64,000 nucleotides of DNA, from contig NZ_CP065037.1 in the NCBI RefSeq assembly GCF_019924635.1, forward strand, positions 2,604,001 through 2,668,000. Reading direction: 5' to 3'. Positions within the stretch are counted from its first letter, which is position 1. Each line of letters starts with the position of its first letter. Shown in pieces: positions 1-64,000 of the stretch. Both the position numbers and the translations under genes were made by a program. The notes below the pieces were generated by a model that made no database searches, was not told the DNA's origin, and saw nothing but the letters and a program-made list of their open reading frames with translations. Source of the stretch: Leifsonia sp. ZF2019. GTDB taxonomy: Bacteria > Actinomycetota > Actinomycetes > Actinomycetales > Microbacteriaceae.

Positions 1-372
1 ACCGCCTGCTGGATGGCCGTCTTCTTCCTCGCCTCCGCCGGCGCCAGCAGCGCCTATCTGACGGTGAGCGAGATCTTCCCGATGGAGACGCGCGCGATGT
101 CCATCGCCTTCTTCTACGCGGTCGGCACCGGGCTCGGCGGCATCATCGGCCCCATCCTGTTCGGCCAGCTCATCGAGGGCGGCATCCACTCGGTCGTGAT
201 CGGCTACTACCTCGGCGCCGGCTTGATGATCGCGGCGGGGCTCGTGGAGCTGTTCCTCGGGGTGGACGCGGAAGGCAAGTCGCTGGAGGACATCGCGCAG
301 CCGCTGTCGGCCCGGGACGCGGCGGCCACAGATGCGGAGGGGCCGGCGTCGACGAGATCAGCCCGCGAGTAG
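1..372 (+). CDS. MFS transporter, C-terminal fragment (5' end outside window)
   Basis: This is the last 123 codons of a membrane transporter of the major facilitator superfamily; the reading frame is already open at base 1, so the start lies upstream. The visible part carries an EIFPMETRA segment, a loop typical of the sugar/metabolite porter branch, then two hydrophobic helices (about residues 38-58 and 67-85) and a charged cytoplasmic tail of about 35 residues. The substrate cannot be told from this part. Its stop region overlaps by 15 bp the end of the convergent topoisomerase gene, so the two share no terminator space. Confidence 0.8.
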   Translation, partial: TACWMAVFFLASAGASSAYLTVSEIFPMETRAMSIAFFYAVGTGLGGIIGPILFGQLIEGGIHSVVIGYYLGAGLMIAAGLVELFLGVDAEGKSLEDIAQPLSARDAAATDAEGPASTRSARE

Positions 373-1326
373 CTCCAGCAGCGCCGGTTCCGGCACCCGC
401 CCACCGGACGTGTCGATGACCTCGCCCTGGCGGTAGCGGTCGAACACGCGCGGGTCGATGTAGCTGTTGCGCGCGATCGCGGGGGTGTTTCCCAGCGCGG
501 CGGCGGCCTCGTTGACCGCGGCGGTGACGCGCTTCTTGCGGCGCGATTCCGTCGTGCTCGTCCCGAACGCGGCGAGCGCCTCCGCCGCGACGATGGTGCC
601 GTGGAGGGTGCGGAAGTCCTTGGCGGTGAACTCCCCGCCGGTGTGGCGTCGGATGTACTCGTTGAGGGAGGCGGGACGGATCGAGTGCCAGGTGCCGTCC
701 TTCCACGAGAGCAGGCGGGAGCGCTGACCGCGGAGCGCCTGGATCTGGGTGAGCAGCTCGGCGAGATCGGCGTCGACGAGCGTGCTCGTCCACTTCTGGG
801 CGGACTTCGCCGGGAAGGTGAGGGTGATTTCGTCTCCGTCGATGCGGGCGTGGCGGCAGAGCAGGGTGGTGAGGCCGCGGCTGCCGTTGGCGTGGAGGTA
901 TTCCTCGCTGCCGATGCGCACGCTGCCGAGGTCGATGATGCGGAACGCGGCGGCGAGGACGCGGTCACGGGTGAATCCCTCCGCGCGAAGGTCCATCGTC
1001 ACCTTGCGGCGTGCCCCGGGAAGGGTCTCGGCCAGCTGAGCGGCGCGCTCGAACTTGATGCGATCCTGGTGCAGTCGCCAGGCGTCGTGGTACCGGTACT
1101 GCCGCCGGCCGGCCTGGTCCGTGCCGGCGGCCTGGATGTGGCCGCGGGCATCCGGCGAGATCCAGACGTCCTCCCACGCCGGCGGGATGACGAGCGAGCG
1201 GATGCGCTCCAGCTCGCGCTCGTCGACGACCGGGTTGCCGGCCTCGTCCTCGTAGACGGGGCCCTTCGCGCTCGGGCGACGGTGGTATCCCGGCCCCGAG
1301 GGGTCGGAGCGGCGCAGGCGCGTCAC
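358..1326 (-). CDS. DNA topoisomerase IB (poxvirus-like)
   Basis: A 322-residue type IB topoisomerase, which relaxes supercoils through a transient 3'-phosphotyrosyl bond. The N-terminal beta-rich domain includes the IPPAWEDVWI segment; the catalytic domain follows, with SVRIGSEEY (catalytic Arg region), a KDFRTLHGT segment and the nucleophile in RNSYIDPRVF, which I place at Tyr289. The length is normal for bacterial family members. The GTG start overlaps the Ku stop (GTGA), so the gene is translationally coupled to ku. I chose this start because the frame upstream of it is only a shadow of ku. Linkage to Ku and LigD suggests a role in DNA repair; that is inference. Confidence 0.9.
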   Translation of the reverse strand: MTRLRRSDPSGPGYHRRPSAKGPVYEDEAGNPVVDERELERIRSLVIPPAWEDVWISPDARGHIQAAGTDQAGRRQYRYHDAWRLHQDRIKFERAAQLAETLPGARRKVTMDLRAEGFTRDRVLAAAFRIIDLGSVRIGSEEYLHANGSRGLTTLLCRHARIDGDEITLTFPAKSAQKWTSTLVDADLAELLTQIQALRGQRSRLLSWKDGTWHSIRPASLNEYIRRHTGGEFTAKDFRTLHGTIVAAEALAAFGTSTTESRRKKRVTAAVNEAAAALGNTPAIARNSYIDPRVFDRYRQGEVIDTSGGRVPEPALLELLAG

Positions 1327-2201
1327 GCGGGCTTCTTCGTCTTCTTCGTCGGAGCTTTCTTGGCTGAGCCCCCCGACGACTTCTTCGCCGAGCCCGCGTC
1401 TGGGTCCGTGCCGGAGCGGCTGCGCTCGACGCTGCGCTGGAGCGCCTCCATGAGGTCGATGACCTCGCCGCCGCCCTTCGCCTTCTCCGGCTCCTCGCCG
1501 AAGGTCTCGGCGGTGTCGATGCTCTCGCCTTGCTCGAGCTTCGCATCGATGAGCTTGCGGAGCTCCTCCTGGTACTCGTCGGTGAACTTCTCCGGCTCGA
1601 AGTCGCCGGCGAAGCTCTCCATCAGCGCGGCGGAGAGCTTCAGCTCGCGCTCGGTGATGCGCGGCGAGCTGTCGAGGGCGGGGAAGTCGGCCTCGCGGAT
1701 CTCGTCGTGCCACAGCATCGTCTGCAGCACGAGCACGTTCCCGCGGACGCGCAGCGCGCCCAGCCGGGTCTTCTGGCGGAGCGCGAAGTTGACGATCGCG
1801 GTGCGGTCCTCGTCCTCCAGCGTCTTCCGCAGCAGGGCGTAGGCCTTGAGCGACGTGGAGTCGGGCTCCAGGTAGTAGCTGCGGTCGAGCATCATCGGGT
1901 CGATCTGCTCGTTCGGCACGAACTCGACGACGTCGATCTCGCGGCTGCGCTCGGCGGGCAGGGAGGCGAGGTCGTCGGGCGTCAGGATGACCGTCCGCTC
2001 GCCGTCGTCGTACGCCTTGGCGATGTGCTCGTACGGGATGACCTTGCCGTCGATCTCGCAGCGGCGCTGGTACCGGATGCGGCCGCCGTCGGCGTCGTGC
2101 ACCTGGTGCAGCGCGACGTCGTGATCCTCCGTCGCGCTGTAGACCTTCACCGGCACGTTGACCAGCCCGAAGGTGATCGCGCCCGTCCATATGGCCCTCA
2201 T
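1323..2201 (-). CDS. ku: Non-homologous end joining protein Ku
   Basis: Bacterial Ku, a homodimeric ring that binds DNA double-strand ends and recruits LigD. The 292-residue product begins MRAIWTGAITFGLVNVPVKV, the standard family N-terminus, carries the Ku core to about residue 250 and ends in a lysine-rich tail (KKSSGG, KKAPTKKTKK) like the DNA-binding extensions of other bacterial Ku proteins. An ATG three codons upstream (base 2210) is an alternative start. It lies head-to-head with ligD across 75 bp and is followed by topoisomerase IB through a 4-nt overlap, giving a compact end-joining locus. Confidence 0.93.
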   Translation of the reverse strand: MRAIWTGAITFGLVNVPVKVYSATEDHDVALHQVHDADGGRIRYQRRCEIDGKVIPYEHIAKAYDDGERTVILTPDDLASLPAERSREIDVVEFVPNEQIDPMMLDRSYYLEPDSTSLKAYALLRKTLEDEDRTAIVNFALRQKTRLGALRVRGNVLVLQTMLWHDEIREADFPALDSSPRITERELKLSAALMESFAGDFEPEKFTDEYQEELRKLIDAKLEQGESIDTAETFGEEPEKAKGGGEVIDLMEALQRSVERSRSGTDPDAGSAKKSSGGSAKKAPTKKTKKPA

Positions 2202-2264
2202 GCGCTCCATGGTGTCCGCGAGTCGCCCAGATTTCAACCAGTGATCGAAGGATGGGCGGCGGCG

Positions 2265-2270
2265 TACGGT
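2265..2270 (+). promoter_or_regulatory. -10 element for leaderless ligD
   Basis: TACGGT lies exactly 6 nt before the LigD ATG, which would put transcription start on the A of the start codon. A weak -35 (TGATCG, 2242-2247) sits at suitable distance. No Shine-Dalgarno is needed in this model. Inferred from sequence only. Confidence 0.45.
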
Positions 2271-2276
2271 GGGCGC

Positions 2277-4733
2277 ATGGCAGCGGAGGACACCGAGACC
2301 GTCTCGATCGACGGCCACCGGCTGAAGCTCACGAACCTCGACAAGGTGATGTATCCGGAGACGGGGACGACCAAGGCGGACGTGATCGGCTACTACCACG
2401 CGATCGCCGACGTGCTCATCCCGCACGCGCGCGACCGGATCGCTACCCGCAAGCGCTGGGTGCACGGCGTCGGGACGGCCGAGCATCCCGGCGAGGTGTT
2501 CTTTCAGAAGAACCTCGATCCGTCCTCCACCCCGAGCTGGGTGAAGCAGCGGACGATCACGCACAAGACCAGCACGAACACGTACCCGCTGGTGAACGAC
2601 ACGGCGACGCTCGTCTGGCTCGCGCAGATCGCGTCGCTGGAGATCCACGTGCCGCAGTGGCGGGTCGGCCGCGGCGACCAGCGCCGCAATCCCGACCGCA
2701 TGGTGCTCGACCTCGACCCGGGCGACGGCGCGACCCTCGCCGACTGCGCGGAGGTCGCCCGGCTGGCGCGCGACATCCTCGGCGGGATGGGGCTGGATCC
2801 GCTCCCCGTCACGAGCGGGTCGAAGGGCATCCACCTGTACGCCCCGCTCGACGGCTCCCAGACGAGCGACCAGGTCTCGGCCGTCGCGCACGAGCTGGCG
2901 CGAGCCCTGGAGGCCGACCATCCCGACCTCGTCGTCAGCGACATGAAGAAGGCGCTTCGCTCGGGCAAGGTGCTCGTCGACTGGAGCCAGAACAACGGCG
3001 CGAAGACGACGATCGCGCCCTACTCGCTGCGCGGCCGGCTGCGGCCGACCGTCGCCGCGCCGCGCACGTGGCGGGAGCTGGCGTCGAAGGAGCTGCGCCA
3101 CCTCGAATACCAGGAGGTGCTCGAGCGGGTGAGCAAGCGGGGAGACCCGCTCGCCGCGCTGACGGCCGGGGGGACCGCGGAGGCGGGGCATCCCGACGCC
3201 GACCGGATCGTCATCTCCGACGCAGCGGCGAAGAGCGACCGGCTCACGACCTACCGGTCGAAGCGGGACGCCGCCAAGACGCCCGAACCGGTGCCGGAGG
3301 TCAGCCCCGACGCCGCCGACGGCCGGTCCTTCGTCATCCAGGAGCACCACGCCCGGCGATTGCACTGGGACTTCCGTCTGCAGCACGATGGCGTGCTCGT
3401 CAGCTGGGCCCTCCCGAAGGGGCCGCCCGACGACCCGAAGCAGAACCACCTCGCCGTCCACGTCGAGGACCACCCGCTCGAATACGGGACATTCGCCGGC
3501 GACATCCCGCACGGCGAGTACGGCGCCGGGCACGTCGACATCTGGGACCACGGCGAGTACGCGCTCGAGAAGTGGCGCGACGACGAGGTGATCGTCACCC
3601 TCACCGGCCAGAAGGACGGCGGCCTCGGCGGTGTGCCGCGGAAGTTCGCGCTCATCCGCACCGGCGGACGCGACGGCGACGAGAAGAACTGGCTGATCCA
3701 CCTGATGAAGGCCGACGGCGCGGGCGCGGCGGCGAAGCCGGGCCCGGCCATCACCGATCCGCCCGTCTCACCGATGCTCGCCACCCTCGGCTCGGAGAAG
3801 GATGTCGACGACGAGGCCGACTGGGCCTTCGAGATGAAGTGGGACGGCATCCGCGCCATCGCCGTCGTGCGCGGGGGCCGGCTGCGGCTGACGACCCGCA
3901 ATGGCAACGACGTCACCGCGACCTACCCGGACCTGGCCGGACTCGCCCGGCTGGCCGACGGCCACGACCTCGTGCTGGACGGCGAGATCGTCACGCTCAC
4001 CCCCCGCGGGCGTCCCGACTTCGGGTTGCTGCAGTCCCGCATGGGGCTGACCCGGGCGGCCGAGGTGGCGGCCGCCGCCGAACGTGCGCCGGCACACTAC
4101 TTCGTCTTCGACCTCCTGGAGCGGGACGGCCACGACCTGCGCCGCGAGACCTACGACGACCGCCGCTCGGCACTCGAGGAGGCCGTGCGGCCACCCGGCG
4201 GCGATCCCGTGCAGGTGCCTCCCGCGTTCGCCGGGGACCTCGCCCACGCCGTGTCCTCCTCCCGCGAGCTGGGGCTGGAGGGAGTGATGGCCAAACGCCG
4301 GGACAGCACCTACGTCTCGGGGAGGCGCACCCGGTCCTGGATCAAGATCAAGCACCATCTCGCCCAGGAGGTGGTCATCGGCGGGTGGACGCCCGGCACC
4401 GGACGGCGCGCCGGGTCGCTGGGCGCGCTGCTGCTCGGCATCCCGGACGGCGACACCCTCCGTTACGTCGGCAAGGTCGGCACCGGCTTCTCCGACGCGG
4501 ACCTCGACCGCCTCACGAAACTCCTCTCCGCGCACCCCCGGAAGACCAGCCCGCTGGCGGACGTGCCCTCGACCGACGCCCCCAGCGCTCACTGGGTGCG
4601 CCCGGAGCACGTCGGCGAGGTGGAGTTCGCCGAGTGGACGGGCACCGGCCGGCTCCGCCAGCCGTCGTGGCGCGGTCTCCGGCCCGACAAGTCGCCGGAC
4701 GAGGTCGTACGGGAGGTAGGATCGTCGTCGTGA
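2277..4733 (+). CDS. ligD: Multifunctional ATP-dependent DNA ligase LigD
   Basis: An 818-residue ligase for non-homologous end joining, with domains in the mycobacterial order polymerase - phosphoesterase - ligase. The primase-like polymerase domain (about 10-300) has the metal motif MVLDLDPG with Asp145/Asp147. The 3'-phosphoesterase domain (about 345-505) has HHARRLHWDFRLQHDG starting near residue 357 and HVEDHPLEYGTFAGDIPHGE. The ligase domain (about 515-815) has the adenylated lysine in EMKWDGIRA (Lys521), the DGEIV motif and the OB-fold region with GGWTPG. All three activities look intact. The open frame extends far upstream, but MAAEDTETV is the natural start given the promoter position. 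It diverges from ku. Confidence 0.95.
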   Translation: MAAEDTETVSIDGHRLKLTNLDKVMYPETGTTKADVIGYYHAIADVLIPHARDRIATRKRWVHGVGTAEHPGEVFFQKNLDPSSTPSWVKQRTITHKTSTNTYPLVNDTATLVWLAQIASLEIHVPQWRVGRGDQRRNPDRMVLDLDPGDGATLADCAEVARLARDILGGMGLDPLPVTSGSKGIHLYAPLDGSQTSDQVSAVAHELARALEADHPDLVVSDMKKALRSGKVLVDWSQNNGAKTTIAPYSLRGRLRPTVAAPRTWRELASKELRHLEYQEVLERVSKRGDPLAALTAGGTAEAGHPDADRIVISDAAAKSDRLTTYRSKRDAAKTPEPVPEVSPDAADGRSFVIQEHHARRLHWDFRLQHDGVLVSWALPKGPPDDPKQNHLAVHVEDHPLEYGTFAGDIPHGEYGAGHVDIWDHGEYALEKWRDDEVIVTLTGQKDGGLGGVPRKFALIRTGGRDGDEKNWLIHLMKADGAGAAAKPGPAITDPPVSPMLATLGSEKDVDDEADWAFEMKWDGIRAIAVVRGGRLRLTTRNGNDVTATYPDLAGLARLADGHDLVLDGEIVTLTPRGRPDFGLLQSRMGLTRAAEVAAAAERAPAHYFVFDLLERDGHDLRRETYDDRRSALEEAVRPPGGDPVQVPPAFAGDLAHAVSSSRELGLEGVMAKRRDSTYVSGRRTRSWIKIKHHLAQEVVIGGWTPGTGRRAGSLGALLLGIPDGDTLRYVGKVGTGFSDADLDRLTKLLSAHPRKTSPLADVPSTDAPSAHWVRPEHVGEVEFAEWTGTGRLRQPSWRGLRPDKSPDEVVREVGSSS

Positions 4734-5173
4734 GCACGCACGTTACCGCCCCCAGCACGTCCACCGCCGAGACCGTCACCGCCGACGACGAGCACGGCGG
4801 CCTGGTCCGCAGCCTGAGCGCCACCCTCCCCGGCGCGCTCGGCTCGGTCATCGCGACGGTCGTGGTGCTCGTCACCATCGTCTTCGGCATCTGGAGCCTC
4901 ATCGCGACCTGGAGCGGCAACCCGGGCGCCGGTCTCCCGCTCTTCCAGGTGGTCGTCGCCGGCACCGTCGTCGCGCTCAACGCGATCTTCGCGCGCAAGA
5001 CGTTCAGCTACGTCATCACCCTCATCGGCGCCGTGCTCTGGCTCTGGGTGTCCGTGACCCCGTTCGAGGCGTTCTGGCAGACGATCCTGCAGGCGGTGAC
5101 CTTCACGATCATGGCCGCGGGTGTCGTCTTCTCGACCGCCGCGGTGGCGCTCAGCAAGAAGCCCCGCTTCTGA
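4730..5173 (+). CDS. Small four-helix membrane protein, function unknown
   Basis: A 147-residue predicted integral membrane protein. About 30 hydrophilic residues rich in Thr and Asp precede four hydrophobic segments (about 40-62, 70-86, 93-112 and 116-138) and a short KKPRF tail. I do not recognise a characterised family. The GTG start overlaps the ligD TGA (GTGA), so it is translated with ligD. The next gene, an MFS exporter, also overlaps it by 4 nt. Whether it has any part in DNA repair cannot be said from sequence. Confidence 0.7.
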   Translation: MSTHVTAPSTSTAETVTADDEHGGLVRSLSATLPGALGSVIATVVVLVTIVFGIWSLIATWSGNPGAGLPLFQVVVAGTVVALNAIFARKTFSYVITLIGAVLWLWVSVTPFEAFWQTILQAVTFTIMAAGVVFSTAAVALSKKPRF

Positions 5174-6519
5174 GTCGGGGCGACGCTCCCGACACGAAGG
5201 AGCCCGACGATACGACGCTGGCCCGCCGGCGCCACTTCGTCGACCTCAGCCCGCTGAGGGAGTCCCCCGCGTTCGCGCGCCTCTGGCTCGGCGGCGCGAT
5301 CTCCGGCATCGGCGGTCAGATGACCATCGTGGCGGTCGGCCTCCACATCTACGACCTGACCGGGTCGACCCTGGCGGTGGCACTCGTCGCCCTCTTCGCG
5401 CTCGTGCCGATGATCGTGTTCGGACTCTACGGCGGGGTGCTCGCCGACGCGTTCGACCGTCGGCTGGTCGCACTGATCACGGCCATTGTCGCGTGGGCCT
5501 CCACCGCGGGCATCGCGGTGTTCGCGTGGCTCGACATCCAGGTGGTGTGGCCGCTCTATGTGCTCACGACGATCAACGCGGTGGCGTCGGTCATGATCGG
5601 CGGCACGCGGCAGGCGATCACGCCGCGCCTGCTGCCCACCCGGCTCCTCCCCGCGGCGAGCGCGCTCGGCGGGATCAGCATGGGCGTGATGGTCACCGTC
5701 GGACCGGCGCTCGCGGGCGTGCTGGTGGCGACGGTGGGCATCCCGTGGACGTACACCCTCGACGTGCTGCTCTTCACGGCGGCGTTCCTCGGCATCTTCA
5801 CCCTGCCGGCGATCGTGCCGGAGGGTGAGAAGCAGAGCGCCGGGCTCGCGTCGGTGCTGCAGGGTCTGCGCTTCCTGCGATCGGCGCCCAACCTCAGCAT
5901 GACGTTCGTGCTCGACGTGATCGCGATGACGTTCGGTCAGCCGCGCGCGCTGTTCCCCGCCGTCGGCGCGCTGCTGATCGGCGGCGGTCCGGTGACCGTC
6001 GGCATCCTGACCGCGGCCGGCGCCGTCGGCACCCTCGTGTCGAGCGTCTTCTCGGGGAGGCTGGGTCACGTGCGCTGGCAGGGTCGTGCCGTGGAGCGGG
6101 CCATCCTCGTGTACGGCGCCAGCATCCTGGGCTTCGGGATCGTGCTGGCCGTGGTGGCGCTCGGCGGCTGGACGGGCGGCGGTGCGTCGATCGCCCAGGC
6201 CAATCTCCCGGCGCTCGTGCTCGCCACGCTCCTGCTCGCCGCCTCCGGCGCGGCCGACAACGTCAGCTCCATCTTCCGCATGACCATCCTGCAGGCCTCG
6301 GCGCCCGACACCATGCGCGGGCGGCTGCAGGGCGTGTTCACGGTCGTCGTGACCGGCGGCCCGCGGCTCGGCGACCTCTATATCGGCCTCCTCGCGCTCA
6401 CCGGCGCGCTCTGGTTCCCGCCGCTGCTGGGCGGACTCCTGATCATCGTGCTCGTCGCGACCGTCGTGCGCGTGCAGGGGGCCTTCCGGCGGTACGACGC
6501 CCTGGAGCCGACTCCCTGA
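5170..6519 (+). CDS. MFS exporter with apparent CTG start
   Basis: A transporter of the MFS_3 / enterobactin-exporter-like branch with about 12 hydrophobic segments. The coding similarity clearly begins before the first ATG (5320): the segment LRESPAFARLWLGGAISGIG is the usual N-terminus and first helix of this branch. No ATG, GTG or TTG exists in frame upstream of 5320, back through the preceding gene. The only well-placed candidate is CTG at 5170, forming a CTGA overlap with the preceding TGA; a second CTG is at 5218. From 5170 the product is 449 residues. The substrate is unknown. A start at 5320 would delete the first helix. Confidence 0.75.
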   Translation: MSRGDAPDTKEPDDTTLARRRHFVDLSPLRESPAFARLWLGGAISGIGGQMTIVAVGLHIYDLTGSTLAVALVALFALVPMIVFGLYGGVLADAFDRRLVALITAIVAWASTAGIAVFAWLDIQVVWPLYVLTTINAVASVMIGGTRQAITPRLLPTRLLPAASALGGISMGVMVTVGPALAGVLVATVGIPWTYTLDVLLFTAAFLGIFTLPAIVPEGEKQSAGLASVLQGLRFLRSAPNLSMTFVLDVIAMTFGQPRALFPAVGALLIGGGPVTVGILTAAGAVGTLVSSVFSGRLGHVRWQGRAVERAILVYGASILGFGIVLAVVALGGWTGGGASIAQANLPALVLATLLLAASGAADNVSSIFRMTILQASAPDTMRGRLQGVFTVVVTGGPRLGDLYIGLLALTGALWFPPLLGGLLIIVLVATVVRVQGAFRRYDALEPTP

Positions 6520-6555
6520 CGTCCCCGCCGCAGCGCTGACGTGTGCGCGTGGCCT

Positions 6556-6595
6556 CGGGACGGCTGGACCGGCTCGCCCCGCCGCTCTCGTCCCG
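6556..6595. terminator. Weak inverted repeat between convergent genes
   Basis: CGGGACG (6556-6562) and CGTCCCG (6589-6595) could pair between the convergent MFS exporter and citrate synthase genes. The loop is 26 nt and there is no T-tract, so this is a poor terminator candidate. Confidence 0.2.
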
Positions 6596-6623
6596 CACCG
6601 GCGCACAACCGCGGATGCTGTGC

Positions 6624-7757
6624 TCAGGCCCGCACCGGATCGGGACCGACGTAGCGCGCTGACGGTCGGAAGATCTTGCCGTCCTCCGCCTGCTCCAGCA
6701 CGTGCGCCGTCCAGCCGACGACGCGCGCGGCGGCGAAGGTCGGCGTGAACATCGGGCGCGGGATGCCGCAGAGCTCCATCACGATGCCGGCGTAGAACTC
6801 GACGTTGGTGTGCAGCTCGCGGCCGGGCTTCAGCTCGGCGAGCAGCTGCTGCACGCGCTCTTCGACGCGCACCGCGAAGTCCACGCGTGCACCGCCGAAT
6901 CCGAGGGCGACATCCCGCAGCATCCGGGAGCGCGGGTCCTCGGTGCGGTAGACGGCATGGCCGAAGCCCATGATGCGATCACCCGAGCGCACGGCGGCGG
7001 TGACCCACTCGTCGATGCGGTCGGGCGTGCCGATCGCGTCGAGCGTGTCGAGCGCGCGGCTGGGCGCACCACCGTGCAGCGGCCCGGAGAGCGCGCCGAG
7101 GGCGCCGCCGACCGCGGAGGCGAGGTCCGCTCCCGTCGAGGCGATGACGCGAGCGGTGAAGGTGGACGCGTTGAAGCCGTGGTCGATCGCCGCGGTCATG
7201 TAAGTGCTCAGGGCGCGCTCGTGCTCCGGTGCGGGCTCCTCCCCGGTGAGGAGGAAGAGGTAATCGGCGACATGGCCGAGGTCGTCCCGCGGCGCGAGCG
7301 GCCGACTCCCCCCGGCGAGCGCGTGCAGGGAGGCCAGCAGGACCGGGGTGATCGCGGCGACGCGGATCGCGTCGCGCAGCCGGGCGCCCGCGTCCTCGTC
7401 GTAGACGGGACGGATGCCGTCCGCCGCCGCGACCGCCGTGAGCGCCATCCGCAGACCGGCCAACGGATCGCCTGCGGTGAGCCGTGCGATCGCGGGCAGG
7501 AGCTCGGAGACCTCCTCCGGCACGCGGCGGGCCTCCGCGACACGGACCCGGAAGGCGTCGAGCTCCGCGTCGCCCGGCAGCTCGCCGTGCAGCAGCAGAT
7601 ACCAGGACTCCTCGAAGGTGCGATCGCGGGCGAGGTCGACCGCCGAGTGCCGCCGGTAGTGGTAGAACCCCTCCTGCCCGCGCACGTCGCCAAGCGCGGT
7701 GCGCGCGGCGACGACGTTGGTGAGCCCACGGGGAACGTCGATCAGGGTGTCGTCCAT
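6624..7757 (-). CDS. Citrate synthase (CitA-like)
   Basis: A 377-residue citrate synthase homologue, condensing an acyl-CoA with oxaloacetate. Family landmarks are present: the first catalytic His in SGPLHGGAPSRA, the second in IMGFGHAVYRTEDPRSR, and the C-terminal motif NVEFYAGIVMELCGIP. The last has Glu where most citrate synthases have the catalytic Asp, a conservative change I believe also occurs in CitA-type enzymes. Whether it is a citrate or 2-methylcitrate synthase cannot be told. It diverges from an HTH-bearing homologue. ATG 7757 suits the TATCCT -10 at 7767-7772 better than ATG 7766, which would lie 1 nt from that element. Confidence 0.88.
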   Translation of the reverse strand: MDDTLIDVPRGLTNVVAARTALGDVRGQEGFYHYRRHSAVDLARDRTFEESWYLLLHGELPGDAELDAFRVRVAEARRVPEEVSELLPAIARLTAGDPLAGLRMALTAVAAADGIRPVYDEDAGARLRDAIRVAAITPVLLASLHALAGGSRPLAPRDDLGHVADYLFLLTGEEPAPEHERALSTYMTAAIDHGFNASTFTARVIASTGADLASAVGGALGALSGPLHGGAPSRALDTLDAIGTPDRIDEWVTAAVRSGDRIMGFGHAVYRTEDPRSRMLRDVALGFGGARVDFAVRVEERVQQLLAELKPGRELHTNVEFYAGIVMELCGIPRPMFTPTFAAARVVGWTAHVLEQAEDGKIFRPSARYVGPDPVRA

Positions 7758-7766
7758 CCGGTCCAT

Positions 7767-7817
7767 GAGGATAGTGTGAACATGGATTTTCACGACGTCA
7801 ACGTTGATCGGATCAAC
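7767..7817. promoter_or_regulatory. Divergent promoter/operator between the two citrate synthase genes
   Basis: TATCCT on the minus strand (7767-7772) and TAGTGT on the plus strand (7772-7777) share a base and could serve the two divergent genes. Next to them are GTGAA...TTCAC (7776-7793) and a perfect 15-bp dyad GTTGATCGGATCAAC (7803-7817) that abuts the plus-strand ATG. AACATGGAT occurs twice, at 7779 and 7815. The adjacent gene encodes an HTH domain, so auto-regulation at the dyad is a reasonable inference. Confidence 0.5.
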
Positions 7818-9041
7818 ATGGATGCACTCCCCCGGCTGACCGCCGAGCAGACCGCCACGCGGCTCGGCGTCAAGCTCGAGACCCTGTACGCCTACGTCGC
7901 CCGCGGCCGCCTCACCCGGGTGCGGACGGCGGAGGGCTCCACCTTCGACCCACTGGAGGTCGAGCGTTTCGCCGCATCCCGCCGCCGTCGCGACGCGCCG
8001 GCCGGTGCTCAGGGCGGTCGCTCCGAGGGCCGCCCCCTGATGGTGATCGAGACGGACTTCGCACTGATCGAGGACGGCGAGCTGTACTACCGCGGGCGCC
8101 GCGCGACCGATCTCGCCGCCGAGAGCTTCGAGACGGTCGCGCACTGGGCGCTCACCGGCGACTGGCAGCCGGAGATCCGGTTCCGCCCCGGCGCCGGAAT
8201 GGCCGACGTCCGGCGTGCGGTGGAGTCGCTGCCCGCCTCCGCCGGGGACCGCGACCGGCAGCTGATCGCGGTGACAGCCCTCGCCTCCGCAGACCCTTTG
8301 CGGACCTCCCTCGACCCGGCGAGCGTCGCCGGGGCGGCTGAGCGCATGGTCGCCGGGATGGTGGAGGCGCTCCCCCTCCTCCGGGCCGAGGGTGAGCACG
8401 AGACCGACCCGCTCGCACTGCGCCTGCACCGCCGGCTCCGCACCGGGCCGCCCGCGCCGAGCGCGGTCGCCGCCCTCGACGCGGCGCTCGTGCTGCTCAT
8501 CGACCACGACCTCGCCGTGTCCACTCTCGCCGCCCGCGCCGCGGCCTCCGCGCGCGCGACTCCATACGGCGTCGTGGTCGCCGGGATGGGCGCGCTCGAC
8601 TCCCCGTTGCACGGCAACGCCAGCCGGGCGGCCCATCGCCTGCTCGCCCGGGTGGTCGACGGAGAGGAACCCGCACGGGTCGTCGCCGACGCCGTCGTCG
8701 GCACCGGTGGACCGGTCCCGGGGTTCGGGCAACCGCTCTACCCGGACGGGGATCCACGGGCCAGAGCCCTCCTCGATCTGCTGGGCGGCGACCCCGATGC
8801 CGGTCCGGTGCTCGCCGCGGTCGGGAGTGCGGCGAGCCTCCTGAGCGATCGCACCGGTGCGCTGCCGAACGTCGACCTCGCACTCGGCGCGCTCACGCTC
8901 GCGCACGGGATGCGCGATGACGCCGGCGAGGTGATCTTCGCCACGGCGCGGTCGATCGGCTTCGTGCTGCACGCGCTCGCGGAGTACCGTGAGCCTCCGC
9001 TCCGACTGCGACCGGTCGGCCGCTACACCGGCCCGACCTGA
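7818..9041 (+). CDS. Citrate synthase-like protein with N-terminal HTH domain
   Basis: A 407-residue fusion. Residues about 4-55 form an excisionase/MerR-type helix-turn-helix (LTAEQTATRLGVKLETLYAYV, a linker, then FDPLEVERFAASRRRR); the rest is a citrate synthase fold. The first catalytic His is kept (SPLHGNASRA, His265) and so is an Asp at NVDLALG (Asp353). The second catalytic His, normally GxGHxxY, is Gln in GFGQPLYPDGDP (Gln305). That makes full catalysis doubtful and suggests a metabolite-sensing regulator, an inference. ATG 7782 is an alternative start adding 12 residues; I prefer 7818 because an operator-like dyad ends at 7817. Confidence 0.85.
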   Translation: MDALPRLTAEQTATRLGVKLETLYAYVARGRLTRVRTAEGSTFDPLEVERFAASRRRRDAPAGAQGGRSEGRPLMVIETDFALIEDGELYYRGRRATDLAAESFETVAHWALTGDWQPEIRFRPGAGMADVRRAVESLPASAGDRDRQLIAVTALASADPLRTSLDPASVAGAAERMVAGMVEALPLLRAEGEHETDPLALRLHRRLRTGPPAPSAVAALDAALVLLIDHDLAVSTLAARAAASARATPYGVVVAGMGALDSPLHGNASRAAHRLLARVVDGEEPARVVADAVVGTGGPVPGFGQPLYPDGDPRARALLDLLGGDPDAGPVLAAVGSAASLLSDRTGALPNVDLALGALTLAHGMRDDAGEVIFATARSIGFVLHALAEYREPPLRLRPVGRYTGPT

Positions 9042-9068
9042 CGCGGTCGACGACCGCGTGCATCGCCG

Positions 9069-9108
9069 CGGGACGGCCGCGCCCGCGTGTGCACACGCCG
9101 TCGTCCCG
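9069..9108. terminator. Bidirectional terminator candidate
   Basis: CGGGACG (9069-9075) pairs with CGTCCCG (9102-9108) and encloses the perfect palindrome GCGTGTGCACACGC (9085-9098). It lies between the convergent HTH-citrate synthase and metI genes. A second hairpin, ACGCGGTC-gac-GACCGCGT (9041-9059), begins on the citrate synthase stop codon. Neither has a T-tract, as is common in high-GC actinobacteria. Confidence 0.5.
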
Positions 9109-9122
9109 AGCGGCAGCAGCCG

Positions 9123-9782
9123 CTACCGCCGCAGCGCCTTGCGCGCCAGCCAGTTGCCGAGGAACTGGGCGGCCTGCACCAGCACGACGATGGTGATGAC
9201 CGCGATCCAGGTCACCGCCCAGTCATAGCGCTGGTAGCCGTAGGCGATCGCGAAATTGCCCAGGCCGCCGCCGCCGATGCTGCCCGCGATCGCCGACAGG
9301 TCGACGATCGCGACGAAGATGAACGTGTAGCCCAGGATGAGCGGGCCGAGCGCCTCCGGGATCAGCAGCGTGGCGATGATGCGCAGCGGGTGGGATCCCA
9401 TCGCGCGGGCCGCCTCGATCACGCCCGGCTCGATCGTGACCAGGTTCTGCTCCACGATCCGCGAGATGCCGAACGTCGCGGCGATGGTCATCGGGAAGAT
9501 CGCCGCGGGCGTGCCGAGGAACGTTCCGAGCACCGCCTGTGTCAGCGGGGCGATCGCGGTCATGAAGATGATGAACGGGATCGGGCGGATGAAGTTGACC
9601 ACGATGTTGAGGACCGTGAAGACCGCCGTGTTCTCCAGCAGGCCGCCCTTGCGGGTGGTGTAGAGCAGCACGCCGAGCACCAGCCCGAAGACGCCACCGA
9701 GCACGAGGGTGACGACGACCATCCAGAGCGTCTGCCCGATCGAGTCGAGATAGACGGGCCAGAGAGTGGACCAGTCGCTCAT
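9123..9782 (-). CDS. metI: Methionine ABC transporter permease MetI
   Basis: The membrane-spanning subunit of a MetNIQ importer for D/L-methionine. The 219-residue protein has about five transmembrane helices and the BPD-type coupling loop EAARAMGSHPLRIIATLLIPEA, which contacts the ATPase. The length matches MetI. It is the last gene of the unit; its ATG overlaps the metN stop (ATGA), so expression is coupled to metN. Confidence 0.93.
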   Translation of the reverse strand: MSDWSTLWPVYLDSIGQTLWMVVVTLVLGGVFGLVLGVLLYTTRKGGLLENTAVFTVLNIVVNFIRPIPFIIFMTAIAPLTQAVLGTFLGTPAAIFPMTIAATFGISRIVEQNLVTIEPGVIEAARAMGSHPLRIIATLLIPEALGPLILGYTFIFVAIVDLSAIAGSIGGGGLGNFAIAYGYQRYDWAVTWIAVITIVVLVQAAQFLGNWLARKALRR

Positions 9783-10804
9783 GCGGCGACCTCCTCGACC
9801 TCGGTGACGGTGCGCAGCTCGGCGACCAGCGCGTCCACGGCGGCCGGCTCACCGAGCAGCTCGAGCGTGAGGCTGCCGAACGAGCGGCCCTGCAGCGCGG
9901 AGATGCCCCCGTAGACGATCTCGAAGCGCACGCCGTGACGGCCGACCGCATCCGAGAGCACCGAGCCCAGCCGGCCGTCGTCGGTGATGCGGGCGGAGAC
10001 GATACGGCCGGTGTGCTTGCCGCGCAGCCGCTCGATGTCGGCGGCCTCGGGCTGGTTGCGGAGTACCGTGCCGACGAACCGCCGAGCGGTCGACGTCTGC
10101 GGGTCGGAGAACACCTCGAAGACGCTCCCCTGCTCGATCACCCGTCCGGAGTCGAGCACGGCGACGCGGTCGGCGATCGACCGGACGACCTCCATCTCGT
10201 GCGTGATGACGACGATCGTGACGCCGAGCTCCTCATTGACGCGCTTGAGCAGCGCGAGCACGTCGGCGGTGGTCTCGGGGTCGAGGGCGCTGGTCGCCTC
10301 GTCGGCGAGGAGGATGTCCGGATTCGTCGCGAGCGCCCGCGCGATGCCGACGCGTTGCTTCTGGCCGCCGGAGAGCTGGTCGGGATAGGCCCATGCCTTC
10401 TCGGTCAGCCCGACGAAGGCGAGCAGCTCCGCGACGCGCGTCTTGCGTTCGTCCGCCGGCCAGCCCGCCACCTTGAGCGGATAGGCGATGTTGCCGAACA
10501 CGGTGCGCGAACGGAACAGGTTGAACTGCTGGAAGATCATCCCGATCCCGGCGCGGACGCTGCGCAGCTCGCGCTCCTTCAGCGCGGTGAGCTCGCGGCC
10601 ATCGACGACGATCGAGCCGCTGGTCGCGTGCTCGAGGGCATTGATGAGGCGCAGGAGCGTGCTCTTGCCGGCACCGGAGTAGCCGATGATGCCGAAGATC
10701 TCGCCGCGCTCGACGGCGAGATCGATGTCTTCGACGGCGGTGACCGTGGCGTCACCCGAGCGGAAGCTCTTGGTGACGCCACGGAACTCGATGATGGGGC
10801 TCAC
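9779..10804 (-). CDS. metN: Methionine ABC transporter ATP-binding protein MetN
   Basis: The 341-residue ATPase of the methionine importer. It shows Walker A GYSGAGKS near residue 40, the Q-loop FQQFNLF, the signature LSGGQKQR, Walker B ILLADEAT and the H-loop VVITHEM. A C-terminal regulatory NIL domain (about 262-341) follows, the part that in studied MetN proteins binds methionine and inhibits transport. It sits 4 nt downstream of metQ and overlaps metI, in the order metQ-metN-metI. Confidence 0.95.
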   Translation of the reverse strand: MSPIIEFRGVTKSFRSGDATVTAVEDIDLAVERGEIFGIIGYSGAGKSTLLRLINALEHATSGSIVVDGRELTALKERELRSVRAGIGMIFQQFNLFRSRTVFGNIAYPLKVAGWPADERKTRVAELLAFVGLTEKAWAYPDQLSGGQKQRVGIARALATNPDILLADEATSALDPETTADVLALLKRVNEELGVTIVVITHEMEVVRSIADRVAVLDSGRVIEQGSVFEVFSDPQTSTARRFVGTVLRNQPEAADIERLRGKHTGRIVSARITDDGRLGSVLSDAVGRHGVRFEIVYGGISALQGRSFGSLTLELLGEPAAVDALVAELRTVTEVEEVAA

Positions 10805-10808
10805 CGTG

Positions 10809-11777
10809 CTACTTCGCCGCCTCGATGTTCTTCTTGAGGGTGTCGAGGACCGCGATCAGGTCGGACTGCGGCTTGTCGACGATCACCGCGGTGTTCTTCG
10901 ACTCGGCGAGAACGGACTCGGTGACCTCCTTCGAGTGGTAGAGCTCGGCGACCTTGAGGTACGTCGCGTTGTCCTTGTCCTTCTCGCGGGCGACGAAGGC
11001 ATTGATGTAGGGCTCGGCGGTCTCGGACTTCGGGTCGTCCTGGAAGATGGCGGACTTCGGGTCGATGCCCGCGGTCAGCGCGAAGTTGTTGTTGACGATG
11101 GCGCCGTCGGCCGAGTTGAGCGCCGGGGCGGTCTGGGCCGCGTCGACGGGGATCACGGTGACCTTCGAGGCCGCGACGTCGATGTCGGCGGGCGTGGCAA
11201 GAGTGTTGCCGCCGTCCTTCAGCGTGAGGAGGCCGGCCTTCTGGAGCACGAGGAGCGCTCGGGCCTGGTTGGTCGCGTCGTTCGGGATGGCGATCTGCGC
11301 GCCCTGCGGGATGGCGTCGACCGAGTCGTACTTCTTCGAGTAGAGCGGCAGCGGCACGACGAGCGTGGAGGCGATGGGCACGAGGTCCTGCTTGGCCTGC
11401 ACGTCGTAGTTCGCGAGGAACTGCAGGTGCTGGAAGAGGTTGAGGTCGATCTGCCCGTCAGCGAGCGCCGGGTTCGCCTGCGTGTAGTCGCTGAAGCCGA
11501 CGACGTCGATGGTGATGCCCTCCGCCGCCGCCTTCTTCTTGAGGATCGACCAATACGGTGCGGCCTGCTCGGTGGTGCCGATCTTGACCGTGACGTTCTT
11601 CGAGCCCGCGGCCTGCGAGGATCCGGTGCCCGCGAGGTTGACGGCGATGAGCACGCCCGCCACGACGACGGCGACCACCGCGACGCCGATGCCGACGAAC
11701 CAGCCGGTCTTGGACTTCTTCGGCTTCTCGGGCAGGGCCGGAGCCGGCGAACCGGCAGGAGGGGTGGCGTCGGGCAT
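10809..11777 (-). CDS. metQ: MetQ/NlpA family methionine-binding protein, membrane-anchored
   Basis: The 322-residue substrate-binding subunit of the methionine importer. From about residue 65 the sequence is a typical NlpA lipoprotein fold (VKIGTTEQAAPYWSIL, ALADGQIDLNLFQHLQFL, AIPNDATNQARALLVLQ). The N-terminus differs from the standard lipoprotein: a Pro/Lys-rich segment (PALPEKPKKSKTG) is followed by a long hydrophobic helix (about 31-53) and no lipobox Cys. It would therefore be held by an uncleaved signal anchor. ATG 11777 is preceded by AGAGAGAGG; an upstream ATG at 11867 lies in unlikely coding sequence. Confidence 0.9.
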   Translation of the reverse strand: MPDATPPAGSPAPALPEKPKKSKTGWFVGIGVAVVAVVVAGVLIAVNLAGTGSSQAAGSKNVTVKIGTTEQAAPYWSILKKKAAAEGITIDVVGFSDYTQANPALADGQIDLNLFQHLQFLANYDVQAKQDLVPIASTLVVPLPLYSKKYDSVDAIPQGAQIAIPNDATNQARALLVLQKAGLLTLKDGGNTLATPADIDVAASKVTVIPVDAAQTAPALNSADGAIVNNNFALTAGIDPKSAIFQDDPKSETAEPYINAFVAREKDKDNATYLKVAELYHSKEVTESVLAESKNTAVIVDKPQSDLIAVLDTLKKNIEAAK

Positions 11778-11980
11778 GGCTGTGCCTCTCTCTTGTGAAG
11801 GGGGGATGTGATACCGGTGTTCGTCCGCCGGTGGACCCAGCCTCTCAGCCGCCCGGTGGAGGGTCAAAAAGCATTCCGAAATGTGACGAGGGACGTCTCG
11901 CCCGCGCTGTTCCGGACACCCCTATGACGCAGGCGGCGGCGCGCGTAGTGTGGCGGGCACCGAGCGAAGTGGAGGCCCCC
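11778..11980. other. Intergenic promoter region between metQ and the repeat-peptide gene
   Basis: No gene seen in 203 bp. On the minus strand, TTGACC near 11862-11867 could be a -35 for metQ, without a convincing -10. On the plus strand TAGTGT (11946-11951) could be a -10 for the repeat-peptide cassette, giving a leader of about 23 nt with GGAGG 5 nt before the ATG. I found no SAM riboswitch signature. Confidence 0.35.
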
Positions 11981-12229
11981 ATGGGCGCGATCGACGACGA
12001 CGACATCACCACCAGTGCCAGCGGCGGCGGCGAAGGCCCCGCGGACGGCGGAGCCAACCCGAACGGCCACGACGGCGGAGCCGACGGATCGGCCGGCGAA
12101 GGCCCGGCCGACGGCGGAGCCAACCCGAACGGCCACGACGGCGGAGCCGACGGATCGGCCGGCGAAGGCCCGGCCGACGGCGGAGCCAACCCCAGCGGCC
12201 ACGACGGCGGAGCCGACGGGTCCGCTTGA
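11981..12229 (+). CDS. Short acidic triple-repeat peptide (putative modified peptide or substrate)
   Basis: An 82-residue peptide with two parts. Residues 1-16 (MGAIDDDDITTSASGG) form an acidic leader-like segment; residues 17-82 are exactly three tandem 22-residue units. Each unit begins GEGPADGGANP, has one His in the segment GHDGGADGSA and contains no Cys, aromatic or Lys/Arg residue. Units 1 and 2 are identical in protein; unit 3 differs by one Asn-to-Ser change. The peptide should be unstructured and has no signal peptide. GGAGG lies 5 nt before the ATG. The stop overlaps the oxygenase ATG (TGATG), so the two are co-translated. I do not recognise the family; a role as substrate of the oxygenase is inference. 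Confidence 0.75.
   Translation: MGAIDDDDITTSASGGGEGPADGGANPNGHDGGADGSAGEGPADGGANPNGHDGGADGSAGEGPADGGANPSGHDGGADGSA
12029..12226 (+). repeat. Three 66-bp in-frame tandem repeats
   Basis: Units lie at 12029-12094, 12095-12160 and 12161-12226. They are nearly identical at the DNA level, differing at a few positions near the start of unit 1 and in unit 3, so codon use is conserved as well as protein. This suggests recent duplication or gene conversion. Confidence 0.9.
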
Positions 12230-13479
12230 TGGCGACGGACGGGCGCGGGCCGGGCGACCGGCCCGCGCTTTCGCGTTGCACGGCGATCGGGCGGGACGCG
12301 TTCGCGGCGGACCACTGGGGACGTCGGCCGCTGTTCACCCGCGCGGCCGACCTCGACGGCGGCTTCGCCGATCTGTTCAGCGCGGAGGATGCGGACACAC
12401 TCGTCGCCGACCGGGCGCTCCGCACCCCGTTCGCCCGCATGGCGAAGGAGGGCGACGTGCTTCCCGCCGCGCGCTACACGGGCGGTGGCGGTTTCGGGGC
12501 CGAGATCGGCGACCAGATCGCGAGCGACCGCGTGCTCGCCGAGCTCGCCGCGGGCACCACGCTCGTGCTCCAGGGGCTGCATCGCACCTGGGCGCCGATC
12601 GCGGAGTTCGCGCGGGCGCTCTCCGCCGAGCTGGGTCATCCCTGTCAGGTGAACGCGTACATCACACCGGCCTCCGCACGCGGCTTCGACCCGCACTACG
12701 ACGTGCACGACGTGTTCGTGCTGCAGATCGCCGGGGAGAAGCAGTGGCGCATCCACGAGCCGGTGCACCCGGATCCGCTGCGCGGCCAGCCGTGGACAGA
12801 CCACCGTGCCGCCGTCGCCGCCCGAGCGCAGGAGCCGCCCGCGATCGACGAGACGTTCCGCCCGGGCGATGCCCTGTACCTGCCGCGTGGCTGGATCCAC
12901 TCGGCGACCGCGCTCGGCGAGCTCTCCATCCATCTCACGGTAGGGGTCGCCGCGTACACGCGCGAGGAGGTGATGGCTGCCGCGGTCGGGCAGGCCTCCG
13001 ACATCGCCGCCCTCCGCACGTCGCTGCCGCTGGGCTTCGACCCGGACGACCAGGCCGCGGTCGACGCCGAAGTGTCGGCTGCCCTCGACACGCTCCGCGC
13101 GGCGCTCGATGATCCCGCGCGCCGCGCGGCCGTCGCCGCGGCGGTCGGGGCGACGCTGCGTGCGCGGCGGCGTCGCGACTCGCCTCCCGGACCGGTCCGC
13201 CCCCTCGCCACGGTGGCGGCCTCCGATCGCCTGGACGGGATGACCGTCGTCGCCGCACGGAGCGGGCTCCGGCCCGAGCACACCGTCGAGGTCGAGACGG
13301 TGACGATCCGTCTCGCCGGCCGCACCGTCGCCCTCCCGATCGCGGCGCGCGCCGCCGTCGAACGGCTCCTGGACGGGAGTCCTGTCCGTGTCGGCGAGCT
13401 CCCCGGCCTCGACCCGGAGTCCGCGGTGGTCGTCGCACGGCGACTGCTGCGGGAGGGCGTCGTCGTGATCGCACCGTGA
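12229..13479 (+). CDS. JmjC/ROX-type Fe(II)/2-oxoglutarate oxygenase (cupin)
   Basis: A 416-residue protein resembling the ribosomal-oxygenase group (YcfD/ROX) that hydroxylates residues in proteins. The metal ligands are visible: HxD in GFDPHYDVHDVFVLQIAGEKQW (His156, Asp158) and the distal His in YLPRGWIHSAT (His224). NAYITPASARGFDPH before the HxD matches ROX proteins. After the JmjC core comes a helical region (about 250-320) and a C-terminal winged-helix-like domain ending GLDPESAVVVARRLLREGVV. Genuine ROX proteins are not usually coupled to a repeat peptide; here a 1-nt overlap ties it to one. The substrate is not shown by sequence. A sucrase-ferredoxin-like gene follows after 10 nt. 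Confidence 0.88.
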   Translation: MATDGRGPGDRPALSRCTAIGRDAFAADHWGRRPLFTRAADLDGGFADLFSAEDADTLVADRALRTPFARMAKEGDVLPAARYTGGGGFGAEIGDQIASDRVLAELAAGTTLVLQGLHRTWAPIAEFARALSAELGHPCQVNAYITPASARGFDPHYDVHDVFVLQIAGEKQWRIHEPVHPDPLRGQPWTDHRAAVAARAQEPPAIDETFRPGDALYLPRGWIHSATALGELSIHLTVGVAAYTREEVMAAAVGQASDIAALRTSLPLGFDPDDQAAVDAEVSAALDTLRAALDDPARRAAVAAAVGATLRARRRRDSPPGPVRPLATVAASDRLDGMTVVAARSGLRPEHTVEVETVTIRLAGRTVALPIAARAAVERLLDGSPVRVGELPGLDPESAVVVARRLLREGVVVIAP

Positions 13480-13489
13480 CGGACCCCCG

Positions 13490-14386
13490 ATGACGACGGC
13501 GGCCGGCTGGCTCCCCTGCAGCGACCGCGCCCGCGAACGGGGCGACCCGCTCGCGGGCACCGCCGGCCTCGGCGAGCGGTGGTTGCTGGTCGAGATCGAG
13601 AGCGGGTGGGGGCGGCACGCCTTCTTCGACTCGGCCCTCGACCCGGCCGTGGGCGCAGCGCTGGTGGCGCGGGCGGAAGCCGCGGGGATCCGTCCGCTGG
13701 CGATCCGCCGCACCGGGCTGCGAGCGGAGGACCGTCGTGGCCAGCGGTCCTGGCGCTGGGCCCTCGTGGATGCTCGTCCCGGGCGCGCCGCCATCCGCTG
13801 GGGACGCGCGGACACGGAGCGGGAGCTGCTCGCGCTGCCGCTCGACGGCAGCGCGGGCGTTCCGAGCGACCGCCCGGTCTATGCGGTGTGCGCGCACGCC
13901 CGGCACGATCAGTGCTGCGCCGTCCGCGGACGACCGGTGGTGCAGGCGCTGGCGGCGGCGCATCCCGACGAGACCTGGGAGTGCTCGCACCTCGGGGGCG
14001 ACCGCTTCGCCGCGACCATGATCGTGTTCCCGCACGGACTGCTCTACGGGCGCGTCCCCGCTGCCGAGGCCGGGCAGGTGGTCGCACGATACGCAGAGGG
14101 CCGCGTCGATCCGCGCTACCTGCGCGGTCGCACCGCGCTCTCGACCGTCGCGCAGGCGGCAGAGGCGTTCGCCCGGGACCACTCCGGCGACGACGCGATC
14201 GAGGCCTTCCGCGTGCTGGAGGAGCATGCGCACCCGCACGGGTGGACCGTCCGCCTCGCGCACGCCGGCGGAGCGGTCGAGGTCGAGGTGGGCGAGCGCC
14301 TCTCGGAGCCGCTGCTCAGCACCTGCGCGGCGACCGTCGCCCACCGGGTCCGAGAGTTCGTGCCGGTCTCGGTGCGCCGGGCCTGA
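13490..14386 (+). CDS. Sucrase ferredoxin-like [2Fe-2S] protein
   Basis: A 298-residue protein of the sucrase/ferredoxin-like family, which has a C-terminal thioredoxin-like ferredoxin fold. Likely cluster ligands are Cys134, Cys142 and Cys143 in YAVCAHARHDQCCAVRG and Cys165 in WECSHLGGDRFAATM, followed by the conserved FPHGLLYGRV. The N-terminal half (about 1-120) has no motif I recognise. It is 10 nt downstream of the JmjC oxygenase and in the same direction, so it is likely in the same transcript; providing electrons to keep the oxygenase iron reduced is a possible role, but inferred. No transporter or siderophore gene is adjacent. Confidence 0.87.
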   Translation: MTTAAGWLPCSDRARERGDPLAGTAGLGERWLLVEIESGWGRHAFFDSALDPAVGAALVARAEAAGIRPLAIRRTGLRAEDRRGQRSWRWALVDARPGRAAIRWGRADTERELLALPLDGSAGVPSDRPVYAVCAHARHDQCCAVRGRPVVQALAAAHPDETWECSHLGGDRFAATMIVFPHGLLYGRVPAAEAGQVVARYAEGRVDPRYLRGRTALSTVAQAAEAFARDHSGDDAIEAFRVLEEHAHPHGWTVRLAHAGGAVEVEVGERLSEPLLSTCAATVAHRVREFVPVSVRRA

Positions 14387-14396
14387 GCGCGGGCGC

Positions 14397-14822
14397 CTAC
14401 GCGGGCTGCGACTGCGCGATCCCCCACTGCTGGATCTTCACCAGGTTGCCCGCCGGGTCGCGGAAGGCGCAGTCGCGCGAGCCGTAGAACTGGTCGATCG
14501 GCTCCTGCAGCACCTCCGCTCCCGTCGCGCGGATGCGCTCGAAGAGGCCGTCGACGTCATCGGTGCTGAAGACGACGCCCGGCAGGGTTCCCTTGGCGGC
14601 GAGGGCGGCGAGGGCATCGCCGTCGGCTTGCGGGCGCCCCGCGTAGGGGTCGGAGATGACGATCTGCGAGCCCGGCTCGCCGGCGACCCCCATCGTGATC
14701 CAGTGGTGGCCGTCGTAGGCGACGTCGTTGAGGACGTCGAGGCCGAGCGCGTCGCGATAGAACGCGAGGGACTCGGCGGGATCGGTGGCGATGATGTCGA
14801 CGAAGTGCACGGAGATGCTCAT
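14397..14822 (-). CDS. VOC family (glyoxalase-like) protein
   Basis: A 141-residue protein of the vicinal oxygen chelate superfamily with two beta-alpha-beta-beta-beta units: ISVHFVDIIATDPAESLAFYRDALGLDV and, after about residue 78, GVVFSTDDVDGLFERIRATGAEV ending in the FRDPAGNLVKI signature. Candidate metal ligands include His6 and the residues around YGSRDCAFRD, but an enzyme activity cannot be assigned. It is downstream of a short AraC-type regulator in the same direction. A -10 element sits 6 nt before its ATG, suggesting its own leaderless transcript. Confidence 0.85.
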   Translation of the reverse strand: MSISVHFVDIIATDPAESLAFYRDALGLDVLNDVAYDGHHWITMGVAGEPGSQIVISDPYAGRPQADGDALAALAAKGTLPGVVFSTDDVDGLFERIRATGAEVLQEPIDQFYGSRDCAFRDPAGNLVKIQQWGIAQSQPA

Positions 14823-14828
14823 GGCTCC

Positions 14829-14834
14829 ACCCTA
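14829..14834 (-). promoter_or_regulatory. -10 element for leaderless VOC gene
   Basis: TAGGGT on the minus strand, exactly 6 nt before ATG 14822. The spacing matches the leaderless pattern of other genes in the window. No clear -35. Confidence 0.35.
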
Positions 14835-14911
14835 CGAAGGCGGCACCGGAGGCGCTTCTCCAAAACTGCTCGCCCCGTCCTGGTGCGGTGCGCGCCCCGG
14901 CGCCGGCGGGC

Positions 14912-15325
14912 TCAGCTGCTCCGCTGGTGCTCGCGCACGGGACGGACGCGCTGCTTGGCGATGCAGTCCGGCATCGCGGTGACGGAGAGGTGCTCGCGCG
15001 AGCGGTAGCTGGAGGGCGTCTCCCCCACCAGCTCGCTGAACTTCGCGCTGAACGACCCGAGCGACGTGCAGCCGACCGTCATGCACGCGTCGGTCACGCT
15101 CATCCCGGTGCGGAGCAGTGCCATCGCGCGCTCGATGCGGCGTGTCATCAGGTAGCTGTACGGCGTCTCGCCGTAGGCGGCGCGGAATCGGCGCGAGAAG
15201 TGGGAGGCCGACATGTAGGCGTGCGCGGCGAGGGTCGGCACGTCGAGCGGCTTGGCGTAGTCGCGGTCGATGAGATCGCGCGCCCGCCGGAGCGCCGCGA
15301 GCGTCTGCAGCTCCTCGCGGTTCAT
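14912..15325 (-). CDS. Short AraC-family transcriptional regulator
   Basis: A 137-residue protein that is little more than an AraC DNA-binding domain. The first HTH is around DVPTLAAHAYMSASHFSRRF (about 29-48) and the second around SVTDACMTVGCTSLGSFSAKF (about 76-96), followed by the family signature residues. The usual effector-binding N-terminal domain is absent. Its ATG overlaps the stop of the upstream nuclease/helicase gene by 4 nt (ATGA), with GGAGGG in front of it. The downstream VOC gene is a plausible target, since small AraC and VOC genes are often adjacent. Confidence 0.88.
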   Translation of the reverse strand: MNREELQTLAALRRARDLIDRDYAKPLDVPTLAAHAYMSASHFSRRFRAAYGETPYSYLMTRRIERAMALLRTGMSVTDACMTVGCTSLGSFSAKFSELVGETPSSYRSREHLSVTAMPDCIAKQRVRPVREHQRSS

Positions 15326-18300
15326 CCCTCCACCGTAACCCGCGCGGCCTCCGGCGACCAGGCGGGGATGTCCTCCACGAGCCGGATGAACCCGCTGAGC
15401 TCGGTGACGCCCGCCGGGGTCGTCGGCAGGAACTCGGACAGTTCGGGCGAATGGACGAGGAAGGCCGCCCACTTCGCGCGCGAGATCGCGACGTTCAGAC
15501 GGTTCATCATCAGCAGGAACGACATGCCGCGCGGCGCGTCCGCTGCACTGGAGGCGGCGAGGCTCACGATCGCGATCGCGGCCTCCTGCCCCTGGAACTT
15601 GTCGACCGTCCCGACCCGTACGGCTGTCTGCCCGGCGGCGTCGAGCGCGGTGCGCACCTGCGCGAGCTGTGCGTTGTAGGGCGTGACCACGATGACGTCC
15701 TCGGGAGCGAGAGGTGCGTCGGTCGCACCGGCGGACGGGTCCGTCCAGGAGCGCCCGAGCACCGTGTCGACGAGCTCGAGGACCACGGCCGCCTCTTCCG
15801 GCGACGCGGTCGCGTTGCCGGTGTGCGCGACGGGGACGGGGTGCAGGCCCGGCTCCACGCCGTCGAGCACGCGGTCGCTCGCGGTGGGGTGGGCGTGCAG
15901 CCGCCCCTCGTATGAGAGCACGGAGACCGCGTCGGCCAGAGCCGGATGCATGCGGCGGCTCTCGGCGAGGAAGTAGCCGTACGCGGCGGGCAGCACGTCG
16001 TGCCCTTCGCTCACCCAGCCCAGCGCCGAACCGTCGACCGGTTCGGGGTGGCGGCCCTGGCTGACCTGGGGCAGCTGCTGCGGGTCGCCGAGCAGCAGGA
16101 GGTTGCGCGCGGCGACACCGACGGCGATGGTCGAGGCGAGGGAGAACTGGCCCGCCTCGTCGACGACCAGGAGATCGAGGCTGTCGCGCGGCACACGGCC
16201 GGGGTTGGCGAAGTCCCAGGCGGTCCCTCCCAGCACGAAGCCGGACGCCGCGTTGTCCTCCGCGAAGACCAGGTGGGCGTCCGACGGGAGAACCGTGTAG
16301 GCCCGCTCGACGTCGGGAGCGGCGGAGGCACTCGCCGCCTTGCCGACCCGTGCGGGATCGAGCCCGGCCGCCACGACGCGGTCGAGCAGGTTCTCCACCA
16401 CCGCGTGCGACTGGGCGACCACTCCGACGCGCCAGCCGTGCTCGGCGACGAGCCGGGCGATGACGTGCGCGCCGAGGTACGACTTGCCCGTGCCGGGCGG
16501 CCCCTGCACGGCGAGGTACGAGCGGTCGAGGTCGAGCAGGCTCGCCACCACCGCCGTGATGCGTCCGCCGCCGTCGGCCGGCCCCTCGTCGGCCAGCCGG
16601 CCCGAGCGGGTGCGCGGCGGTGTGCGGCGCAGCAGATCGACCGTCGCATCGACCGGCCAGGTGCCGCCACGCAGCGCGGCGAGGAGGTCGGAGCCCCACT
16701 CGCGGATCGCGTCGCCCAGCCGTCGTGCGTCCGGCGGCGCCGCGGGTGTGAGCGCCGTGGGCGTGTTGCGGTACGGGAGGACGTCCTTCGGCAGTGTCTC
16801 CCGAACCACGACGGAGCCGTCGTCGGTCGCTCCGATCACGGCGACGGTGCGGGCGGTGCGCGAGCCCGGCTGGGCACGCGGCTGGCGGTAGGGCCCCGGG
16901 AACTCGTAGAGCAGGAAGGGCCCGCTGCGCTCGCTGACGCGCACGGCGCTCCCCGCTCCCCACTGCCCGCTCAGGAGCAGCTCGCGGCGTTCGACACGCT
17001 GTCCGTCGTCCTGGTGCCAGTCGCGGACGACCTGCACCGACTCGACGGCGAGCACGTCGCGGGTCTCGGCCCACTCCTCGATCGGCTGGATGAGGCGGGC
17101 GTAGTGCGACTGCCAGAAGGTCTTCTGCTCGCGGCGGTGGAAGTCGATCGCGGCCGCCGCAAGGGCGACCGCCGCTCGATCGGGAGTGCGGTGCGGGTCG
17201 AGCGGATCGCCCGCGTACCCGAGCAGGGCGGCGCGCAACGGCGACTCCTCCGGGGCGGGTTCGAGGTCGTCGACGGGTGCCGCGCCGACCGGGATGCTGT
17301 TCTCCGCGGCGCGGTCGAGCAGCCAGTCGCGCAGGCGCAGGGTGCTGACGCAGTCGTAGCGGTTGTAGTCGGCGAGCGCGTCGAGCAACGGCTGCGCCTC
17401 GTCGTCTCGTCCCAGCGCCAGCAGGTCGCGGGCGTTGGCGTACTCGGTGATCGAGTCGGCGCCGTTCGTGACTTCGCTGTGGCGCAATTCGTCGCCCATG
17501 TAGAGCGGTTCGAGCTTCTTGATCGAGTACGAGCGCGACCCCACCCGGACGGCCTTGCGCACCAGCGGGTACAGGTCGACCAGCACCGCGTCGCGCAGCA
17601 GGCCGTCGACCTCCTCTTCGCCGACGCCGTGGCGGGCGGCCAGCGCGAGCAGGTGGGTCTGCTCGTAGGCCGCGTAGTGGTAGATGTGCAGCTGCGGGTA
17701 CTGTCGGCGGCGCTCGCGCACGAACGCGAGGAACGCCTCCAGTGCCACCCGCTCGGCTGCGAAGTCGTGCCCCCAGAAGGCGGTGTACTCGGCGTCCACG
17801 TCGACCATGCCGAACAGGTAGTCGAGTCCCCAGCGCTCGCCCGCGCCCTCCGTGTAGAGCGGATCGCCCTCGAAGTCGAAGAAGAGGTCGCCCGGATCGG
17901 GCTGCGGAAGGGCCGCGAGCACGGGCGCGTTGTAGACCCGGACGGGAGGGGCCTCCCCCGGTGCGGCCCGCAGCTGCAGCCGAGCCTGTTCGCGCAGCCC
18001 CTCGAGCGTGCCGTCGGGGATCCCCTCGATCGGCCCGTCGGAGGCGGCCAACGAGTCGATGGTGCCGAGCCCCGCGGCGATCAGGCGGTCGCGCTGCGTG
18101 ACGCGCATCCCCGCGACCAGGAGCACGTCGTGGGAGGCCTGCACCTCGGCGTCGCACGTGTCGCAGCGACCGCAGACGGTGAAGCGGGGGTCGCCCCACG
18201 CGACCGCACCCGGATCGGCCAGATGCGCGTCGATCACATCGAGCAGACGGGCGCGGCGCTTGCGATAGACCGGTTCGATGTCGGACAGCCGGTGCTCGCT

Positions 18301-18828
18301 CACGGATCCGTCGCCGAGGAGCAGCTCGACGGTCTCGTCGGTGTCCACCCCGAGCCGGCGCAGCTGGTCGGCGTAGGCGGCGAGCTGCAGCAGCGCGGTG
18401 ACGCGCGCACTGCGGGCGAGCTTGGAGTCCTGCACGCGGTAGCGGCCATCGGGACGACGCACCACGAAATCGGCGAAGCCGACGAACGCCCCGTCGAAGA
18501 ACGTCGCCTGGAACACGACCTCGGCCTCGGACCGGAACGCCTCCGAGGTGAGCGCGACGGCCTCCGCCAGAGCGTCCGCCGTCAGATTCTCGGGGCGCGC
18601 GATTTCGGCCACGCCGCTCCCGAAGGTCTCGCGGTAGCGCTCCAGGATGTGGTGCTCGTGCTCGTCGCCCAGCCGGGATGACCGCACGTACATCGGGTCC
18701 TCGATCTCGCGTTCCTTCTCGATGCGCCCGAGCTTGACGTCGAGCGAGCGCAGGAACGCGAACTCGCATTTGGAGGCCTCGGTCAGATCGCTGGCGCTGG
18801 TGACGATGACTCCGTCGAGCACGAACAC
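15322..18828 (-). CDS. TM0106-type RecB-like nuclease fused to SF1 helicase
   Basis: A 1168-residue fusion. The N-terminal part (about 1-230) is a RecB-like nuclease domain with the motif region FVGFADFVVRRPDG...YRVQDSKLA and a likely Fe-S staple: Cys21 with Cys219, Cys222 and Cys225 (CGRCDTC). The middle (about 300-540) resembles an RNase H-fold module (LFFDFEGDPLY; DYNRYDCVSTLRLRDWL). The C-terminal part is a DNA2/NAM7-like SF1 helicase: Walker A GPPGTGKS near residue 775, DEAGQ near 888, GDPQQLPQV, VGTVDKFQGQE and MNRLNVAISRAKW. All motor motifs look intact. The role is unknown; DNA repair or defence is inference. The stop overlaps an AraC regulator. Confidence 0.9.
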   Translation of the reverse strand: MFVLDGVIVTSASDLTEASKCEFAFLRSLDVKLGRIEKEREIEDPMYVRSSRLGDEHEHHILERYRETFGSGVAEIARPENLTADALAEAVALTSEAFRSEAEVVFQATFFDGAFVGFADFVVRRPDGRYRVQDSKLARSARVTALLQLAAYADQLRRLGVDTDETVELLLGDGSVSEHRLSDIEPVYRKRRARLLDVIDAHLADPGAVAWGDPRFTVCGRCDTCDAEVQASHDVLLVAGMRVTQRDRLIAAGLGTIDSLAASDGPIEGIPDGTLEGLREQARLQLRAAPGEAPPVRVYNAPVLAALPQPDPGDLFFDFEGDPLYTEGAGERWGLDYLFGMVDVDAEYTAFWGHDFAAERVALEAFLAFVRERRRQYPQLHIYHYAAYEQTHLLALAARHGVGEEEVDGLLRDAVLVDLYPLVRKAVRVGSRSYSIKKLEPLYMGDELRHSEVTNGADSITEYANARDLLALGRDDEAQPLLDALADYNRYDCVSTLRLRDWLLDRAAENSIPVGAAPVDDLEPAPEESPLRAALLGYAGDPLDPHRTPDRAAVALAAAAIDFHRREQKTFWQSHYARLIQPIEEWAETRDVLAVESVQVVRDWHQDDGQRVERRELLLSGQWGAGSAVRVSERSGPFLLYEFPGPYRQPRAQPGSRTARTVAVIGATDDGSVVVRETLPKDVLPYRNTPTALTPAAPPDARRLGDAIREWGSDLLAALRGGTWPVDATVDLLRRTPPRTRSGRLADEGPADGGGRITAVVASLLDLDRSYLAVQGPPGTGKSYLGAHVIARLVAEHGWRVGVVAQSHAVVENLLDRVVAAGLDPARVGKAASASAAPDVERAYTVLPSDAHLVFAEDNAASGFVLGGTAWDFANPGRVPRDSLDLLVVDEAGQFSLASTIAVGVAARNLLLLGDPQQLPQVSQGRHPEPVDGSALGWVSEGHDVLPAAYGYFLAESRRMHPALADAVSVLSYEGRLHAHPTASDRVLDGVEPGLHPVPVAHTGNATASPEEAAVVLELVDTVLGRSWTDPSAGATDAPLAPEDVIVVTPYNAQLAQVRTALDAAGQTAVRVGTVDKFQGQEAAIAIVSLAASSAADAPRGMSFLLMMNRLNVAISRAKWAAFLVHSPELSEFLPTTPAGVTELSGFIRLVEDIPAWSPEAARVTVEG

Positions 18829-18892
18829 GCGCTGCCCCTTCCGTCGAACCTCCCCTCAACCTACCGGGGACCCCCGACACCCCCGGAGCGGC

Positions 18893-19456
18893 TCAGCCCT
18901 TCGCCGCCGCCTTCATCGCGCGCTTGTGCTCGCGCACGCGGGTCAGCGACGCGGCGTCGACGATGTCGGCGACCGACCGGAAGCCCTCGGCACCGTAGTC
19001 CCCTGCCGCCTCGCGCCAGCCCGGCGCCCGCACATCCTTCTGCTTGCCGAGCAGGGCGAGGAAGATCTTCGCCTTCTGCTCGCCGAAGCCGGGCAACGCT
19101 CTGAGACGGCGCAGCACCTCCGCGCCCGACGGATCGTCGCGCGTCCAGATCGCGGCCGTGTCGCCGCCCCAGTCGGAGACGATCGCGGCGGCGAGCGCCT
19201 GCACGCGACCCGCCATCGAGCCGGGAAAGCGGTGGACGGCGGGCGTCTGCTTCATCACGGCCGTCAGCTCGTCCGGGTCGAGCGCGGCGATCTGCGCGGG
19301 CTCGAGTGCGCCCAGCCGGTCGCGCAGCTTCGCCGGGCCGGCGAAGGCCGTCTCCATCGGCACCTGCTGATCGAGCAGCATCCCGACCACGAGGGCGAAC
19401 GGCGAACTGTCGAGAAGGGCGTCCGCCTCGGCGTCGCCCGTGATGTGGAGGGACAT
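18893..19456 (-). CDS. HhH-GPD-type base-excision repair protein
   Basis: A 187-residue protein of the HhH-GPD fold used by DNA glycosylases. The N-terminal ALVVGMLLDQQVPMETAF matches the conserved LLDQQ segment, and the helix-hairpin-helix is RRLRALPGFGEQKAKIFLALL (about 121-141), with Pro-Gly-Phe-Gly in the hairpin. The catalytic Lys/Asp positions of canonical endonuclease III enzymes are not obvious and there is no Fe-S Cys cluster, so activity is uncertain. GAGGGC precedes ATG 19456; a longer start at 19507 lacks support. Confidence 0.85.
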   Translation of the reverse strand: MSLHITGDAEADALLDSSPFALVVGMLLDQQVPMETAFAGPAKLRDRLGALEPAQIAALDPDELTAVMKQTPAVHRFPGSMAGRVQALAAAIVSDWGGDTAAIWTRDDPSGAEVLRRLRALPGFGEQKAKIFLALLGKQKDVRAPGWREAAGDYGAEGFRSVADIVDAASLTRVREHKRAMKAAAKG

Positions 19457-19605
19457 GCCCTCATGGTCCCACGCACCCGCCTGCTCCGGAAAGCCGCACC
19501 GCCACACCGCTCAGTTCGCCGTTCAGACGGCGTTCTCGCGCCGCCGCGCGTACAACTCCGGATCGGCGCGGGATCGCTCCGCAGGGCGATGTCGACGACG
19601 CGCGC

Positions 19606-19821
19606 TCACTGCAGCAGCAGCGCGACCCCCGCGATCGCCGACAGCACCGCAAGCAGCAGCGCGACCGCCAGGAGCACCGCGTGAACGATGAGGAACGGGG
19701 TGGCCTTGCCTGCGGCGTCGCGGGCTCGGGCGTCCCGGCGGACGCGGGTGAAGAAGCGGGGCCACGCGAAGACGTTGAAGGCGGCATTGAGGAACAGGAC
19801 GAGGGCGGCGAAGACGGTCAT
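19606..19821 (-). CDS. SCO4848-like small membrane protein
   Basis: A 71-residue protein with two hydrophobic helices (about 2-18 and 46-70) flanking a basic loop (RFFTRVRRDARARD). The pattern FNVFAWPRF...ATPFLIVHAVLL resembles the SCO4848 family of small actinobacterial membrane proteins, whose function is unknown. Its ATG overlaps the LysR regulator stop (ATGA), so it is coupled to that gene. Confidence 0.7.
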   Translation of the reverse strand: MTVFAALVLFLNAAFNVFAWPRFFTRVRRDARARDAAGKATPFLIVHAVLLAVALLLAVLSAIAGVALLLQ

Positions 19822-20711
19822 CGTGCCTCCAGCGTACGGGACCGGCCGAAGCGCTCGCTCAGGAGGTCGAGCATCGCGAGCGCGGCCGTGCTCGGGCGCG
19901 GGCGCGCGATCGCGTCCAGCCGCCACTCGATGCGCTCCCTCAGGGGGATCACGACGGCACCCGCGGCGGGGATCACCGTGAGAGCGGGTAGGACCGCGAC
20001 GCCGAGGCGCGCGGCGACGAACCGCGGGATCTCGCCCAGGTCGGACAGCTCCGTCGGCACACGGCGCGAGATCCCGCGCGCGGCGAGCTCCCGGTCGAGT
20101 GTGACCCGGTTGCCGAACCCCGCGCGGGCGTCGACCCACTGCTCGTCCGCCAGCTCGGCCAGCGACACCTCCGGGCGTCCGGCCAGCGCGTGATCGGCCG
20201 CGACCACGGCCACGAACGGCGAGACCGCCAGCTCGCGCTCGAGCAGCCCGGGCAGGCGATCCGGGAGGCCGACGAAGGCGACGTCGAGCCGCCCCTGCCG
20301 CACATCCTCCGCCAGCCCGGTCGAGCCGCTGGGCGACGGCCCGAGGCGCAGATCGACGAGAGGATGCCGCTGATGGAACTCCCCCATGATCCCCGGCAGG
20401 TCGATCGTCGTGAGGTTGGTGAAGATGCCGACCCGCACGACGCCGCGCAGCTCGCCGTCGCCGCGCGCCGCATCCCGAACGCGCTCGACGGCCCGCAGCG
20501 CGTCCCTGGCCTCCTCCAGCACAGCGACGCCCGTCGCGGTCGGCCGCACCCCGTGCGGATCGCGCTCGAACAGGGCGGCGCCGAGCTCTCGCTCGAGGGC
20601 CCGGACGCCGGCGGAGACCGTGGACTGGGCTGCGAACACCCTCTCGGCCGCGCGCGTGAAGTTGAGCTCTTCGGCGACGGCGACGAGGTATTCGAGCTGA
20701 CGGGTCTCCAT
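19818..20711 (-). CDS. LysR-family transcriptional regulator
   Basis: A 297-residue LysR regulator. The winged HTH is at residues 1-60 (METRQLEYLVAVAEELNFTRAAERV, then AAQSTVSAGVRALERELGA), followed by the substrate-binding domain (about 88-290) with GVVRVGIFTNLTTIDL. It is transcribed away from an MFS transporter across 92 bp that contain repeated ATCGAT motifs, the classical LysR arrangement, so the transporter is its likely target. The effector is unknown. An SCO4848-like gene is translationally coupled downstream. Confidence 0.92.
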   Translation of the reverse strand: METRQLEYLVAVAEELNFTRAAERVFAAQSTVSAGVRALERELGAALFERDPHGVRPTATGVAVLEEARDALRAVERVRDAARGDGELRGVVRVGIFTNLTTIDLPGIMGEFHQRHPLVDLRLGPSPSGSTGLAEDVRQGRLDVAFVGLPDRLPGLLERELAVSPFVAVVAADHALAGRPEVSLAELADEQWVDARAGFGNRVTLDRELAARGISRRVPTELSDLGEIPRFVAARLGVAVLPALTVIPAAGAVVIPLRERIEWRLDAIARPRPSTAALAMLDLLSERFGRSRTLEAR

Positions 20712-20803
20712 GGGCCCATGATAGTGCGGCCATCGATCATTCCGATGACAGGCATCGATTCTATCCGTTGGACTCGATTGCCGGGGCGGTGCATTCTTCA
20801 CAT
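20712..20803. promoter_or_regulatory. Divergent LysR/MFS control region
   Basis: CATCGAT occurs twice (around 20732 and 20754), and ATCGA...TCGAT forms an imperfect dyad overlapping TTGGAC (20768-20773), a -35 for the MFS gene. The -10 is CATTCT (20792-20797) with an 18-nt spacer and lies 6 nt before the MFS ATG, so that transcript looks leaderless. Confidence 0.5.
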
Positions 20804-22060
20804 ATGACCACCATCCGCGAACCCGAGACCGCTTCCGTCCCCGCACAGCACACCGCTCCGCTCCGCCGCGCCGGCGGCTGGCGCTTCCGCCACGGTGCAG
20901 GATTCTGGGTCATCGCCGCAGCGTTCCTCGCGGTGATGGCGTTCTCCACCGTGCCGACCCCGCTCTATGCGCTGTACCAGGCGCGGGACGGATTCCCCAC
21001 CTGGGTGATCACCGTCGTCTTCGCCGCCTACGCGGTCGGGGTCATCGCCAGCCTGTTCCTCATCGGACATCTGAGCGACTGGGCCGGCCGCCGCAGGATG
21101 GTCCTGATCGCCCTGCTGGTCGAGCTCCTGGCCGCGGCCGTCTTCCTGGTGTGGAACGACGTCTCGGGTCTGATCGTCGCGCGCGTGCTCTCCGGTGTGG
21201 GGGTGGGTGCTCTCACCGCGAGCGCGACGGCGCATCTCAGCGAGCTCCGTGCGGTCGCCCGTCCGGAGGAAGGACCCCAGCTGGCCGGGACGGTCTCCAC
21301 CGTCGTCAACACGGGCGGACTCGCCCTCGGCCCGCTGCTGGGCGGCGCGTTCGCGCAGTTCCTCCCTGCTCCGCTGCTGCTGCCGTACGTCGTGTTCCTG
21401 GTCGTGCTCGCACTGGCCTCGCTCGCGGTCGCGCTCGTGCCCGAGACGGTGGAGCGGGCCGAGGAGCGCCCCGCCTACCGTCCGCAGCGGATCTCGCTCC
21501 CCGCCTCGGCGCGCGGCGCGTTCTCCGCCGCCGCCGTCGCCGCGTTCGCCGGCTTCGCCGTCTTCGGCCTCTTCACCTCGCTCGCGCCGAGTGTGGTCTC
21601 CGGCGTCCTGCACCAGAGCTCGCACCTCCTCGCCGGCGCGGTCCCGTTCACCGTGTTCGCCGCCTCCGCCCTGTCGCAGATCGTGTTCGCGCGGTTGCGG
21701 ATGCGCGCCCAGCTGGCCCTCGCCCTGGTGCTGATGCTCGTCGGACTCGCGGGTCTCGCCGCGGGCGTCCTGGTCGCGTCGTTGGCGGCGTTCCTGGTGA
21801 GCGGCATCCTGGCCGGGGCGGGCGTCGGCCTCCTCTTCCGCTCGGCCATCGGCGTGACGGCGGCGCTCTCCGCCCCCGAGCGACGCGGCGAGGTCCTGGC
21901 GGCGATCTTCCTGGTCGCCTACATCGGTCTCGCCCTGCCCGTGCTCCTGGTGGGCGTCGCCCTGATCGTGTGGCCGCTCGTCCCCGTCCTGATCGTCTTC
22001 GTCGCGGCGGTCGGCGTGCTGGCCCTGGTGGGCGGACTGCGGATGCTGCGCACCGCCTGA
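20804..22060 (+). CDS. MFS transporter
   Basis: A 418-residue transporter with about 12 hydrophobic helices. The first-half loop signature GHLSDWAGRRRMVLIALL (between helices 2 and 3) marks the drug/sugar antiporter side of the superfamily. The first about 35 residues are hydrophilic. No substrate can be assigned. ATG 20804 is supported by the promoter spacing; there is no Shine-Dalgarno. The gene diverges from a LysR regulator that likely controls it. Confidence 0.88.
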   Translation: MTTIREPETASVPAQHTAPLRRAGGWRFRHGAGFWVIAAAFLAVMAFSTVPTPLYALYQARDGFPTWVITVVFAAYAVGVIASLFLIGHLSDWAGRRRMVLIALLVELLAAAVFLVWNDVSGLIVARVLSGVGVGALTASATAHLSELRAVARPEEGPQLAGTVSTVVNTGGLALGPLLGGAFAQFLPAPLLLPYVVFLVVLALASLAVALVPETVERAEERPAYRPQRISLPASARGAFSAAAVAAFAGFAVFGLFTSLAPSVVSGVLHQSSHLLAGAVPFTVFAASALSQIVFARLRMRAQLALALVLMLVGLAGLAAGVLVASLAAFLVSGILAGAGVGLLFRSAIGVTAALSAPERRGEVLAAIFLVAYIGLALPVLLVGVALIVWPLVPVLIVFVAAVGVLALVGGLRMLRTA

Positions 22061-22088
22061 CCGGCGGCGGCCATCCGCCGGCGTGGCG

Positions 22089-22703
22089 TCAGCCGGGCAG
22101 GTCGATCACCCGCAGCGATGTCGCACGAGCGTAGCCGCCCTCGACGAGGTCGACCTCGAAGCCGGCCAGTTGCTCCAGGTGCCGTGAGACGCGCAGCGCG
22201 CCGACATCGAGAGGCTCGCAGCCGATCGCGACGACGAGCTCAGTGACGAGCGTCTTCGCCGGGCCGTCGTCGGCGGCCACCAGCACCTGCGGACTCCCGT
22301 CTCCGGCGAGGTGCTCCGCGTAGACCGTGTTGAAGGCCTTGACGACGATCGCGCCGGGCGCGGCCTCCGCCATCCGCTCGGCCAGCGACGGCCCGGCCCC
22401 GTAGCGGCTCTCGAAATGCGGCGGATCGATCGGGTTGCCCAGGTCGAGCACGACCCGACCGGCGAGCTCGCCGGCGAGCTCGCCCACGACCTCGAGAGCG
22501 GCCGTGTCCCGTACCGCGACGATGACGACGTCGCTCTGCGCCGCGTGGAGCAGGTCGGTCCCGGAGCTGGCGCCGATCTCGCGGGCCAGCGTCTCGGCCC
22601 GGACGGGATCCCGCGACCCGATGACGACGTCGTGCCCGATGGCCGACAGCCGGCGGCCGAGCGCCGCGGTCATCGCGCCCGTGCCGAGGATGCCGATCCT
22701 CAC
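22089..22703 (-). CDS. NADPH-dependent F420 reductase-like protein
   Basis: A 204-residue Rossmann protein of the F420:NADP+ oxidoreductase family, which moves hydride between NADPH and cofactor F420. The N-terminal RIGILGTGAMTAALGRRLSAIGH is the dinucleotide-binding glycine motif, followed by VVIGSRDP typical for NADP. Later AFNTVYAEHL matches the family. GTG 22703 has GGGAGG 6 nt upstream. Some relatives act without F420, so the cofactor is not certain. It is separated from the upstream GH114 gene by a strong hairpin. Confidence 0.85.
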   Translation of the reverse strand: MRIGILGTGAMTAALGRRLSAIGHDVVIGSRDPVRAETLAREIGASSGTDLLHAAQSDVVIVAVRDTAALEVVGELAGELAGRVVLDLGNPIDPPHFESRYGAGPSLAERMAEAAPGAIVVKAFNTVYAEHLAGDGSPQVLVAADDGPAKTLVTELVVAIGCEPLDVGALRVSRHLEQLAGFEVDLVEGGYARATSLRVIDLPG

Positions 22704-22731
22704 CTGTCCTCCCCTCCGTCGATCCCCGTCC

Positions 22732-22775
22732 GACGGACCGGGTGCGGACGATCGCACGTCCGCACCCGGTCCGTC
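22732..22775 (-). terminator. 18-bp perfect hairpin after the GH114 gene
   Basis: GACGGACCGGGTGCGGAC (22732-22749) and its exact reverse complement (22758-22775) flank an 8-nt loop. It starts 14 nt after the GH114 stop, so it most likely terminates that gene. No T-tract follows. Confidence 0.8.
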
Positions 22776-22788
22776 TGCGGCCGATCGC

Positions 22789-23634
22789 TCAGCAGTACTC
22801 GTAGCGGTAGGCGCTGTTCCCCTTCGCGACCACGTCGCGGTCGCGGAGGATCACCGAGATGTTCTTGCCCTGCGCGGCGCACGCCTGGGTGTACGCGGAG
22901 CGGGGGTTGTCGGTGTACTCGATCTCGATGACGTTGTTCCCGTACACCGAGGTGTAGGCGTCGCACTCCGTGTTGTACTGGCACTCCTCGGCGATCGCGA
23001 AGTCGAAGCCGACCGTGTTCTTGCCGGCCGACCCGAGCTCCGTCGTGTTCTTCTGCGCGATCGCGAGGCCCTTCTGGTGCGCGTGCGCGGCGAGGAGCGT
23101 CGCCAGGTTGACGTTGTTCTGCTTCGTGAGCAGCTGCTTGCCGCCGCTCTTCGAGCGCGTCCAGGAGTCCAGGTTGTCCGGCTCGACCGCCTGGAATCCC
23201 TTGGTGGCGCACTCGTCGATCCAGCCGTTCACGATCGCGGCGATCCGGGTGCGCTTGGCCGCGGTGGACGTGTCGAGCAGGTACTCGTTCCACTCCGGGT
23301 CGCCGACCTTGACGCCCTTCGCGTTGCGGAGGATCAGGTCGTCGTTCGCGCCCGCCCACGTCGTGGTGTCGTCGGGCTGCGTCTGGAACGCATTGACGTA
23401 GCAGATGTTGTACTTCCCGGCGACCGGGGCGGCGGTGTGATCGCGGTCGACGATCCCGACGGACGCCGCCGGTGTGTACGGTCCGCCGATCTGGTAGTCG
23501 AACTGGGCGTTCACCGGCGGCGGCGCCGGTGTCCCCGTCGCCGCCTGGGCGGCCGTCCCGCCTGCCACGACCGACACGGCGATCGCGCCGGCCGACAGCA
23601 GGGTGGTGAGGATGGTGCGAGATGAGGCACGCAT
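22789..23634 (-). CDS. Secreted GH114 endo-alpha-1,4-polygalactosaminidase-like enzyme
   Basis: A 281-residue extracellular protein of the GH114 / TM1410-like fold, whose known members cut galactosamine-containing exopolysaccharide. A Sec signal peptide with a basic start (MRASSRTILTTLL) ends near AAQAATG. The mature protein shows FDYQIGGPYTP, KYNICYVNAFQTQ, the acidic motif KGFQAVEPDNLDSW (likely catalytic Asp/Glu) and FAIAEECQYNTECDAY. Four or more Cys suggest disulfides. It stands alone between its own promoter and a strong hairpin, with no polysaccharide gene next to it, so the substrate is inferred only from the family. Confidence 0.87.
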   Translation of the reverse strand: MRASSRTILTTLLSAGAIAVSVVAGGTAAQAATGTPAPPPVNAQFDYQIGGPYTPAASVGIVDRDHTAAPVAGKYNICYVNAFQTQPDDTTTWAGANDDLILRNAKGVKVGDPEWNEYLLDTSTAAKRTRIAAIVNGWIDECATKGFQAVEPDNLDSWTRSKSGGKQLLTKQNNVNLATLLAAHAHQKGLAIAQKNTTELGSAGKNTVGFDFAIAEECQYNTECDAYTSVYGNNVIEIEYTDNPRSAYTQACAAQGKNISVILRDRDVVAKGNSAYRYEYC

Positions 23635-23735
23635 CGGTGCTCCGATCTGCGGATGCCCCGCCTCGAGCGTGATCTCTGGCGTATCGCCCGGCGATCGTTC
23701 CCCTGACCGCCGGTAGGGCTCTCCACGGCGCGCTC

Positions 23736-23765
23736 AGGATACGAGGGGCGCGCGGGCCGACGCAA
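23736..23765 (-). promoter_or_regulatory. Promoter of the GH114 gene
   Basis: On the minus strand TTGCGT (23765-23760) and TATCCT (23741-23736) are separated by 18 nt. This leaves a leader of about 95 nt before the GH114 ATG. The remaining 185-bp gap holds nothing else I recognise. Confidence 0.5.
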
Positions 23766-23819
23766 GAAACGCTCAATCGGACCGACGATTCGGGACCGCC
23801 GCCCGACCGTCGTGATCGC

Positions 23820-24677
23820 TCAGTCCGCCGCCACCAACTGCACCCGGAGGGAGTCCACGCGCGTCGCGATCACGTCGTCCGCGGCCCAGCGCTGGGCGAG
23901 CCGGGCCAGGATGACGTCCAGTTCTTCCCTGGTCAGGCCGGTGGCCAGCGCGAGCCGCACGACGAGCTCCTCCCCCCGCAACCGGTGGTCGGGGTCGCCG
24001 GCGTCCAACCGCACGGCGTGGACCCCGAGCTCTGTCGCGATCGACGCGTCGAAGGCGGCGGACACCTCGGGATCGCGGTGACTCGGCAGCCAGCGTCGCC
24101 CTCGCGCCACGGCCCAGACCGCGGGCCGCCGCAACACGAACTCCGTCTCGCTGGTCGGGTCGAGGACGATCAGTTCCGTCTCCTCGGAGGCCGCGGCGAG
24201 CGCGGCTCGACGGCCGTCGACAGGGACGGGACGCGCGGCGGGATTCCAGGTCTGCATCGCCGTCACGGACGAGAACACCGGCAGGACGCTCCGGCCGTCC
24301 GGGCCGGAGACCGTCACGATCGACAGCTCCTGCGACTTGTCCACCGTCAGTCCGGCATCGGTCGTGCCCTCGTCACCGAGTTCGGCTACGAGCGGGATGA
24401 GGAGGCGGGACTCCCCGAGCACGTGCACGACCGCCTCGGGTCCGACCTCTCCCGCGCGGAACGCCGCGAGGGCGCCGAGCAGCGCGGGGGGCGCCGTTCC
24501 GTCGTCGTCGCCGAACGGGTTGTCGTCGAAATGCCGCCCGTCCCAGGGCTGCCCGGCGGAGTCGGCGAGCGAGGCCGCGAAGCTCCGCAGGCGGTCGGCG
24601 CCCTGCTCGGTCGGCGTCGCGGGCGGGCGCGCCGCCGCGGCGTCCTGACCGTCGTCCGGGTCAGTAGCCCGCGACAT
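23820..24677 (-). CDS. SseB family protein
   Basis: A 285-residue protein with an SseB N-terminal-type domain (about 55-185: [29 protein letters not shown], then [13 protein letters not shown]). The N-terminal about 30 residues are acidic and unstructured. Actinobacterial relatives commonly follow the hisA/priA gene, as here, but their role is unknown; the enhancin/secretion name comes from a distant Salmonella protein. Its ATG lies inside the end of priA (17-nt overlap), so it is part of the his operon. Confidence 0.82.
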
Positions 24678-25407
24678 CCAGCGCCTCAGGGAGCGTGAAC
24701 GCGCCGGAGTACAGCGCCTTGCCGACGATGGCGCCCTCGAGTCCCAGCGGGACCAGCTCGCGCAGGGCGGCGATGTCGTCGAGGTTCGCAATGCCGCCGG
24801 AGGCGACGACCGGGCGCTCGGTGCGGTCCATGACCTGACGCAGCAGATCGATGTTCGGTCCGCGCAACGTGCCGTCCTTGGTCACATCGGTGACGACGTA
24901 CCGGGCGCAGCCGGCCTCCTCGAGGCGGTCGAGGACCTGCCAGAGGTCGCCGCCGTCGCGCGTCCAACCGCGCGCGGCGAGCGTCGTGCCGCGCACGTCC
25001 AGCCCGACCGCGATCGCCTCCCCGTACTGCCCGATCACGTGGGCGGCCCACTCCGGGTTCTCCAGCGCGGCGGTGCCGAGGTTGACGCGCGTCGCGCCGA
25101 TCTCGAGCGCCTGCTCCAGCGACTCGTCGTCGCGGATCCCGCCCGAGAGCTCGATGTTGACGCCCTTGACCTGGCGGATGACCTTCTTGAGAAGCGACCG
25201 GTTCGACCCGCGGCCGAAAGCCGCATCGAGGTCGACCAGGTGGATCCAGTCCGCGCCGGCGTCCGCCCACTCGGCGGCCGCGTCGACCGGGTCGCCGTAG
25301 CTGGTCTCGCTGCCGGCCTCGCCCTGCGTCAGACGCACAGCCTTGCCGTCCGCCACGTCGACGGCCGGGAGCAGGACGAGCTTCGGCGTCTTGTTGAATT
25401 CGCTCAC
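24661..25407 (-). CDS. priA: Phosphoribosyl isomerase A (HisA, possibly HisA/TrpF)
   Basis: A 248-residue TIM barrel catalysing the ProFAR to PRFAR isomerisation of histidine synthesis. The catalytic Asp is in [21 protein letters not shown] and the second in [15 protein letters not shown]. In actinobacteria this enzyme usually also performs the TrpF step of tryptophan synthesis; the sequence style ([12 protein letters not shown]) fits PriA, but dual activity is inferred. It follows hisH by 59 nt and overlaps the sseB-like gene. Confidence 0.92.
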
Positions 25408-25466
25408 AGTGTTTCCTCGTTCGGGCCCGCGGAACAGCGGGACGGATGATGCGCCGAGAGGCGGGT

Positions 25467-26108
25467 TCAGAGGGTGCCGATCCAGTTGCGCAGCAGCTGG
25501 ATGCCGGCGACGCCGGACTTCTCGGGGTGGAACTGGGTGGCGCTCAGCGGGCCGTTCTCGACCGCGGCGACGAAGCGCGGACCGTGCTCGGCCCAGGTGA
25601 CGCGCGGCCTCGGGAAGGGCCCCGTCACCTCGAGCGTCCAGTCCTGCGCGGCGTAGGAGTGGACGAAGTAGAAGCGCTCATCGCGCAGGCCGGCGAACAG
25701 CACGGAGTCCTCTGGGGCGTCCACCGTGTTCCAGCCCATGTGCGGCACGACCTCGGCCTCCAGCAGCCCGACGGTGCCCGGCCACTCTCCGAGCCCCCCG
25801 GTCTCGACGCCGTGCTCGACGCCGCGCTCGAACAGCACCTGCATGCCGACGCAGATGCCGAGCACCGGTCGACCGCCCGCGAGCCGACGGTCGATAACCT
25901 CGTCACCGTGCGAGGCGCGCAACGCGTCGATGACCGCGGTGAAGGCACCGACGCCCGGCACCAGCAGGCCGTCGGCCTCCAGCGCACGCCGCCGGTCGCC
26001 GGTGAGCTCCACGTTCGCGCCCGCCGCCTCGAGCGCCTTGACGGCCGAGTGGACGTTGCCGGAGCCGTAGTCGAAGACGACGACGTCGGGTGTGCCGGAA
26101 GCCGTCAC
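25467..26108 (-). CDS. hisH: Imidazole glycerol phosphate synthase glutaminase subunit HisH
   Basis: A 213-residue class I glutamine amidotransferase that feeds ammonia to HisF. The nucleophile elbow is [13 protein letters not shown] (catalytic Cys), and the His/Glu of the triad are in [10 protein letters not shown]. The start [17 protein letters not shown] is typical. Its ATG overlaps the hisB stop by 4 nt. The partner hisF is not in this window. Confidence 0.95.
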
Positions 26109-26707
26109 AGCGCGCCCTTGGTCGACGGGATGCCGTTCACCAGCGGATCCAGCGCCTTCGCCTGGCGGAACGCACGCGCGAACGCCTTGAACTCCGCCTC
26201 CGCGATGTGGTGCGGGTCGCGCCCGCCGATGACGGTGACGTGCGTCGTCATGGCCGCGTTGAAGGAGATGGCCTCGAAGACGTGACGCACCATCGAGCCC
26301 GTGAAGTGACCGCCGATGAGGTGGAACTCGAACCCGGCGGGCTCACCGCCGTGCACCAGGTACGGGCGGCCGGAGAGGTCGACGACCGCCTGGACCAGGG
26401 CCTCGTCCAGGGGCACGAGCGCATCGCCGTACCGGGAGATGCCGCTCTTGTCGCCGAGCGCCTGACGGATCGCCTGACCGAGCACGATGCCGACGTCCTC
26501 GACGGTGTGGTGCACGTCGATCTGCGTGTCACCGTTCGCGCGCACGCGCAGGTCGGTCAGCGAGTGCTTCGCGAACGCCGTGAGCAGGTGGTCGTAGAAC
26601 GGGACGCTGGTGGCGATCTCGGAGACGCCCGTCCCGTCGAGGTCGAGGCTCAGCTCGATGCTCGACTCGCTGGTCTCGCGCTGCAGGCTGGCGGTGCGAT
26701 CGGTCAT
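26105..26707 (-). CDS. hisB: Imidazoleglycerol-phosphate dehydratase HisB
   Basis: A 200-residue monofunctional dehydratase for the sixth step of histidine synthesis. Metal-binding motifs [14 protein letters not shown] and (near the C-terminus) [16 protein letters not shown] are intact, as are [14 protein letters not shown] and the middle segment DLSGRPYLV. Its length is normal. It overlaps hisC upstream and hisH downstream by 4 nt each. Confidence 0.96.
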
Positions 26708-27825
26708 GACTGCGAGTTTACTGGGACGGCGGACGCGCTGCCGGACGGGCGCCCGAGCGCGGCCAGCGCCTCCAGGAAGGCGGTGGTCTCTGCCTCGGTC
26801 CCCGCGGTTACCCGCAAGTGGTTCGGGATGCCCACGTCGCGGATCAGGATGCCGCGCTCCAACAGCGCCTCGAAGACCGCGTGCGGGTCCTCCACTCCGC
26901 CGAACAGCACGAAGTTGCTGCCGCTGCGGTGCGGCGCGTATCCCAGGGCCGCGAGTTCGACGACGAGCCGGTCGCGCTGCTGCCGGATCTCCCCCACCAT
27001 CGCGAGCATCTCGTCCGCGTGGGCGAGGGCGCCCACCGCCGCCGCCTGGGTCAGCGCCGACAGGTGGTACGGGAGGCGCACCAGACGAAGGGCGTCGACG
27101 ACGGCCGGGTCGGCGGCGAGATAGCCGACGCGGGCGCCGGCGAAGGCGAAGGCCTTGCTCATGGTCCGCGAGACCAGGAGACGGGGGCGCCCGTCGAGCA
27201 GAGCGAGAGCGGACGGCTCTCCCTCGGGCATGAACTCGGCGTAGGCCTCGTCCACGACGACGATGCCACGGGCCGCGTCATACGCGGCTTCGATCGTCGC
27301 GAGGCCCAGCGGGGTGCCGGTGGGGTTGTTGGGCGAACAGAGGATGACGATGTCGGGGTCGGTGCGGCGGATCTCCGCCGCGGCGGTCTCCGGCGTCAGC
27401 TCGTAGTCGGTGTCGCGCGGCCCGGCGATCCAGTCGGTGCCGGTGCCGGATGCGAGCAACGGGTACATCGAGTACGTCGGGGCGAACCCGAGCAGGCTGC
27501 GGCCCGGCCCTCCGAACGCCTGCAGGATGTGCTGCAGCACTTCGTTGGATCCGTTCGCCGCCCAGATCCGGCTCGCGTCGAGGCCGTGGCCGAGGTAGCG
27601 CGCGAAGGCCTCGCGCAACTCCGTGAACTCGCGGTCGGGGTAGCGGTTGACGCCCGTGATGGCGACCGCGACGCGGGAGACGATGTCCGCCGCGACGTCC
27701 TCCGGCACCGGATGCGTGTTCTCGTTCACGTTGAGAGCGACGGGAACCGACTTCTGCGGGGCACCGTACGGCGTCCGTCCACGCAGGTCATCACGGATCG
27801 GGAGATCGGAAAGGGAGGTCACCAC
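26704..27825 (-). CDS. hisC: Histidinol-phosphate aminotransferase HisC
   Basis: A 373-residue PLP-dependent aminotransferase. Visible landmarks are the N-terminal substrate region [42 protein letters not shown] and the PLP lysine in [17 protein letters not shown]. It is the first gene of the hisC-hisB-hisH-priA-sseB unit. The start is a GTG with a second GTG one codon later; GGAG lies directly upstream. Confidence 0.94.
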
Positions 27826-27840
27826 TCCATGCTAGCCAGG

Positions 27841-27924
27841 TCGACCGGCACGACTCCCCCGTATGACGCCCGGTCGATCGCGCTGCTCAGTGCTCGTACT
27901 TGGTCTCAGTGCTCGTACTTGGTC
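27841..27924. repeat. Tandem 19-bp duplication and a small hairpin after the LysM gene
   Basis: TCAGTGCTCGTACTTGGTC occurs twice in direct tandem (27887-27905 and 27906-27924). The second copy contains the last codons and stop of the LysM gene. Further downstream, TCGACCGG (27841-27848) and CCGGTCGA (27870-27877) could pair as a weak terminator. Confidence 0.8.
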
Positions 27925-28274
27925 GGGACCGCGAGCTGCTGCCCGGGCGACACGACGCCGGAGGCGTCGAGCCCGTTCAGCTGCACCAGGTCGGCGATGA
28001 CGTCGCGAGGATCGGCGCTCGGCGCGATGCGCTCCGCGACCGTCCAGAGCGAGTCGCCCGACTCCACCGTCACGTGCTGGAAGGCCACGTGGGCCTGCTC
28101 GCTGGTCGCCACGGCGCCGCCCCCATTGAGCGCGAACACCAGGGCTCCGAGGATGAGCGGGAGAGCCGCGAGCGTCGTCAGCACAGCCCGACCGCGTCGC
28201 GTGAGACGCAGCCGCGTGCGTGCGCCCGCGGGAAGAGCGGGAATCGTGCTGCTCACCATCACCGTCGTGCTCAT
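27906..28274 (-). CDS. SOS-linked LysM membrane protein (ChiZ/YneA-like)
   Basis: A 122-residue protein with a cytoplasmic basic segment, one transmembrane helix (about 31-52) and a C-terminal LysM domain (about 67-118: VTVESGDSLWTVAERIAPSAD...LNGLDASGVVSPGQQLAVP). LysM domains bind peptidoglycan. It is transcribed away from lexA, with an SOS box on its -10, the same arrangement as mycobacterial Rv2719c (ChiZ) and comparable with YneA, which delay division during DNA damage. GAGGAGGT lies 8 nt before ATG 28274. A division-inhibitor role is inferred from context. Confidence 0.85.
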   Translation of the reverse strand: MSTTVMVSSTIPALPAGARTRLRLTRRGRAVLTTLAALPLILGALVFALNGGGAVATSEQAHVAFQHVTVESGDSLWTVAERIAPSADPRDVIADLVQLNGLDASGVVSPGQQLAVPTKYEH

Positions 28275-28315
28275 GGCCGTGACCTCCTCGTGCGTCGCTG
28301 ATGCGAAGCTGTGTT

Positions 28316-28347
28316 CCGAATGTATCTTCGAATGTCCGAAACCGCAA
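28316..28347 (-). promoter_or_regulatory. Promoter and LexA box for the LysM gene
   Basis: On the minus strand TTGCGG (28347-28342) and TACATT (28324-28319) are 17 nt apart. CCGAAT-GTAT-CTTCGA (28316-28331) fits the actinobacterial LexA consensus TCGAAC-N4-GTTCGA with a few mismatches and covers the -10, ideal for repression. Confidence 0.65.
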
Positions 28348-28392
28348 GACCCGATGCGCCCGAGAAATCCGCCCACGGATTTCGAGACACAC

Positions 28393-28432
28393 TCGAACAC
28401 ATGTTTGTTTCCGGCCGTATCGTGGATACAGT
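28393..28432 (+). promoter_or_regulatory. Promoter and LexA box for lexA
   Basis: TCGAAC-ACAT-GTTTGT (28393-28408) matches the LexA consensus in the first half and mostly in the second. It overlaps TTGTTT (28405-28410), a -35 that is 16 nt from TACAGT (28427-28432). This predicts autorepression of lexA, the normal design. Confidence 0.65.
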
Positions 28433-28514
28433 TTCGATTGTCTGGACTTCACCTTTCCAGGCACCACCGACATTCGGGACGAGCGGATGCGGTCGAGCTC
28501 ACGAAGGGACGAGC

Positions 28515-29198
28515 GTGTCGAACGAGAATCAGGCTCCGCGGGGCGGCACGCGCCGCCGAAAGAACCTCAGCGAGAAGCAGCTCGCCATCCTCGACGTGAT
28601 CCAGAAGTCCGTGAACCAGCGGGGCTATCCGCCGAGCATGCGCGAGATCGGCGACGCCGTCGGCCTCTCCTCCCTCTCGTCGGTCACTCACCAGCTCAAC
28701 CAGCTGGAGCTGAGCGGGTACCTGCGCCGCGACCCGAACCGCCCCCGCGCCCTCGAGATCCTCATCGACCTGCCGTCGTCGTCGTCCGAGTCCGTCGACT
28801 ACGAGAACCAGACCCCTGTCGGCGACGCCGCGATGGTCCCACTCGTCGGCCGCATCGCCGCCGGCGTGCCGATCACGGCCGAGCAACAGGTGGAGGAGGT
28901 CTTCCCCCTCCCCCGCCAGCTGGTCGGCAACGGCGAGCTCTTCATGCTCAAGGTCGTCGGCGAGTCGATGATCGACGCCGCCATCACCGACGGCGACTGG
29001 GTCGTGGTGCGCCAGCAGAACACCGCGGAGAACGGCGACATCGTGGCGGCGATGCTCGACGAGGAGGCCACCGTCAAGGTCTTCCGGCAGCGTGACGGCC
29101 ACACGTGGCTGCTGCCGCGCAACTCCAACTTCGAGCCGATCCTGGGCGACTACGCGCAGATCCTCGGCAAGGTCGTCGCCGTCCTCCGCGCCGTCTGA
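28515..29198 (+). CDS. lexA: SOS repressor LexA
   Basis: A 227-residue LexA. The winged HTH spans about 20-85 ([36 protein letters not shown]); the self-cleavage site is Ala116-Gly117 in IAAGVP; the catalytic pair is Ser151 (VGESMID) and Lys188 (ATVKVF). All are intact. GTG 28515 gives the normal length; earlier ATG codons would put the SOS box inside the gene. It diverges from the LysM gene. Confidence 0.96.
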
Positions 29199-29290
29199 CC
29201 CCTCCCGGGCGTCACGATTTGGACCAAATGTCGCGTTTGCGGAGCCGATAGGCGTTATTTAGTCCACATGGGCATGGGGATGCGCGCGCA

Positions 29291-29641
29291 TCAGGCCCAG
29301 CCGAGCTCCTGCAGCTTCGCGTCGTCGAGGCCGTAGTAGTGCCCGATCTCGTGCACCAGTGTCACCCGCACACGGGCGCGCAGCTCGTCGACGTCCGAGC
29401 AGCTCTCCTCCAGGTTGTTGCGGAACAGCGTGATGCGGTCCGGCAGCTCACCGAATCCATAGACGCCGCGGGTCGTCAGCGGCCGTCCGCTGTAGAGCCC
29501 GAACAGGCGCGGCCGCTCCCCCGACGGCTGGTCCTGGATGAGGAACGCCACGTTGTCGAGGTGCCCGACGATCGCGTCCGGCAGCGCGTCGAACACGGCG
29601 CCCACCAGCTCCTCGAACTCGGCGTCGGTCATCTGCACCAT
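29291..29641 (-). CDS. Small zincin-like metallopeptidase family protein
   Basis: A 116-residue minimal zincin. The zinc motif is VTLVHEIGHYYGLDD (HExxH plus downstream Asp). The N-terminal half, MTDAEFEELVGAVFDALPD, matches a small bacterial family (PF06262-type) whose substrates are unknown. GAGG lies about 8 nt before ATG 29641. It converges with lexA; a GATGCGCGCGCATC palindrome (29279-29292) overlaps its stop. Confidence 0.85.
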   Translation of the reverse strand: MVQMTDAEFEELVGAVFDALPDAIVGHLDNVAFLIQDQPSGERPRLFGLYSGRPLTTRGVYGFGELPDRITLFRNNLEESCSDVDELRARVRVTLVHEIGHYYGLDDAKLQELGWA

Positions 29642-29722
29642 GCGCCCATCCTCGCGCACGGGGCACGGCAGAGGGGCGCCGTCCGCCCACGGCGGAACGA
29701 CGCCCTTCGGCGACCGGGAGGG

Positions 29723-32071
29723 TCAGGCCTCGACGGACACGCGCTCGCGCACCGCGCGCGTCGCCTCGATGATGTTGCGGAGCGATGCGACAGTCTCGTC
29801 GTATCCCCGTGTCTTCAGTCCGCAGTCCGGGTTGACCCAGAGCTGGCGACCGGGGATCGCGCCGAGCGCCGTCTCGAGCAGCTCGGTGACCTCGGCGACG
29901 GAGGGGACGCGCGGCGAGTGGATGTCGTAGACGCCCGGGCCGATGCCGTGCTCGAAGCCGGAGGTCTGGACGTCGTGCACGACCTCCATGCGGCTGCGCG
30001 CGGCCTCGATGCTGGTGACGTCGGCGTCGAGGTTGCGGATCGCGTCGATGACCACACCGAACTCCGAGTAGCAGAGGTGGGTGTGGATCTGCGTCTCGTC
30101 GCGCACGCCGGCCGTCGCGAGCCGGAAGGAGCCGACCGACCAGTCCAGGTACTCGTCCTGCGCGGCACGCTTCAGCGGCAGCAGCTCGCGCAGCGCGGGC
30201 TCGTCCACCTGGACGACGCGGATGCCCGCGGCCTCGAGGTCCTCGATCTCGTCGCGCAGCGCGAGCGCGACCTGGCGGGCGGTCTCGCCGAGCGGCTGGT
30301 CGTCGCGCACGAACGACCAGGCGAGGATCGTCACCGGACCCGTCAGCATCCCCTTGACCGGCTTGTCGGTGAGGCTCTGCGTGTACGTCGACCAGTCCAC
30401 CGTGATCGGCTTCGGTCGCGAGACGTCCCCCCACAGGATGGACGGACGCGTGCAGCGCGATCCATAGGACTGCACCCAGCCGTTCTGGGTGACGGCGAAC
30501 CCGTCGAGGTTCTCCGCGAAGTACTGCACCATGTCGTTGCGCTCGGGCTCGCCGTGCACGATGACGTCGATGCCGATCTCCTCCTGCAGGTCGACGACGC
30601 GCTTGATCTCGGCCTGCATCCTGGCGAGGTACTCCGCCTCGGTGATGAGCCCTTTCACCAACTGTGCGCGGGAGCGGCGGATGTCGCCGGTCTGCGGGAA
30701 GGAGCCGATGGTCGTGGTCGGGAGGAACGGCAGGCCGAGCGCCGCGTCCTGGGCCGCGAGCCGGTCCTCGTAGGCGCCGCGGCGGAAGTCGGCCTCGGTG
30801 AGCGCGGCCTCGCGGGCGCGCACCGCGTCGACCCGGACGCCCGGGGCGGAGGCGCGGTCCGCGAGCGACGCGGTCGCCGCCGTGAGCTCGTCCTGGATGG
30901 CCTCGTGGCCGTCCACCAGGCCGCGGGCCAGCACGGCGACCTGCCCGACCTTCTGGTCGGCGAACGCGAGCCACCCCTTCAGGCGAGCGTCGAGGTCGGG
31001 CTCGTCCTCGACGTCGTGCGGCACGTGCAGCAGCGAGGTGGAGGTGGAGACGGCGACGTCGGGGCTGAGCGACAGCAGCTCGGTGAGCGTGCCGAACGCG
31101 GCCTCGAGATCGCCGCGCCAGATGTTGTGGCCGTCGATCACGCCGCCGACGACGGTCTTGGTCGCGAGCGACCCGGCTGTCGCCGCGTCCAGCCCGGACG
31201 GCAGCGAGCCCCGGACGAGGTCGAGTGAGAGGGCCTCGATCGGCGAGGCGGCGAGGACGGGGAGTGCGTCGTCCAGGCTGCCGTACGGGGCGGCGACGAA
31301 GATCGCCGGGCGGTCGGCTGCGCCGCCCAGCGCGGAATAGGCGGTACGGAGCGCCTCCAGGACGGCCTCCCGCGGCTCCTCGATGCTCTCGCTGACGAGG
31401 GCCGGCTCGTCGAGCTGCACCCACGGTGCGCCGGCGGCGTCGAGCCGGGCGAGCAGCTCGCGGTACACCGGCAGGAGGTCGGCCAGGCGCGACAGCGGCC
31501 GGAAGCCCTCCGGCGCCTCGTCCGACGCCTTGCTGAGCAGCAGGAATGTCACCGGGCCGACGATCACCGGTCGGGTGACGAAGCCGGCGCCGCGCGCCTC
31601 CTCGAACTCGCGGACGAGACGGTCCGACGCGAGGCGGAAGTCGGTCTCCGGGCCGATCTCCGGCACCAGATAGTGGTAGTTGGAGTCGAACCACTTCGTC
31701 ATCTCGAGCGGGGCGTTGTCGCCCTCGCCCCGCGCGATGGTGAAGTAGCCGGCGAGGTCGACGGAGCCGTCCGCGCGCGCGAGGCCGGAGAACCGGCTCG
31801 GTACGGCGCCGACGGCGACGGCCGCGTCGAGCACCTGGTCGTAGTAGCTGAAGCTCTCGGGGATGGAGGCGTCGTCGCGGCCCAGCCCGAGGCTCGCAAG
31901 CCGCTCGCGGGTGGCGGCGCGCAGTCCGGCCGCGGTCGCTTCCAGCTCTGCGGCATCGATCGTGCCGGCCCAGAAGGACTCGACCGCCTTCTTGAGCTCG
32001 CGACGGCGTCCGATGCGCGGGTAGCCGAGGATCGTTCCCGCCGGGAAGGCGGCACGGGAGGTGGAGGTCAT
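29723..32071 (-). CDS. metE: Cobalamin-independent methionine synthase MetE
   Basis: A 782-residue enzyme that transfers a methyl group from methyltetrahydrofolate-triglutamate to homocysteine. It has the N-terminal domain start [19 protein letters not shown] and the C-terminal catalytic domain with [24 protein letters not shown] (zinc His and Cys-equivalent region), THLCYSEF and [13 protein letters not shown]. The length is normal. It lies 21 nt downstream of metF in the same direction; the two catalyse consecutive steps. Confidence 0.96.
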
Positions 32072-32092
32072 GGTGGAGCCCTTTCGGTTGCG

Positions 32093-33043
32093 TCAGGAGG
32101 TGGAGACGGCGGAGGTGGCGTCGGCGGGCAGGACGCCGATCCGGTCGAGGACGGACAGCACCGCCTCGCTCTGGTTGAAGGTGTAGAGGTGGAGGCCGGG
32201 GGCGCCGCCGTCGAGCAGGCGCCGGCCCAGGTTCGCAGCCCACGCGATGCCGATCTCGCGGCGGCCCTCGTCCGTGGGCTCCACCTCGAGCTGGATGGCC
32301 AGGTCGCTGGGGAGGTCCTCGCCGCTCAGCTCGAGCATGCGGGCGAGACGCCCCGGCGATGTCACCGGCATGATGCCGGGCAGGATCGGGAAGGTGACAC
32401 CCGCGTCCTTCGCTTTCTGTGCGAACGACAGGTAGTCCTCGGCGTGGAAGAACAGCTGGGTGATCCCGAGGTTGGCGCCGGCGGCCTGCTTGGCGAGCAG
32501 GGCGTCGATGTCCTGCGACAGCGAATGGGAGGCGGGATGCCCGTTGGGGAACGCCGCGACCGCGATCTGCACGTGCTCGCGATGGGCGAGCACGGCCTGG
32601 GCGTGCAGCTCCGGCACCGGCAGCTCCCCGTACGGAACGCGCTCCGCCTGGACGCGGTGGATGAGCTGGACCAGTTCGGCCGAGCTGCGGATGTCACCGA
32701 GGCCGTCGTCGCCGGGTGCGGCGTCTTCCGGCGGGTCGCCGCGCACGGCCAGGAAGCGCCGGACCCCCGCGTCGAGGAATTCACGGATGAGCCGGTTGGC
32801 CTCCTCGTGGGACGAGCCGACGCACGTGAGGTGCGCCATGGGGCTGACGTCGGTGTGCTCCAGGATCTGACGGAGCACGTCGAGCGAGGAGGTCCGCGAC
32901 GAGCCGTTCGCCCCGTACGTGACGGAGATGAAGTCCGGTCGGGCGGCGGCGAGCCGCGCGATGGTCGCGGGCAGCGCGGCGGCGGCGCGCTCGTTGCGCG
33001 GCGGGTAGAGCTCGAAGGAGTACCGGGAGGTGGTACAGCTCAT
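32093..33043 (-). CDS. metF: Methylenetetrahydrofolate reductase MetF
   Basis: A 316-residue flavoprotein making 5-methyl-THF for MetE. Motifs: YSFELYPPRNERA, DFISVTYGANGSSR with the catalytic Glu in the first, HLTCVGSSHEEAN, LAVRGDPPED and ITQLFFHAEDYLSF. ATG 33043 is chosen because the N-terminus from there matches the family. It starts the metF-metE unit and is preceded by a GC-rich leader without a riboswitch I recognise. Confidence 0.94.
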   Translation of the reverse strand: MSCTTSRYSFELYPPRNERAAAALPATIARLAAARPDFISVTYGANGSSRTSSLDVLRQILEHTDVSPMAHLTCVGSSHEEANRLIREFLDAGVRRFLAVRGDPPEDAAPGDDGLGDIRSSAELVQLIHRVQAERVPYGELPVPELHAQAVLAHREHVQIAVAAFPNGHPASHSLSQDIDALLAKQAAGANLGITQLFFHAEDYLSFAQKAKDAGVTFPILPGIMPVTSPGRLARMLELSGEDLPSDLAIQLEVEPTDEGRREIGIAWAANLGRRLLDGGAPGLHLYTFNQSEAVLSVLDRIGVLPADATSAVSTS

Positions 33044-33196
33044 GGCGTCCTCAGGTGGTCGATCAGCGGCACGGGCACCCGGCCCGGCCGACGGCGCGCG
33101 TCGGGCGGAGCGGGTTCACGGGCGGGTGCCGGGCTCGGCTGTCGCACCACCGAGCGGATGACCGCGTCGGTTGAGTGAAGAATCTACAGGCGACGA
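33044..33196 (-). other. metF leader region
   Basis: About 150 bp of GC-rich sequence upstream of metF without a clear gene. A short open frame from a GTG pair ends in a TGA overlapping the metF ATG; its product would be Pro/Arg-rich and is probably chance. I could not match SAM-IV or cobalamin riboswitch consensus. Confidence 0.3.
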
Positions 33197-33249
33197 AGGC
33201 CGGACGGAATCGTCTGTGTCATCATTCGACACACGCTCCCGTCCGGCCT
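33197..33249 (-). terminator. Nested hairpin after hflX
   Basis: AGGCCGGACGG (33197-33207) pairs exactly with 33239-33249; inside, TGTGTC (33215-33220) pairs with GACACA (33228-33233). It begins 20 nt after the hflX stop, so it is a good hflX terminator between hflX and metF. There is no T-tract. Confidence 0.65.
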
Positions 33250-33268
33250 CGTCACCTCCGGTCGTCGT

Positions 33269-34780
33269 TCAGACCGCGAACGGCTCGAACACCGCCGCGT
33301 ACTCCGGCATGATCTTCGCGTGGACCCGCGTGCCCTCCTCCACGTATTCCGTGGAGAGGACACGTCCGCGCTCGTGCAGGGCCGAGATCAGGTCGCCCCG
33401 GTCGTACGGCACGACGAGCCGCACCTCGACCGACAGGTCGGGCAGCAGCCGGGCGATCGCCGCGAGCACCTCGTCGATCCCCTCACCCGTGCGGGCGGAG
33501 GCGAAGATCGCTCCGGGCTCCAGCCCGCGCAGCACCAGCCGCTCGTCCGGGCCGATCAGGTCGGCCTTGTTGAAGACCACGATCTCCGGGATGTCGCGCG
33601 CCCCGACCTCGCCGATCACGTCGCGCACTGTCGCCAGCTGCGACGCCGGGTCGGGATGCGAGCCGTCGACGACGTGGAGGATCACATCGGAGTCGGCCAC
33701 CTCCTCCAGCGTCGAGCGGAACGCCTCCACCAGCTGGTGCGGCAGGTTGCGCACGAAGCCGACGGTGTCGGCGAGGGTGTACAGGCGGCCGTCGGCGGTC
33801 ACGGAGCGGCGCACGGTCGCGTCGAGCGTGGCGAACAGGGCGTTCTCGACGAGCACGCCCGCCTTGGTCACCCGGTTCAGAAGGCTCGACTTGCCGGCGT
33901 TGGTGTAGCCGGCGATCGCGACGGAGGGCACGGAGTTGCGGTTGCGGTTCGCGCGCTTCGCCTCGCGGGCGGGCTTGAACCCGGCGATCTGCTTGCGCAG
34001 TTTCGCCATCCGGGTGTGGATGCGCCGACGGTCCAGCTCGATCTTCGTCTCACCGGGACCGCGCGACCCCATGCCCGCACCGGCGCCGCCGACCTGGCCA
34101 CCGGCCTGGCGAGACATCGACTCGCCCCAGCCGCGCAGGCGCGGAAGCAGGTACTCGAGCTGCGCGAGCTCCACCTGCGCCTTGCCCTCGCGGCTCTTGG
34201 CGTGCTGGCTGAAGATGTCGAGGATCACCGCGGTGCGGTCGATCACCTTCACCTTCACGACGTCCTCGAGCGCGCGCCGCTGGCTCGACGCCAGCTCGGT
34301 GTCGGCCACGACGGTGTCCGCGCCGAGCGCGGCGACGATGCCCGCCAGTTCCTCCGCCTTGCCGCGCCCGAGGTAGGTACTCGGGTCCGGATGCGGGCGG
34401 CGCTGGAGCAGGCCGTCGAGCACGACGGCGCCCGCGGTCTCCGCCAGGGCGGCGAGCTCGCGCATGGAGTTCTCGGCGTCCTGCAGGGTGCCCTGCGAGT
34501 ACACGCCGATGAGCACCACGTTCTCGAGTCGGAGCTGCCGGTACTCGACCTCGGTGACGTCCTCGAGCTCGGTCGAGAGCCCGCTGACGCGGCGGAGTGC
34601 CGCGCGCTCCTCCCGGTCGAACTGCTCGCCGTCGTGGGAGCCGTCGGCGGTCGCCGTGGACTGGAGCGCCTGCGCGCCCGTCCCGAACAGCGTCACGCTC
34701 GCACGGTTCTTCTCGGTCGCGAGCACGCGCGCGACGACGTCGTCGGTGCCGTGTTCTTCGATTTCGGTTCGTTCAGTCAT
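33269..34780 (-). CDS. hflX: GTPase HflX
   Basis: A 503-residue ribosome-associated GTPase. The N-terminal HflX domain contains YLGRGKAEELAG; a glycine-rich linker GGQVGGAGAGMGSRGPGE precedes the G domain. G-motifs are GYTNAGKSSLLN (G1), DTVGFVRNLPHQLVEAFRS (G3) and NKAD (G4), followed by a C-terminal domain. Known HflX proteins split stalled ribosomes under stress. ATG 34780 is preferred to 34804, which would overlap the divergent promoter of the methyltransferase. Confidence 0.94.
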   Translation of the reverse strand: MTERTEIEEHGTDDVVARVLATEKNRASVTLFGTGAQALQSTATADGSHDGEQFDREERAALRRVSGLSTELEDVTEVEYRQLRLENVVLIGVYSQGTLQDAENSMRELAALAETAGAVVLDGLLQRRPHPDPSTYLGRGKAEELAGIVAALGADTVVADTELASSQRRALEDVVKVKVIDRTAVILDIFSQHAKSREGKAQVELAQLEYLLPRLRGWGESMSRQAGGQVGGAGAGMGSRGPGETKIELDRRRIHTRMAKLRKQIAGFKPAREAKRANRNRNSVPSVAIAGYTNAGKSSLLNRVTKAGVLVENALFATLDATVRRSVTADGRLYTLADTVGFVRNLPHQLVEAFRSTLEEVADSDVILHVVDGSHPDPASQLATVRDVIGEVGARDIPEIVVFNKADLIGPDERLVLRGLEPGAIFASARTGEGIDEVLAAIARLLPDLSVEVRLVVPYDRGDLISALHERGRVLSTEYVEEGTRVHAKIMPEYAAVFEPFAV

Positions 34781-34810
34781 TCTTCGTCCCCGTTCCGGGT
34801 CCATCCCAGT

Positions 34811-34838
34811 TTGTCAGTTCGGCTGCGTCCTGTACGGT
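34811..34838 (+). promoter_or_regulatory. Promoter of leaderless methyltransferase gene
   Basis: TTGTCA (34811-34816), a 16-nt spacer and TACGGT (34833-34838). The -10 ends 6 nt before the ATG, so transcription should start at the A of the start codon. Confidence 0.55.
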
Positions 34839-34844
34839 CCTCTT

Positions 34845-35471
34845 ATGGCGAGCGGAGACCACTACTTTTCCACGGCTCCCGAGAGCGAGATGAACCTGCG
34901 GCCCATCACCGTACGGCTGGCCGGCCAGACGTACGAGCTGACGACCGCGAACGGCATCTTCAGCCCCGAGCGCATCGATACGGGAACGAGAGTCCTGCTC
35001 GACCATGTCCCCGCTGCGCCGCCCGGAGGTCAGTTCCTCGACCTGGGCTGCGGCTGGGGACCGCTGGCTCTCACACTGGCTCTCGAATCCCCTCATGCGA
35101 CGGTCTGGGCCGTCGACGTCAACACCCGAGCCCTGGATGTGGTGCGCTTGAACGCGCAGAAGCTCGGTCTCACCAATATTAACCCCGTCACCCCCGACGA
35201 TGTTCCCGACGACCTGCTGTTCACGGCGATCTGGTCCAATCCGCCCATCCGGATCGGCAAGGACGAGCTGCACAACATCCTCACCCGCTGGCTCCCGCGC
35301 CTCGAGCCGGGGTCGGACGCGTGGCTGGTCGTGCAGCGCAATCTCGGCAGCGACTCCCTGCACCGCTGGATCGAGGCGGCCCTGCCTGAGCTGAAGACGA
35401 CGCGCGCCGCGATCTCCAAGGGCTACCGCGTCCTCCGCTCGCACCGGCCGCGGCGCACCGCTGACGACTGA
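34845..35471 (+). CDS. RsmC-like class I SAM-dependent methyltransferase
   Basis: A 208-residue methyltransferase. The SAM motif is FLDLGCGWGPLALTLAL (motif I), followed by VWAVDVNTRALDVVRLNAQ and the NPPIRIGK motif (NPPY-type), which marks N-methyltransferases of nucleobases, such as the 16S rRNA guanine N2 enzymes RsmC/RsmD. The N-terminal domain duplication of E. coli RsmC is absent, so this is the short form common in Gram-positives. The target base is not shown. ATG 34845 is fixed by the promoter. Confidence 0.87.
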   Translation: MASGDHYFSTAPESEMNLRPITVRLAGQTYELTTANGIFSPERIDTGTRVLLDHVPAAPPGGQFLDLGCGWGPLALTLALESPHATVWAVDVNTRALDVVRLNAQKLGLTNINPVTPDDVPDDLLFTAIWSNPPIRIGKDELHNILTRWLPRLEPGSDAWLVVQRNLGSDSLHRWIEAALPELKTTRAAISKGYRVLRSHRPRRTADD

Positions 35472-35516
35472 ACCTCCGGGACGCGGCCGGAGCATTCGTG
35501 CCCAGCGCCGCTCGGC

Positions 35517-36395
35517 TCAGGCGAGCTCGAGGGTGCCCGTGTAGACCAGTTCCGCCGGGCCGCTGAGGGCGACGTGCTCGCCGTCCTCCGTGGCGAACAT
35601 GCGCACGCCCACGGTCCCGCCCGGCACATCGACGCGCCACTGATTCGGTGCGCCGTCTCCCGCCCAGTACCGCACCGCGAGCGCCGCGGCGGCCGCGCCT
35701 GTTCCGCACGAGAGCGTCTCGCCGCTGCCGCGCTCGTGCACGCGCATCCGGATGCGGCCGACGCCGTCCTTGACGAGCGGCTCGTGCGGCACGACGAACT
35801 CGACGTTCGCGCCGTGCTCGGGCGCCGGCTCGAGGTGCGGGATGTACGTGAGGTCGGCGGCCTCCAGCTCGCTCTCGTCCGCGACCGCGACGACGACGTG
35901 CGGGTTGCCCATGTCGATGCCGAGGCCCGGGCGCGCGACCGGGAGCTCCTTCGCGCGCACCAGGGGCTCGCCGCCGTCGAGGTCCCAGCGCCCGAGGTCG
36001 ACCTGGAATCCGGTGAGGTTGCGCTGCACATCGCGGACGCCTGAGCGGGTCCCGATGGCGAGGGTGTCTCCGTCGGCGAGCTCCACGAGCCCCGATTCGA
36101 TCAGGAAGCGGGTGTAGACGCGGATGCCGTTGCCGCACATCTCGGCCGCCGATCCGTCGGCGTTGTAGTAGTCCATGAACCACTCGGCGCCCTCGTCCTC
36201 CGCGAGTGCCTCGACGCCCTCCGGGAGGTGCTTGGACTTCACCGCGCGGATGACGCCGTCGGCTCCGACGCCGAAGTGGCGGTCGCAGATCTCGGCGATC
36301 TGCGCGGCCGTCAGCGGAAGCCGTCCGTCCGGGTCGGAGTAGAGCACGAAGTCGTTGCCCGTGCCCTGACCTTTGGTGAAGTGGAGTGTCGCCAT
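35517..36395 (-). CDS. dapF: Diaminopimelate epimerase DapF
   Basis: A 292-residue PLP-independent epimerase converting LL- to meso-diaminopimelate for peptidoglycan and lysine. The two active Cys are in EMCGNGIR and [17 protein letters not shown] near the N-terminus is typical. A GTG two codons upstream (36401) overlaps the miaA stop (GTGA); AGG at -8 favours ATG 36395. dapA and dapB are elsewhere in the window. Confidence 0.94.
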
Positions 36396-36397
36396 GC

Positions 36398-37321
36398 TCA
36401 CAGCCTAGCGAGCGCCGCGTCCACGATCGCCGGGTCGTCGTACGCCAGCCAGTGGAGGTCCGGGTACCGTTTGAACCAGCTCACCTGGCGTCGCGCGTAG
36501 CGACGGGTCAACTGCTGGGTCCGGCCGATCGCCTCGGCCGTCGTCAGCTCGCCGCGCAGCTCGGCGAGGGCCTGGGCGTATCCGATGGCGCGGCCAGCGG
36601 TGATGCCGCGCTCGATCCCTCGAGGGATCAGGCCGCGCACCTCGTCGAGCAGGCCGTCGGCCCACATGCGCTCGACGCGGGCGTCGAGCCGGGTCACGAG
36701 CTCGTCGCGCGGCGCCGCCAGTCCCAGGAGCGTCACCGGCCGCCAGGGAACGGGCGTCTCGGGCAGGGTGCCGCTCACCGGCTCGCCGGTCAGCTCGGCG
36801 ACCTCCAGGGCGCGCACGATGCGTCGGCCGTTCGTCGACCCGATGCGCGCGGCGGCCACGGGGTCGACCGCGGCCAGCCGTCGGTGGAGCATCCCCGGTC
36901 CCTGCGCCGCGAGCTCGGTCTCGAGACGCGCCCGCAGCTCCGGGTCGGTGCCGGGGAACCGGAAGTCGAACACCACGCTGGAGACGTAGAGCCCGGATCC
37001 GCCGACCAGGATCGGGACCGCACCGCGCGCCAGGATGTCGTCGACCGCGGCCCGTGCCTCGGGCTGATACCGGGCGACCGTGGCCTCCTCGGTGACGTCG
37101 AGGACGTCGAACAGGTGGTGCGGCACACCGCGCCACTCGCTCGCGGGGATCTTGGCCGTGCCGATGTCCATGCCGCGGTAGAGCTGCATGGCGTCGGCGT
37201 TGACGACCTCCGCGGCCTGTCCGCGCGCGCGCAGGCGCTCGGCGAGCGCGAGCGAGAGGTCGGTCTTGCCGGTTCCGGTGGCCCCGACGATCGCGACGAC
37301 GCCGGGGCCGTCGGCGTTCAG
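36398..37321 (-). CDS. miaA: tRNA dimethylallyltransferase MiaA with apparent CTG start
   Basis: A 307-residue enzyme that prenylates A37 of tRNAs. The P-loop [20 protein letters not shown] lies before the first ATG (37189), so a start there would remove it. Between the in-frame stop (near 37384) and the P-loop there is no ATG, GTG or TTG. CTG at 37321-37319 overlaps the miaB stop as CTGA and gives the normal MiaA length. Later motifs are [25 protein letters not shown] and [11 protein letters not shown]. It shares its substrate tRNA with MiaB upstream. Confidence 0.9.
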
Positions 37322-38928
37322 CGCTGGCCGTCCGTCGGGTCGTAGATCGGCATCGTCCCGACGCCGGGCGAGGTCAGTGGCTCACGCGTGCGCAGCGTCG
37401 GGAGACCGAGAGACACGCGACCGCCGGCGTCGGCTGTGGCACCCGAACCGTGGGCGGGGACGGCACAGGACTCGGCCTCAGCGCGATCCCACGCGTCGCC
37501 CGCCTGCGTCCGACGCACCCGGAACGGACCGTCGGCGACGGCGTCGGCGATGAGGTAGTGCGGAGCGGCCTGCGTGACGCGCACCGTGACCACATCGCCC
37601 GGCCGCGGCGCCTCCGCTCCCGCCGGGAGCTCGAAGTGCACCAGGCGGCTGTCGCGGGCGCGACCGCTGAGCCGGCGCGTGTCGGCGTCCTTGCGGCCCT
37701 CGCCGTTGGCGACGAGCAGCTCGACCTCGCGGCCCACCAGCTTCTCGTTCTCTTCGAGCGAGATGCGCTCCTGCAGTGCGATCAGGCGGTCGTAACGCTC
37801 CTGCACGACCTCCTTGGGCACCTGGTCGTCCATCGTCGCGGCGGGGGTACCGGGACGGATCGAGTACTGGAACGTGAACGCCGAGGCGAACCGGGCCGCC
37901 TCCACGACGCGCATGGTCTCGAGGAAGTCCTCCTCGGTCTCGCCGGGGAACCCGACGATGATGTCGGTGCTGATCGCGGCGTCCGGCAGCTTGGCGCGCA
38001 CGCGGTCGAGGATGCCGAGGAACTTCTCGGAGCGGTACGACCGGCGCATGCTGCGGAGGATCCGGTCGGAGCCCGACTGCAGCGGCATGTGGAGCTGCGG
38101 CATGACGTTCGGCGTCTCGGCCATGGCGTCGATCACATCGTCGGTGAACGCCGCCGGGTGCGGGCTGGTGAACCGGATGCGCTCCAGGCCCTCGATGCGC
38201 CCGGCCGCCCGCAGCAGCTTGCTGAACGCCTGCCGGTCGCCGAACTCCACGCCGTAGGAGTTCACGTTCTGCCCGAGCAGGGTGACCTCGATCGCGCCGT
38301 CGTCGACGAGTGCCTGGATCTCCGCGAGGATGTCGCCCGGGCGGCGGTCCTTCTCCTTGCCGCGCAGCGAGGGCACGATGCAGAAGGTGCAGGTGTTGTT
38401 GCAGCCCACCGAGATGGAGACCCACCCGGAGTAGGAGGAGTCGCGCTTCGTCGGCAGTGTGGAGGGGAACGTCTCGAGCGACTCGAGGATCTCGATCTCG
38501 GCGTCGTCGTTGTGGCGCGCGCGCTCGAGGAGGCTCGGTAGCGCACCCATGTTGTGGGTCCCGAAGACGACGTCGACCCAGGGCGCCTTCTCGAGGATGA
38601 CGTTCTTGTCCTTCTGCGCGAGGCAGCCGCCGACGGCGATCTGCATGCCCTCGTGACGGCGCTTGATGCCGGCGAGGTGTCCGAGGTTGCCGTACAGCTT
38701 GTTGTCGGCGTTCTCGCGCACGGCGCAGGTGTTGATGACGACGATGTCGGCTTCGGCGCCGTCGGCCGGAACGTAGCCGGCGGCTTCGAGGGACCCGCTG
38801 AGCCGCTCGGAGTCGTGCACGTTCATCTGGCAGCCGAACGTGCGGACCTCGTAGGTCCGTGCCGTGCCGTCGGCACGGAGGGCTGCCGCCGAGGGCTCGA
38901 TGACGCTGCGCTGTTCGATGATGCTCAT
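37318..38928 (-). CDS. miaB: tRNA-2-methylthio-N6-dimethylallyladenosine synthase MiaB
   Basis: A 536-residue radical SAM methylthiotransferase, acting after MiaA. The N-terminal UPF0004 domain has Cys in [24 protein letters not shown] and VGGCLAQK; the radical SAM cluster ligands are Cys176, Cys180 and Cys183 (GCNNTCTFC); a TRAM domain follows about residue 380-450. A Pro/Gly-rich tail of about 70 residues is an extension. It starts the miaB-miaA-dapF unit. Confidence 0.95.
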
Positions 38929-39015
38929 GATGCCGACAATTCTACGTTCGCCTCGCCGCGGCTCAGAACAGCGTGGATCGCGCGGAGGGATGTCCCGGGG
39001 ATGCCAGCCTCCCGC

Positions 39016-39828
39016 CTACTGGAACCGCACGCCGCCGCGCCGACGCGAAGCCAGGGCGGCCTCCATCGCCTGCCGCACGATCGCGGAGCTGTAGCCCTTG
39101 CGGGCCAGGAAACCGTGGAGACGACGACGCACCGTCTCGTCGTCGTAGGACGACAGCTGGCCGATGCGCTTGACAGCGAGCTCGGTGGCGCGCTCCAGCT
39201 CGTCCTCGTCGGCGATGTCGGCCAGCGCGATCTCGATGAGCTCGGGATCGATGTGCCGCTGCTTCAGCTCCTGCTCGATCGCGGTGCGCCCGAGCCCCTT
39301 GCGGCTGTGCTGCGTGAACGCCAGGCTCACGGCGAGCGACGCGTCGTCGATCACGCCGAGCGTCTCGAGGCGATCCAGCTCGGGGCCGAACACCTCGGGT
39401 TCGATCTCGCGCTTGAGGAGGACCTGCTCCAGCTCCCACCGGGACATGCCCCGGCGTGCCAACTGCCGGATGGTGACCGCTGAGACCTTCTTCGCCTGGC
39501 GATCGGCTTCGTCGTCGTCCTGATCGACGGAGGTCACGGCTGCGGCCGCTGCGGTGGCAGCCGCTCGTCCGTCGTCCGCCCACGTGTTGTTCCATCGAGT
39601 GGCGCCGGGGAGTTCGACGATCCTCGCGTCCGCACCCTCGTCGCCGGGCTCATGCTCGGTCTCGCGCGCGACTCCTCGCGCCGTTCCGGCCGGATGCCGG
39701 CTCTCCACGCCACGCGACGCCGGCCGCCGCAGCGGAGTGACGGGCGCGAGGCGGTCCCCGTCGCCCCCTCCGTTCATCGGCTCGTTCTTCGCTTCACCGA
39801 ACGGATCGGATGGAAACCTCACGACCAT
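39016..39828 (-). CDS. recX: Regulatory protein RecX
   Basis: A 270-residue RecX, which modulates RecA filaments. The RecX core (about 105-270) has the helical repeats AVTIRQLARRGMSRWELEQVLLKR, FTQHSRKGLGRTAIEQELKQR and LHGFLARKGYSSAIVRQAM. The first about 100 residues are a variable, low-complexity extension. GAGGAGA is 5 nt before ATG 39828. It is 82 nt downstream of recA in the same direction. Confidence 0.92.
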   Translation of the reverse strand: MVVRFPSDPFGEAKNEPMNGGGDGDRLAPVTPLRRPASRGVESRHPAGTARGVARETEHEPGDEGADARIVELPGATRWNNTWADDGRAAATAAAAAVTSVDQDDDEADRQAKKVSAVTIRQLARRGMSRWELEQVLLKREIEPEVFGPELDRLETLGVIDDASLAVSLAFTQHSRKGLGRTAIEQELKQRHIDPELIEIALADIADEDELERATELAVKRIGQLSSYDDETVRRRLHGFLARKGYSSAIVRQAMEAALASRRRGGVRFQ

Positions 39829-39910
39829 GAAGCTCTCCTCGAACACCTCTCGCGCGATGCACGGACAAACGGTCGGCGACTGGCGGGTCGCACGGACCCG
39901 CCAGTCGACG

Positions 39911-40984
39911 TCAGGCGCCCTTGCGTGCCCGCAGCTTCTCCTCGATGGACTCGACCTCGCCCTGCGGCTGCGCGACGGGGTTGGGGTCGGGGACGATGCC
40001 GAGCTTGATCTTGATCTTCGTCTCGATCTCGGCGGCGATGTCCGGGTTCGCGATGAGGAAGTTGCGCGAGTTCTCCTTGCCCTGCCCGAGCTGGTCGCCC
40101 TCGTACGTGTACCAGGCGCCGGACTTCTTGACGAGCCCGTGCTCCACCCCGAAGTCGAGCAGGCTGCCCTCGCGGGAGATGCCGACGCCGTACAGGATGT
40201 CGAACTCCGCCTGCTTGAAGGGCGGCGCCATCTTGTTCTTGACGACCTTGACGCGCGTGCGGTTACCGACCGCGTCGGCGCCGTCCTTCAGGGTTTCGAT
40301 GCGGCGGATGTCGAGTCGGACCGACGCGTAGAACTTGAGCGCCTTTCCACCGGCGGTGGTCTCGGGGCTCCCGAAGAAGACGCCGATCTTCTCGCGTAGC
40401 TGGTTGATGAAGATCATCGTGGTGTTGGTCTGGTTGAGCCCACCGGTCAGCTTGCGCAGGGCCTGCGACATGAGGCGGGCCTGCAGGCCGACGTGGGAGT
40501 CGCCCATCTCGCCCTCGATCTCGGCACGCGGCACGAGCGCCGCGACGGAGTCGATGACGATGAGGTCGATGGAACCGCTTCGCACGAGCATGTCGGCGAT
40601 CTCGAGCGCCTGCTCACCGGTGTCGGGCTGCGACACGAGGAGGGCGTCGATGTCGACGCCGAGCTTTCGGGCGTACTCGGGGTCGAGAGCGTGCTCTGCG
40701 TCGATGAAGGCAGCGATTCCGCCGGCCCGCTGCGCATTGGCGATCGCGTGCAGCGTCAGGGTCGTCTTACCCGACGACTCCGGGCCGTAGATCTCGACGA
40801 TGCGGCCGCGCGGGAGCCCGCCGATGCCGAGCGCGACGTCGAGCGCGATCGAGCCGGTCGGGACGACCTCCACCGGGGCGCGCTCGTCGCTGCCCAGTCG
40901 CATGACCGAGCCTTTTCCGAACTGACGGTCGATCTGCGCGAGTGCGGTCTCGAGCGCCTTCTCGCGGTCTGCGGGTGATGGCAT
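39911..40984 (-). CDS. recA: Recombinase RecA
   Basis: A 357-residue RecA for strand exchange and LexA co-protease activity. Motifs: [16 protein letters not shown] (Walker A), [22 protein letters not shown] (Walker B), loop L2 with [20 protein letters not shown]. No intein is present. The C-terminus is short and only mildly acidic. AGAAGGAGAA precedes the ATG. Its promoter region has a LexA box and a second DNA-damage promoter motif. Confidence 0.97.
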
Positions 40985-41021
40985 GTGCGGTTCTCCTTCT
41001 TACGCTTCGCTGACGAGTCCG

Positions 41022-41044
41022 ACTGTACGAGAGACGTCCGACAC
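41022..41044 (-). promoter_or_regulatory. PafBC-type promoter candidate for recA
   Basis: On the minus strand GTGTCGGAC - 8 nt - TACAGT matches the mycobacterial LexA-independent damage motif TTGTCRGTG-N8-TANNNT at the core TGTCGG, spacing and -10. It lies about 40 bp before the recA ATG. Confidence 0.45.
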
Positions 41045-41101
41045 GAGGACATCGTCCGGGAGATCTGTGGACAACTCGTTTTCGATTGCGGTTGTGAGGA
41101 G

Positions 41102-41130
41102 AGTCTAGCCACATCCGAACATATCTTCGA
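41102..41130 (-). promoter_or_regulatory. LexA-controlled distal recA promoter
   Basis: CCGAAC-ATAT-CTTCGA (41115-41130) is a LexA box; 8 nt downstream on the minus strand TAGACT (41107-41102) is a -10. The box covers the expected -35, so LexA should repress this promoter. Confidence 0.6.
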
Positions 41131-41166
41131 GACGTTCGAAGCGGCGTGTCGCGGGACGCGCGGCGC

Positions 41167-41391
41167 TCAGGCCCGTGGCGCCGGCCGCCCGGCGCCGTGC
41201 CAGTGCGCCACCGGGACGCCGGCCTCACGGCACAGCGCGAGCCAGACGTCGCGCGCCGGGAGACCCGCATCCAGCGCCTGCTGCGCGGTGCGGCCACCCA
41301 GTTCGCCGAGCACGAGGTCGGTGAGGAGGGCCTGGCCGTAGCCGCTGCCGAACTCGTCGGCGACGGCGCGCTGGAATTCGCTGAGCTTCAT
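41167..41391 (-). CDS. DUF3046 family protein
   Basis: A 74-residue soluble protein of the DUF3046 family, found next to recA in many actinobacteria. The start MKLSEFQRAVADEFGSGYGQALLTDLVL and WLALCREAGVP are characteristic. Function unknown. It lies between clgR and recA in the same direction. Confidence 0.9.
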   Translation of the reverse strand: MKLSEFQRAVADEFGSGYGQALLTDLVLGELGGRTAQQALDAGLPARDVWLALCREAGVPVAHWHGAGRPAPRA

Positions 41392-41464
41392 GTGTGCGTC
41401 CCGGTGGGGTAAGACGAAGGACGCCCCGCGCGGGCGGGGCGTCCTCGAGTCTGGTGGATGGGGA

Positions 41465-41776
41465 TCAGCGAGCGATCAGCGGCGCTTCCATCGCCGTGAC
41501 GAACTCGTCGGGCACGGTGTCGGGGATGACCGGCTCGAGGCCCTCGAGCACCGCGATGCGGTCCCCGACCTCGCGCATGATGACCGACACCGGCGTCTCC
41601 AGTGCGTCGGCGACCGAGGCGAGGATCTCGCTCGACGCCTCCTTCTGTCCGCGCTCGACCTCGCTGAGGTAGCCGAGGGCGACGCTCGCCTTGCTGGCGA
41701 CCTGCCGCAACGTGCGGCCCTTCTGCAGGCGGAAGTCCCTGAGCACGTCGCCGATTTCCTGACGTACAAGAATCAT
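41465..41776 (-). CDS. clgR: ClgR-like HTH transcriptional regulator
   Basis: A 103-residue XRE-type regulator. The HTH is about residues 20-43 (TLRQVASKASVALGYLSEVERGQ), and the EASSEILASVADAL segment matches ClgR, the activator of Clp protease and recA-linked genes in actinobacteria. The C-terminus ends PLIAR rather than the Ala-Ala type ClpP degron of some ClgR proteins. AAGGAGG is 6 nt before the ATG. Position between cinA and recA supports the name. Confidence 0.85.
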   Translation of the reverse strand: MILVRQEIGDVLRDFRLQKGRTLRQVASKASVALGYLSEVERGQKEASSEILASVADALETPVSVIMREVGDRIAVLEGLEPVIPDTVPDEFVTAMEAPLIAR

Positions 41777-41934
41777 TCGGAGCCTCCTTCTCAACCCTGC
41801 CGACGTATCGATGGATGCCAACTGTACCGCATCCCTGGTGGTCACGATATCGGCGACTACTGGGCTTTTCTTGTGAATGCAGCAGGTGTAACAGGACCGA
41901 AACACACGGTATTCCCGGGGTCCCGACGGCGTGG

Positions 41935-42435
41935 TCAGGCGCCCGTCTCGGCGATCAGTTCTGCGACCGCCCGCTCCACCGTGGCTCGCCGGATCGCGGC
42001 ACGGTCGCCGGTGAGCGCGAGCTCGACGACCCGTGTCCCGGCGTCCGACGAGACACCGACGAACACGGTGCCCACGGCGCGGCCTCCCTGCGGATCGGGT
42101 CCGGCGACACCGGTGGTGGCGACGCCGAGGCCGGCCGGGCGGCCGTCGACGGCGAGACGGGTGCGCACGCCCTCCGCCAGCTGCGCGGCGACCTCCGGGT
42201 GCACCGGACCTTCGGCCGCGAGCAGGTCCGCGTCGACTCCGAGCAGCGAGTGCTTGAGCTGGGTCGCGTAGACCACCGCTCCCCCGAGCACGACGGCGGA
42301 GGCGCCCGGCACGCGGGTGAGCTCGGCGGTCAGCTCACCGCCGGTGAGCGACTCCGCGGCGGCGACGGTGGTGCCCGTCGCCCGCAGGCGTGCGATCAGA
42401 CGGGCCGCGGGGTCGTCCGGGTCAGCCGGCGGCAC
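41935..42435 (-). CDS. CinA family nicotinamide-nucleotide amidohydrolase
   Basis: A 166-residue stand-alone C-terminal CinA domain (PncC-type), known to deamidate NMN. Landmarks: TVAAAESLTGGELTAELT (catalytic Ser region), VVYATQLKHSLLGV and GVATTGVAGPDPQGG. The N-terminal molybdopterin-like domain of full CinA is absent. The GTG start lies inside the end of pgsA (14-nt overlap). Confidence 0.92.
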   Translation of the reverse strand: MPPADPDDPAARLIARLRATGTTVAAAESLTGGELTAELTRVPGASAVVLGGAVVYATQLKHSLLGVDADLLAAEGPVHPEVAAQLAEGVRTRLAVDGRPAGLGVATTGVAGPDPQGGRAVGTVFVGVSSDAGTRVVELALTGDRAAIRRATVERAVAELIAETGA

Positions 42436-43036
42436 GCTTCGCCCGCCGGCCTTTCCAGGCCTGCCAGAGGTAGTCGAAACCCGTGACCACGGTGAGGACC
42501 ACCGCGGCCGTCATGAACACGCCGTTGACCCAGAAGACCCAGTCGCCCAGCACGGTCCAGAGCGGGAACAGTGCGAGGGAGATCGCGATGGACTGGACGA
42601 TCGTCTTGATCTTGCCGCCGCGGGAGGCGGCGATGACGCCCTGCCGGATCACGACGAACCGGTACAGCGTGATGCCGACCTCGCGCACCAGGATGACGAT
42701 GGTCACCCACCACGGCAGCTCCGCCAGGATCGAGAGCGCGATCAGCGCGCCCCCCGTGAGCACCTTGTCGGCGATCGGGTCGAGCAGCTTGCCGAGGTCG
42801 GTGACGAGGTTGTTGCGCCGCGCGATGGCCCCGTCGACACCGTCCGTGGCGATGGCGAGGACGAAGAGCACGGCCGCCGCCCAGCGCAGCCAGCCGTCGG
42901 CGCCCGCGTCAGCGAGCAGCATCCACACGAACAGCGGCGCGAGCAGGATGCGCACCACCGTGATCACATTGGGCACGTTCCAGTTGCTGGGCCGCGGGAC
43001 CGGGGCGCCCGCGATCGGGGGTGTCTCGGACGTCAT
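42422..43036 (-). CDS. pgsA: CDP-diacylglycerol-glycerol-3-phosphate 3-phosphatidyltransferase
   Basis: A 204-residue membrane enzyme making phosphatidylglycerol phosphate. The CDP-alcohol phosphotransferase motif is complete: DGVDGAIARRNNLVTDLGK followed by LLDPIADK (DG-x2-AR-x8-G-x3-D-x3-D). About four to five hydrophobic helices surround it. It sits between ftsK (9-nt gap) and cinA (overlap). Confidence 0.94.
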   Translation of the reverse strand: MTSETPPIAGAPVPRPSNWNVPNVITVVRILLAPLFVWMLLADAGADGWLRWAAAVLFVLAIATDGVDGAIARRNNLVTDLGKLLDPIADKVLTGGALIALSILAELPWWVTIVILVREVGITLYRFVVIRQGVIAASRGGKIKTIVQSIAISLALFPLWTVLGDWVFWVNGVFMTAAVVLTVVTGFDYLWQAWKGRRAKRAAG

Positions 43037-43045
43037 CGCGATGAT

Positions 43046-45862
43046 CTACTCCCTGCCGGTCAGCTGCCAGGCGTCCTCGCCGGAGTCGCCCTCGACCTCA
43101 GGATAGCCCTCGGTCATCGCGGCGACGGGGTCGTCCCCGTAGCGGTCCTCGGTCGTGCTGTGCTCGTGACCGCCGGCAGCTGGAGCGGCAGGCGCCGCGG
43201 ACGACGCGGGCGGGGCGGCGCTCGCAGGCGGCTCGGCCCCGCGCAGCCGCGCCAGCACCTCCGGGAGCTGCTCCGCCGTCACCAGCACATCGCGGGCCTT
43301 CGATCCCTCCGACGGGCCGACGATCTCGCGCGACTCGAGCAGGTCCATGAGGCGGCCCGCCTTGGCGAAGCCGACGCGGAGCTTGCGCTGCAGCATCGAG
43401 GTGGAGCCGAACTGCGACGAGACGACCAGCTCCGCCGCCGCGAGCAGCAGCTCGAGGTCGTCGCCGATGTCGGAGTCGATCTGCTTCTTCTCGGCGCCCG
43501 CCGTGACGTCCTGCCGGTACTCCGGGCGGGCCTGGCGTGTGACGTGCTCGACGACCTTCTGGATCTCGTCCTCGTTGACCCAGGCCCCTTGCACGCGGAG
43601 CGCCTTGGAGGCGCCCATCGGCAGGAAGAGCCCGTCGCCCTGGCCGATCAGCTTGTCGGCGCCCGGCTGGTCCAGGATGACGCGGGAGTCGGTGACGCTC
43701 GTCACGGCGAACGCGAGCCGTGAGGGCACGTTGGCCTTGATCAGGCCGGTGACGACGTCGACGGACGGCCGCTGCGTCGCGAGCACCAGGTGGATGCCCG
43801 ACGCACGCGCCAGCTGCGTGATGCGCACGATCGAGTCCTCGACGTCGCGCGGGGCGACCATCATCAGGTCGGCGAGCTCGTCCACCACGACCAGGAGGTA
43901 GGGATACGGCTTGAGCTTGCGCTCGCTCCCGGCCGGCAGCACGATCTCGTCGTTGATGACGGCCTTGTTGAAGTCGTCGATGTGGCGGAAGCCGAAGCTG
44001 GCCAGGTCGTCGTAGCGCATGTCCATCTCCTTCACGACCCACTGCAGCGCCTCGGCGGCCTTCTTGGGGTTCGTGATGATGGGCGTGATCAGGTGCGGGA
44101 CCCCGCCGTAGATCGTGAGCTCCACGCGCTTCGGGTCGATGAGGACCATGCGCACCTCGGACGGCGTGGCGCGCATCAGCAGGCTGGTGATCATCGAGTT
44201 GACGAAGCTCGACTTGCCGGAGCCGGTCGATCCCGCGACCAGGAGGTGCGGCATCTTCGCCAGGTTGGCGACGACGAACCCGCCGCCGACGTCCTTGCCG
44301 ACGCCGATCGTCATGGGATGCGTGCTCTTGGCGGCGGCGGGCGAGCGCAGGATGTCGCCGAGCGAGACGATCTCACGGTCGGAGTTCGGGATCTCGACGC
44401 CGATCGCGCTCTTGCCCGGGATGGGCGAGAGGATGCGGACCTCGTTGCTCGCGACCGCGTACGAGAGGTTCTTGCTGAGCGCGGTCACGCGCTCCACCTT
44501 CACGCCGGGGCCGAGCTCGATCTCGTACTGCGTGACCGTCGGCCCGCGGGAGTACCCGGTGACCTTGGCATCCACCCCGAACTGCGTGAGCACCTCCGTG
44601 ATCGCCGCGACGATCTCCTCGTTGGCACTCGACCGCGTCTTGGCAGGGGTACCCGCCGACAACATGGTGGCCGACGGGAGGCTGTATGGCGCGACCGGGC
44701 CGCTCTCGCCGTCGACGGACGTGGAGTCGTCGAAGTCGTCGGCGCCGGCCTGGAATCCGGGCAGGACCGCGGGGGCGCTACCCGGAGACGCGGCCGCGGC
44801 CGCGGCCGTCGGGGGCACTTCGCCCGTGAAGCGCTCGAGGGCGTCCTCCGCAAGGGCGAGCTCGCTGAGCACCTCCGTGTTGTAGTGATCGCTGGACGGG
44901 TCCGGCTCCAGGGCCGTGGCGAACTCGCCCTTGCCCCTCTTCGGCTCCCCGAAGACCTCCGTCAGGCTGTCACGCCCGGGGGCGTCGTAGTCGGGATCCT
45001 CTTCACGCTGCGACGTGTTGCGCCGCCACCAGGGGAGGTTGCCCGTGTGCTCCGACTCGTCGTCGTCGACGCCGTCGAGCGGCACCTGCTTGGTCTTGGC
45101 CTCCTTGGCGGCCTCGCGGGCCTCCTGGCGCTCCTCGTCCGTCGGCAGCTGTGCGCCGAACAGGTAGGCGTAGAGCTCGCGCATGCGGGCGGGCAGCTTG
45201 TTCGGCGGCGTCTTGGTGATGATGAAGAGGCTGAGGACGAGCAGCAGCACGACGACCGCGCCCGCGCCGTACGGCGTGATCACCATCGACAGAGGGGCGG
45301 CGATCAGCCAGCCGAGCACGCCCCCGGCCTGCGCGAGCGCCATCATGCCGTCGCTCGGCGTCGGGTGGTGGCTGAACAGGTGGCACAGCCCGGAGACCAT
45401 GAGCAGCAGGATGCCGACCCCGATGCCGATGCGCGTGTTGTCGTGCACCGAGCTCGGGTGCCGGAACAGCCAGGCCGCGAAGAGCACCATGATGACCGGG
45501 AGCGCGAACGCGACCCGGCCGAAGAGACCGCCGAACGTCCAGGCGTCGAGGGTGCGGGCGATCTGGTCGTTGATCAGGAACCACTCGATCACCGCGCCCG
45601 CGACGGCGAGCAGCACGAGGAAGAACGGGAACCCGTCCCGGCGTTCCTCTTTGCTCAGCTTCTCCGGGCCGAGCGCACGGAAGGCGCCTCCTGTGAGGTG
45701 CGCCAGCCCCATCCAGGCGCGGACGAGGGGGCTCGGCGCGGCGTCGGCGGCCGGGTAGGCCACCGTCTTCTGGGCGGCGGTCTTGGACGCCGGCTTGCGC
45801 GCGCTCGAACCGCCGCGACCGGACCGGCCGGCGCGCGCGTTCGACTTGGTGCTCGTAGCCAT
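43046..45862 (-). CDS. ftsK: DNA translocase FtsK
   Basis: A 938-residue septal DNA pump. Residues 1-50 are basic and low-complexity; four transmembrane helices lie between about 78 and 220; an acidic linker runs to about 400; the RecA-like motor follows, with [12 protein letters not shown] (Walker A) and [13 protein letters not shown] (Walker B). The DNA-reading gamma winged helix is near the C-terminus ([24 protein letters not shown]), then an Ala/Pro-rich tail with a His/acidic end. A -10 TACCGT (45875-45870) is 7 nt before the ATG. Confidence 0.96.
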
Positions 45863-45930
45863 GGGTCATACGGTACTTCTCACCCGCGACAGCACGCGGT
45901 TCCCGCGCCTGCAACCGGGAAATCCGCGCG

Positions 45931-46422
45931 TCAGCGCAGGGCGCGCACCATGACGTCGGCACGGTCGTCGGAGGCCACGGTCACGTAGCCCTCGCTCACG
46001 TAGAGCCGCTGCGCGAAGTTCGCGCGTTCCACGCTGAGGCTGAGCCGGGCGACGCCGCTCGCCGCCCCGCGCCGGGCGATCTCACGGAGGAGCGCCCGCC
46101 CGACGCCCTGCGCACGCCACTGCGGGTTCACCCCGAGCGTCAGCTCCGGCACCCCGACGGCGACGAAGCCCGATCCCGGCGCGTTCGCGGGGAACAGCCG
46201 CGCCCAGCACGCACCGACCGGAGTGCCGTGATGGTCCTCGGCGACACAGCCGAAGTCGCCGGGCCGCATCCAGCCGGCGATGTAGCGGGCCACGAACGGG
46301 TCCTCGAGCACGGTCACCCGGGGGCGTGCACGCAGCGCGTTCCAGTTGACCGCCTCGACGAGCATGTCGGCGAGGACCCGTGCGTCGTCGCCCGCCGCCG
46401 GGCGGATCCGGTACCCGCTCAT
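45931..46422 (-). CDS. GNAT family N-acetyltransferase
   Basis: A 163-residue acetyltransferase. Acetyl-CoA binding motif A is LTLGVNPQWRAQGVGRALLREIARRG (R/Q-x-x-G-x-G/A pattern) and motif B is RLSLSVERANFAQRLYVSEGYVTV. The acceptor is unknown; it resembles a general small-molecule or peptide acetylase. It is monocistronic; a -10 (TAGCGT, 46434-46429) lies 6 nt before the ATG, indicating a leaderless mRNA. Confidence 0.88.
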   Translation of the reverse strand: MSGYRIRPAAGDDARVLADMLVEAVNWNALRARPRVTVLEDPFVARYIAGWMRPGDFGCVAEDHHGTPVGACWARLFPANAPGSGFVAVGVPELTLGVNPQWRAQGVGRALLREIARRGAASGVARLSLSVERANFAQRLYVSEGYVTVASDDRADVMVRALR

Positions 46423-46485
46423 GGGGGAACGCTACTCGCCCGGGTGTTTCCGGGAGGTTACGGATGCGGAGGCGACAGGCGTGCC

Positions 46486-47706
46486 TCAGTACCGGATCGC
46501 GTCGATGACCTTCACGCGCACCGCGACGAGGGCCGGGATCAACCCGGCGAGGGCGCCGACCGCGGTCGCCGCGACCAGGCCGATCACGGCGGCCTCCACC
46601 GGGAACGGCGGCGGGTCCGCCACCATCCCGCGACCGACGAGCTGCTCGACCCACGGGCTCTTCACGATGAGAATGGCGAGCCCGACCCCGGCGGCGCCGG
46701 CGACGACGGTGGCGACGACGCTCTCCATCATGACGGCGAAGAACACCCGCCCTCCGGTGGCTCCGAAGCTGCGGCGCACGCCGATCTCCCGGATGCGGTT
46801 GCGCACCGTCACGAGCGCGATGTTGACGAGCCCGAGCGCGCCGAGCAGCAGGATGAGGACGGCGATGCCCATCACGACCAGTTTGAGCGCGGCGAGCGGG
46901 TCCTCGGTCTGGTACGCCAGGTAGTCGGTGCGCGAGACGTCGACGGTGTTCGCGCCGAGCGCTGCGCCGAGCTCCGATCGCAGCGCGGCGGTCAGGGGAT
47001 CGGCCAGCTCGGGAGGCACCCACGCTTCGACACCGTTCCCCATCGACGTGCCCGGAGCGATGAGCGCGTCCGTCCCCTCGACGAGCCCGTAGGCCATCGG
47101 GTAGTCGGGGTTGTCGGGGGTGCGGATCACCCCGATCACGACCGCCGTCACCGTGCCCTCCCCCGACCGGATGGTCGCCACCGGGTGCGCGGCGAGCGCC
47201 GGCGAGCCCAGCCGGTGCCAGAAGTCCTCGTTGACGACGAGCGCGGGAGCGAGGCGTTGCGTGTCGTCGTTGGTGAACCACCGGCCGCGCTGCACCATCG
47301 TGCGGTGCATCGTCGCGTAGTCCGGGTCCACCGTCTGCAGGGAGACGTCTGCGACACCCGTCCGGAACTGCACCGAGACGCTCCCGCCGCCGACACGCGA
47401 CCAGTAGCGGATGGCGTGCCGCTCGGCCGCCGTCGCCCAGGCCTCGTCGAGCGTCACCGGGCCCCCGGCAGCCGGAAGCGAGGGATCCGACATCGGCCGC
47501 ACCGCGATGAGGGCCGGGCGCCCGCCGTAGCGGTCGTTGCTCTCGGTGATGGACTGCTGCGCGATGTTGGCGAGGCCCACCACGGAGGTGAGTGCGCACA
47601 CCGCGACGCCGACGCCGATCAACGACAGCAGCACGCGCCCGCGATGCACCCGGACCTCCTGCCAGGCCTCCACGATCGCGCCCCAGACGGTCTCGACCGC
47701 CCTCAC
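46486..47706 (-). CDS. MacB-like ABC transporter permease
   Basis: A 406-residue permease of the MacB/FtsX type: one N-terminal helix (about 20-42), a large extracytoplasmic domain (about 45-275), then three helices near 285-310, 335-360 and 375-395. It contains GLVNIALVTVRNRIREIGVRRSFGATGGRVF, the family's coupling segment. It overlaps the ATPase gene by 4 nt and belongs to a three-gene adaptor-ATPase-permease unit. Such systems export peptides, antibiotics or signal envelope stress; the substrate is unknown. Confidence 0.9.
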   Translation of the reverse strand: MRAVETVWGAIVEAWQEVRVHRGRVLLSLIGVGVAVCALTSVVGLANIAQQSITESNDRYGGRPALIAVRPMSDPSLPAAGGPVTLDEAWATAAERHAIRYWSRVGGGSVSVQFRTGVADVSLQTVDPDYATMHRTMVQRGRWFTNDDTQRLAPALVVNEDFWHRLGSPALAAHPVATIRSGEGTVTAVVIGVIRTPDNPDYPMAYGLVEGTDALIAPGTSMGNGVEAWVPPELADPLTAALRSELGAALGANTVDVSRTDYLAYQTEDPLAALKLVVMGIAVLILLLGALGLVNIALVTVRNRIREIGVRRSFGATGGRVFFAVMMESVVATVVAGAAGVGLAILIVKSPWVEQLVGRGMVADPPPFPVEAAVIGLVAATAVGALAGLIPALVAVRVKVIDAIRY

Positions 47707-48401
47707 GCCGCCACCTCGACGTCCGACGGCCGCAGGCGGCCCGCGTCCAGCCGGTAGCGGAGGTCCGCCCGCGCGGCCACTGCGGGATCGTGCGTGATGA
47801 CGATGAGGGCGGCGCCGTTGTCGGTCGCGACCTCGTCGAGCAGGTCGATCACGGTCGCGCCCGTCTCGACGTCCAAGGCGCCGGTGGGCTCGTCGGCCAG
47901 AATCAGGCGCGGACCGCGGACGAGCGCGCGGGCGATGGCGACGCGCTGCTGCTCACCGCCGGACAGCAGCTCCGGACGGGCGTCGAGCCGGTGCCCCAGA
48001 CCGACCCGGTCCAGCATCTCGGCCGCGATCGCGCGACGACGCCAGAAGGTGCGGCCGGACGCGTACAGCAGCGGGGTGGTGACGTTCTCCAGGGCGGTGC
48101 GCCCCTGCAGGAGGTTGAACTGCTGGAACACGAAACCCACCGACGCGCCGCGCAACCGGTCGCGGCGGCGGGAGCTCAGGCGCGCCGCGGGAATGTCGTC
48201 GAACCACAGCTCGCCCGACGTCGGGCTGTCGAGCAGCCCGAGGATGTTCAGGAGCGTCGACTTGCCCGATCCCGATCGCCCGACGACCGAGATCCGATCG
48301 TGGGGCGCCACGTCGAGGTCGACCCCGTGGAGGATCGTGAGCGGCTCCGCGTCCGGGATGGGGACGGTCTTGGTGACGCCCTCCAGCCGCAGCAGACTCA
48401 T
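47703..48401 (-). CDS. MacB/LolD-type ABC transporter ATP-binding protein
   Basis: A 232-residue ATPase: VVGRSGSGKSTLLN (Walker A), FVFQQFNLLQGRTALENV (Q-loop), LLSGGEQQRVAIARALV (signature), LILADEPTGALD (Walker B) and VITHD (H-loop). Type is LolD/MacB. Its ATG overlaps the adaptor stop (ATGA) and its stop overlaps the permease start, so all three are co-translated. Confidence 0.94.
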   Translation of the reverse strand: MSLLRLEGVTKTVPIPDAEPLTILHGVDLDVAPHDRISVVGRSGSGKSTLLNILGLLDSPTSGELWFDDIPAARLSSRRRDRLRGASVGFVFQQFNLLQGRTALENVTTPLLYASGRTFWRRRAIAAEMLDRVGLGHRLDARPELLSGGEQQRVAIARALVRGPRLILADEPTGALDVETGATVIDLLDEVATDNGAALIVITHDPAVAARADLRYRLDAGRLRPSDVEVAA

Positions 48402-49447
48402 GAACCGACCGGCCCGGTGCACACCACGCCGCCGTCCGGCATGGCGGCGCAGCCGTCGCCGGTGCTCTGCGGCGCGCCGGGCACGAACTCGAGGATGGAG
48501 TCCCCCTCGGCCAGGCCCTCCGTGATCTCCACGGAGGTGCCGTCGGTCAGTCCCAGCACGACGGGCTTCTCCACGGGGGTGCCGTCGTCCCCCGTCACAT
48601 AGACGACACCCTTCTGCGCGGAGCCTTTGACCGCGGTCGTCGGCACGGTGAGCACTCCCTCGGCACGGCCAGCCGACATCGTCACCGTCGCGGTGAGGCC
48701 GGGGAACACGGTGACATCCGCAGGCACAGCGCAGCGGACGGTCGCGCTCACCGCGCCGGACGCGGCTCCGGTCTGCGGCGCGGCGCCCTGCTGCGTGTCG
48801 GAGGCCGTGGGAGGCGGGGTCGAGATGGTCAGGCCGGTGCAGGTGAACGGGGCAGGGCCGCCCTTCACGGTGACCGTGGCCTCCGTCGGACGAGCGGTGA
48901 GCCGGTACTGCTGCTCCGCGGGCAGGGAGGCGGTGACCGAGAAGGTGGGCGGCGCGACGGAGGCGACTTTGTCGCCGATGGCGACCGCCTGACCCGTCAG
49001 CACCGGCAGCTCGCTCACGACGCCGCCGATCGGCGCGGTGACCTCGACGTACGTGACCTTCGGCTTCTGCTCCGTGACCACGACCTCCCCGTCTGGTCCG
49101 GTCTGCTGGATCGGGTCGCGGGGCGTCTCCACCTTCACGTCGAAGAGCAGGGCGCCTTCGCCGACGGCCTGGCCGACCGCGACCTGGACCTTGTTGACGG
49201 TCCCGGCCGCGCCGGAACGCACCGGTGCGGCGTCGTCGGCGACGATCGAGCCGCTCGCCGAGACGTCATTGACGATCGTTCCCTTCTGCACTGTGGTGAC
49301 CGGATCGCTCAGCTCGGCCGTCGGGACGGCCGGATCGGCCGGCTTCTCCCCGTCCGGGAAGAACGCCAGCTTGACCAGCGCGACGGCGATCGCCGCCACC
49401 AGGACCGTCCTGATGGCGGGGAACACCCAGCGTCGCACAACCCCCAT
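48398..49447 (-). CDS. HlyD-like membrane-fusion adaptor of the ABC exporter
   Basis: A 349-residue adaptor with an N-terminal anchor helix (about 10-28), a biotinyl-lipoyl-like barrel (about 50-160: GTIVNDVSASGSIVADD...PIGGVVSELPVLTGQAVAIGDKV) and a C-terminal beta domain (VLTVPTTAVKGSAQKGVVYVTGDD). A Cys pair (residues near 203 and 240) and a Cys pair near the C-terminus may form disulfides. It starts the export unit. Adaptors occur in Gram-positives with MacB-like systems and do not imply an outer membrane. Confidence 0.88.
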   Translation of the reverse strand: MGVVRRWVFPAIRTVLVAAIAVALVKLAFFPDGEKPADPAVPTAELSDPVTTVQKGTIVNDVSASGSIVADDAAPVRSGAAGTVNKVQVAVGQAVGEGALLFDVKVETPRDPIQQTGPDGEVVVTEQKPKVTYVEVTAPIGGVVSELPVLTGQAVAIGDKVASVAPPTFSVTASLPAEQQYRLTARPTEATVTVKGGPAPFTCTGLTISTPPPTASDTQQGAAPQTGAASGAVSATVRCAVPADVTVFPGLTATVTMSAGRAEGVLTVPTTAVKGSAQKGVVYVTGDDGTPVEKPVVLGLTDGTSVEITEGLAEGDSILEFVPGAPQSTGDGCAAMPDGGVVCTGPVGS

Positions 49448-49519
49448 CTGCTGCCTCTCGTCTGCGGGCGTCGTCGCCCGGTTCTGTGCGCGCGGGCTCC
49501 CCGGCCCGCGCGCGCTCCC

Positions 49520-51196
49520 TCACGCCTCGATGACGAGCGGGACGATCATCGGCCGGCGGCGGTAGCTGGTGTTGACCCAGCGGCCGACCGTGCGGCGCAC
49601 GACCTGCGACAGCGCGTGCGAGTCGCGTACGCCGTTGCCGGCCGCCTCCGCCAGCGCCGCGGCGATCTTGGGCTTGACGGTGTCGAACACCGCGTCGTCC
49701 TCCGCGAAGCCGCGGGCGTGGATCTCCGGTCCGGTCACGATGCGCCCGGTCGCGGCCTCCACGACGACGATGATCGAGATGAAGCCCTCCTCGCCGAGGA
49801 TGCGGCGGTCCTTGAGGTCGGCGTCGGTGATCTCTCCGACGCTCGAGCCGTCGACGTAGACGAAACCGAGGTCGAGCTGGCCGACCACGCGGGCGACGCC
49901 GTCGCGCAGGTCGACGACCGTGCCGTCCTCCGCCAGGATCGCGTTCTTCTCGGGCACCCCGGTGTCGATCGCGAGCTTCGCGTTGGCGACCAGGTGCCGG
50001 TACTCGCCGTGCACCGGCATGACGTTGCGCGGCTTCAGGATGTTGTAGCAGTAGAGCAGCTCGCCCGCGGCGGCGTGGCCCGAGACGTGCACCTTGGCGT
50101 TGCCCTTGTGGACGACGTTGGCGCCGAGCTTGGTGAGGCCGTCGATCACGCGGTAGACCGCGTTCTCGTTGCCCGGGATGAGGCTGGAGGCGAGGATCAC
50201 GGTGTCGCCGGGGCCGACCTCGATCTGGTGGTCCAGGTTGGCCATGCGGGCGAGCACGGCCATCGGCTCCCCCTGCGACCCGGTGGACATGTAGACGATC
50301 TTGTCGTCCGGCAGGTCCGCGGCCTTCTTGTAGTCGATCAGCACACCCTCGGGCACCTTGAGGTAGCCGAGCTCGGCGGCGATGGTCATGTTGCGGACCA
50401 TCGAACGGCCGAGGAGGGCGACGCGGCGTCCGTTCGCGTGTGCGGCGTCGAGCACCTGCTGCACGCGGTGCACGTGGCTCGAGAAACTCGCGACGATCAC
50501 GCGGCGCGGCGCGCGGGCGATGACGTTGTCGAGCACCGGCCCGATCGAACGCTCGAGCGGGGTGAAACCGGGGACGTCGGCGTTGGTGGAATCGGCGAGG
50601 AAGAGGTCGACGCCCGCCTCGCCGAGACGGGCGAACGCGCGCAGGTCGGTGATCCGGTCGTCGAGCGGGAGCTGGTCCATCTTGAAGTCGCCGGTGTGCA
50701 GGACGACACCGGCCGGGGTCGTGATGGCGACGGCGAGGGCGTCGGGGATGGAGTGGTTGACCGCGACGAACTCGAGGTCGAACGGTCCGAGCTGCTCATG
50801 CTGCCCCTCGGTGACGGAGAGGGTGTACGGCTGGATGCGGTGCTCCTTGAGCTTCGCCTCCACGAGGGCCAGGGTCAGGCCGGAACCGATCAGCGGGATG
50901 TCGGCCCGCAGCTTGAGCAGATACGGGACGGCGCCGATGTGGTCCTCGTGTCCGTGCGTGAGCACGACGCCGAGCACGTCGTCGAGACGGTCGCGGACGG
51001 GCGCGAAGTCCGGCAGGATCAGGTCGACGCCGGGCTGGTTCTCCTCGGGGAACAGCACGCCGCAGTCGACGATGAGCAGCTTGCCCTCGTACTCGAAGAC
51101 CGTCATGTTGCGGCCGATCTCGCCGAGACCGCCGGTGGGGATGATGCGGAGCGTTTCGGGTTCGAGCGCGGGCGGGTCGGTGACCAGGTTGGGCAT
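49520..51196 (-). CDS. rnj: Ribonuclease J
   Basis: A 558-residue metallo-beta-lactamase-fold RNase of the beta-CASP group, acting in RNA maturation and decay with endo- and 5'-3' exonuclease activity. The metal motif is VVLTHGHEDHIGAVPYLL; later HTGDFKMDQ, ADSTNA, STGSQGEPMA and VHVSGHAAAGEL complete the active site. A C-terminal domain runs past residue 450. CCTGAGGAGGG lies before the ATG. It is 71 nt downstream of dapA, the usual neighbour in actinobacteria. Confidence 0.95.
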   Translation of the reverse strand: MPNLVTDPPALEPETLRIIPTGGLGEIGRNMTVFEYEGKLLIVDCGVLFPEENQPGVDLILPDFAPVRDRLDDVLGVVLTHGHEDHIGAVPYLLKLRADIPLIGSGLTLALVEAKLKEHRIQPYTLSVTEGQHEQLGPFDLEFVAVNHSIPDALAVAITTPAGVVLHTGDFKMDQLPLDDRITDLRAFARLGEAGVDLFLADSTNADVPGFTPLERSIGPVLDNVIARAPRRVIVASFSSHVHRVQQVLDAAHANGRRVALLGRSMVRNMTIAAELGYLKVPEGVLIDYKKAADLPDDKIVYMSTGSQGEPMAVLARMANLDHQIEVGPGDTVILASSLIPGNENAVYRVIDGLTKLGANVVHKGNAKVHVSGHAAAGELLYCYNILKPRNVMPVHGEYRHLVANAKLAIDTGVPEKNAILAEDGTVVDLRDGVARVVGQLDLGFVYVDGSSVGEITDADLKDRRILGEEGFISIIVVVEAATGRIVTGPEIHARGFAEDDAVFDTVKPKIAAALAEAAGNGVRDSHALSQVVRRTVGRWVNTSYRRRPMIVPLVIEA

Positions 51197-51267
51197 ATGC
51201 CCTCCTCAGGGTGTTTCGTGTGAAGTCGGGGGCGCGTCGGCGCCCGGGCCGTTGGTGGCGGCGGCCC

Positions 51268-52245
51268 CTACCGCGTGGTCCCGGCGATCTTGGGGAGCGC
51301 TCCACCGGCGGCCGCGTTGCGGTCCGGCCGGAAGTTGGAGAAGTCCACACCGGGGATGTCCTTGACGAGATCGAGCTCGTCCTCGATCTGAGCGGCCTCC
51401 CACTCCTCCGGGCCGACGAGCGGCAGCCGGACGCGGGGGCTGGAGATGCGGCCGAGGCCGTGGAGGATGTACTTCGCGGCGACCGTGCCGGGCACGTGGG
51501 TCATCACCGCGCGCACCAGAGGCTCGAGCTTGCGGTGCGCCGCGGTCGCCGTCGCGAGATCGCCGGCGTTGACGGCGTCGACGATCTGCCGGTACGGGGT
51601 CGGAGCGATGTTCGCCGTCACGCCGATCAGCCCGCTGGCGCCGATCGCCAGGTGCGGCAGGACGTTCGCGTCGTCGCCCGAGAAGTAGAGCAGGTCGGTC
51701 TGGTTGAGCACCCGGCTGACCTCGCTGAAGTCGCCCTTGGCGTCCTTGATGGCGAGGACATTCGGGTGCTTGGCGATGCGCAGGATCGTCTCGTACCTGA
51801 TGGGGACTCCGGTGCGGCCCGGGATGTCGTACAGGATGACCGGGAGGTCGGTCGAGTCGGCGATCATCCGGAAGTGCGTGAGGATGCCCGCCTGGGTCGG
51901 CTTGTTGTAGTACGGGGTGACGACCATGACGCCGTCGGCCCCGGCCTTCTCGCTCTGCCGGTACAGCTGGATGGCGTGAGCGGTCTCGTTGGAACCGCCG
52001 CCGGTGATGATCTTGGCGCGGCCGCCGGAGACCGACTTGCCGATCTCGACCAGGCGGAGCTTCTCCGGGTCGGTCAGTGTCGAGGTCTCCCCCGTCGTCC
52101 CCGTGACGACGATGCCGTCCGCTCCCGCGGTGATGACGTCGTCGATGTGCTTCTCCACGCCGGCCCAGTCGACTTCGCCATCGGCGGTGAACGGGGTGAC
52201 CAGGGCGACGAGCACCTGGCCGAACGGGTTCGCGGAGGAAGACAT
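51268..52245 (-). CDS. dapA: 4-hydroxy-tetrahydrodipicolinate synthase DapA
   Basis: A 325-residue TIM barrel, first committed enzyme of the diaminopimelate/lysine route. The Schiff-base Lys is in NVLAIKDAKGD; the proton relay Tyr is in PVILYDIPGRTG; the substrate loop is GTTGETSTLTDPEK. It precedes rnj. A -10 (TAGCCT) lies 6 nt before the ATG. Confidence 0.95.
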   Translation of the reverse strand: MSSSANPFGQVLVALVTPFTADGEVDWAGVEKHIDDVITAGADGIVVTGTTGETSTLTDPEKLRLVEIGKSVSGGRAKIITGGGSNETAHAIQLYRQSEKAGADGVMVVTPYYNKPTQAGILTHFRMIADSTDLPVILYDIPGRTGVPIRYETILRIAKHPNVLAIKDAKGDFSEVSRVLNQTDLLYFSGDDANVLPHLAIGASGLIGVTANIAPTPYRQIVDAVNAGDLATATAAHRKLEPLVRAVMTHVPGTVAAKYILHGLGRISSPRVRLPLVGPEEWEAAQIEDELDLVKDIPGVDFSNFRPDRNAAAGGALPKIAGTTR

Positions 52246-52251
52246 GGCACC

Positions 52252-52257
52252 AGGCTA
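52252..52257 (-). promoter_or_regulatory. -10 element for leaderless dapA
   Basis: TAGCCT on the minus strand, exactly 6 nt before ATG 52245; no clear -35 and no Shine-Dalgarno. Confidence 0.4.
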
Positions 52258-52361
52258 TCGGTACGCGACCGGGCCGCGCCTCCCCGGCGACCCGGCAGCG
52301 CTGTCACAGTGCGACACACGGGATGCGCCCGGGCGTGCCGGGCGCGTAGGGTCGCCCCACC

Positions 52362-52802
52362 ATGAACGGCATCGCAGCGCTCGGCATCCTGCTCGCCCTG
52401 GTGGCCACGGCCACCGCGGCCGGCCTGGTCTGGCGCGCCACCACGGGGCGCGCGCGGTCCGCCCGGCGCGCGGACACCGTCCGCGCGGCCGAGGTGGGCG
52501 CGAGCGCCTTCGGCGAGCGCGCGACCCTGCTCCAGTTCTCCACCGAGTTCTGCGCCCCGTGCGCCGCCACGGCGCGCGTGCTCGAGGCGGCCGCGCGCGA
52601 AGAGGAGGGCGTCGCCCACGTCGACGTCGACCTCACGGAGCGCCCCGATCTCGCCCGCCGTTTCGCGGTGCTGCAGACCCCCACCACCCTCGTGCTCGAC
52701 GGCACGGGCGTCATCCGCGCCCGCATCGGCGGGGCGGCACGGCCCGCCGACGTGCGCGGCACCCTCGACCGCATCCTCGGGAGCGACCATGTCACAGCCT
52801 GA
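52362..52802 (+). CDS. Membrane-anchored thioredoxin-like protein
   Basis: A 146-residue protein: one N-terminal helix (about 4-25), a basic stop-transfer (RATTGRARSARR), then a thioredoxin domain (about 45-140) with active site TEFCAPCAAT and the cis-Pro region LQTPTTLVLDG. By the positive-inside rule the domain is most likely cytoplasmic. It overlaps the DUF4395 gene by 14 nt, a pairing seen in other actinobacteria, suggesting a thiol-redox pair. TAGGGT at 52347-52352 is a -10 candidate giving a very short leader. Confidence 0.88.
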   Translation: MNGIAALGILLALVATATAAGLVWRATTGRARSARRADTVRAAEVGASAFGERATLLQFSTEFCAPCAATARVLEAAAREEEGVAHVDVDLTERPDLARRFAVLQTPTTLVLDGTGVIRARIGGAARPADVRGTLDRILGSDHVTA

Positions 52803-53274
52803 CCAGACCGCCGGCATCGACCCGCGGTCTCCGCGCTTCGGAGCGGGCATCACCGCCGCCCTGCTCCTCGTCGACGTCTTCCTCGCCCTCGTCGGGGCGA
52901 CGACCGCGGCCGCCGCCCTCCTCCTGGCGATCGCGCTGCTGTTCGCCTGGGGAGCGTTCGCGGGCATCCGCCGCCACCCCTACGGCGTGCTCTACCGCCG
53001 GCTCGTGCAGCCACGTCTCGGGCCGCCCGCCGAGCGCGAGGACCCGGCCCCGCCGACGTTCGCGCAGGGCGTCGGCCTCGTCGTCACCGGTCTGGGGCTG
53101 CTGCTCCACCTGCTCGGCGTTCCGTACGCGCTGCCGGTCGCGGCCTCCCTCGCGTTCGTCGCCGCCTTCCTGAACTCCGTGTTCGGGTACTGCCTGGGCT
53201 GCCAGCTCTACCTGCTGCTCGTCCGTGCAGGCCTCGTCCGCCGGGGGACGCAGGCGGGTGGCCCGGCCGTCTGA
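52789..53274 (+). CDS. DUF4395 family membrane protein
   Basis: A 161-residue protein of the DUF4395 family with about four helices (about 19-40, 44-60, 92-112, 116-135). IDPRSPRFGAGITAALLL and the C-terminal FGYCLGCQLYLLL (CxxC in or near the last helix) are typical. The CxxC next to a thioredoxin gene suggests electron transfer across the membrane, as inference. It overlaps that gene by 14 nt. Confidence 0.87.
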   Translation: MSQPDQTAGIDPRSPRFGAGITAALLLVDVFLALVGATTAAAALLLAIALLFAWGAFAGIRRHPYGVLYRRLVQPRLGPPAEREDPAPPTFAQGVGLVVTGLGLLLHLLGVPYALPVAASLAFVAAFLNSVFGYCLGCQLYLLLVRAGLVRRGTQAGGPAV

Positions 53275-53375
53275 GCACCGAAACCGGGAATCCCCCGGAC
53301 GCCGGCCGTGCGATCCCTCCTCGCCAGTAGTCTGGACGGGCCCGCCGCGACCGCGACGGAGGAACAGGAGCACTC

Positions 53376-53801
53376 ATGGCCGTCACCAGCGAATCCACCA
53401 CCGTCTGGACCGGAGACCTCAAGTCCGGCTCCGGGAGCGTCACCCTCGACTCCTCGAACGCTGCACAGCTTCCCGTCACCTGGAAGGCGCGGTCGCAGGG
53501 CGGCGGCGACGTCACGACGCCGGAGGAACTGCTGGGAGCCGCGCACGCGGCCTGCTTCTCGATGGCCTTCTCGAACATCCTGACCGAGTTCGGCTCGGCC
53601 CCCGAGAGCATCCGCACGACCGCCGCTGTCACCTTCGACCCCGCGTCGGGCATCACCGGCAGCCACCTCACGGTCCAGGCGACGGTCCCGGGCCTCTCGA
53701 ACGAAGACTTCCAGCGCCTCGCCGACGAGGCCAAGAGCGGTTGCCCGGTCTCCCGCGCGCTGGTCGGCATCCCGATCACCCTCGACGCCTCCCTGGCCTG
53801 A
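53376..53801 (+). CDS. OsmC family peroxiredoxin
   Basis: A 141-residue OsmC/Ohr-type protein that reduces organic peroxides with a Cys pair. The peroxidatic Cys is in ELLGAAHAACFSMAFSN and the resolving Cys in AKSGCPVSRAL. Length and motif fit OsmC. GGAACAGGAGC precedes the ATG. It follows the thioredoxin/DUF4395 pair after 101 nt and is 3 nt from a downstream epimerase gene. Confidence 0.92.
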   Translation: MAVTSESTTVWTGDLKSGSGSVTLDSSNAAQLPVTWKARSQGGGDVTTPEELLGAAHAACFSMAFSNILTEFGSAPESIRTTAAVTFDPASGITGSHLTVQATVPGLSNEDFQRLADEAKSGCPVSRALVGIPITLDASLA

Positions 53802-53804
53802 GCC

Positions 53805-54701
53805 GTGCAGGTGCTTGTCGCCGGGGCGTCCGGCATGATCGGCACCGAGCTCACCCGTCAGCTCGTCGCGGCGGGCCATGAGGTGCGACGCCTCGTGCGC
53901 CGCCGCCCGCAGTCCGCGGATGAGTTCCACTGGTCGCCGTCCAGCCGCATGATCGACGTCAACCTGATGGAGACGGCCGACGCGGTCGTCAACCTCTCGG
54001 GCGCGTCACTGAACCACCTGCCGTGGACGGCCGCGACGAAGCGGCGCATCCTCTCCTCCCGGCTGGAAGCGACGGGGACCCTCACCGATGCGATGCGTCA
54101 GGCGGCCGCGCCGCCCGCGGTGTTCCTGAGCGGCTCGGCCGTCGGGTACTACGGCGACCGGCCCGGCCAGACGCTGACCGAGGCGTCCGCCAAGGGCACG
54201 GGGTTCCTCTCCGATGTCGTCGAGGCGTGGGAGACCGCGGCGCGACTGGCGCCGGAGAAGACGCGCGTCGCGCTGCTGCGCACGGGGCTCGTGATCGGTC
54301 GCGGGGGTGCCATGAAGCCGCTGCTCCCGCTCGCACGGCTCGGCCTCGCCGGGCCGATCGCGGGCGGCGGGATGCACTGGCCCTGGGTCGGCCTCCACGA
54401 CGAGGCCGCCGCCATCGTGCACCTGCTCACCTCGACTCTGGACGGCCCTGTGAACATCGTCGGCCCCACGCCGTCGACCGCGGGCGGTGTGCTGCGCGCC
54501 CTCGCACGCGCGGTGCACCGGCCGTACGGCCTCCCGGTACCCGAGAAGGCCGTCACGCTCGCACTGCGCGACGCCGGGCGCGAACTGCTGCTCGCGAGCC
54601 AGAAGGTCGTGCCGGAGCGGCTGCTCGCCGACGGCTTCGTCTTCCGCGACACCACTGTGGCAGAGGCGATGGAGCACCTCGTGCGCGCCGGGACGGCCTG
54701 A
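53805..54701 (+). CDS. TIGR01777-type sugar epimerase-like oxidoreductase
   Basis: A 298-residue extended short-chain dehydrogenase-like protein (YfcH type). GASGMIGTELTRQLVAAGHEVRRLVRR is the nucleotide-binding motif; DAVVNLSGASL, FLSGSAVGYYGDRPGQ and the C-terminal DUF1731 part (VPEKAVTLALRDAGRELLLASQKVVPERL) define the family. No activity is known with certainty. GTG start 3 nt after osmC, so it is in the same unit. Confidence 0.9.
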   Translation: MQVLVAGASGMIGTELTRQLVAAGHEVRRLVRRRPQSADEFHWSPSSRMIDVNLMETADAVVNLSGASLNHLPWTAATKRRILSSRLEATGTLTDAMRQAAAPPAVFLSGSAVGYYGDRPGQTLTEASAKGTGFLSDVVEAWETAARLAPEKTRVALLRTGLVIGRGGAMKPLLPLARLGLAGPIAGGGMHWPWVGLHDEAAAIVHLLTSTLDGPVNIVGPTPSTAGGVLRALARAVHRPYGLPVPEKAVTLALRDAGRELLLASQKVVPERLLADGFVFRDTTVAEAMEHLVRAGTA

Positions 54702-54713
54702 GGCCGTCGGCGC

Positions 54714-55172
54714 TCAGCTGCGCGCCGCGCGCGCCTCCGCGCGGTGGAGCCGGATCGAGGTGCGAAGCGCCTCGCGGGCCCGCCGCCGGTCGCCGGACGC
54801 GTCGTAGGCGAGGCCGAGGCGGAACCAGGCGCGCCAGCTCTCGGGCGCGGCCTCCACCTCCGCCTTGTAGGTCGGAAAATCGGCGTCCGCCGCATCCCGC
54901 AGCGGACGTCCGCTCGCGCGGTGCGGCAGCTGCTCGACCGGGAGGCCCCCCTCGGCGTCCAGGATCCGCACGAGCTTCTCGGTCTGCGCGCCGAACAGCA
55001 GCTCCCGGCCGATCGCCCAGGCCGCGATGATCGGCAGCACGACGAGCGCGATTCCCATCACCACACCGACGATCTCGCCGGTCGCGATCAGCATGATCGA
55101 GCGCTGGAAGACCAGCACCAGGTAGACGAGCAGGATGATCGCCATCACGATGGCGGCGACGCGGTTCCTCAC
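54714..55172 (-). CDS. Membrane protein with TPR-like C-terminus
   Basis: A 152-residue protein with two N-terminal helices (about 5-24 and 33-56) and a soluble part containing one TPR-like pair: ESWRAWFRLGLAYDASGDRRRAREALRTSIRLHR. Possible scaffold; no specific function recognised. GTG start 7 nt after dapB, in the same direction, so probably co-transcribed with it. Confidence 0.78.
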   Translation of the reverse strand: MRNRVAAIVMAIILLVYLVLVFQRSIMLIATGEIVGVVMGIALVVLPIIAAWAIGRELLFGAQTEKLVRILDAEGGLPVEQLPHRASGRPLRDAADADFPTYKAEVEAAPESWRAWFRLGLAYDASGDRRRAREALRTSIRLHRAEARAARS

Positions 55173-55179
55173 GGCGGCC

Positions 55180-55959
55180 TCAGCGCTCGCGCACGGTGGG
55201 TCGCGGCGGCTCGCCGTCCGGCCCGGCGATGCCGAGGTCGACCAGGGCGTCGAGGCCGACCGTGACGCCCGACGCCGTGGCGGCGGCCCGCAGCGCGAGC
55301 AGGATGCCCGCCTCGTACGCCTGCGGCCCGACCGTGTCGTGGTGGATGGTCAGAGTCTCGCCAGGGCCCCCGAAGACCACCCGCTGCTCGGCGACGACGC
55401 CGCGCATCCGAAGGCTGTGGATGGGCACGCTGGCGACCTGCTGGCCCCGCGCGCGCTGATCGGTGTGCGGCGCGTCCACCGGCCCCCGGGCGGCCCGGGC
55501 GGCGCCGATCAGTTCGGCCGTGCGCACCGCGGTCCCCGACGGCGAGTCGACTTTGGTTGCACCGTGAGTCTCGATGATCTCGATGGAGTCGAAGAAGCGG
55601 GCGGCCACCGTGGCGAAGGCGGTGCCGAGCGCGGAGCCCAGCGAGAAGTTCGGAATGACGACCGCCCCCTGTCCCTCGTGCTCGGCGACGCGGCGCTCGA
55701 GGTCGAGGATGCGGTCGGCCGACCACCCGGAGGTGCCGACGAGCACGTTCAGCCCGTGGTCGACGGCGAACGCGACGATCCCGGGGCTCACCTGCGGCAG
55801 GGTCATGTCGACGAGGACGTCGGCGCCGAGCATGTCGTCGAGCGCCGACGACGAGCCCAGGGTCGCGACGAGCTCGAGGTCGTCCGCCTGCTCGATGAGC
55901 CGGACGGCCACGCTTCCCAGTTTTCCGCTCGCCCCCGCGACGGCCACGCGAATAGTCAC
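55180..55959 (-). CDS. dapB: 4-hydroxy-tetrahydrodipicolinate reductase DapB
   Basis: A 259-residue NAD(P)H-dependent reductase following DapA. VAVAGASGKLGSVAVRLI is the nucleotide motif; IIETHGATKVDSPSGTA is the catalytic signature with His and Lys; GTSGWSADRI and VVIPNFSLGSALG are family segments. The ETHGATKVDSPSGTA form has Thr-His rather than the usual His-His, common enough to remain functional. GTG start. Confidence 0.93.
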   Translation of the reverse strand: MTIRVAVAGASGKLGSVAVRLIEQADDLELVATLGSSSALDDMLGADVLVDMTLPQVSPGIVAFAVDHGLNVLVGTSGWSADRILDLERRVAEHEGQGAVVIPNFSLGSALGTAFATVAARFFDSIEIIETHGATKVDSPSGTAVRTAELIGAARAARGPVDAPHTDQRARGQQVASVPIHSLRMRGVVAEQRVVFGGPGETLTIHHDTVGPQAYEAGILLALRAAATASGVTVGLDALVDLGIAGPDGEPPRPTVRER

Positions 55960-56013
55960 CCGCCCAGCCTACCCGGGCGCCGCGCCGCTCCTGTCGCGCA
56001 CGGGCGCGGGGAT

Positions 56014-56019
56014 TACCCT
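56014..56019 (+). promoter_or_regulatory. -10 element for leaderless GNAT gene
   Basis: TACCCT ends exactly 6 nt before ATG 56026; CTGTCG (55991-55996) is a weak -35 at 17 nt. Confidence 0.4.
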
Positions 56020-56025
56020 GGACCG

Positions 56026-56526
56026 ATGGTGTCTTTCGCAGACGTCGCCGTCACCGACGCGACCGCCCACCGCATGCTCGCCGCCTACTTCGCCGAGCGC
56101 GCGCAGACCTTCCCCGCGACCCAGGGCGCCTATCGCACGACCTTCCCGGACCCCGGGCAGTTCGTCGCCCCGGCGGGCGTCTTCCTGCTGGCGTACGACG
56201 ACGACGAGGAGGCGGGCTGCGGCGGCATCCGCGAGCTGGGCGTGCCCGATGCCGATCTCGAGGAGGGGATGCCCGTCGTGCGCTACGAGATCAAGCACCT
56301 CTGGGTGGCGCCGGCGCACCGCGGCCACGGGCTCGGCCGCACCATCCTCTCCGAGCTCGAGCACCGCGCCCGCGGCTTCGGCGCCACCGAGGTCGTGCTC
56401 GACACGAACGCCAGCCTGGAGGCGGCGGGCGGACTCTACCGTTCGCACGGCTACGAGGAGATCCCGCCCTACAACGACAACCCGAACGCCACGGACTGGT
56501 TCCGCAAGCGGCTCGACGTCGGCTAG
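56026..56526 (+). CDS. GNAT family N-acetyltransferase
   Basis: A 166-residue acetyltransferase. Motif A is IKHLWVAPAHRGHGLGRTILSELEHRARGFG, with the acetyl-CoA loop RGHGLG, and motif B is LDTNASLEAAGGLYRSHGYEEIPPYNDNP. The second half resembles acetyltransferases for small amines or amino acids; the substrate is unknown. Its TAG overlaps the stop of the convergent phosphatase gene. Confidence 0.89.
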   Translation: MVSFADVAVTDATAHRMLAAYFAERAQTFPATQGAYRTTFPDPGQFVAPAGVFLLAYDDDEEAGCGGIRELGVPDADLEEGMPVVRYEIKHLWVAPAHRGHGLGRTILSELEHRARGFGATEVVLDTNASLEAAGGLYRSHGYEEIPPYNDNPNATDWFRKRLDVG

Positions 56527-57125
56527 ACGGGCTGCAGCTCCGGCAGGCCGGTGCGGAGCTCCACCGGCAGGTGGCCGAGGTCGTTGTGCACGACCAGCAC
56601 CGGCGGCTTGGCGGAGCGCACGCGGATGATCGTCAGCCCGCAATTGGCCTGGTTGAGGCCGAGCCAGCGCCAGGCGGGGGCGTCGAACACGTGACGCACG
56701 AACCAGCCGATGACGAAGTTGTGGGTGACGAGGAGGTCGTGCCTGTCGCCGAGGGCGGGGGTGAGGAACTCCCCCACGGCGTCGTCCATCTGTGCGCGGC
56801 CCGCTTCGATCTCCGCCTCCGTCACCGAGCCGAAGAACGACTCGAACGCCTTGGGCATGTCCGGCGTCGGACCGGAGGGGATGCAGTCGAACAGCAGGCT
56901 GGACGGCTCGGGCAGCAGCGCGGGCATCCGCTCGGCCATGATCGAGGCCGTCTCGGCCGCGCGCACGAGCGGCGAGTGGTACATCGCCGTGAACGGGATG
57001 CCGCTCAACCGTTCGGCGATCAGCTGCGCCTGCCGCTTGCCGCGCGGGGAGAGCGGGCCGTCCGGCAGGCCGTGCTCGGCGTCCTGCTGCTCGCCGTGTC
57101 GGACGAGGTAGAGGTAGTGGGGCAC
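56523..57125 (-). CDS. Histidine phosphatase family protein
   Basis: A 200-residue phosphoglycerate-mutase-like phosphatase. The catalytic His is in YLVRHGEQQ, with SPRGKRQAQLIAERL, YHSPLVRAAETASIMA and the second His in DLLVTHNFVIGWFVRHV. The substrate is unknown. It converges on the GNAT gene with overlapping stops (CTAG). Confidence 0.9.
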   Translation of the reverse strand: MPHYLYLVRHGEQQDAEHGLPDGPLSPRGKRQAQLIAERLSGIPFTAMYHSPLVRAAETASIMAERMPALLPEPSSLLFDCIPSGPTPDMPKAFESFFGSVTEAEIEAGRAQMDDAVGEFLTPALGDRHDLLVTHNFVIGWFVRHVFDAPAWRWLGLNQANCGLTIIRVRSAKPPVLVVHNDLGHLPVELRTGLPELQPV

Positions 57126-57164
57126 CGGGGAGACCTTTCGCAGAAGTCGTTCGAAGGAGGCGGA

Positions 57165-58514
57165 TCAGGGAGCGAGACCGGCGAACATCCCGTCGGTCAC
57201 GCTCCCCACCGCAGAGACCGAGACCGGGCGGTCTGCCAGGTCTCGGGCGAGGTCGCGCACATCGTCGGCGGTGACGAGGTGCAGGCGACGGAGGCTTTCG
57301 TCCAGATCGGCGAACTCGCCTAGGCTGATCTCGGCCCGCCCGAGGCGGGACATCCGGGTGTCGGAGTCCTCGAGGGCGAGCGCCGCCCCGCCGGAGAGCT
57401 GCCCGACGGCGCGGTGCAGCTCGTCGGGGGTGATCCCCCCGTCGGCGAGGCGGTGCAGCTCGGCGAGCATCAGCTCGGCGACCTGACGGGCCTTGGCCGG
57501 CGCGCAGCCGGCGTAGAGCCCGAAGACCCCGGCGTCCGAGTAGGAGCCGGAGAAGGAGTAGACGGTATACGCGAGACCGCGCCGCTCGCGGATCTCCTGG
57601 AAGAGCCGGCTGGACATCCCGCCGCCGAGTACGGAGTTGAGAACGCTCATGGCCGTGCGACGCTCATCGGTGGCGACGATGCCGGGCACGCCGATCAGGA
57701 GGTTCGCCTGCTCGGTCGGGCGCTGCACGGTGACGAGGGCGGCACCGCGCTCGATCGCGGCGGCCGAGGAGGAGCGGCGGTCCACCGGGTCGGCGGCGCG
57801 CTCGGGGTCCCAGCCCGCGGCGGCGAGCGCACGCACGACCCCGTCGACGAGCAGGTCGTGGTCGACGGCCCCCGCGGCGGCGATCACGAGATCCTGGGGC
57901 CGGTAGTTCGCCTGGTAGTGGGACCACACGGCGTCGCGCGTCGCGGCACGGATGGTCTCCGGGCGGCCGCCGATCGGGCGCCCGAGCGGGTGAGCGCCCA
58001 GGACCGCCTGGAACAGCCGTTCGTTCGCGACGTCTCCCGGGTCGTCCTCCGCCATCGAGAGCTCCTCCAGGATGACCCCGCGCTCGTTCTCGAACTCGAC
58101 CGGGTCGAGGAGGGACGAGGTCAGCATGTCGCCGATGACCTCCACCGCCATGGCCAGGTCGCGATCCTGCACCTTGGCGTAGTAACAGGTGTACTCCTTG
58201 GCTGTCATCGCGTTGTGCTCGCCGCCGACCGCGTCGAACGCGATCGCGATGTCGAGGGCCGTTCGCGAGCGTGTGCCTTTGAACAGCAGGTGCTCGAGGA
58301 AGTGGGTGGAGCCGAGGCTGCCGGGGACGTCCGCCGTCTCGTCGCGCGAGCCGACCGCGACCCAGTAGCCGAGGGTCGCGCTACGTGCGCCGGGAACCTG
58401 CTCGCTGAGCACGCGGACGCCGCTGGGGAGGACGGTGCGCCGGACCAGCGCGTCGCCGGATGCGGCGAACGAGAGGTCGGCCAGACCGAGCGGGAGGTCG
58501 ACTGCGCTGTTCAT
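57165..58514 (-). CDS. M16 family zinc metallopeptidase
   Basis: A 449-residue processing-peptidase-like protease. The inverted zinc motif is THFLEHLLFKGT (His71, Glu74, His75) with the third ligand Glu in NERGVILEELSM. The second, inactive domain includes the RERRGLAYTVYSF motif. GGTGGAGGGG precedes ATG 58514. In other actinobacteria this gene follows pnp; here the upstream neighbour is a TetR gene on the other strand. Confidence 0.93.
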   Translation of the reverse strand: MNSAVDLPLGLADLSFAASGDALVRRTVLPSGVRVLSEQVPGARSATLGYWVAVGSRDETADVPGSLGSTHFLEHLLFKGTRSRTALDIAIAFDAVGGEHNAMTAKEYTCYYAKVQDRDLAMAVEVIGDMLTSSLLDPVEFENERGVILEELSMAEDDPGDVANERLFQAVLGAHPLGRPIGGRPETIRAATRDAVWSHYQANYRPQDLVIAAAGAVDHDLLVDGVVRALAAAGWDPERAADPVDRRSSSAAAIERGAALVTVQRPTEQANLLIGVPGIVATDERRTAMSVLNSVLGGGMSSRLFQEIRERRGLAYTVYSFSGSYSDAGVFGLYAGCAPAKARQVAELMLAELHRLADGGITPDELHRAVGQLSGGAALALEDSDTRMSRLGRAEISLGEFADLDESLRRLHLVTADDVRDLARDLADRPVSVSAVGSVTDGMFAGLAP

Positions 58515-58570
58515 CCCCTCCACCCTACGCCAGCGGCTTCGGAATGCCTGAGACTCTCCGATGAGGACAA

Positions 58571-58597
58571 ACAGACTGGTCTGTCTACCTATATACT
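58571..58597 (+). promoter_or_regulatory. TetR operator and -10 element
   Basis: ACAGACTGGTCTGT (58571-58584) is a perfect dyad with 6-bp arms. It overlaps the expected -35 region for TATACT (58592-58597). Both lie in the 197-bp gap before the TetR gene, suggesting autoregulation, and could also affect the divergent M16 gene. Confidence 0.65.
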
Positions 58598-58711
58598 GAA
58601 CTCACCACACGGACCGGTCGCATCCCCCGGACCCCCGTCCCGACCGGCCCGGTGGTTCCCAACCGCCGAGGAGGCATGCACCGCCTCCCGTGACAGAAGG
58701 AGTCGCGCCCG

Positions 58712-59296
58712 ATGGTCGTAAGCGCCCGAGCGACGATCCGGCCCCCAGCGCCGTCGAAGATCAAGATCCTCGCCACCGCGGACGAGCTCTTCTACGAGGA
58801 GGGCATCCACACCGTCGGCGTCGATCGCATCATCGCGGGCGCCCGGGTCACGAAGGCGACGTTCTACAAGCACTTCCGCTCCAAGGACCTCCTCATCATC
58901 GCGTACGTCGAAGGCCGCGACCGGCAGGTGCGCGAGTGGTTCGCGGAACTCGAGCAGGCCGGCGCGGACCCGCGCGACATCGCGCGCGCGCTCGTCGACT
59001 CGATCAACGAGGAGGCCGTCCGTCCCGGATTCCGCGGCGACCCGTTCATCAACGCGGCCGCGCAGTTCGCCGACGAGAGCCACCCCGTCCGCGTCGCCGT
59101 CACCGCGCACCGCGACTGGTATGCGAAGCGCATCGAGCAGCTGTTCCGCGAGATCGGCCACCCCCGCCCGGGAGACGCGGCGGACGACCTCATCCTCGCG
59201 CGCGACGGCGCCCTCGCCGGCGGCTACGTCGGCGACCCGATCGCCGCGGGCGCCGCACTCCACCGCTCCCTGCAGCGCATCCTCGGCGAGGCGTAG
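58712..59296 (+). CDS. TetR/AcrR family transcriptional regulator
   Basis: A 194-residue TetR regulator. The HTH domain (about 14-60) is KIKILATADELFYEEGIHTVGVDRIIAGARVTKATFYKHFRSKD. The C-terminal ligand domain has no known match. It is preceded by a clear dyad operator with a leader of about 110 nt. Its regulon is unknown; the acyl-CoA cluster downstream on the other strand is one possibility. Confidence 0.92.
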   Translation: MVVSARATIRPPAPSKIKILATADELFYEEGIHTVGVDRIIAGARVTKATFYKHFRSKDLLIIAYVEGRDRQVREWFAELEQAGADPRDIARALVDSINEEAVRPGFRGDPFINAAAQFADESHPVRVAVTAHRDWYAKRIEQLFREIGHPRPGDAADDLILARDGALAGGYVGDPIAAGAALHRSLQRILGEA

Positions 59297-59324
59297 CGCT
59301 CCTCCCCTGCTCCGACGCCCGACC

Positions 59325-59597
59325 TCCGGAACTCCGGAGTTCCGTCGCGCCACGCCGCAGAAATCGCCGTAACTCCGGAGCTTCGTCGCCGGACGGCGCA
59401 CATCTCCGGAACCACTCGGCGCGCAGGCGGGAGCGACCGCGGCGCACCTGGTAGATCCGGAGATCTGAGCCGGGCGGCCGGATATCTCCGGAGGTACGGT
59501 GCCGTGAGCGGCGTGTCGGAGCGAGACTCCGGAGTTCCGGACGTTTCGCCGCGCTTCTACGGCGCGGCACGGCTGAGCGAATCTCCAGATATCCGGA
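59325..59597. repeat. Symmetric TCCGGA motif array between convergent genes
   Basis: TCCGGA occurs at 59325, 59333, 59374, 59405, 59456, 59487, 59528, 59536 and 59592, with TCCAGA at 59584. The first eight have mirror-symmetric spacings 8-41-31-51-31-41-8 around about 59433. Flanks are partly related in inverted orientation, for example CACGCCGC...CCGTAACTCCGGAG on the left against CACGCCGC...CCGTACCTCCGGAG on the other strand at right. The 334-bp gap holds no gene. It may be an extragenic palindromic element or complex terminator. Confidence 0.8.
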
Positions 59598-59630
59598 GGC
59601 ACCGGCGCGCGTGCGCGGAGGGGGCGACGG

Positions 59631-60695
59631 CTACTCGGAGACGCGGTCGAGGTCGAGCATCTGGGCGCGGGTGAGGCGGATGCCGGCCCCGGCCATCAGG
59701 GCGTCGACCTGGTCGGGGCGACTGGCGCTCGCGACGGGCGCCGCGATGCTGCGCTTGGCGAGCAGCCAGGCGATGGCGACGCTGGCGGGCTGCACACCGT
59801 GCTCGGATGCGATCCGGTCGACGACGGCGAGCACGCGCTGGCCGCGGCGGTTGACGTACGCCGACGCGCGCACACTGCGGGCGCCCGCCGTGAGGTCGGA
59901 CTTCGAGCGGTACTTGCCGGTGAGGAATCCGTTGGCGAGCGCGTAGTACGGCATGACGGACAGACCCTGCGCGGCCGCGACGATGCGCAGGGCGCTCTCG
60001 AACTCGGCGCGGTGCATGAGGTTGTACTGCGTCTGGATGGCGACGAACTTCGGCAGGCCGGACGAGGCCAGGATGCGCGCCTCGATCAGCCGGTCCGCAC
60101 CGAAATTCGACGCGGCGAGGTAACGGACCTTGCCCGACTCGATCAGCCACTCCGCGGTCGCGAGGCTGTCCTCCAGCGGGACCTCGGGATCGTCGTCGTG
60201 GAAGTACAGCAGGTCGATGTGATCCGTCTGGAGACGCTCGAGGGAGGCCTCCACCGCACGCACGATGCTCACGGAGCCGAGACCCGGGTTCTCGTGGTGC
60301 CGGCCGACCTTGGTGGCGACGACGAGCTGGTCGCGGTTGCGGCGCTCGCGCATCCACTTGCCGATGAGGACCTCGCTGCGCCCGCCGACGTAGCTGTCGG
60401 CGGTGTCGATGAAGTCGCCGCCGAGCGCGGTGAAGCGATCGAGGATGGCGAGTGAGGTGTCGCCGTCGGCCGTCCAGCCGAAGACGCTCGCGCCGAGCGA
60501 GAGCGGATAGACGGTCAGGTCGCTCTCGCCGATGCGGCGCGGGGCGATGATCGAAAGGGGACCCGTGCGCTCCAGCGCCGGATCGATGTCGAGCGGTCCG
60601 CCGGTGTCGGTGGAGGGATCGACCACCGGCGTCGCGACCGGTGCGGTGCGCAGGCCGACCGTCTCGAGAAGGCGCAGGGGAAGCAGTTGCGGCAT
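59631..60695 (-). CDS. Aldo/keto reductase
   Basis: A 354-residue NADPH-dependent oxidoreductase of the AKR superfamily. The catalytic tetrad is visible: FIDTADSYVGGRSEVLIG (Asp, Tyr), VVATKVG (Lys) and LLYFHDDD (His). C-terminal AIAWLLAKRSIAAPVASASR binds the cofactor. The N-terminal about 60 residues are an extension beyond the barrel. GGGGGATGTG precedes ATG 60695. Substrate unknown. Confidence 0.9.
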   Translation of the reverse strand: MPQLLPLRLLETVGLRTAPVATPVVDPSTDTGGPLDIDPALERTGPLSIIAPRRIGESDLTVYPLSLGASVFGWTADGDTSLAILDRFTALGGDFIDTADSYVGGRSEVLIGKWMRERRNRDQLVVATKVGRHHENPGLGSVSIVRAVEASLERLQTDHIDLLYFHDDDPEVPLEDSLATAEWLIESGKVRYLAASNFGADRLIEARILASSGLPKFVAIQTQYNLMHRAEFESALRIVAAAQGLSVMPYYALANGFLTGKYRSKSDLTAGARSVRASAYVNRRGQRVLAVVDRIASEHGVQPASVAIAWLLAKRSIAAPVASASRPDQVDALMAGAGIRLTRAQMLDLDRVSE

Positions 60696-60743
60696 CACAT
60701 CCCCCTGCACCCGATCCTGGCTCTGACCGGCCGGATCGTCGTA

Positions 60744-60792
60744 TCGAATCGATTCGAGAATGGTCTACTCCCGAACTGTACTTGCAGAGTAC
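60744..60792 (-). promoter_or_regulatory. Operator-like palindromes before the aldo/keto reductase
   Basis: TCGAATCGATTCGA (60744-60757) is a perfect 14-bp palindrome, of the style of LacI-family sites; GTACT-tgcag-AGTAC (60778-60792) is a second dyad. They lie 49-97 bp upstream of the reductase ATG in a 163-bp gap with no gene. No regulator is adjacent. Confidence 0.45.
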
Positions 60793-60858
60793 GGCAAACC
60801 CCCGACCCGCCAGCCCGGAAACGGGTGAACTGCAGCAGAAACCTTGGTCACGGTTTCA

Positions 60859-61698
60859 TCACGGTTGCGGGGCCGCGATCGGCGGAACGGCGCGGCGGAC
60901 CACGGCACGCGCGTGCGCCAGCACCGGGCCGTCGACCATGCCGCCGCGGAAGCGGAACACCCCTCCCCCGGCGGCGTCCGCGGCGGCCAGCAGCGCACGC
61001 GCGGTCGCCTCCTCCTCGGCGGTCGGCCGATAGGCCGCGCGGATGGTCTCGACCTGCCCCGGATGGATGCACGCCGTCGCCGCGAACCCCACCGCGACCG
61101 CGTCCTCCGCCTCCGCCCGCAACCCCGTCAGATCGGCGATGTCGAGGTGCACGGTGTCCACGGCGTGGATGCCGGCTGCCCCCGCCGCGAGCAGCACTGC
61201 GGAGCGGGCGTGCCGGGCGACATCGCGGTACGTCCCGTCCGCATGACGACTCGATGAGCCACCCACGGAGGCGACGAGGTCCTCCGCGCCCCACATGAGC
61301 GCGAGCGCGTTCTCCGCACGCGCCAGCTCCGGCGCCGCGAGCACTCCCGCGGCCGTCTCGCACAGCGCGATGACATCCATCCCCCCGAGCCGGGCGAGGT
61401 CGGAGGCGCGCTCCGCCTTGGGCAGCATGACGGCGCGGTACGGCGTCTGCTCCAGCGCGGCCAGATCGGCGTCGTGGTCGTCGGAGCCGGCCGGGTTCAC
61501 GCGCACGATCACGCGCGCCGGATCGAGCTGCGAGGCGGCGAGCGCCTCCCGTGCCGCGGGGCGGCGGCCGGGGTCCACCGCATCCTCCAGGTCGAGGATG
61601 ACGGCGTCGGCGCGCTCGAGCGCCTTCGCGTACCGGTCGGGACGATCGGCCGGGCAGAACAGCAGCGCCGGACCCCACGGGAACGCGGGCGCCGTCAT
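60859..61698 (-). CDS. CitE-like HpcH/HpaI family CoA ester lyase
   Basis: A 279-residue TIM-barrel lyase for 3-hydroxyacyl-CoA type esters (citrate-lyase beta / malyl-CoA group). Motifs: LLFCPADRPDRYAKALERADAVILDLEDAV, VIVRVNP, VMLPKAE and LALMWGAEDLVASVG, with metal-binding Glu/Asp. C-terminal FAATACIHPGQVETIRAAY is conserved. The exact ester is unknown. Its ATG overlaps the MaoC stop by 4 nt; last gene of the acyl-CoA cluster. Confidence 0.9.
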   Translation of the reverse strand: MTAPAFPWGPALLFCPADRPDRYAKALERADAVILDLEDAVDPGRRPAAREALAASQLDPARVIVRVNPAGSDDHDADLAALEQTPYRAVMLPKAERASDLARLGGMDVIALCETAAGVLAAPELARAENALALMWGAEDLVASVGGSSSRHADGTYRDVARHARSAVLLAAGAAGIHAVDTVHLDIADLTGLRAEAEDAVAVGFAATACIHPGQVETIRAAYRPTAEEEATARALLAAADAAGGGVFRFRGGMVDGPVLAHARAVVRRAVPPIAAPQP

Positions 61699-62180
61699 GT
61701 CGCCGCCCGCTCGTGCGCCGCCCTGGTCCACACCATGACCTGACGGGTGGCGGTCGCGACGACCACGCCGTCCTGATTGCGGCCGGTGTGCTCCAGCGTC
61801 ACGATGCCCTGACCCGGGCGGGAGGCCGAGAGGCGCTTGGCGGTGACGACGGTCTCCGCGTAGAGAGTGTCGCCGTGCCGCATCGGGTGCGGGAACGCCA
61901 CCTGCCCGAAGCCCAGGTTCGCGACGATCGTGCCCTGCGTCAGCTGCGCCACCGACAGGCCGACCAGCGTCGAGAGGGTGAGCATCGAGTTGATCAGGCG
62001 CTCGCCGAACGGCTGGCCGTCCGACCACGCGGCGTCGAGGTGCAGCGCCTGCGTGTTCATCGTCAGCGTCGTGAAGAGCACATTGTCGGCCTCGGTGAGC
62101 GTGCGGCCCGGACGGTGCCGGTAGCGCACGTCCTCCTCCAGCTCCTCGTAGTACAGGCCGCGCTGCTCGATCTCCCTCAC
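61695..62180 (-). CDS. MaoC family dehydratase
   Basis: A 161-residue hotdog-fold enoyl-CoA hydratase-like protein. Relevant segments are [26 protein letters not shown] (the catalytic Asp/His region), [15 protein letters not shown] and [25 protein letters not shown] start overlaps the CoA-transferase B stop (GTGA). It may hydrate an unsaturated acyl-CoA for the adjacent CitE-like lyase. Confidence 0.88.
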
Positions 62181-62824
62181 GGCGTCTGCTCCAGATCGAC
62201 GGTCAACGGCGCGCCGGTCGCGGCGACGACCTCGTCGACCGTGACCCCCGGGGCGACCTCGCGCAGCACCAGCCCCGCTTCCGTGACGTCGATGACGGCG
62301 AGATCCGTCACGATGCGGTCGACGCACCCCGCGCCCGTGAGCGGGAGCGTGCACGCGCGGAGGATCTTGGGTCGGCCCTCGCGGTCGACGTGGTCCATCA
62401 TCACGATGAGCCGCTTGGCGCCGAAGACGAGGTCCATCGCGCCGCCCATGCCCTTGACCATCTTGCCGGGGATCATCCAGTTGGCGAGGTCGCCGGTCTC
62501 CGACACCTCCATGGCCCCGAGCACGGCCACGTCGACATGGCCGCCGCGCACCATGCCGAAGGAGAGCGACGAGTCGAAGTAGGCGGCGCCCGGTTCGACG
62601 GTCACCGTCTCCTTGCCGGCGTTGATGAGGTCGGGGTCGACGTCGTCGTCGGCCGGATACGGCCCCACCCCGAGCACGCCGTTCTCCGAGTGCAGGATGA
62701 CCTCCACACCGGCCGGGATGTAGTTCGGGATGAGGGTCGGCATCCCGATCCCGAGGTTGACGTACTGGCCGTTGCGCAGCTCGCGGGCAACGCGCGCGGC
62801 GAGCTCGGTGCGGGTGAGGCTCAT
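62177..62824 (-). CDS. 3-oxoacid CoA-transferase subunit B
   Basis: A 215-residue beta subunit. The catalytic Glu is in [27 protein letters not shown] at the start and [28 protein letters not shown] are typical of succinyl-CoA:3-ketoacid transferases. It overlaps subunit A (ATGA), giving a matched heteromeric pair. Confidence 0.93.
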
Positions 62825-63582
62825 GCGGTGCTCCCTTCGTGGACGGTGCGGCGCTCGATGCGCTTCTCCGCGCCCGGCGCGTGCACGACGCGCTGGACGA
62901 AGATGCCCGGGCAGTGCACCGCTCCCGGGTCGATCTCGCCGGGCTCGACGAGCTCCTCCACCTCCGCGACGGTGACACGGCCGGCCATCGCGGCGAGCGG
63001 GTTGAAGTTCATCGCGGCGGCGTGGAAGACGAGGTTGCCGTGCCGGTCGCCCTTCGCGGCGTGCACGAGCGCGAACGCGGGGCGGAGGGACTCCTCGAGG
63101 ACGTAGTCCGCTCCGGCGAAGCTCCGCACCTCCTTCGGCTCGGACGCGACCGCCACCGACCCGTCCGGCGCGTAGCGGCGCGGCAGGCCGCCGTCGGCGA
63201 TCTGCGTGCCGACCCCCGCCGGCGTGTAGAACGCGGGGATCCCCGCCCCTCCCGCCCGCAGCTTCTCGGCGAGCGTGCCCTGCGGGGCGAGCTCCACCTC
63301 CAGCTCGCCCGAGAGGAACTGTCGCGCGAACTCCTTGTTCTCGCCCACGTACGAGCTGATCATCTTGCGGATCCGCCGCTCGGCGAGCAGCAGCCCGAGG
63401 CCCCAGTCGTCGACGCCGCAGTTGTTGCTCACCACCTCCAGGTCGGTCGTCCCGGCCTCCAGCAGTGCCCCGATCAGGGCGCTCGGGATGCCGCACAGCC
63501 CGAAGCCGCCGACCGCGAGAGTCGCGCCGTCGCCGATGTCGGCGACGGCCTCGGCCGCCGTGCCCACCGTCTTGTCGATCAC
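62821..63582 (-). CDS. 3-oxoacid CoA-transferase subunit A
   Basis: A 253-residue alpha subunit with the glycine loop [35 protein letters not shown] and [17 protein letters not shown]. Together with subunit B it transfers CoA between succinate and a 3-oxoacid. GTG start with AGGAACCG upstream; 26 nt after an acyl-CoA dehydrogenase gene. Confidence 0.93.
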
Positions 63583-63608
63583 GGTTCCTCCTGTCTCGTG
63601 CTGCCGGG

Positions 63609-64000
63609 TCAGGCGTCGAAGCCGAGGGCCCGCGAGATGACCATCAACTGCACCTCCGACGTGCCCTCGCCGATCTCCAGGATCTTCGAGTCACGGTAGT
63701 GCCGCGCCACGGGGCTCTCGTTGAGGAACCCGTAGCCGCCGAAGATCTGCGTCGCGTCCCGCGCGTTGTCCATGGCGGCCTCGCTGCACACCAGCTTCGC
63801 GATCGATGCCTCCAGCTTGAAGGGCTGCCCCGCCATGAGCTTCGCGCAGGCGTCGTAGTAGGCCAGGCGCGCGGTGTGCACTCGCGCCTGCATCCGGGCG
63901 ATCTTGAACGCGATGTACTGGTTGGAGCCGATCGGGCGGCCGAACACGTTCCGGCTCCGGGAGTAGCGCAGCACCTCCTCCAGGCAGCCTTGCGCCGCGC
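63609..64000 (-). CDS. Acyl-CoA dehydrogenase, C-terminal part (5' end outside window)
   Basis: The last about 130 residues of a flavin acyl-CoA dehydrogenase. [27 protein letters not shown] is the flavin-binding helix region; [37 protein letters not shown] is the C-terminal signature with Glu of the active-site segment. The combination with CoA transferase, MaoC and CitE-like genes suggests branched-chain or other short acyl-CoA breakdown. The frame is open to base 64000. Confidence 0.93.

Follow-up and report, generated by a model that had tools for sequence, protein, structure and literature searches.

A small Asp-rich repeat peptide, a JmjC oxygenase and, usually, a ferredoxin are encoded side by side as a conserved cassette in actinobacteria. 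We describe it from the genome of Leifsonia sp. ZF2019, of which a stretch of 64,000 nucleotides was analysed (the window). The peptide is quite likely the substrate of the oxygenase. We give an even chance to the fuller reading of the three genes as a minimal RiPP-like peptide-modification cassette, in which the peptide docks through its head and the JmjC enzyme hydroxylates its repeated Asp residues.

The locus is built as the preliminary description of this DNA had laid it out (Table 1). The gene for the 82-residue peptide runs into the JmjC_2 gene in a TGATG overlap, where the peptide TGA and the JmjC ATG share an A, and the Suc_Fer-like ferredoxin ORF begins 10 nt past the JmjC stop. Peptide, JmjC_2 and Suc_Fer each occur as one copy in the 4.34-Mb genome. 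The sole additional peptide match in the genome was its own antisense (E 0.085).

Table 1. Features of the three-gene locus, in positions of the window.
Feature	Position	Strand	Basis or remark
Putative ribosome-binding site GGAGG	11971..11975	+	5 nt ahead of the peptide ATG; read off the sequence
Precursor-like peptide gene, 82 aa	11981..12229	+	TGA stop 12227-12229; translation, homologues, ORFs upstream of JmjC homologues
Acidic head, 16 residues, MGAIDDDDITTSASGG	11981..12028	+	Leader-like recognition motif; head pattern comparison
Peptide repeat 1, GEGPADGGANPNGHDGGADGSA	12029..12094	+	Translation, Tandem Repeats Finder, codon comparison
Peptide repeat 2	12095..12160	+	Protein identical to repeat 1; 64/66 bases identical
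Peptide repeat 3	12161..12226	+	Single N-to-S change
JmjC_2 Fe(II)/2OG oxygenase with C-terminal winged helix, 416 aa	12229..13479	+	Pfam, catalytic residues, fold
JmjC_2 domain, residues 137-246, with H156, D158, H224	12637..12966	+	Pfam, conservation
Predicted winged-helix/RRE-fold domain, residues 328-416	13210..13476	+	Separate model, structural matches
Suc_Fer-like protein (thioredoxin-like ferredoxin family), 298 aa	13490..14386	+	Pfam PF06999, E 7.4e-17
Predicted cluster motif C134-X8-C143 ... H167-X3-D171	13889..14002	+	Asp where relatives carry His

We determined how often the three genes occur together in a family sample, a phylum sample and a GTDB collection. JmjC matches were found in 38 of 299 genomes of the family sample; taken as one locus per genome, these comprise the window's own locus, 34 other cassette-type loci and three far ones (L173-L175). 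All 34 of the other cassette-type loci have an upstream repeat ORF (cut by a contig end in L029), and a ferredoxin adjoins 33 of them, the exception being L005. In the phylum sample, 58 of 396 genomes had JmjC matches. With cassette-type JmjC set at 180 bits or more, these gave 53 loci in 52 genomes, while the other six genomes had far matches only. A small, Asp-rich and usually repetitive ORF lies immediately upstream in 49 of the 53 loci; three of those without it are at contig ends (L105, L110, L165), and the fourth has an acidic but non-repetitive ORF (L108). Adjacent ferredoxin genes were present in 44 of the 51 assessable loci. Neighbour comparison shows co-conservation of the three genes across actinobacteria. 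The eight loci of the GTDB collection all contain the ferredoxin and seven contain the repeat ORF, of which L035 and L037 preserve its end alone; L034 has 35 nt of sequence upstream. Overall, 84 of 92 assessable cassette loci carry a neighbouring ferredoxin gene (with L018 and L068, from one genome, taken once) and eight do not; since the sequences are related, all these conservation counts are of non-independent events.

The far JmjC loci, which scored under 170 bits (L119, L125, L129, L132, L134, L135, L166, L167, L173-L175), were kept outside the cassette counts, and by the criteria applied here none had an adjacent ferredoxin or an Asp-rich repeat ORF. Further matches in genome G645 lie outside the locus set. 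Carriers by name include Leifsonia, Mycobacterium, Jatrophihabitans, Egicoccus, Nitriliruptor and Dermatophilaceae records, and peptide homologues were also found in Rhodococcus, Actinoplanes, Salinispora and Micromonospora. Three Leifsonia homologues share 78-83% identity with the window's JmjC protein.

The peptide matches no NCBIfam or Pfam family, and a search for homologues returned 182 at E ≤1e-3. By translation, two of its three 22-residue units are identical; Tandem Repeats Finder reported 66 bp x 2.9 copies at 12028-12219 with 96% matches. Codon differences were counted as synonymous/nonsynonymous, giving 2/0, 6/1 and 4/1 among the repeats and 12/2 and 15/3 against two Leifsonia relatives. 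Since these differences are mostly synonymous, the peptide frame is under constraint at the protein level. There are nine Asp residues across the window's repeats and more than 30 in some relatives.

Peptide and oxygenase genes keep company closely. The pattern GHDGGADG occurred in 10 of the 396 phylum genomes and, as a backwards control, in none of 396. All nine genomes with at least two copies possess a cassette JmjC, and the one single-copy genome (G569) does not. We also asked how often an Asp-rich tail and the acidic head motif are found jointly in one ORF, a criterion set after the peptides were known, among 2708 ORFs on 494,747 bases from 45 sources (the window and 44 loci). This gave 31 matches, at most one per source and every one adjacent to JmjC by sequence, and 14 sources without a match.

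Could the peptide nevertheless be an independent Asp-rich protein, for example a calcium-binding one, which is merely co-transcribed with a JmjC enzyme that targets, for instance, a ribosomal protein? We consider this very unlikely. The RTX nonapeptide is GGxGxDxUx, where U is a large hydrophobic residue; the 22-residue repeat contains no large hydrophobic residue and does not follow this pattern. The idea gains from the known members of the fold, which modify ribosomal proteins, and from calcium-binding RTX proteins, described as having Asp/Gly-rich repeats in the part of the source compared (PMC3034196). It is opposed by the one-to-one adjacency of peptide and JmjC despite much sequence divergence, by the predicted RRE fold together with the mostly conserved head, and by the lack of a JmjC match in 338 of the 396 phylum genomes, unlike a housekeeping ribosome modifier. 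The context of the locus argues for the peptide rather than a ribosomal protein as the JmjC substrate. The database labels on cassette JmjC proteins, 'NO66 demethylase' and 'L16 Arg81 hydroxylase', are probably misleading.

The oxygenase itself is readily recognised (Pfam JmjC_2, E 2.5e-26). Its predicted Fe ligands H156, D158 and H224, together with K171, are invariant across all 88 cassette-type sequences aligned, and by analogy with NO66 we assign them the roles of iron triad and 2OG lysine. A profile search against the PDB matched NO66 (E 1e-29), and in our searches the clade was closer to human NO66/MINA53 than to E. coli YcfD, whether compared over the whole chain or over the winged helix. 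As in the JmjC_2 ribosomal oxygenases, a dimerisation bundle and a winged helix follow the JmjC domain. PADLOC assigned no family to the JmjC protein or the ferredoxin, giving no antiphage defence assignment.

We turn to how the peptide might be recognised. For this we compared 82 upstream ORFs, among them L067, which is that of the window, and L108, using the last 45 residues as the core; 41 belong to the close group (at least 500 bits) and 41 to the distant one. Outside this set are L029, L035 and L037 (cut, <50 aa), L018 (from the genome of L068) and L168-L172. The head pattern, typically INDDDITT or LTDEDIETV, was found in 74 of the 82 ORFs (40/41 close, 34/41 distant). By eye, the match in L039 is non-canonical, and L027, L106 and L114, which the pattern missed, do carry the head. 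Loci without it are L039, L076, L077, L078 and L108 and, of the later loci, L171 and L172. The head is therefore mostly conserved while the tail is replaceable by several repeat types, which agrees with its earlier interpretation as a leader and suggests a recognition region joined to a substrate region. The combination of a conserved recognition region, a variable core and an adjacent modifying enzyme is that of RiPP-type precursors.

The counterpart on the enzyme could be the C-terminal winged helix, which was present in both structure models. Its modelled fold, with strands preceding helices, is that of RiPP recognition elements, as had been proposed, and its nearest structures are MINA53 and NO66. 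A weak PqqD_rel_X match (E 0.12) covers residues 247-291, outside the winged helix. Excerpts of a 2018 review describe the winged helix as general among ribosomal oxygenases and its function there as unclear (PMC6182338); because of this generality, having a winged helix does not by itself prove that the leader is bound. Arg405 is replaced in two loci only, both without a canonical head, and retained in the other headless loci; Arg344 is lost in three loci that have the head. The invariant Arg65, Arg70 and Arg119 are candidate contacts for an acidic substrate.

We next looked at which residue might be modified. Repeats of the close group are mostly GEGxADGGANxxGHDGGADGSA or a near relative. 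The distant group instead has DGTDADGTDA, DGDASDASDGDASDA, DADAADAD, DGTDQGVxGGTxGPRDA, PTEDDENLDAPGEHSQDTGDE and others; DGDASDA is also among the repeat types that replace the unit in relatives. Asp and Ala occur in all 82 cores, Gly in 81, Ser in 75, Thr in 74, His in 52 and Asn in 44. Each core has at least six Asp residues, with medians of 7 in the close and 17 in the distant group. Adjacent Asp-Asp pairs are rarer than expected (close cores have 1 where 40 are expected, distant cores 27 where 204 are), and the Asp spacings are regular, at 4 and 9 in one group and 3, 5 and 8 in the other. In the later loci L168-L172, the repeats contain both Asp and His in five of five.

These counts do not uphold the preliminary description on one point, its choice of His or Asn as the substrate residue, although its points on conservation, head and RRE fold stand. 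Neither residue is found in 27 of the 82 cores (one of them the non-repetitive L108), and so His/Asn fails as the common substrate. That the enzyme hydroxylates the single His (or Asn) of each repeat, with the Asp-rich sequence merely a soluble spacer, is therefore unlikely, even if NO66 and MINA53, its nearest relatives of solved structure, hydroxylate histidine and close-group cores contain His in 40/41 and Asn in 38/41. His is present in only 12 of 41 distant cores, and L077 carries Gln at the His position while the active-site residues of its enzyme are unchanged. The NO66 substrate motif, given as NHXH in the part of its description compared (PMC4556315), is absent from the repeats, where Asn sits four residues N-terminal of His. 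Asp, being in all cores, never fewer than six times and regularly spaced, is the best target candidate across the family, and we hold it an evenly balanced proposition that Asp is the modified residue. Ser and Thr, which taken together occur in every core but number as few as one, remain less favoured candidates. FIH is a JmjC-fold enzyme. Hydroxylation of Asn, Asp and His by FIH is recorded in the excerpted account (PMC4543633).

The ferredoxin of the cassette resembles the Aim32/Apd1 type (PF06999) in its CX8C motif and the His that follows. In yeast Aim32 the [2Fe-2S] cluster is bis-histidinyl and its motif is CX8CXnHX3H, according to the portion of the report used here (PMC8482512). Cassette ferredoxins depart from this bis-histidinyl motif, since 78 of 79 rows carry Asp at the position of the second His (row L067 duplicates the window, and the lone non-Asp row has Cys) and CX8C...HX3D was found in six of six ferredoxins fetched later. 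In contrast, the best Pfam matches among non-cassette relatives in the phylum sample have the second His in 24 of 25, with one off-pattern. The cassette ferredoxin thus forms a subfamily of its own, in which one predicted ligand is changed. Whatever support it may lend to the iron centre, as the preliminary description proposed, it cannot be essential, because eight of the 92 loci have no adjacent copy and genomes G573 and G502, which possess JmjC and peptide, have no PF06999 match genome-wide.

Among ORFs of at least 100 aa in 49 loci, with flanks of up to about 6 kb (shorter in some loci), no neighbour family beyond those of the cassette occurred in more than nine loci. The same holds for a conserved transporter, protease or regulator, and no leader-removal or export gene, common if not obligatory in RiPP loci, was shared by these 49 loci at this ORF length. 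Hydroxylation might trigger a further step at Asp, such as backbone cleavage, decarboxylation or crosslinking, so that the product goes beyond simple hydroxylation. HEXXH RiPP oxygenases cleave the backbone and SmaO/SmaX turn Asp into aminomalonate, as stated in the excerpts compared (PMC12636437, PMC13097080). This outcome is nonetheless quite unlikely here, given that beyond the sometimes absent ferredoxin the loci have no common second tailoring enzyme.

We favour hydroxylation of the repeats, which could proceed as follows. The acidic head would dock on the RRE-fold winged helix, which would hand the flexible repeat tail to the JmjC iron site. There, with Fe(II), 2-oxoglutarate and O2, the enzyme would hydroxylate Asp, most likely at the beta carbon and at many positions in each peptide; within the window's subfamily, modification may perhaps extend to His and Asn. 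On a weaker footing, the Asp-variant ferredoxin might serve as an accessory redox partner that either keeps the oxygenase iron ferrous or acts on the modified peptide. Because the loci share no exporter, protease or regulator, the product would likely stay intracellular, possibly as a polyanionic peptide that binds iron or calcium. Beta-hydroxyaspartate is a metal ligand in siderophores, which is why we propose metal binding, but we regard an intracellular metal-binding product as doubtful. Only tentatively do we suggest a class of ribosomal peptides, found across the actinobacterial phylum, that a JmjC enzyme with a leader-binding RRE winged helix would turn into a genetically encoded, intracellular poly-beta-hydroxyaspartate metal-binding polymer, with an Asp-ligated [2Fe-2S] ferredoxin as partner.

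If this reading is true, it describes a widespread and very small RiPP-like pathway of an enzyme, a peptide and usually a ferredoxin. Its core would be unusual in the regular spacing of Asp, and its ferredoxin would represent a subfamily in which a His ligand has apparently been exchanged for Asp. A leader-binding role would also explain the winged helix of human NO66 and MINA53, and the cassette would make the purpose of the ribosomal-oxygenase winged helix directly testable.

The claim that no described system has this exact set holds for the full set and not for its parts. We found no description of the cassette in the open PMC literature, searched by title and start of abstract among the matches listed. 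Likewise, the compared portions of the related RiPP and JmjC literature contain no Asp-repeat precursors, acidic head or ferredoxin partner. The parts have precedents. In the available excerpts, BipG is a JmjC protein that, as a 2OG/Fe(II) enzyme, hydroxylates ornithine of a RiPP precursor (PMC12707348), and biphenomycin biosynthesis employs the JmjC or cupin-like hydroxylases BipG, BpmG and PbsQ (PMC12707348, PMC12257519). Like the cassette enzyme as we read it, these are JmjC-type 2OG/Fe(II) hydroxylases acting on a ribosomal precursor peptide. By their description they are set apart as ornithine-selective members of a multi-enzyme antibiotic cluster, and the excerpts mention neither Asp repeats nor a ferredoxin, unlike the cassette. 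Fusion of PF08007 to an RRE-like fold has been reported, with bacterial homologues lying in RiPP-like contexts (PMC12710340); the compared part of that report names neither a precursor family nor repeats, a ferredoxin or any chemistry. Precursor Asp is hydroxylated by ChlH and SmaO, and CorC of corallotide hydroxylates five repeats, in the excerpts compared (PMC12636437, PMC13097080). There CorC belongs to PF13640 and ChlH is of the HEXXH type, whereas the cassette enzyme is JmjC_2. RRE-dependent RiPP systems (PqqD, TbiB1, PbtF and others) differ in that the cassette loci have no common protease or exporter, their modifying domain is JmjC and their core consists of Asp-rich repeats. The bacterial L16 arginyl hydroxylases YcfD and RmYcfD share the domain order of the cassette JmjC. 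Compared with NO66, the cassette segment containing R65 and R70 aligns to a gap, and unlike NO66/MINA53 (JmjC_2, PF08007) the cassette enzyme is encoded next to a small repeat peptide. JmjC hydroxylases of RiPP precursors are thus already known, and what appears new to print is the set of Asp-repeat peptide, JmjC oxygenase and ferredoxin.

The repeat tails (cores) proposed as substrate vary further among loci that carry a cassette-type JmjC oxygenase. In the actinobacterial locus L118, where the ferredoxin is not adjacent to the oxygenase gene, the peptide upstream of the latter contains two exact copies of a 21-residue repeat, PTEDDENLDAPGEHSQDTGDE, which differs from all other cores seen. 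The ORF upstream in locus L094 encodes a peptide with several DGTDQGVxGGTxGPRDA repeats, representing a further core type attached to the same acidic head as in other cassette peptides. Public database entries name the JmjC homologues as NO66 demethylase, L16 Arg81 hydroxylase or cupin, and BatC is the label of one peptide homologue. These names look like transferred annotations rather than the outcome of experiments.

In the window, the genes diverging from the cassette probably encode a methionine-type importer; such a neighbour is not common among cassette loci.

Features flanking the cassette and a distant JmjC homologue
Feature	Location	Strand	Pfam E-value
ABC permease, NIL-domain ATPase and NlpA lipoprotein; divergent neighbour of the cassette	window 9123-11867	-	
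protein of 1168 aa combining an RNase_H_2 domain with AAA_11/AAA_12 helicase domains	window 15322-18828	-	
TfuA-like ORF upstream of far JmjC	L125:6064-8064	-	8.1e-28

Among the more distant (far) JmjC homologues, two small ORFs located 5' of the JmjC genes share an RSDGND tail, ending 55 nt (L129) and 110 nt (L134) before them, and are possibly another precursor type. TfuA-like proteins are thioamidation partners in RiPP pathways. Since a TfuA-like gene lies directly 5' of the far JmjC homologue in L125, this group too may have a RiPP-like context.
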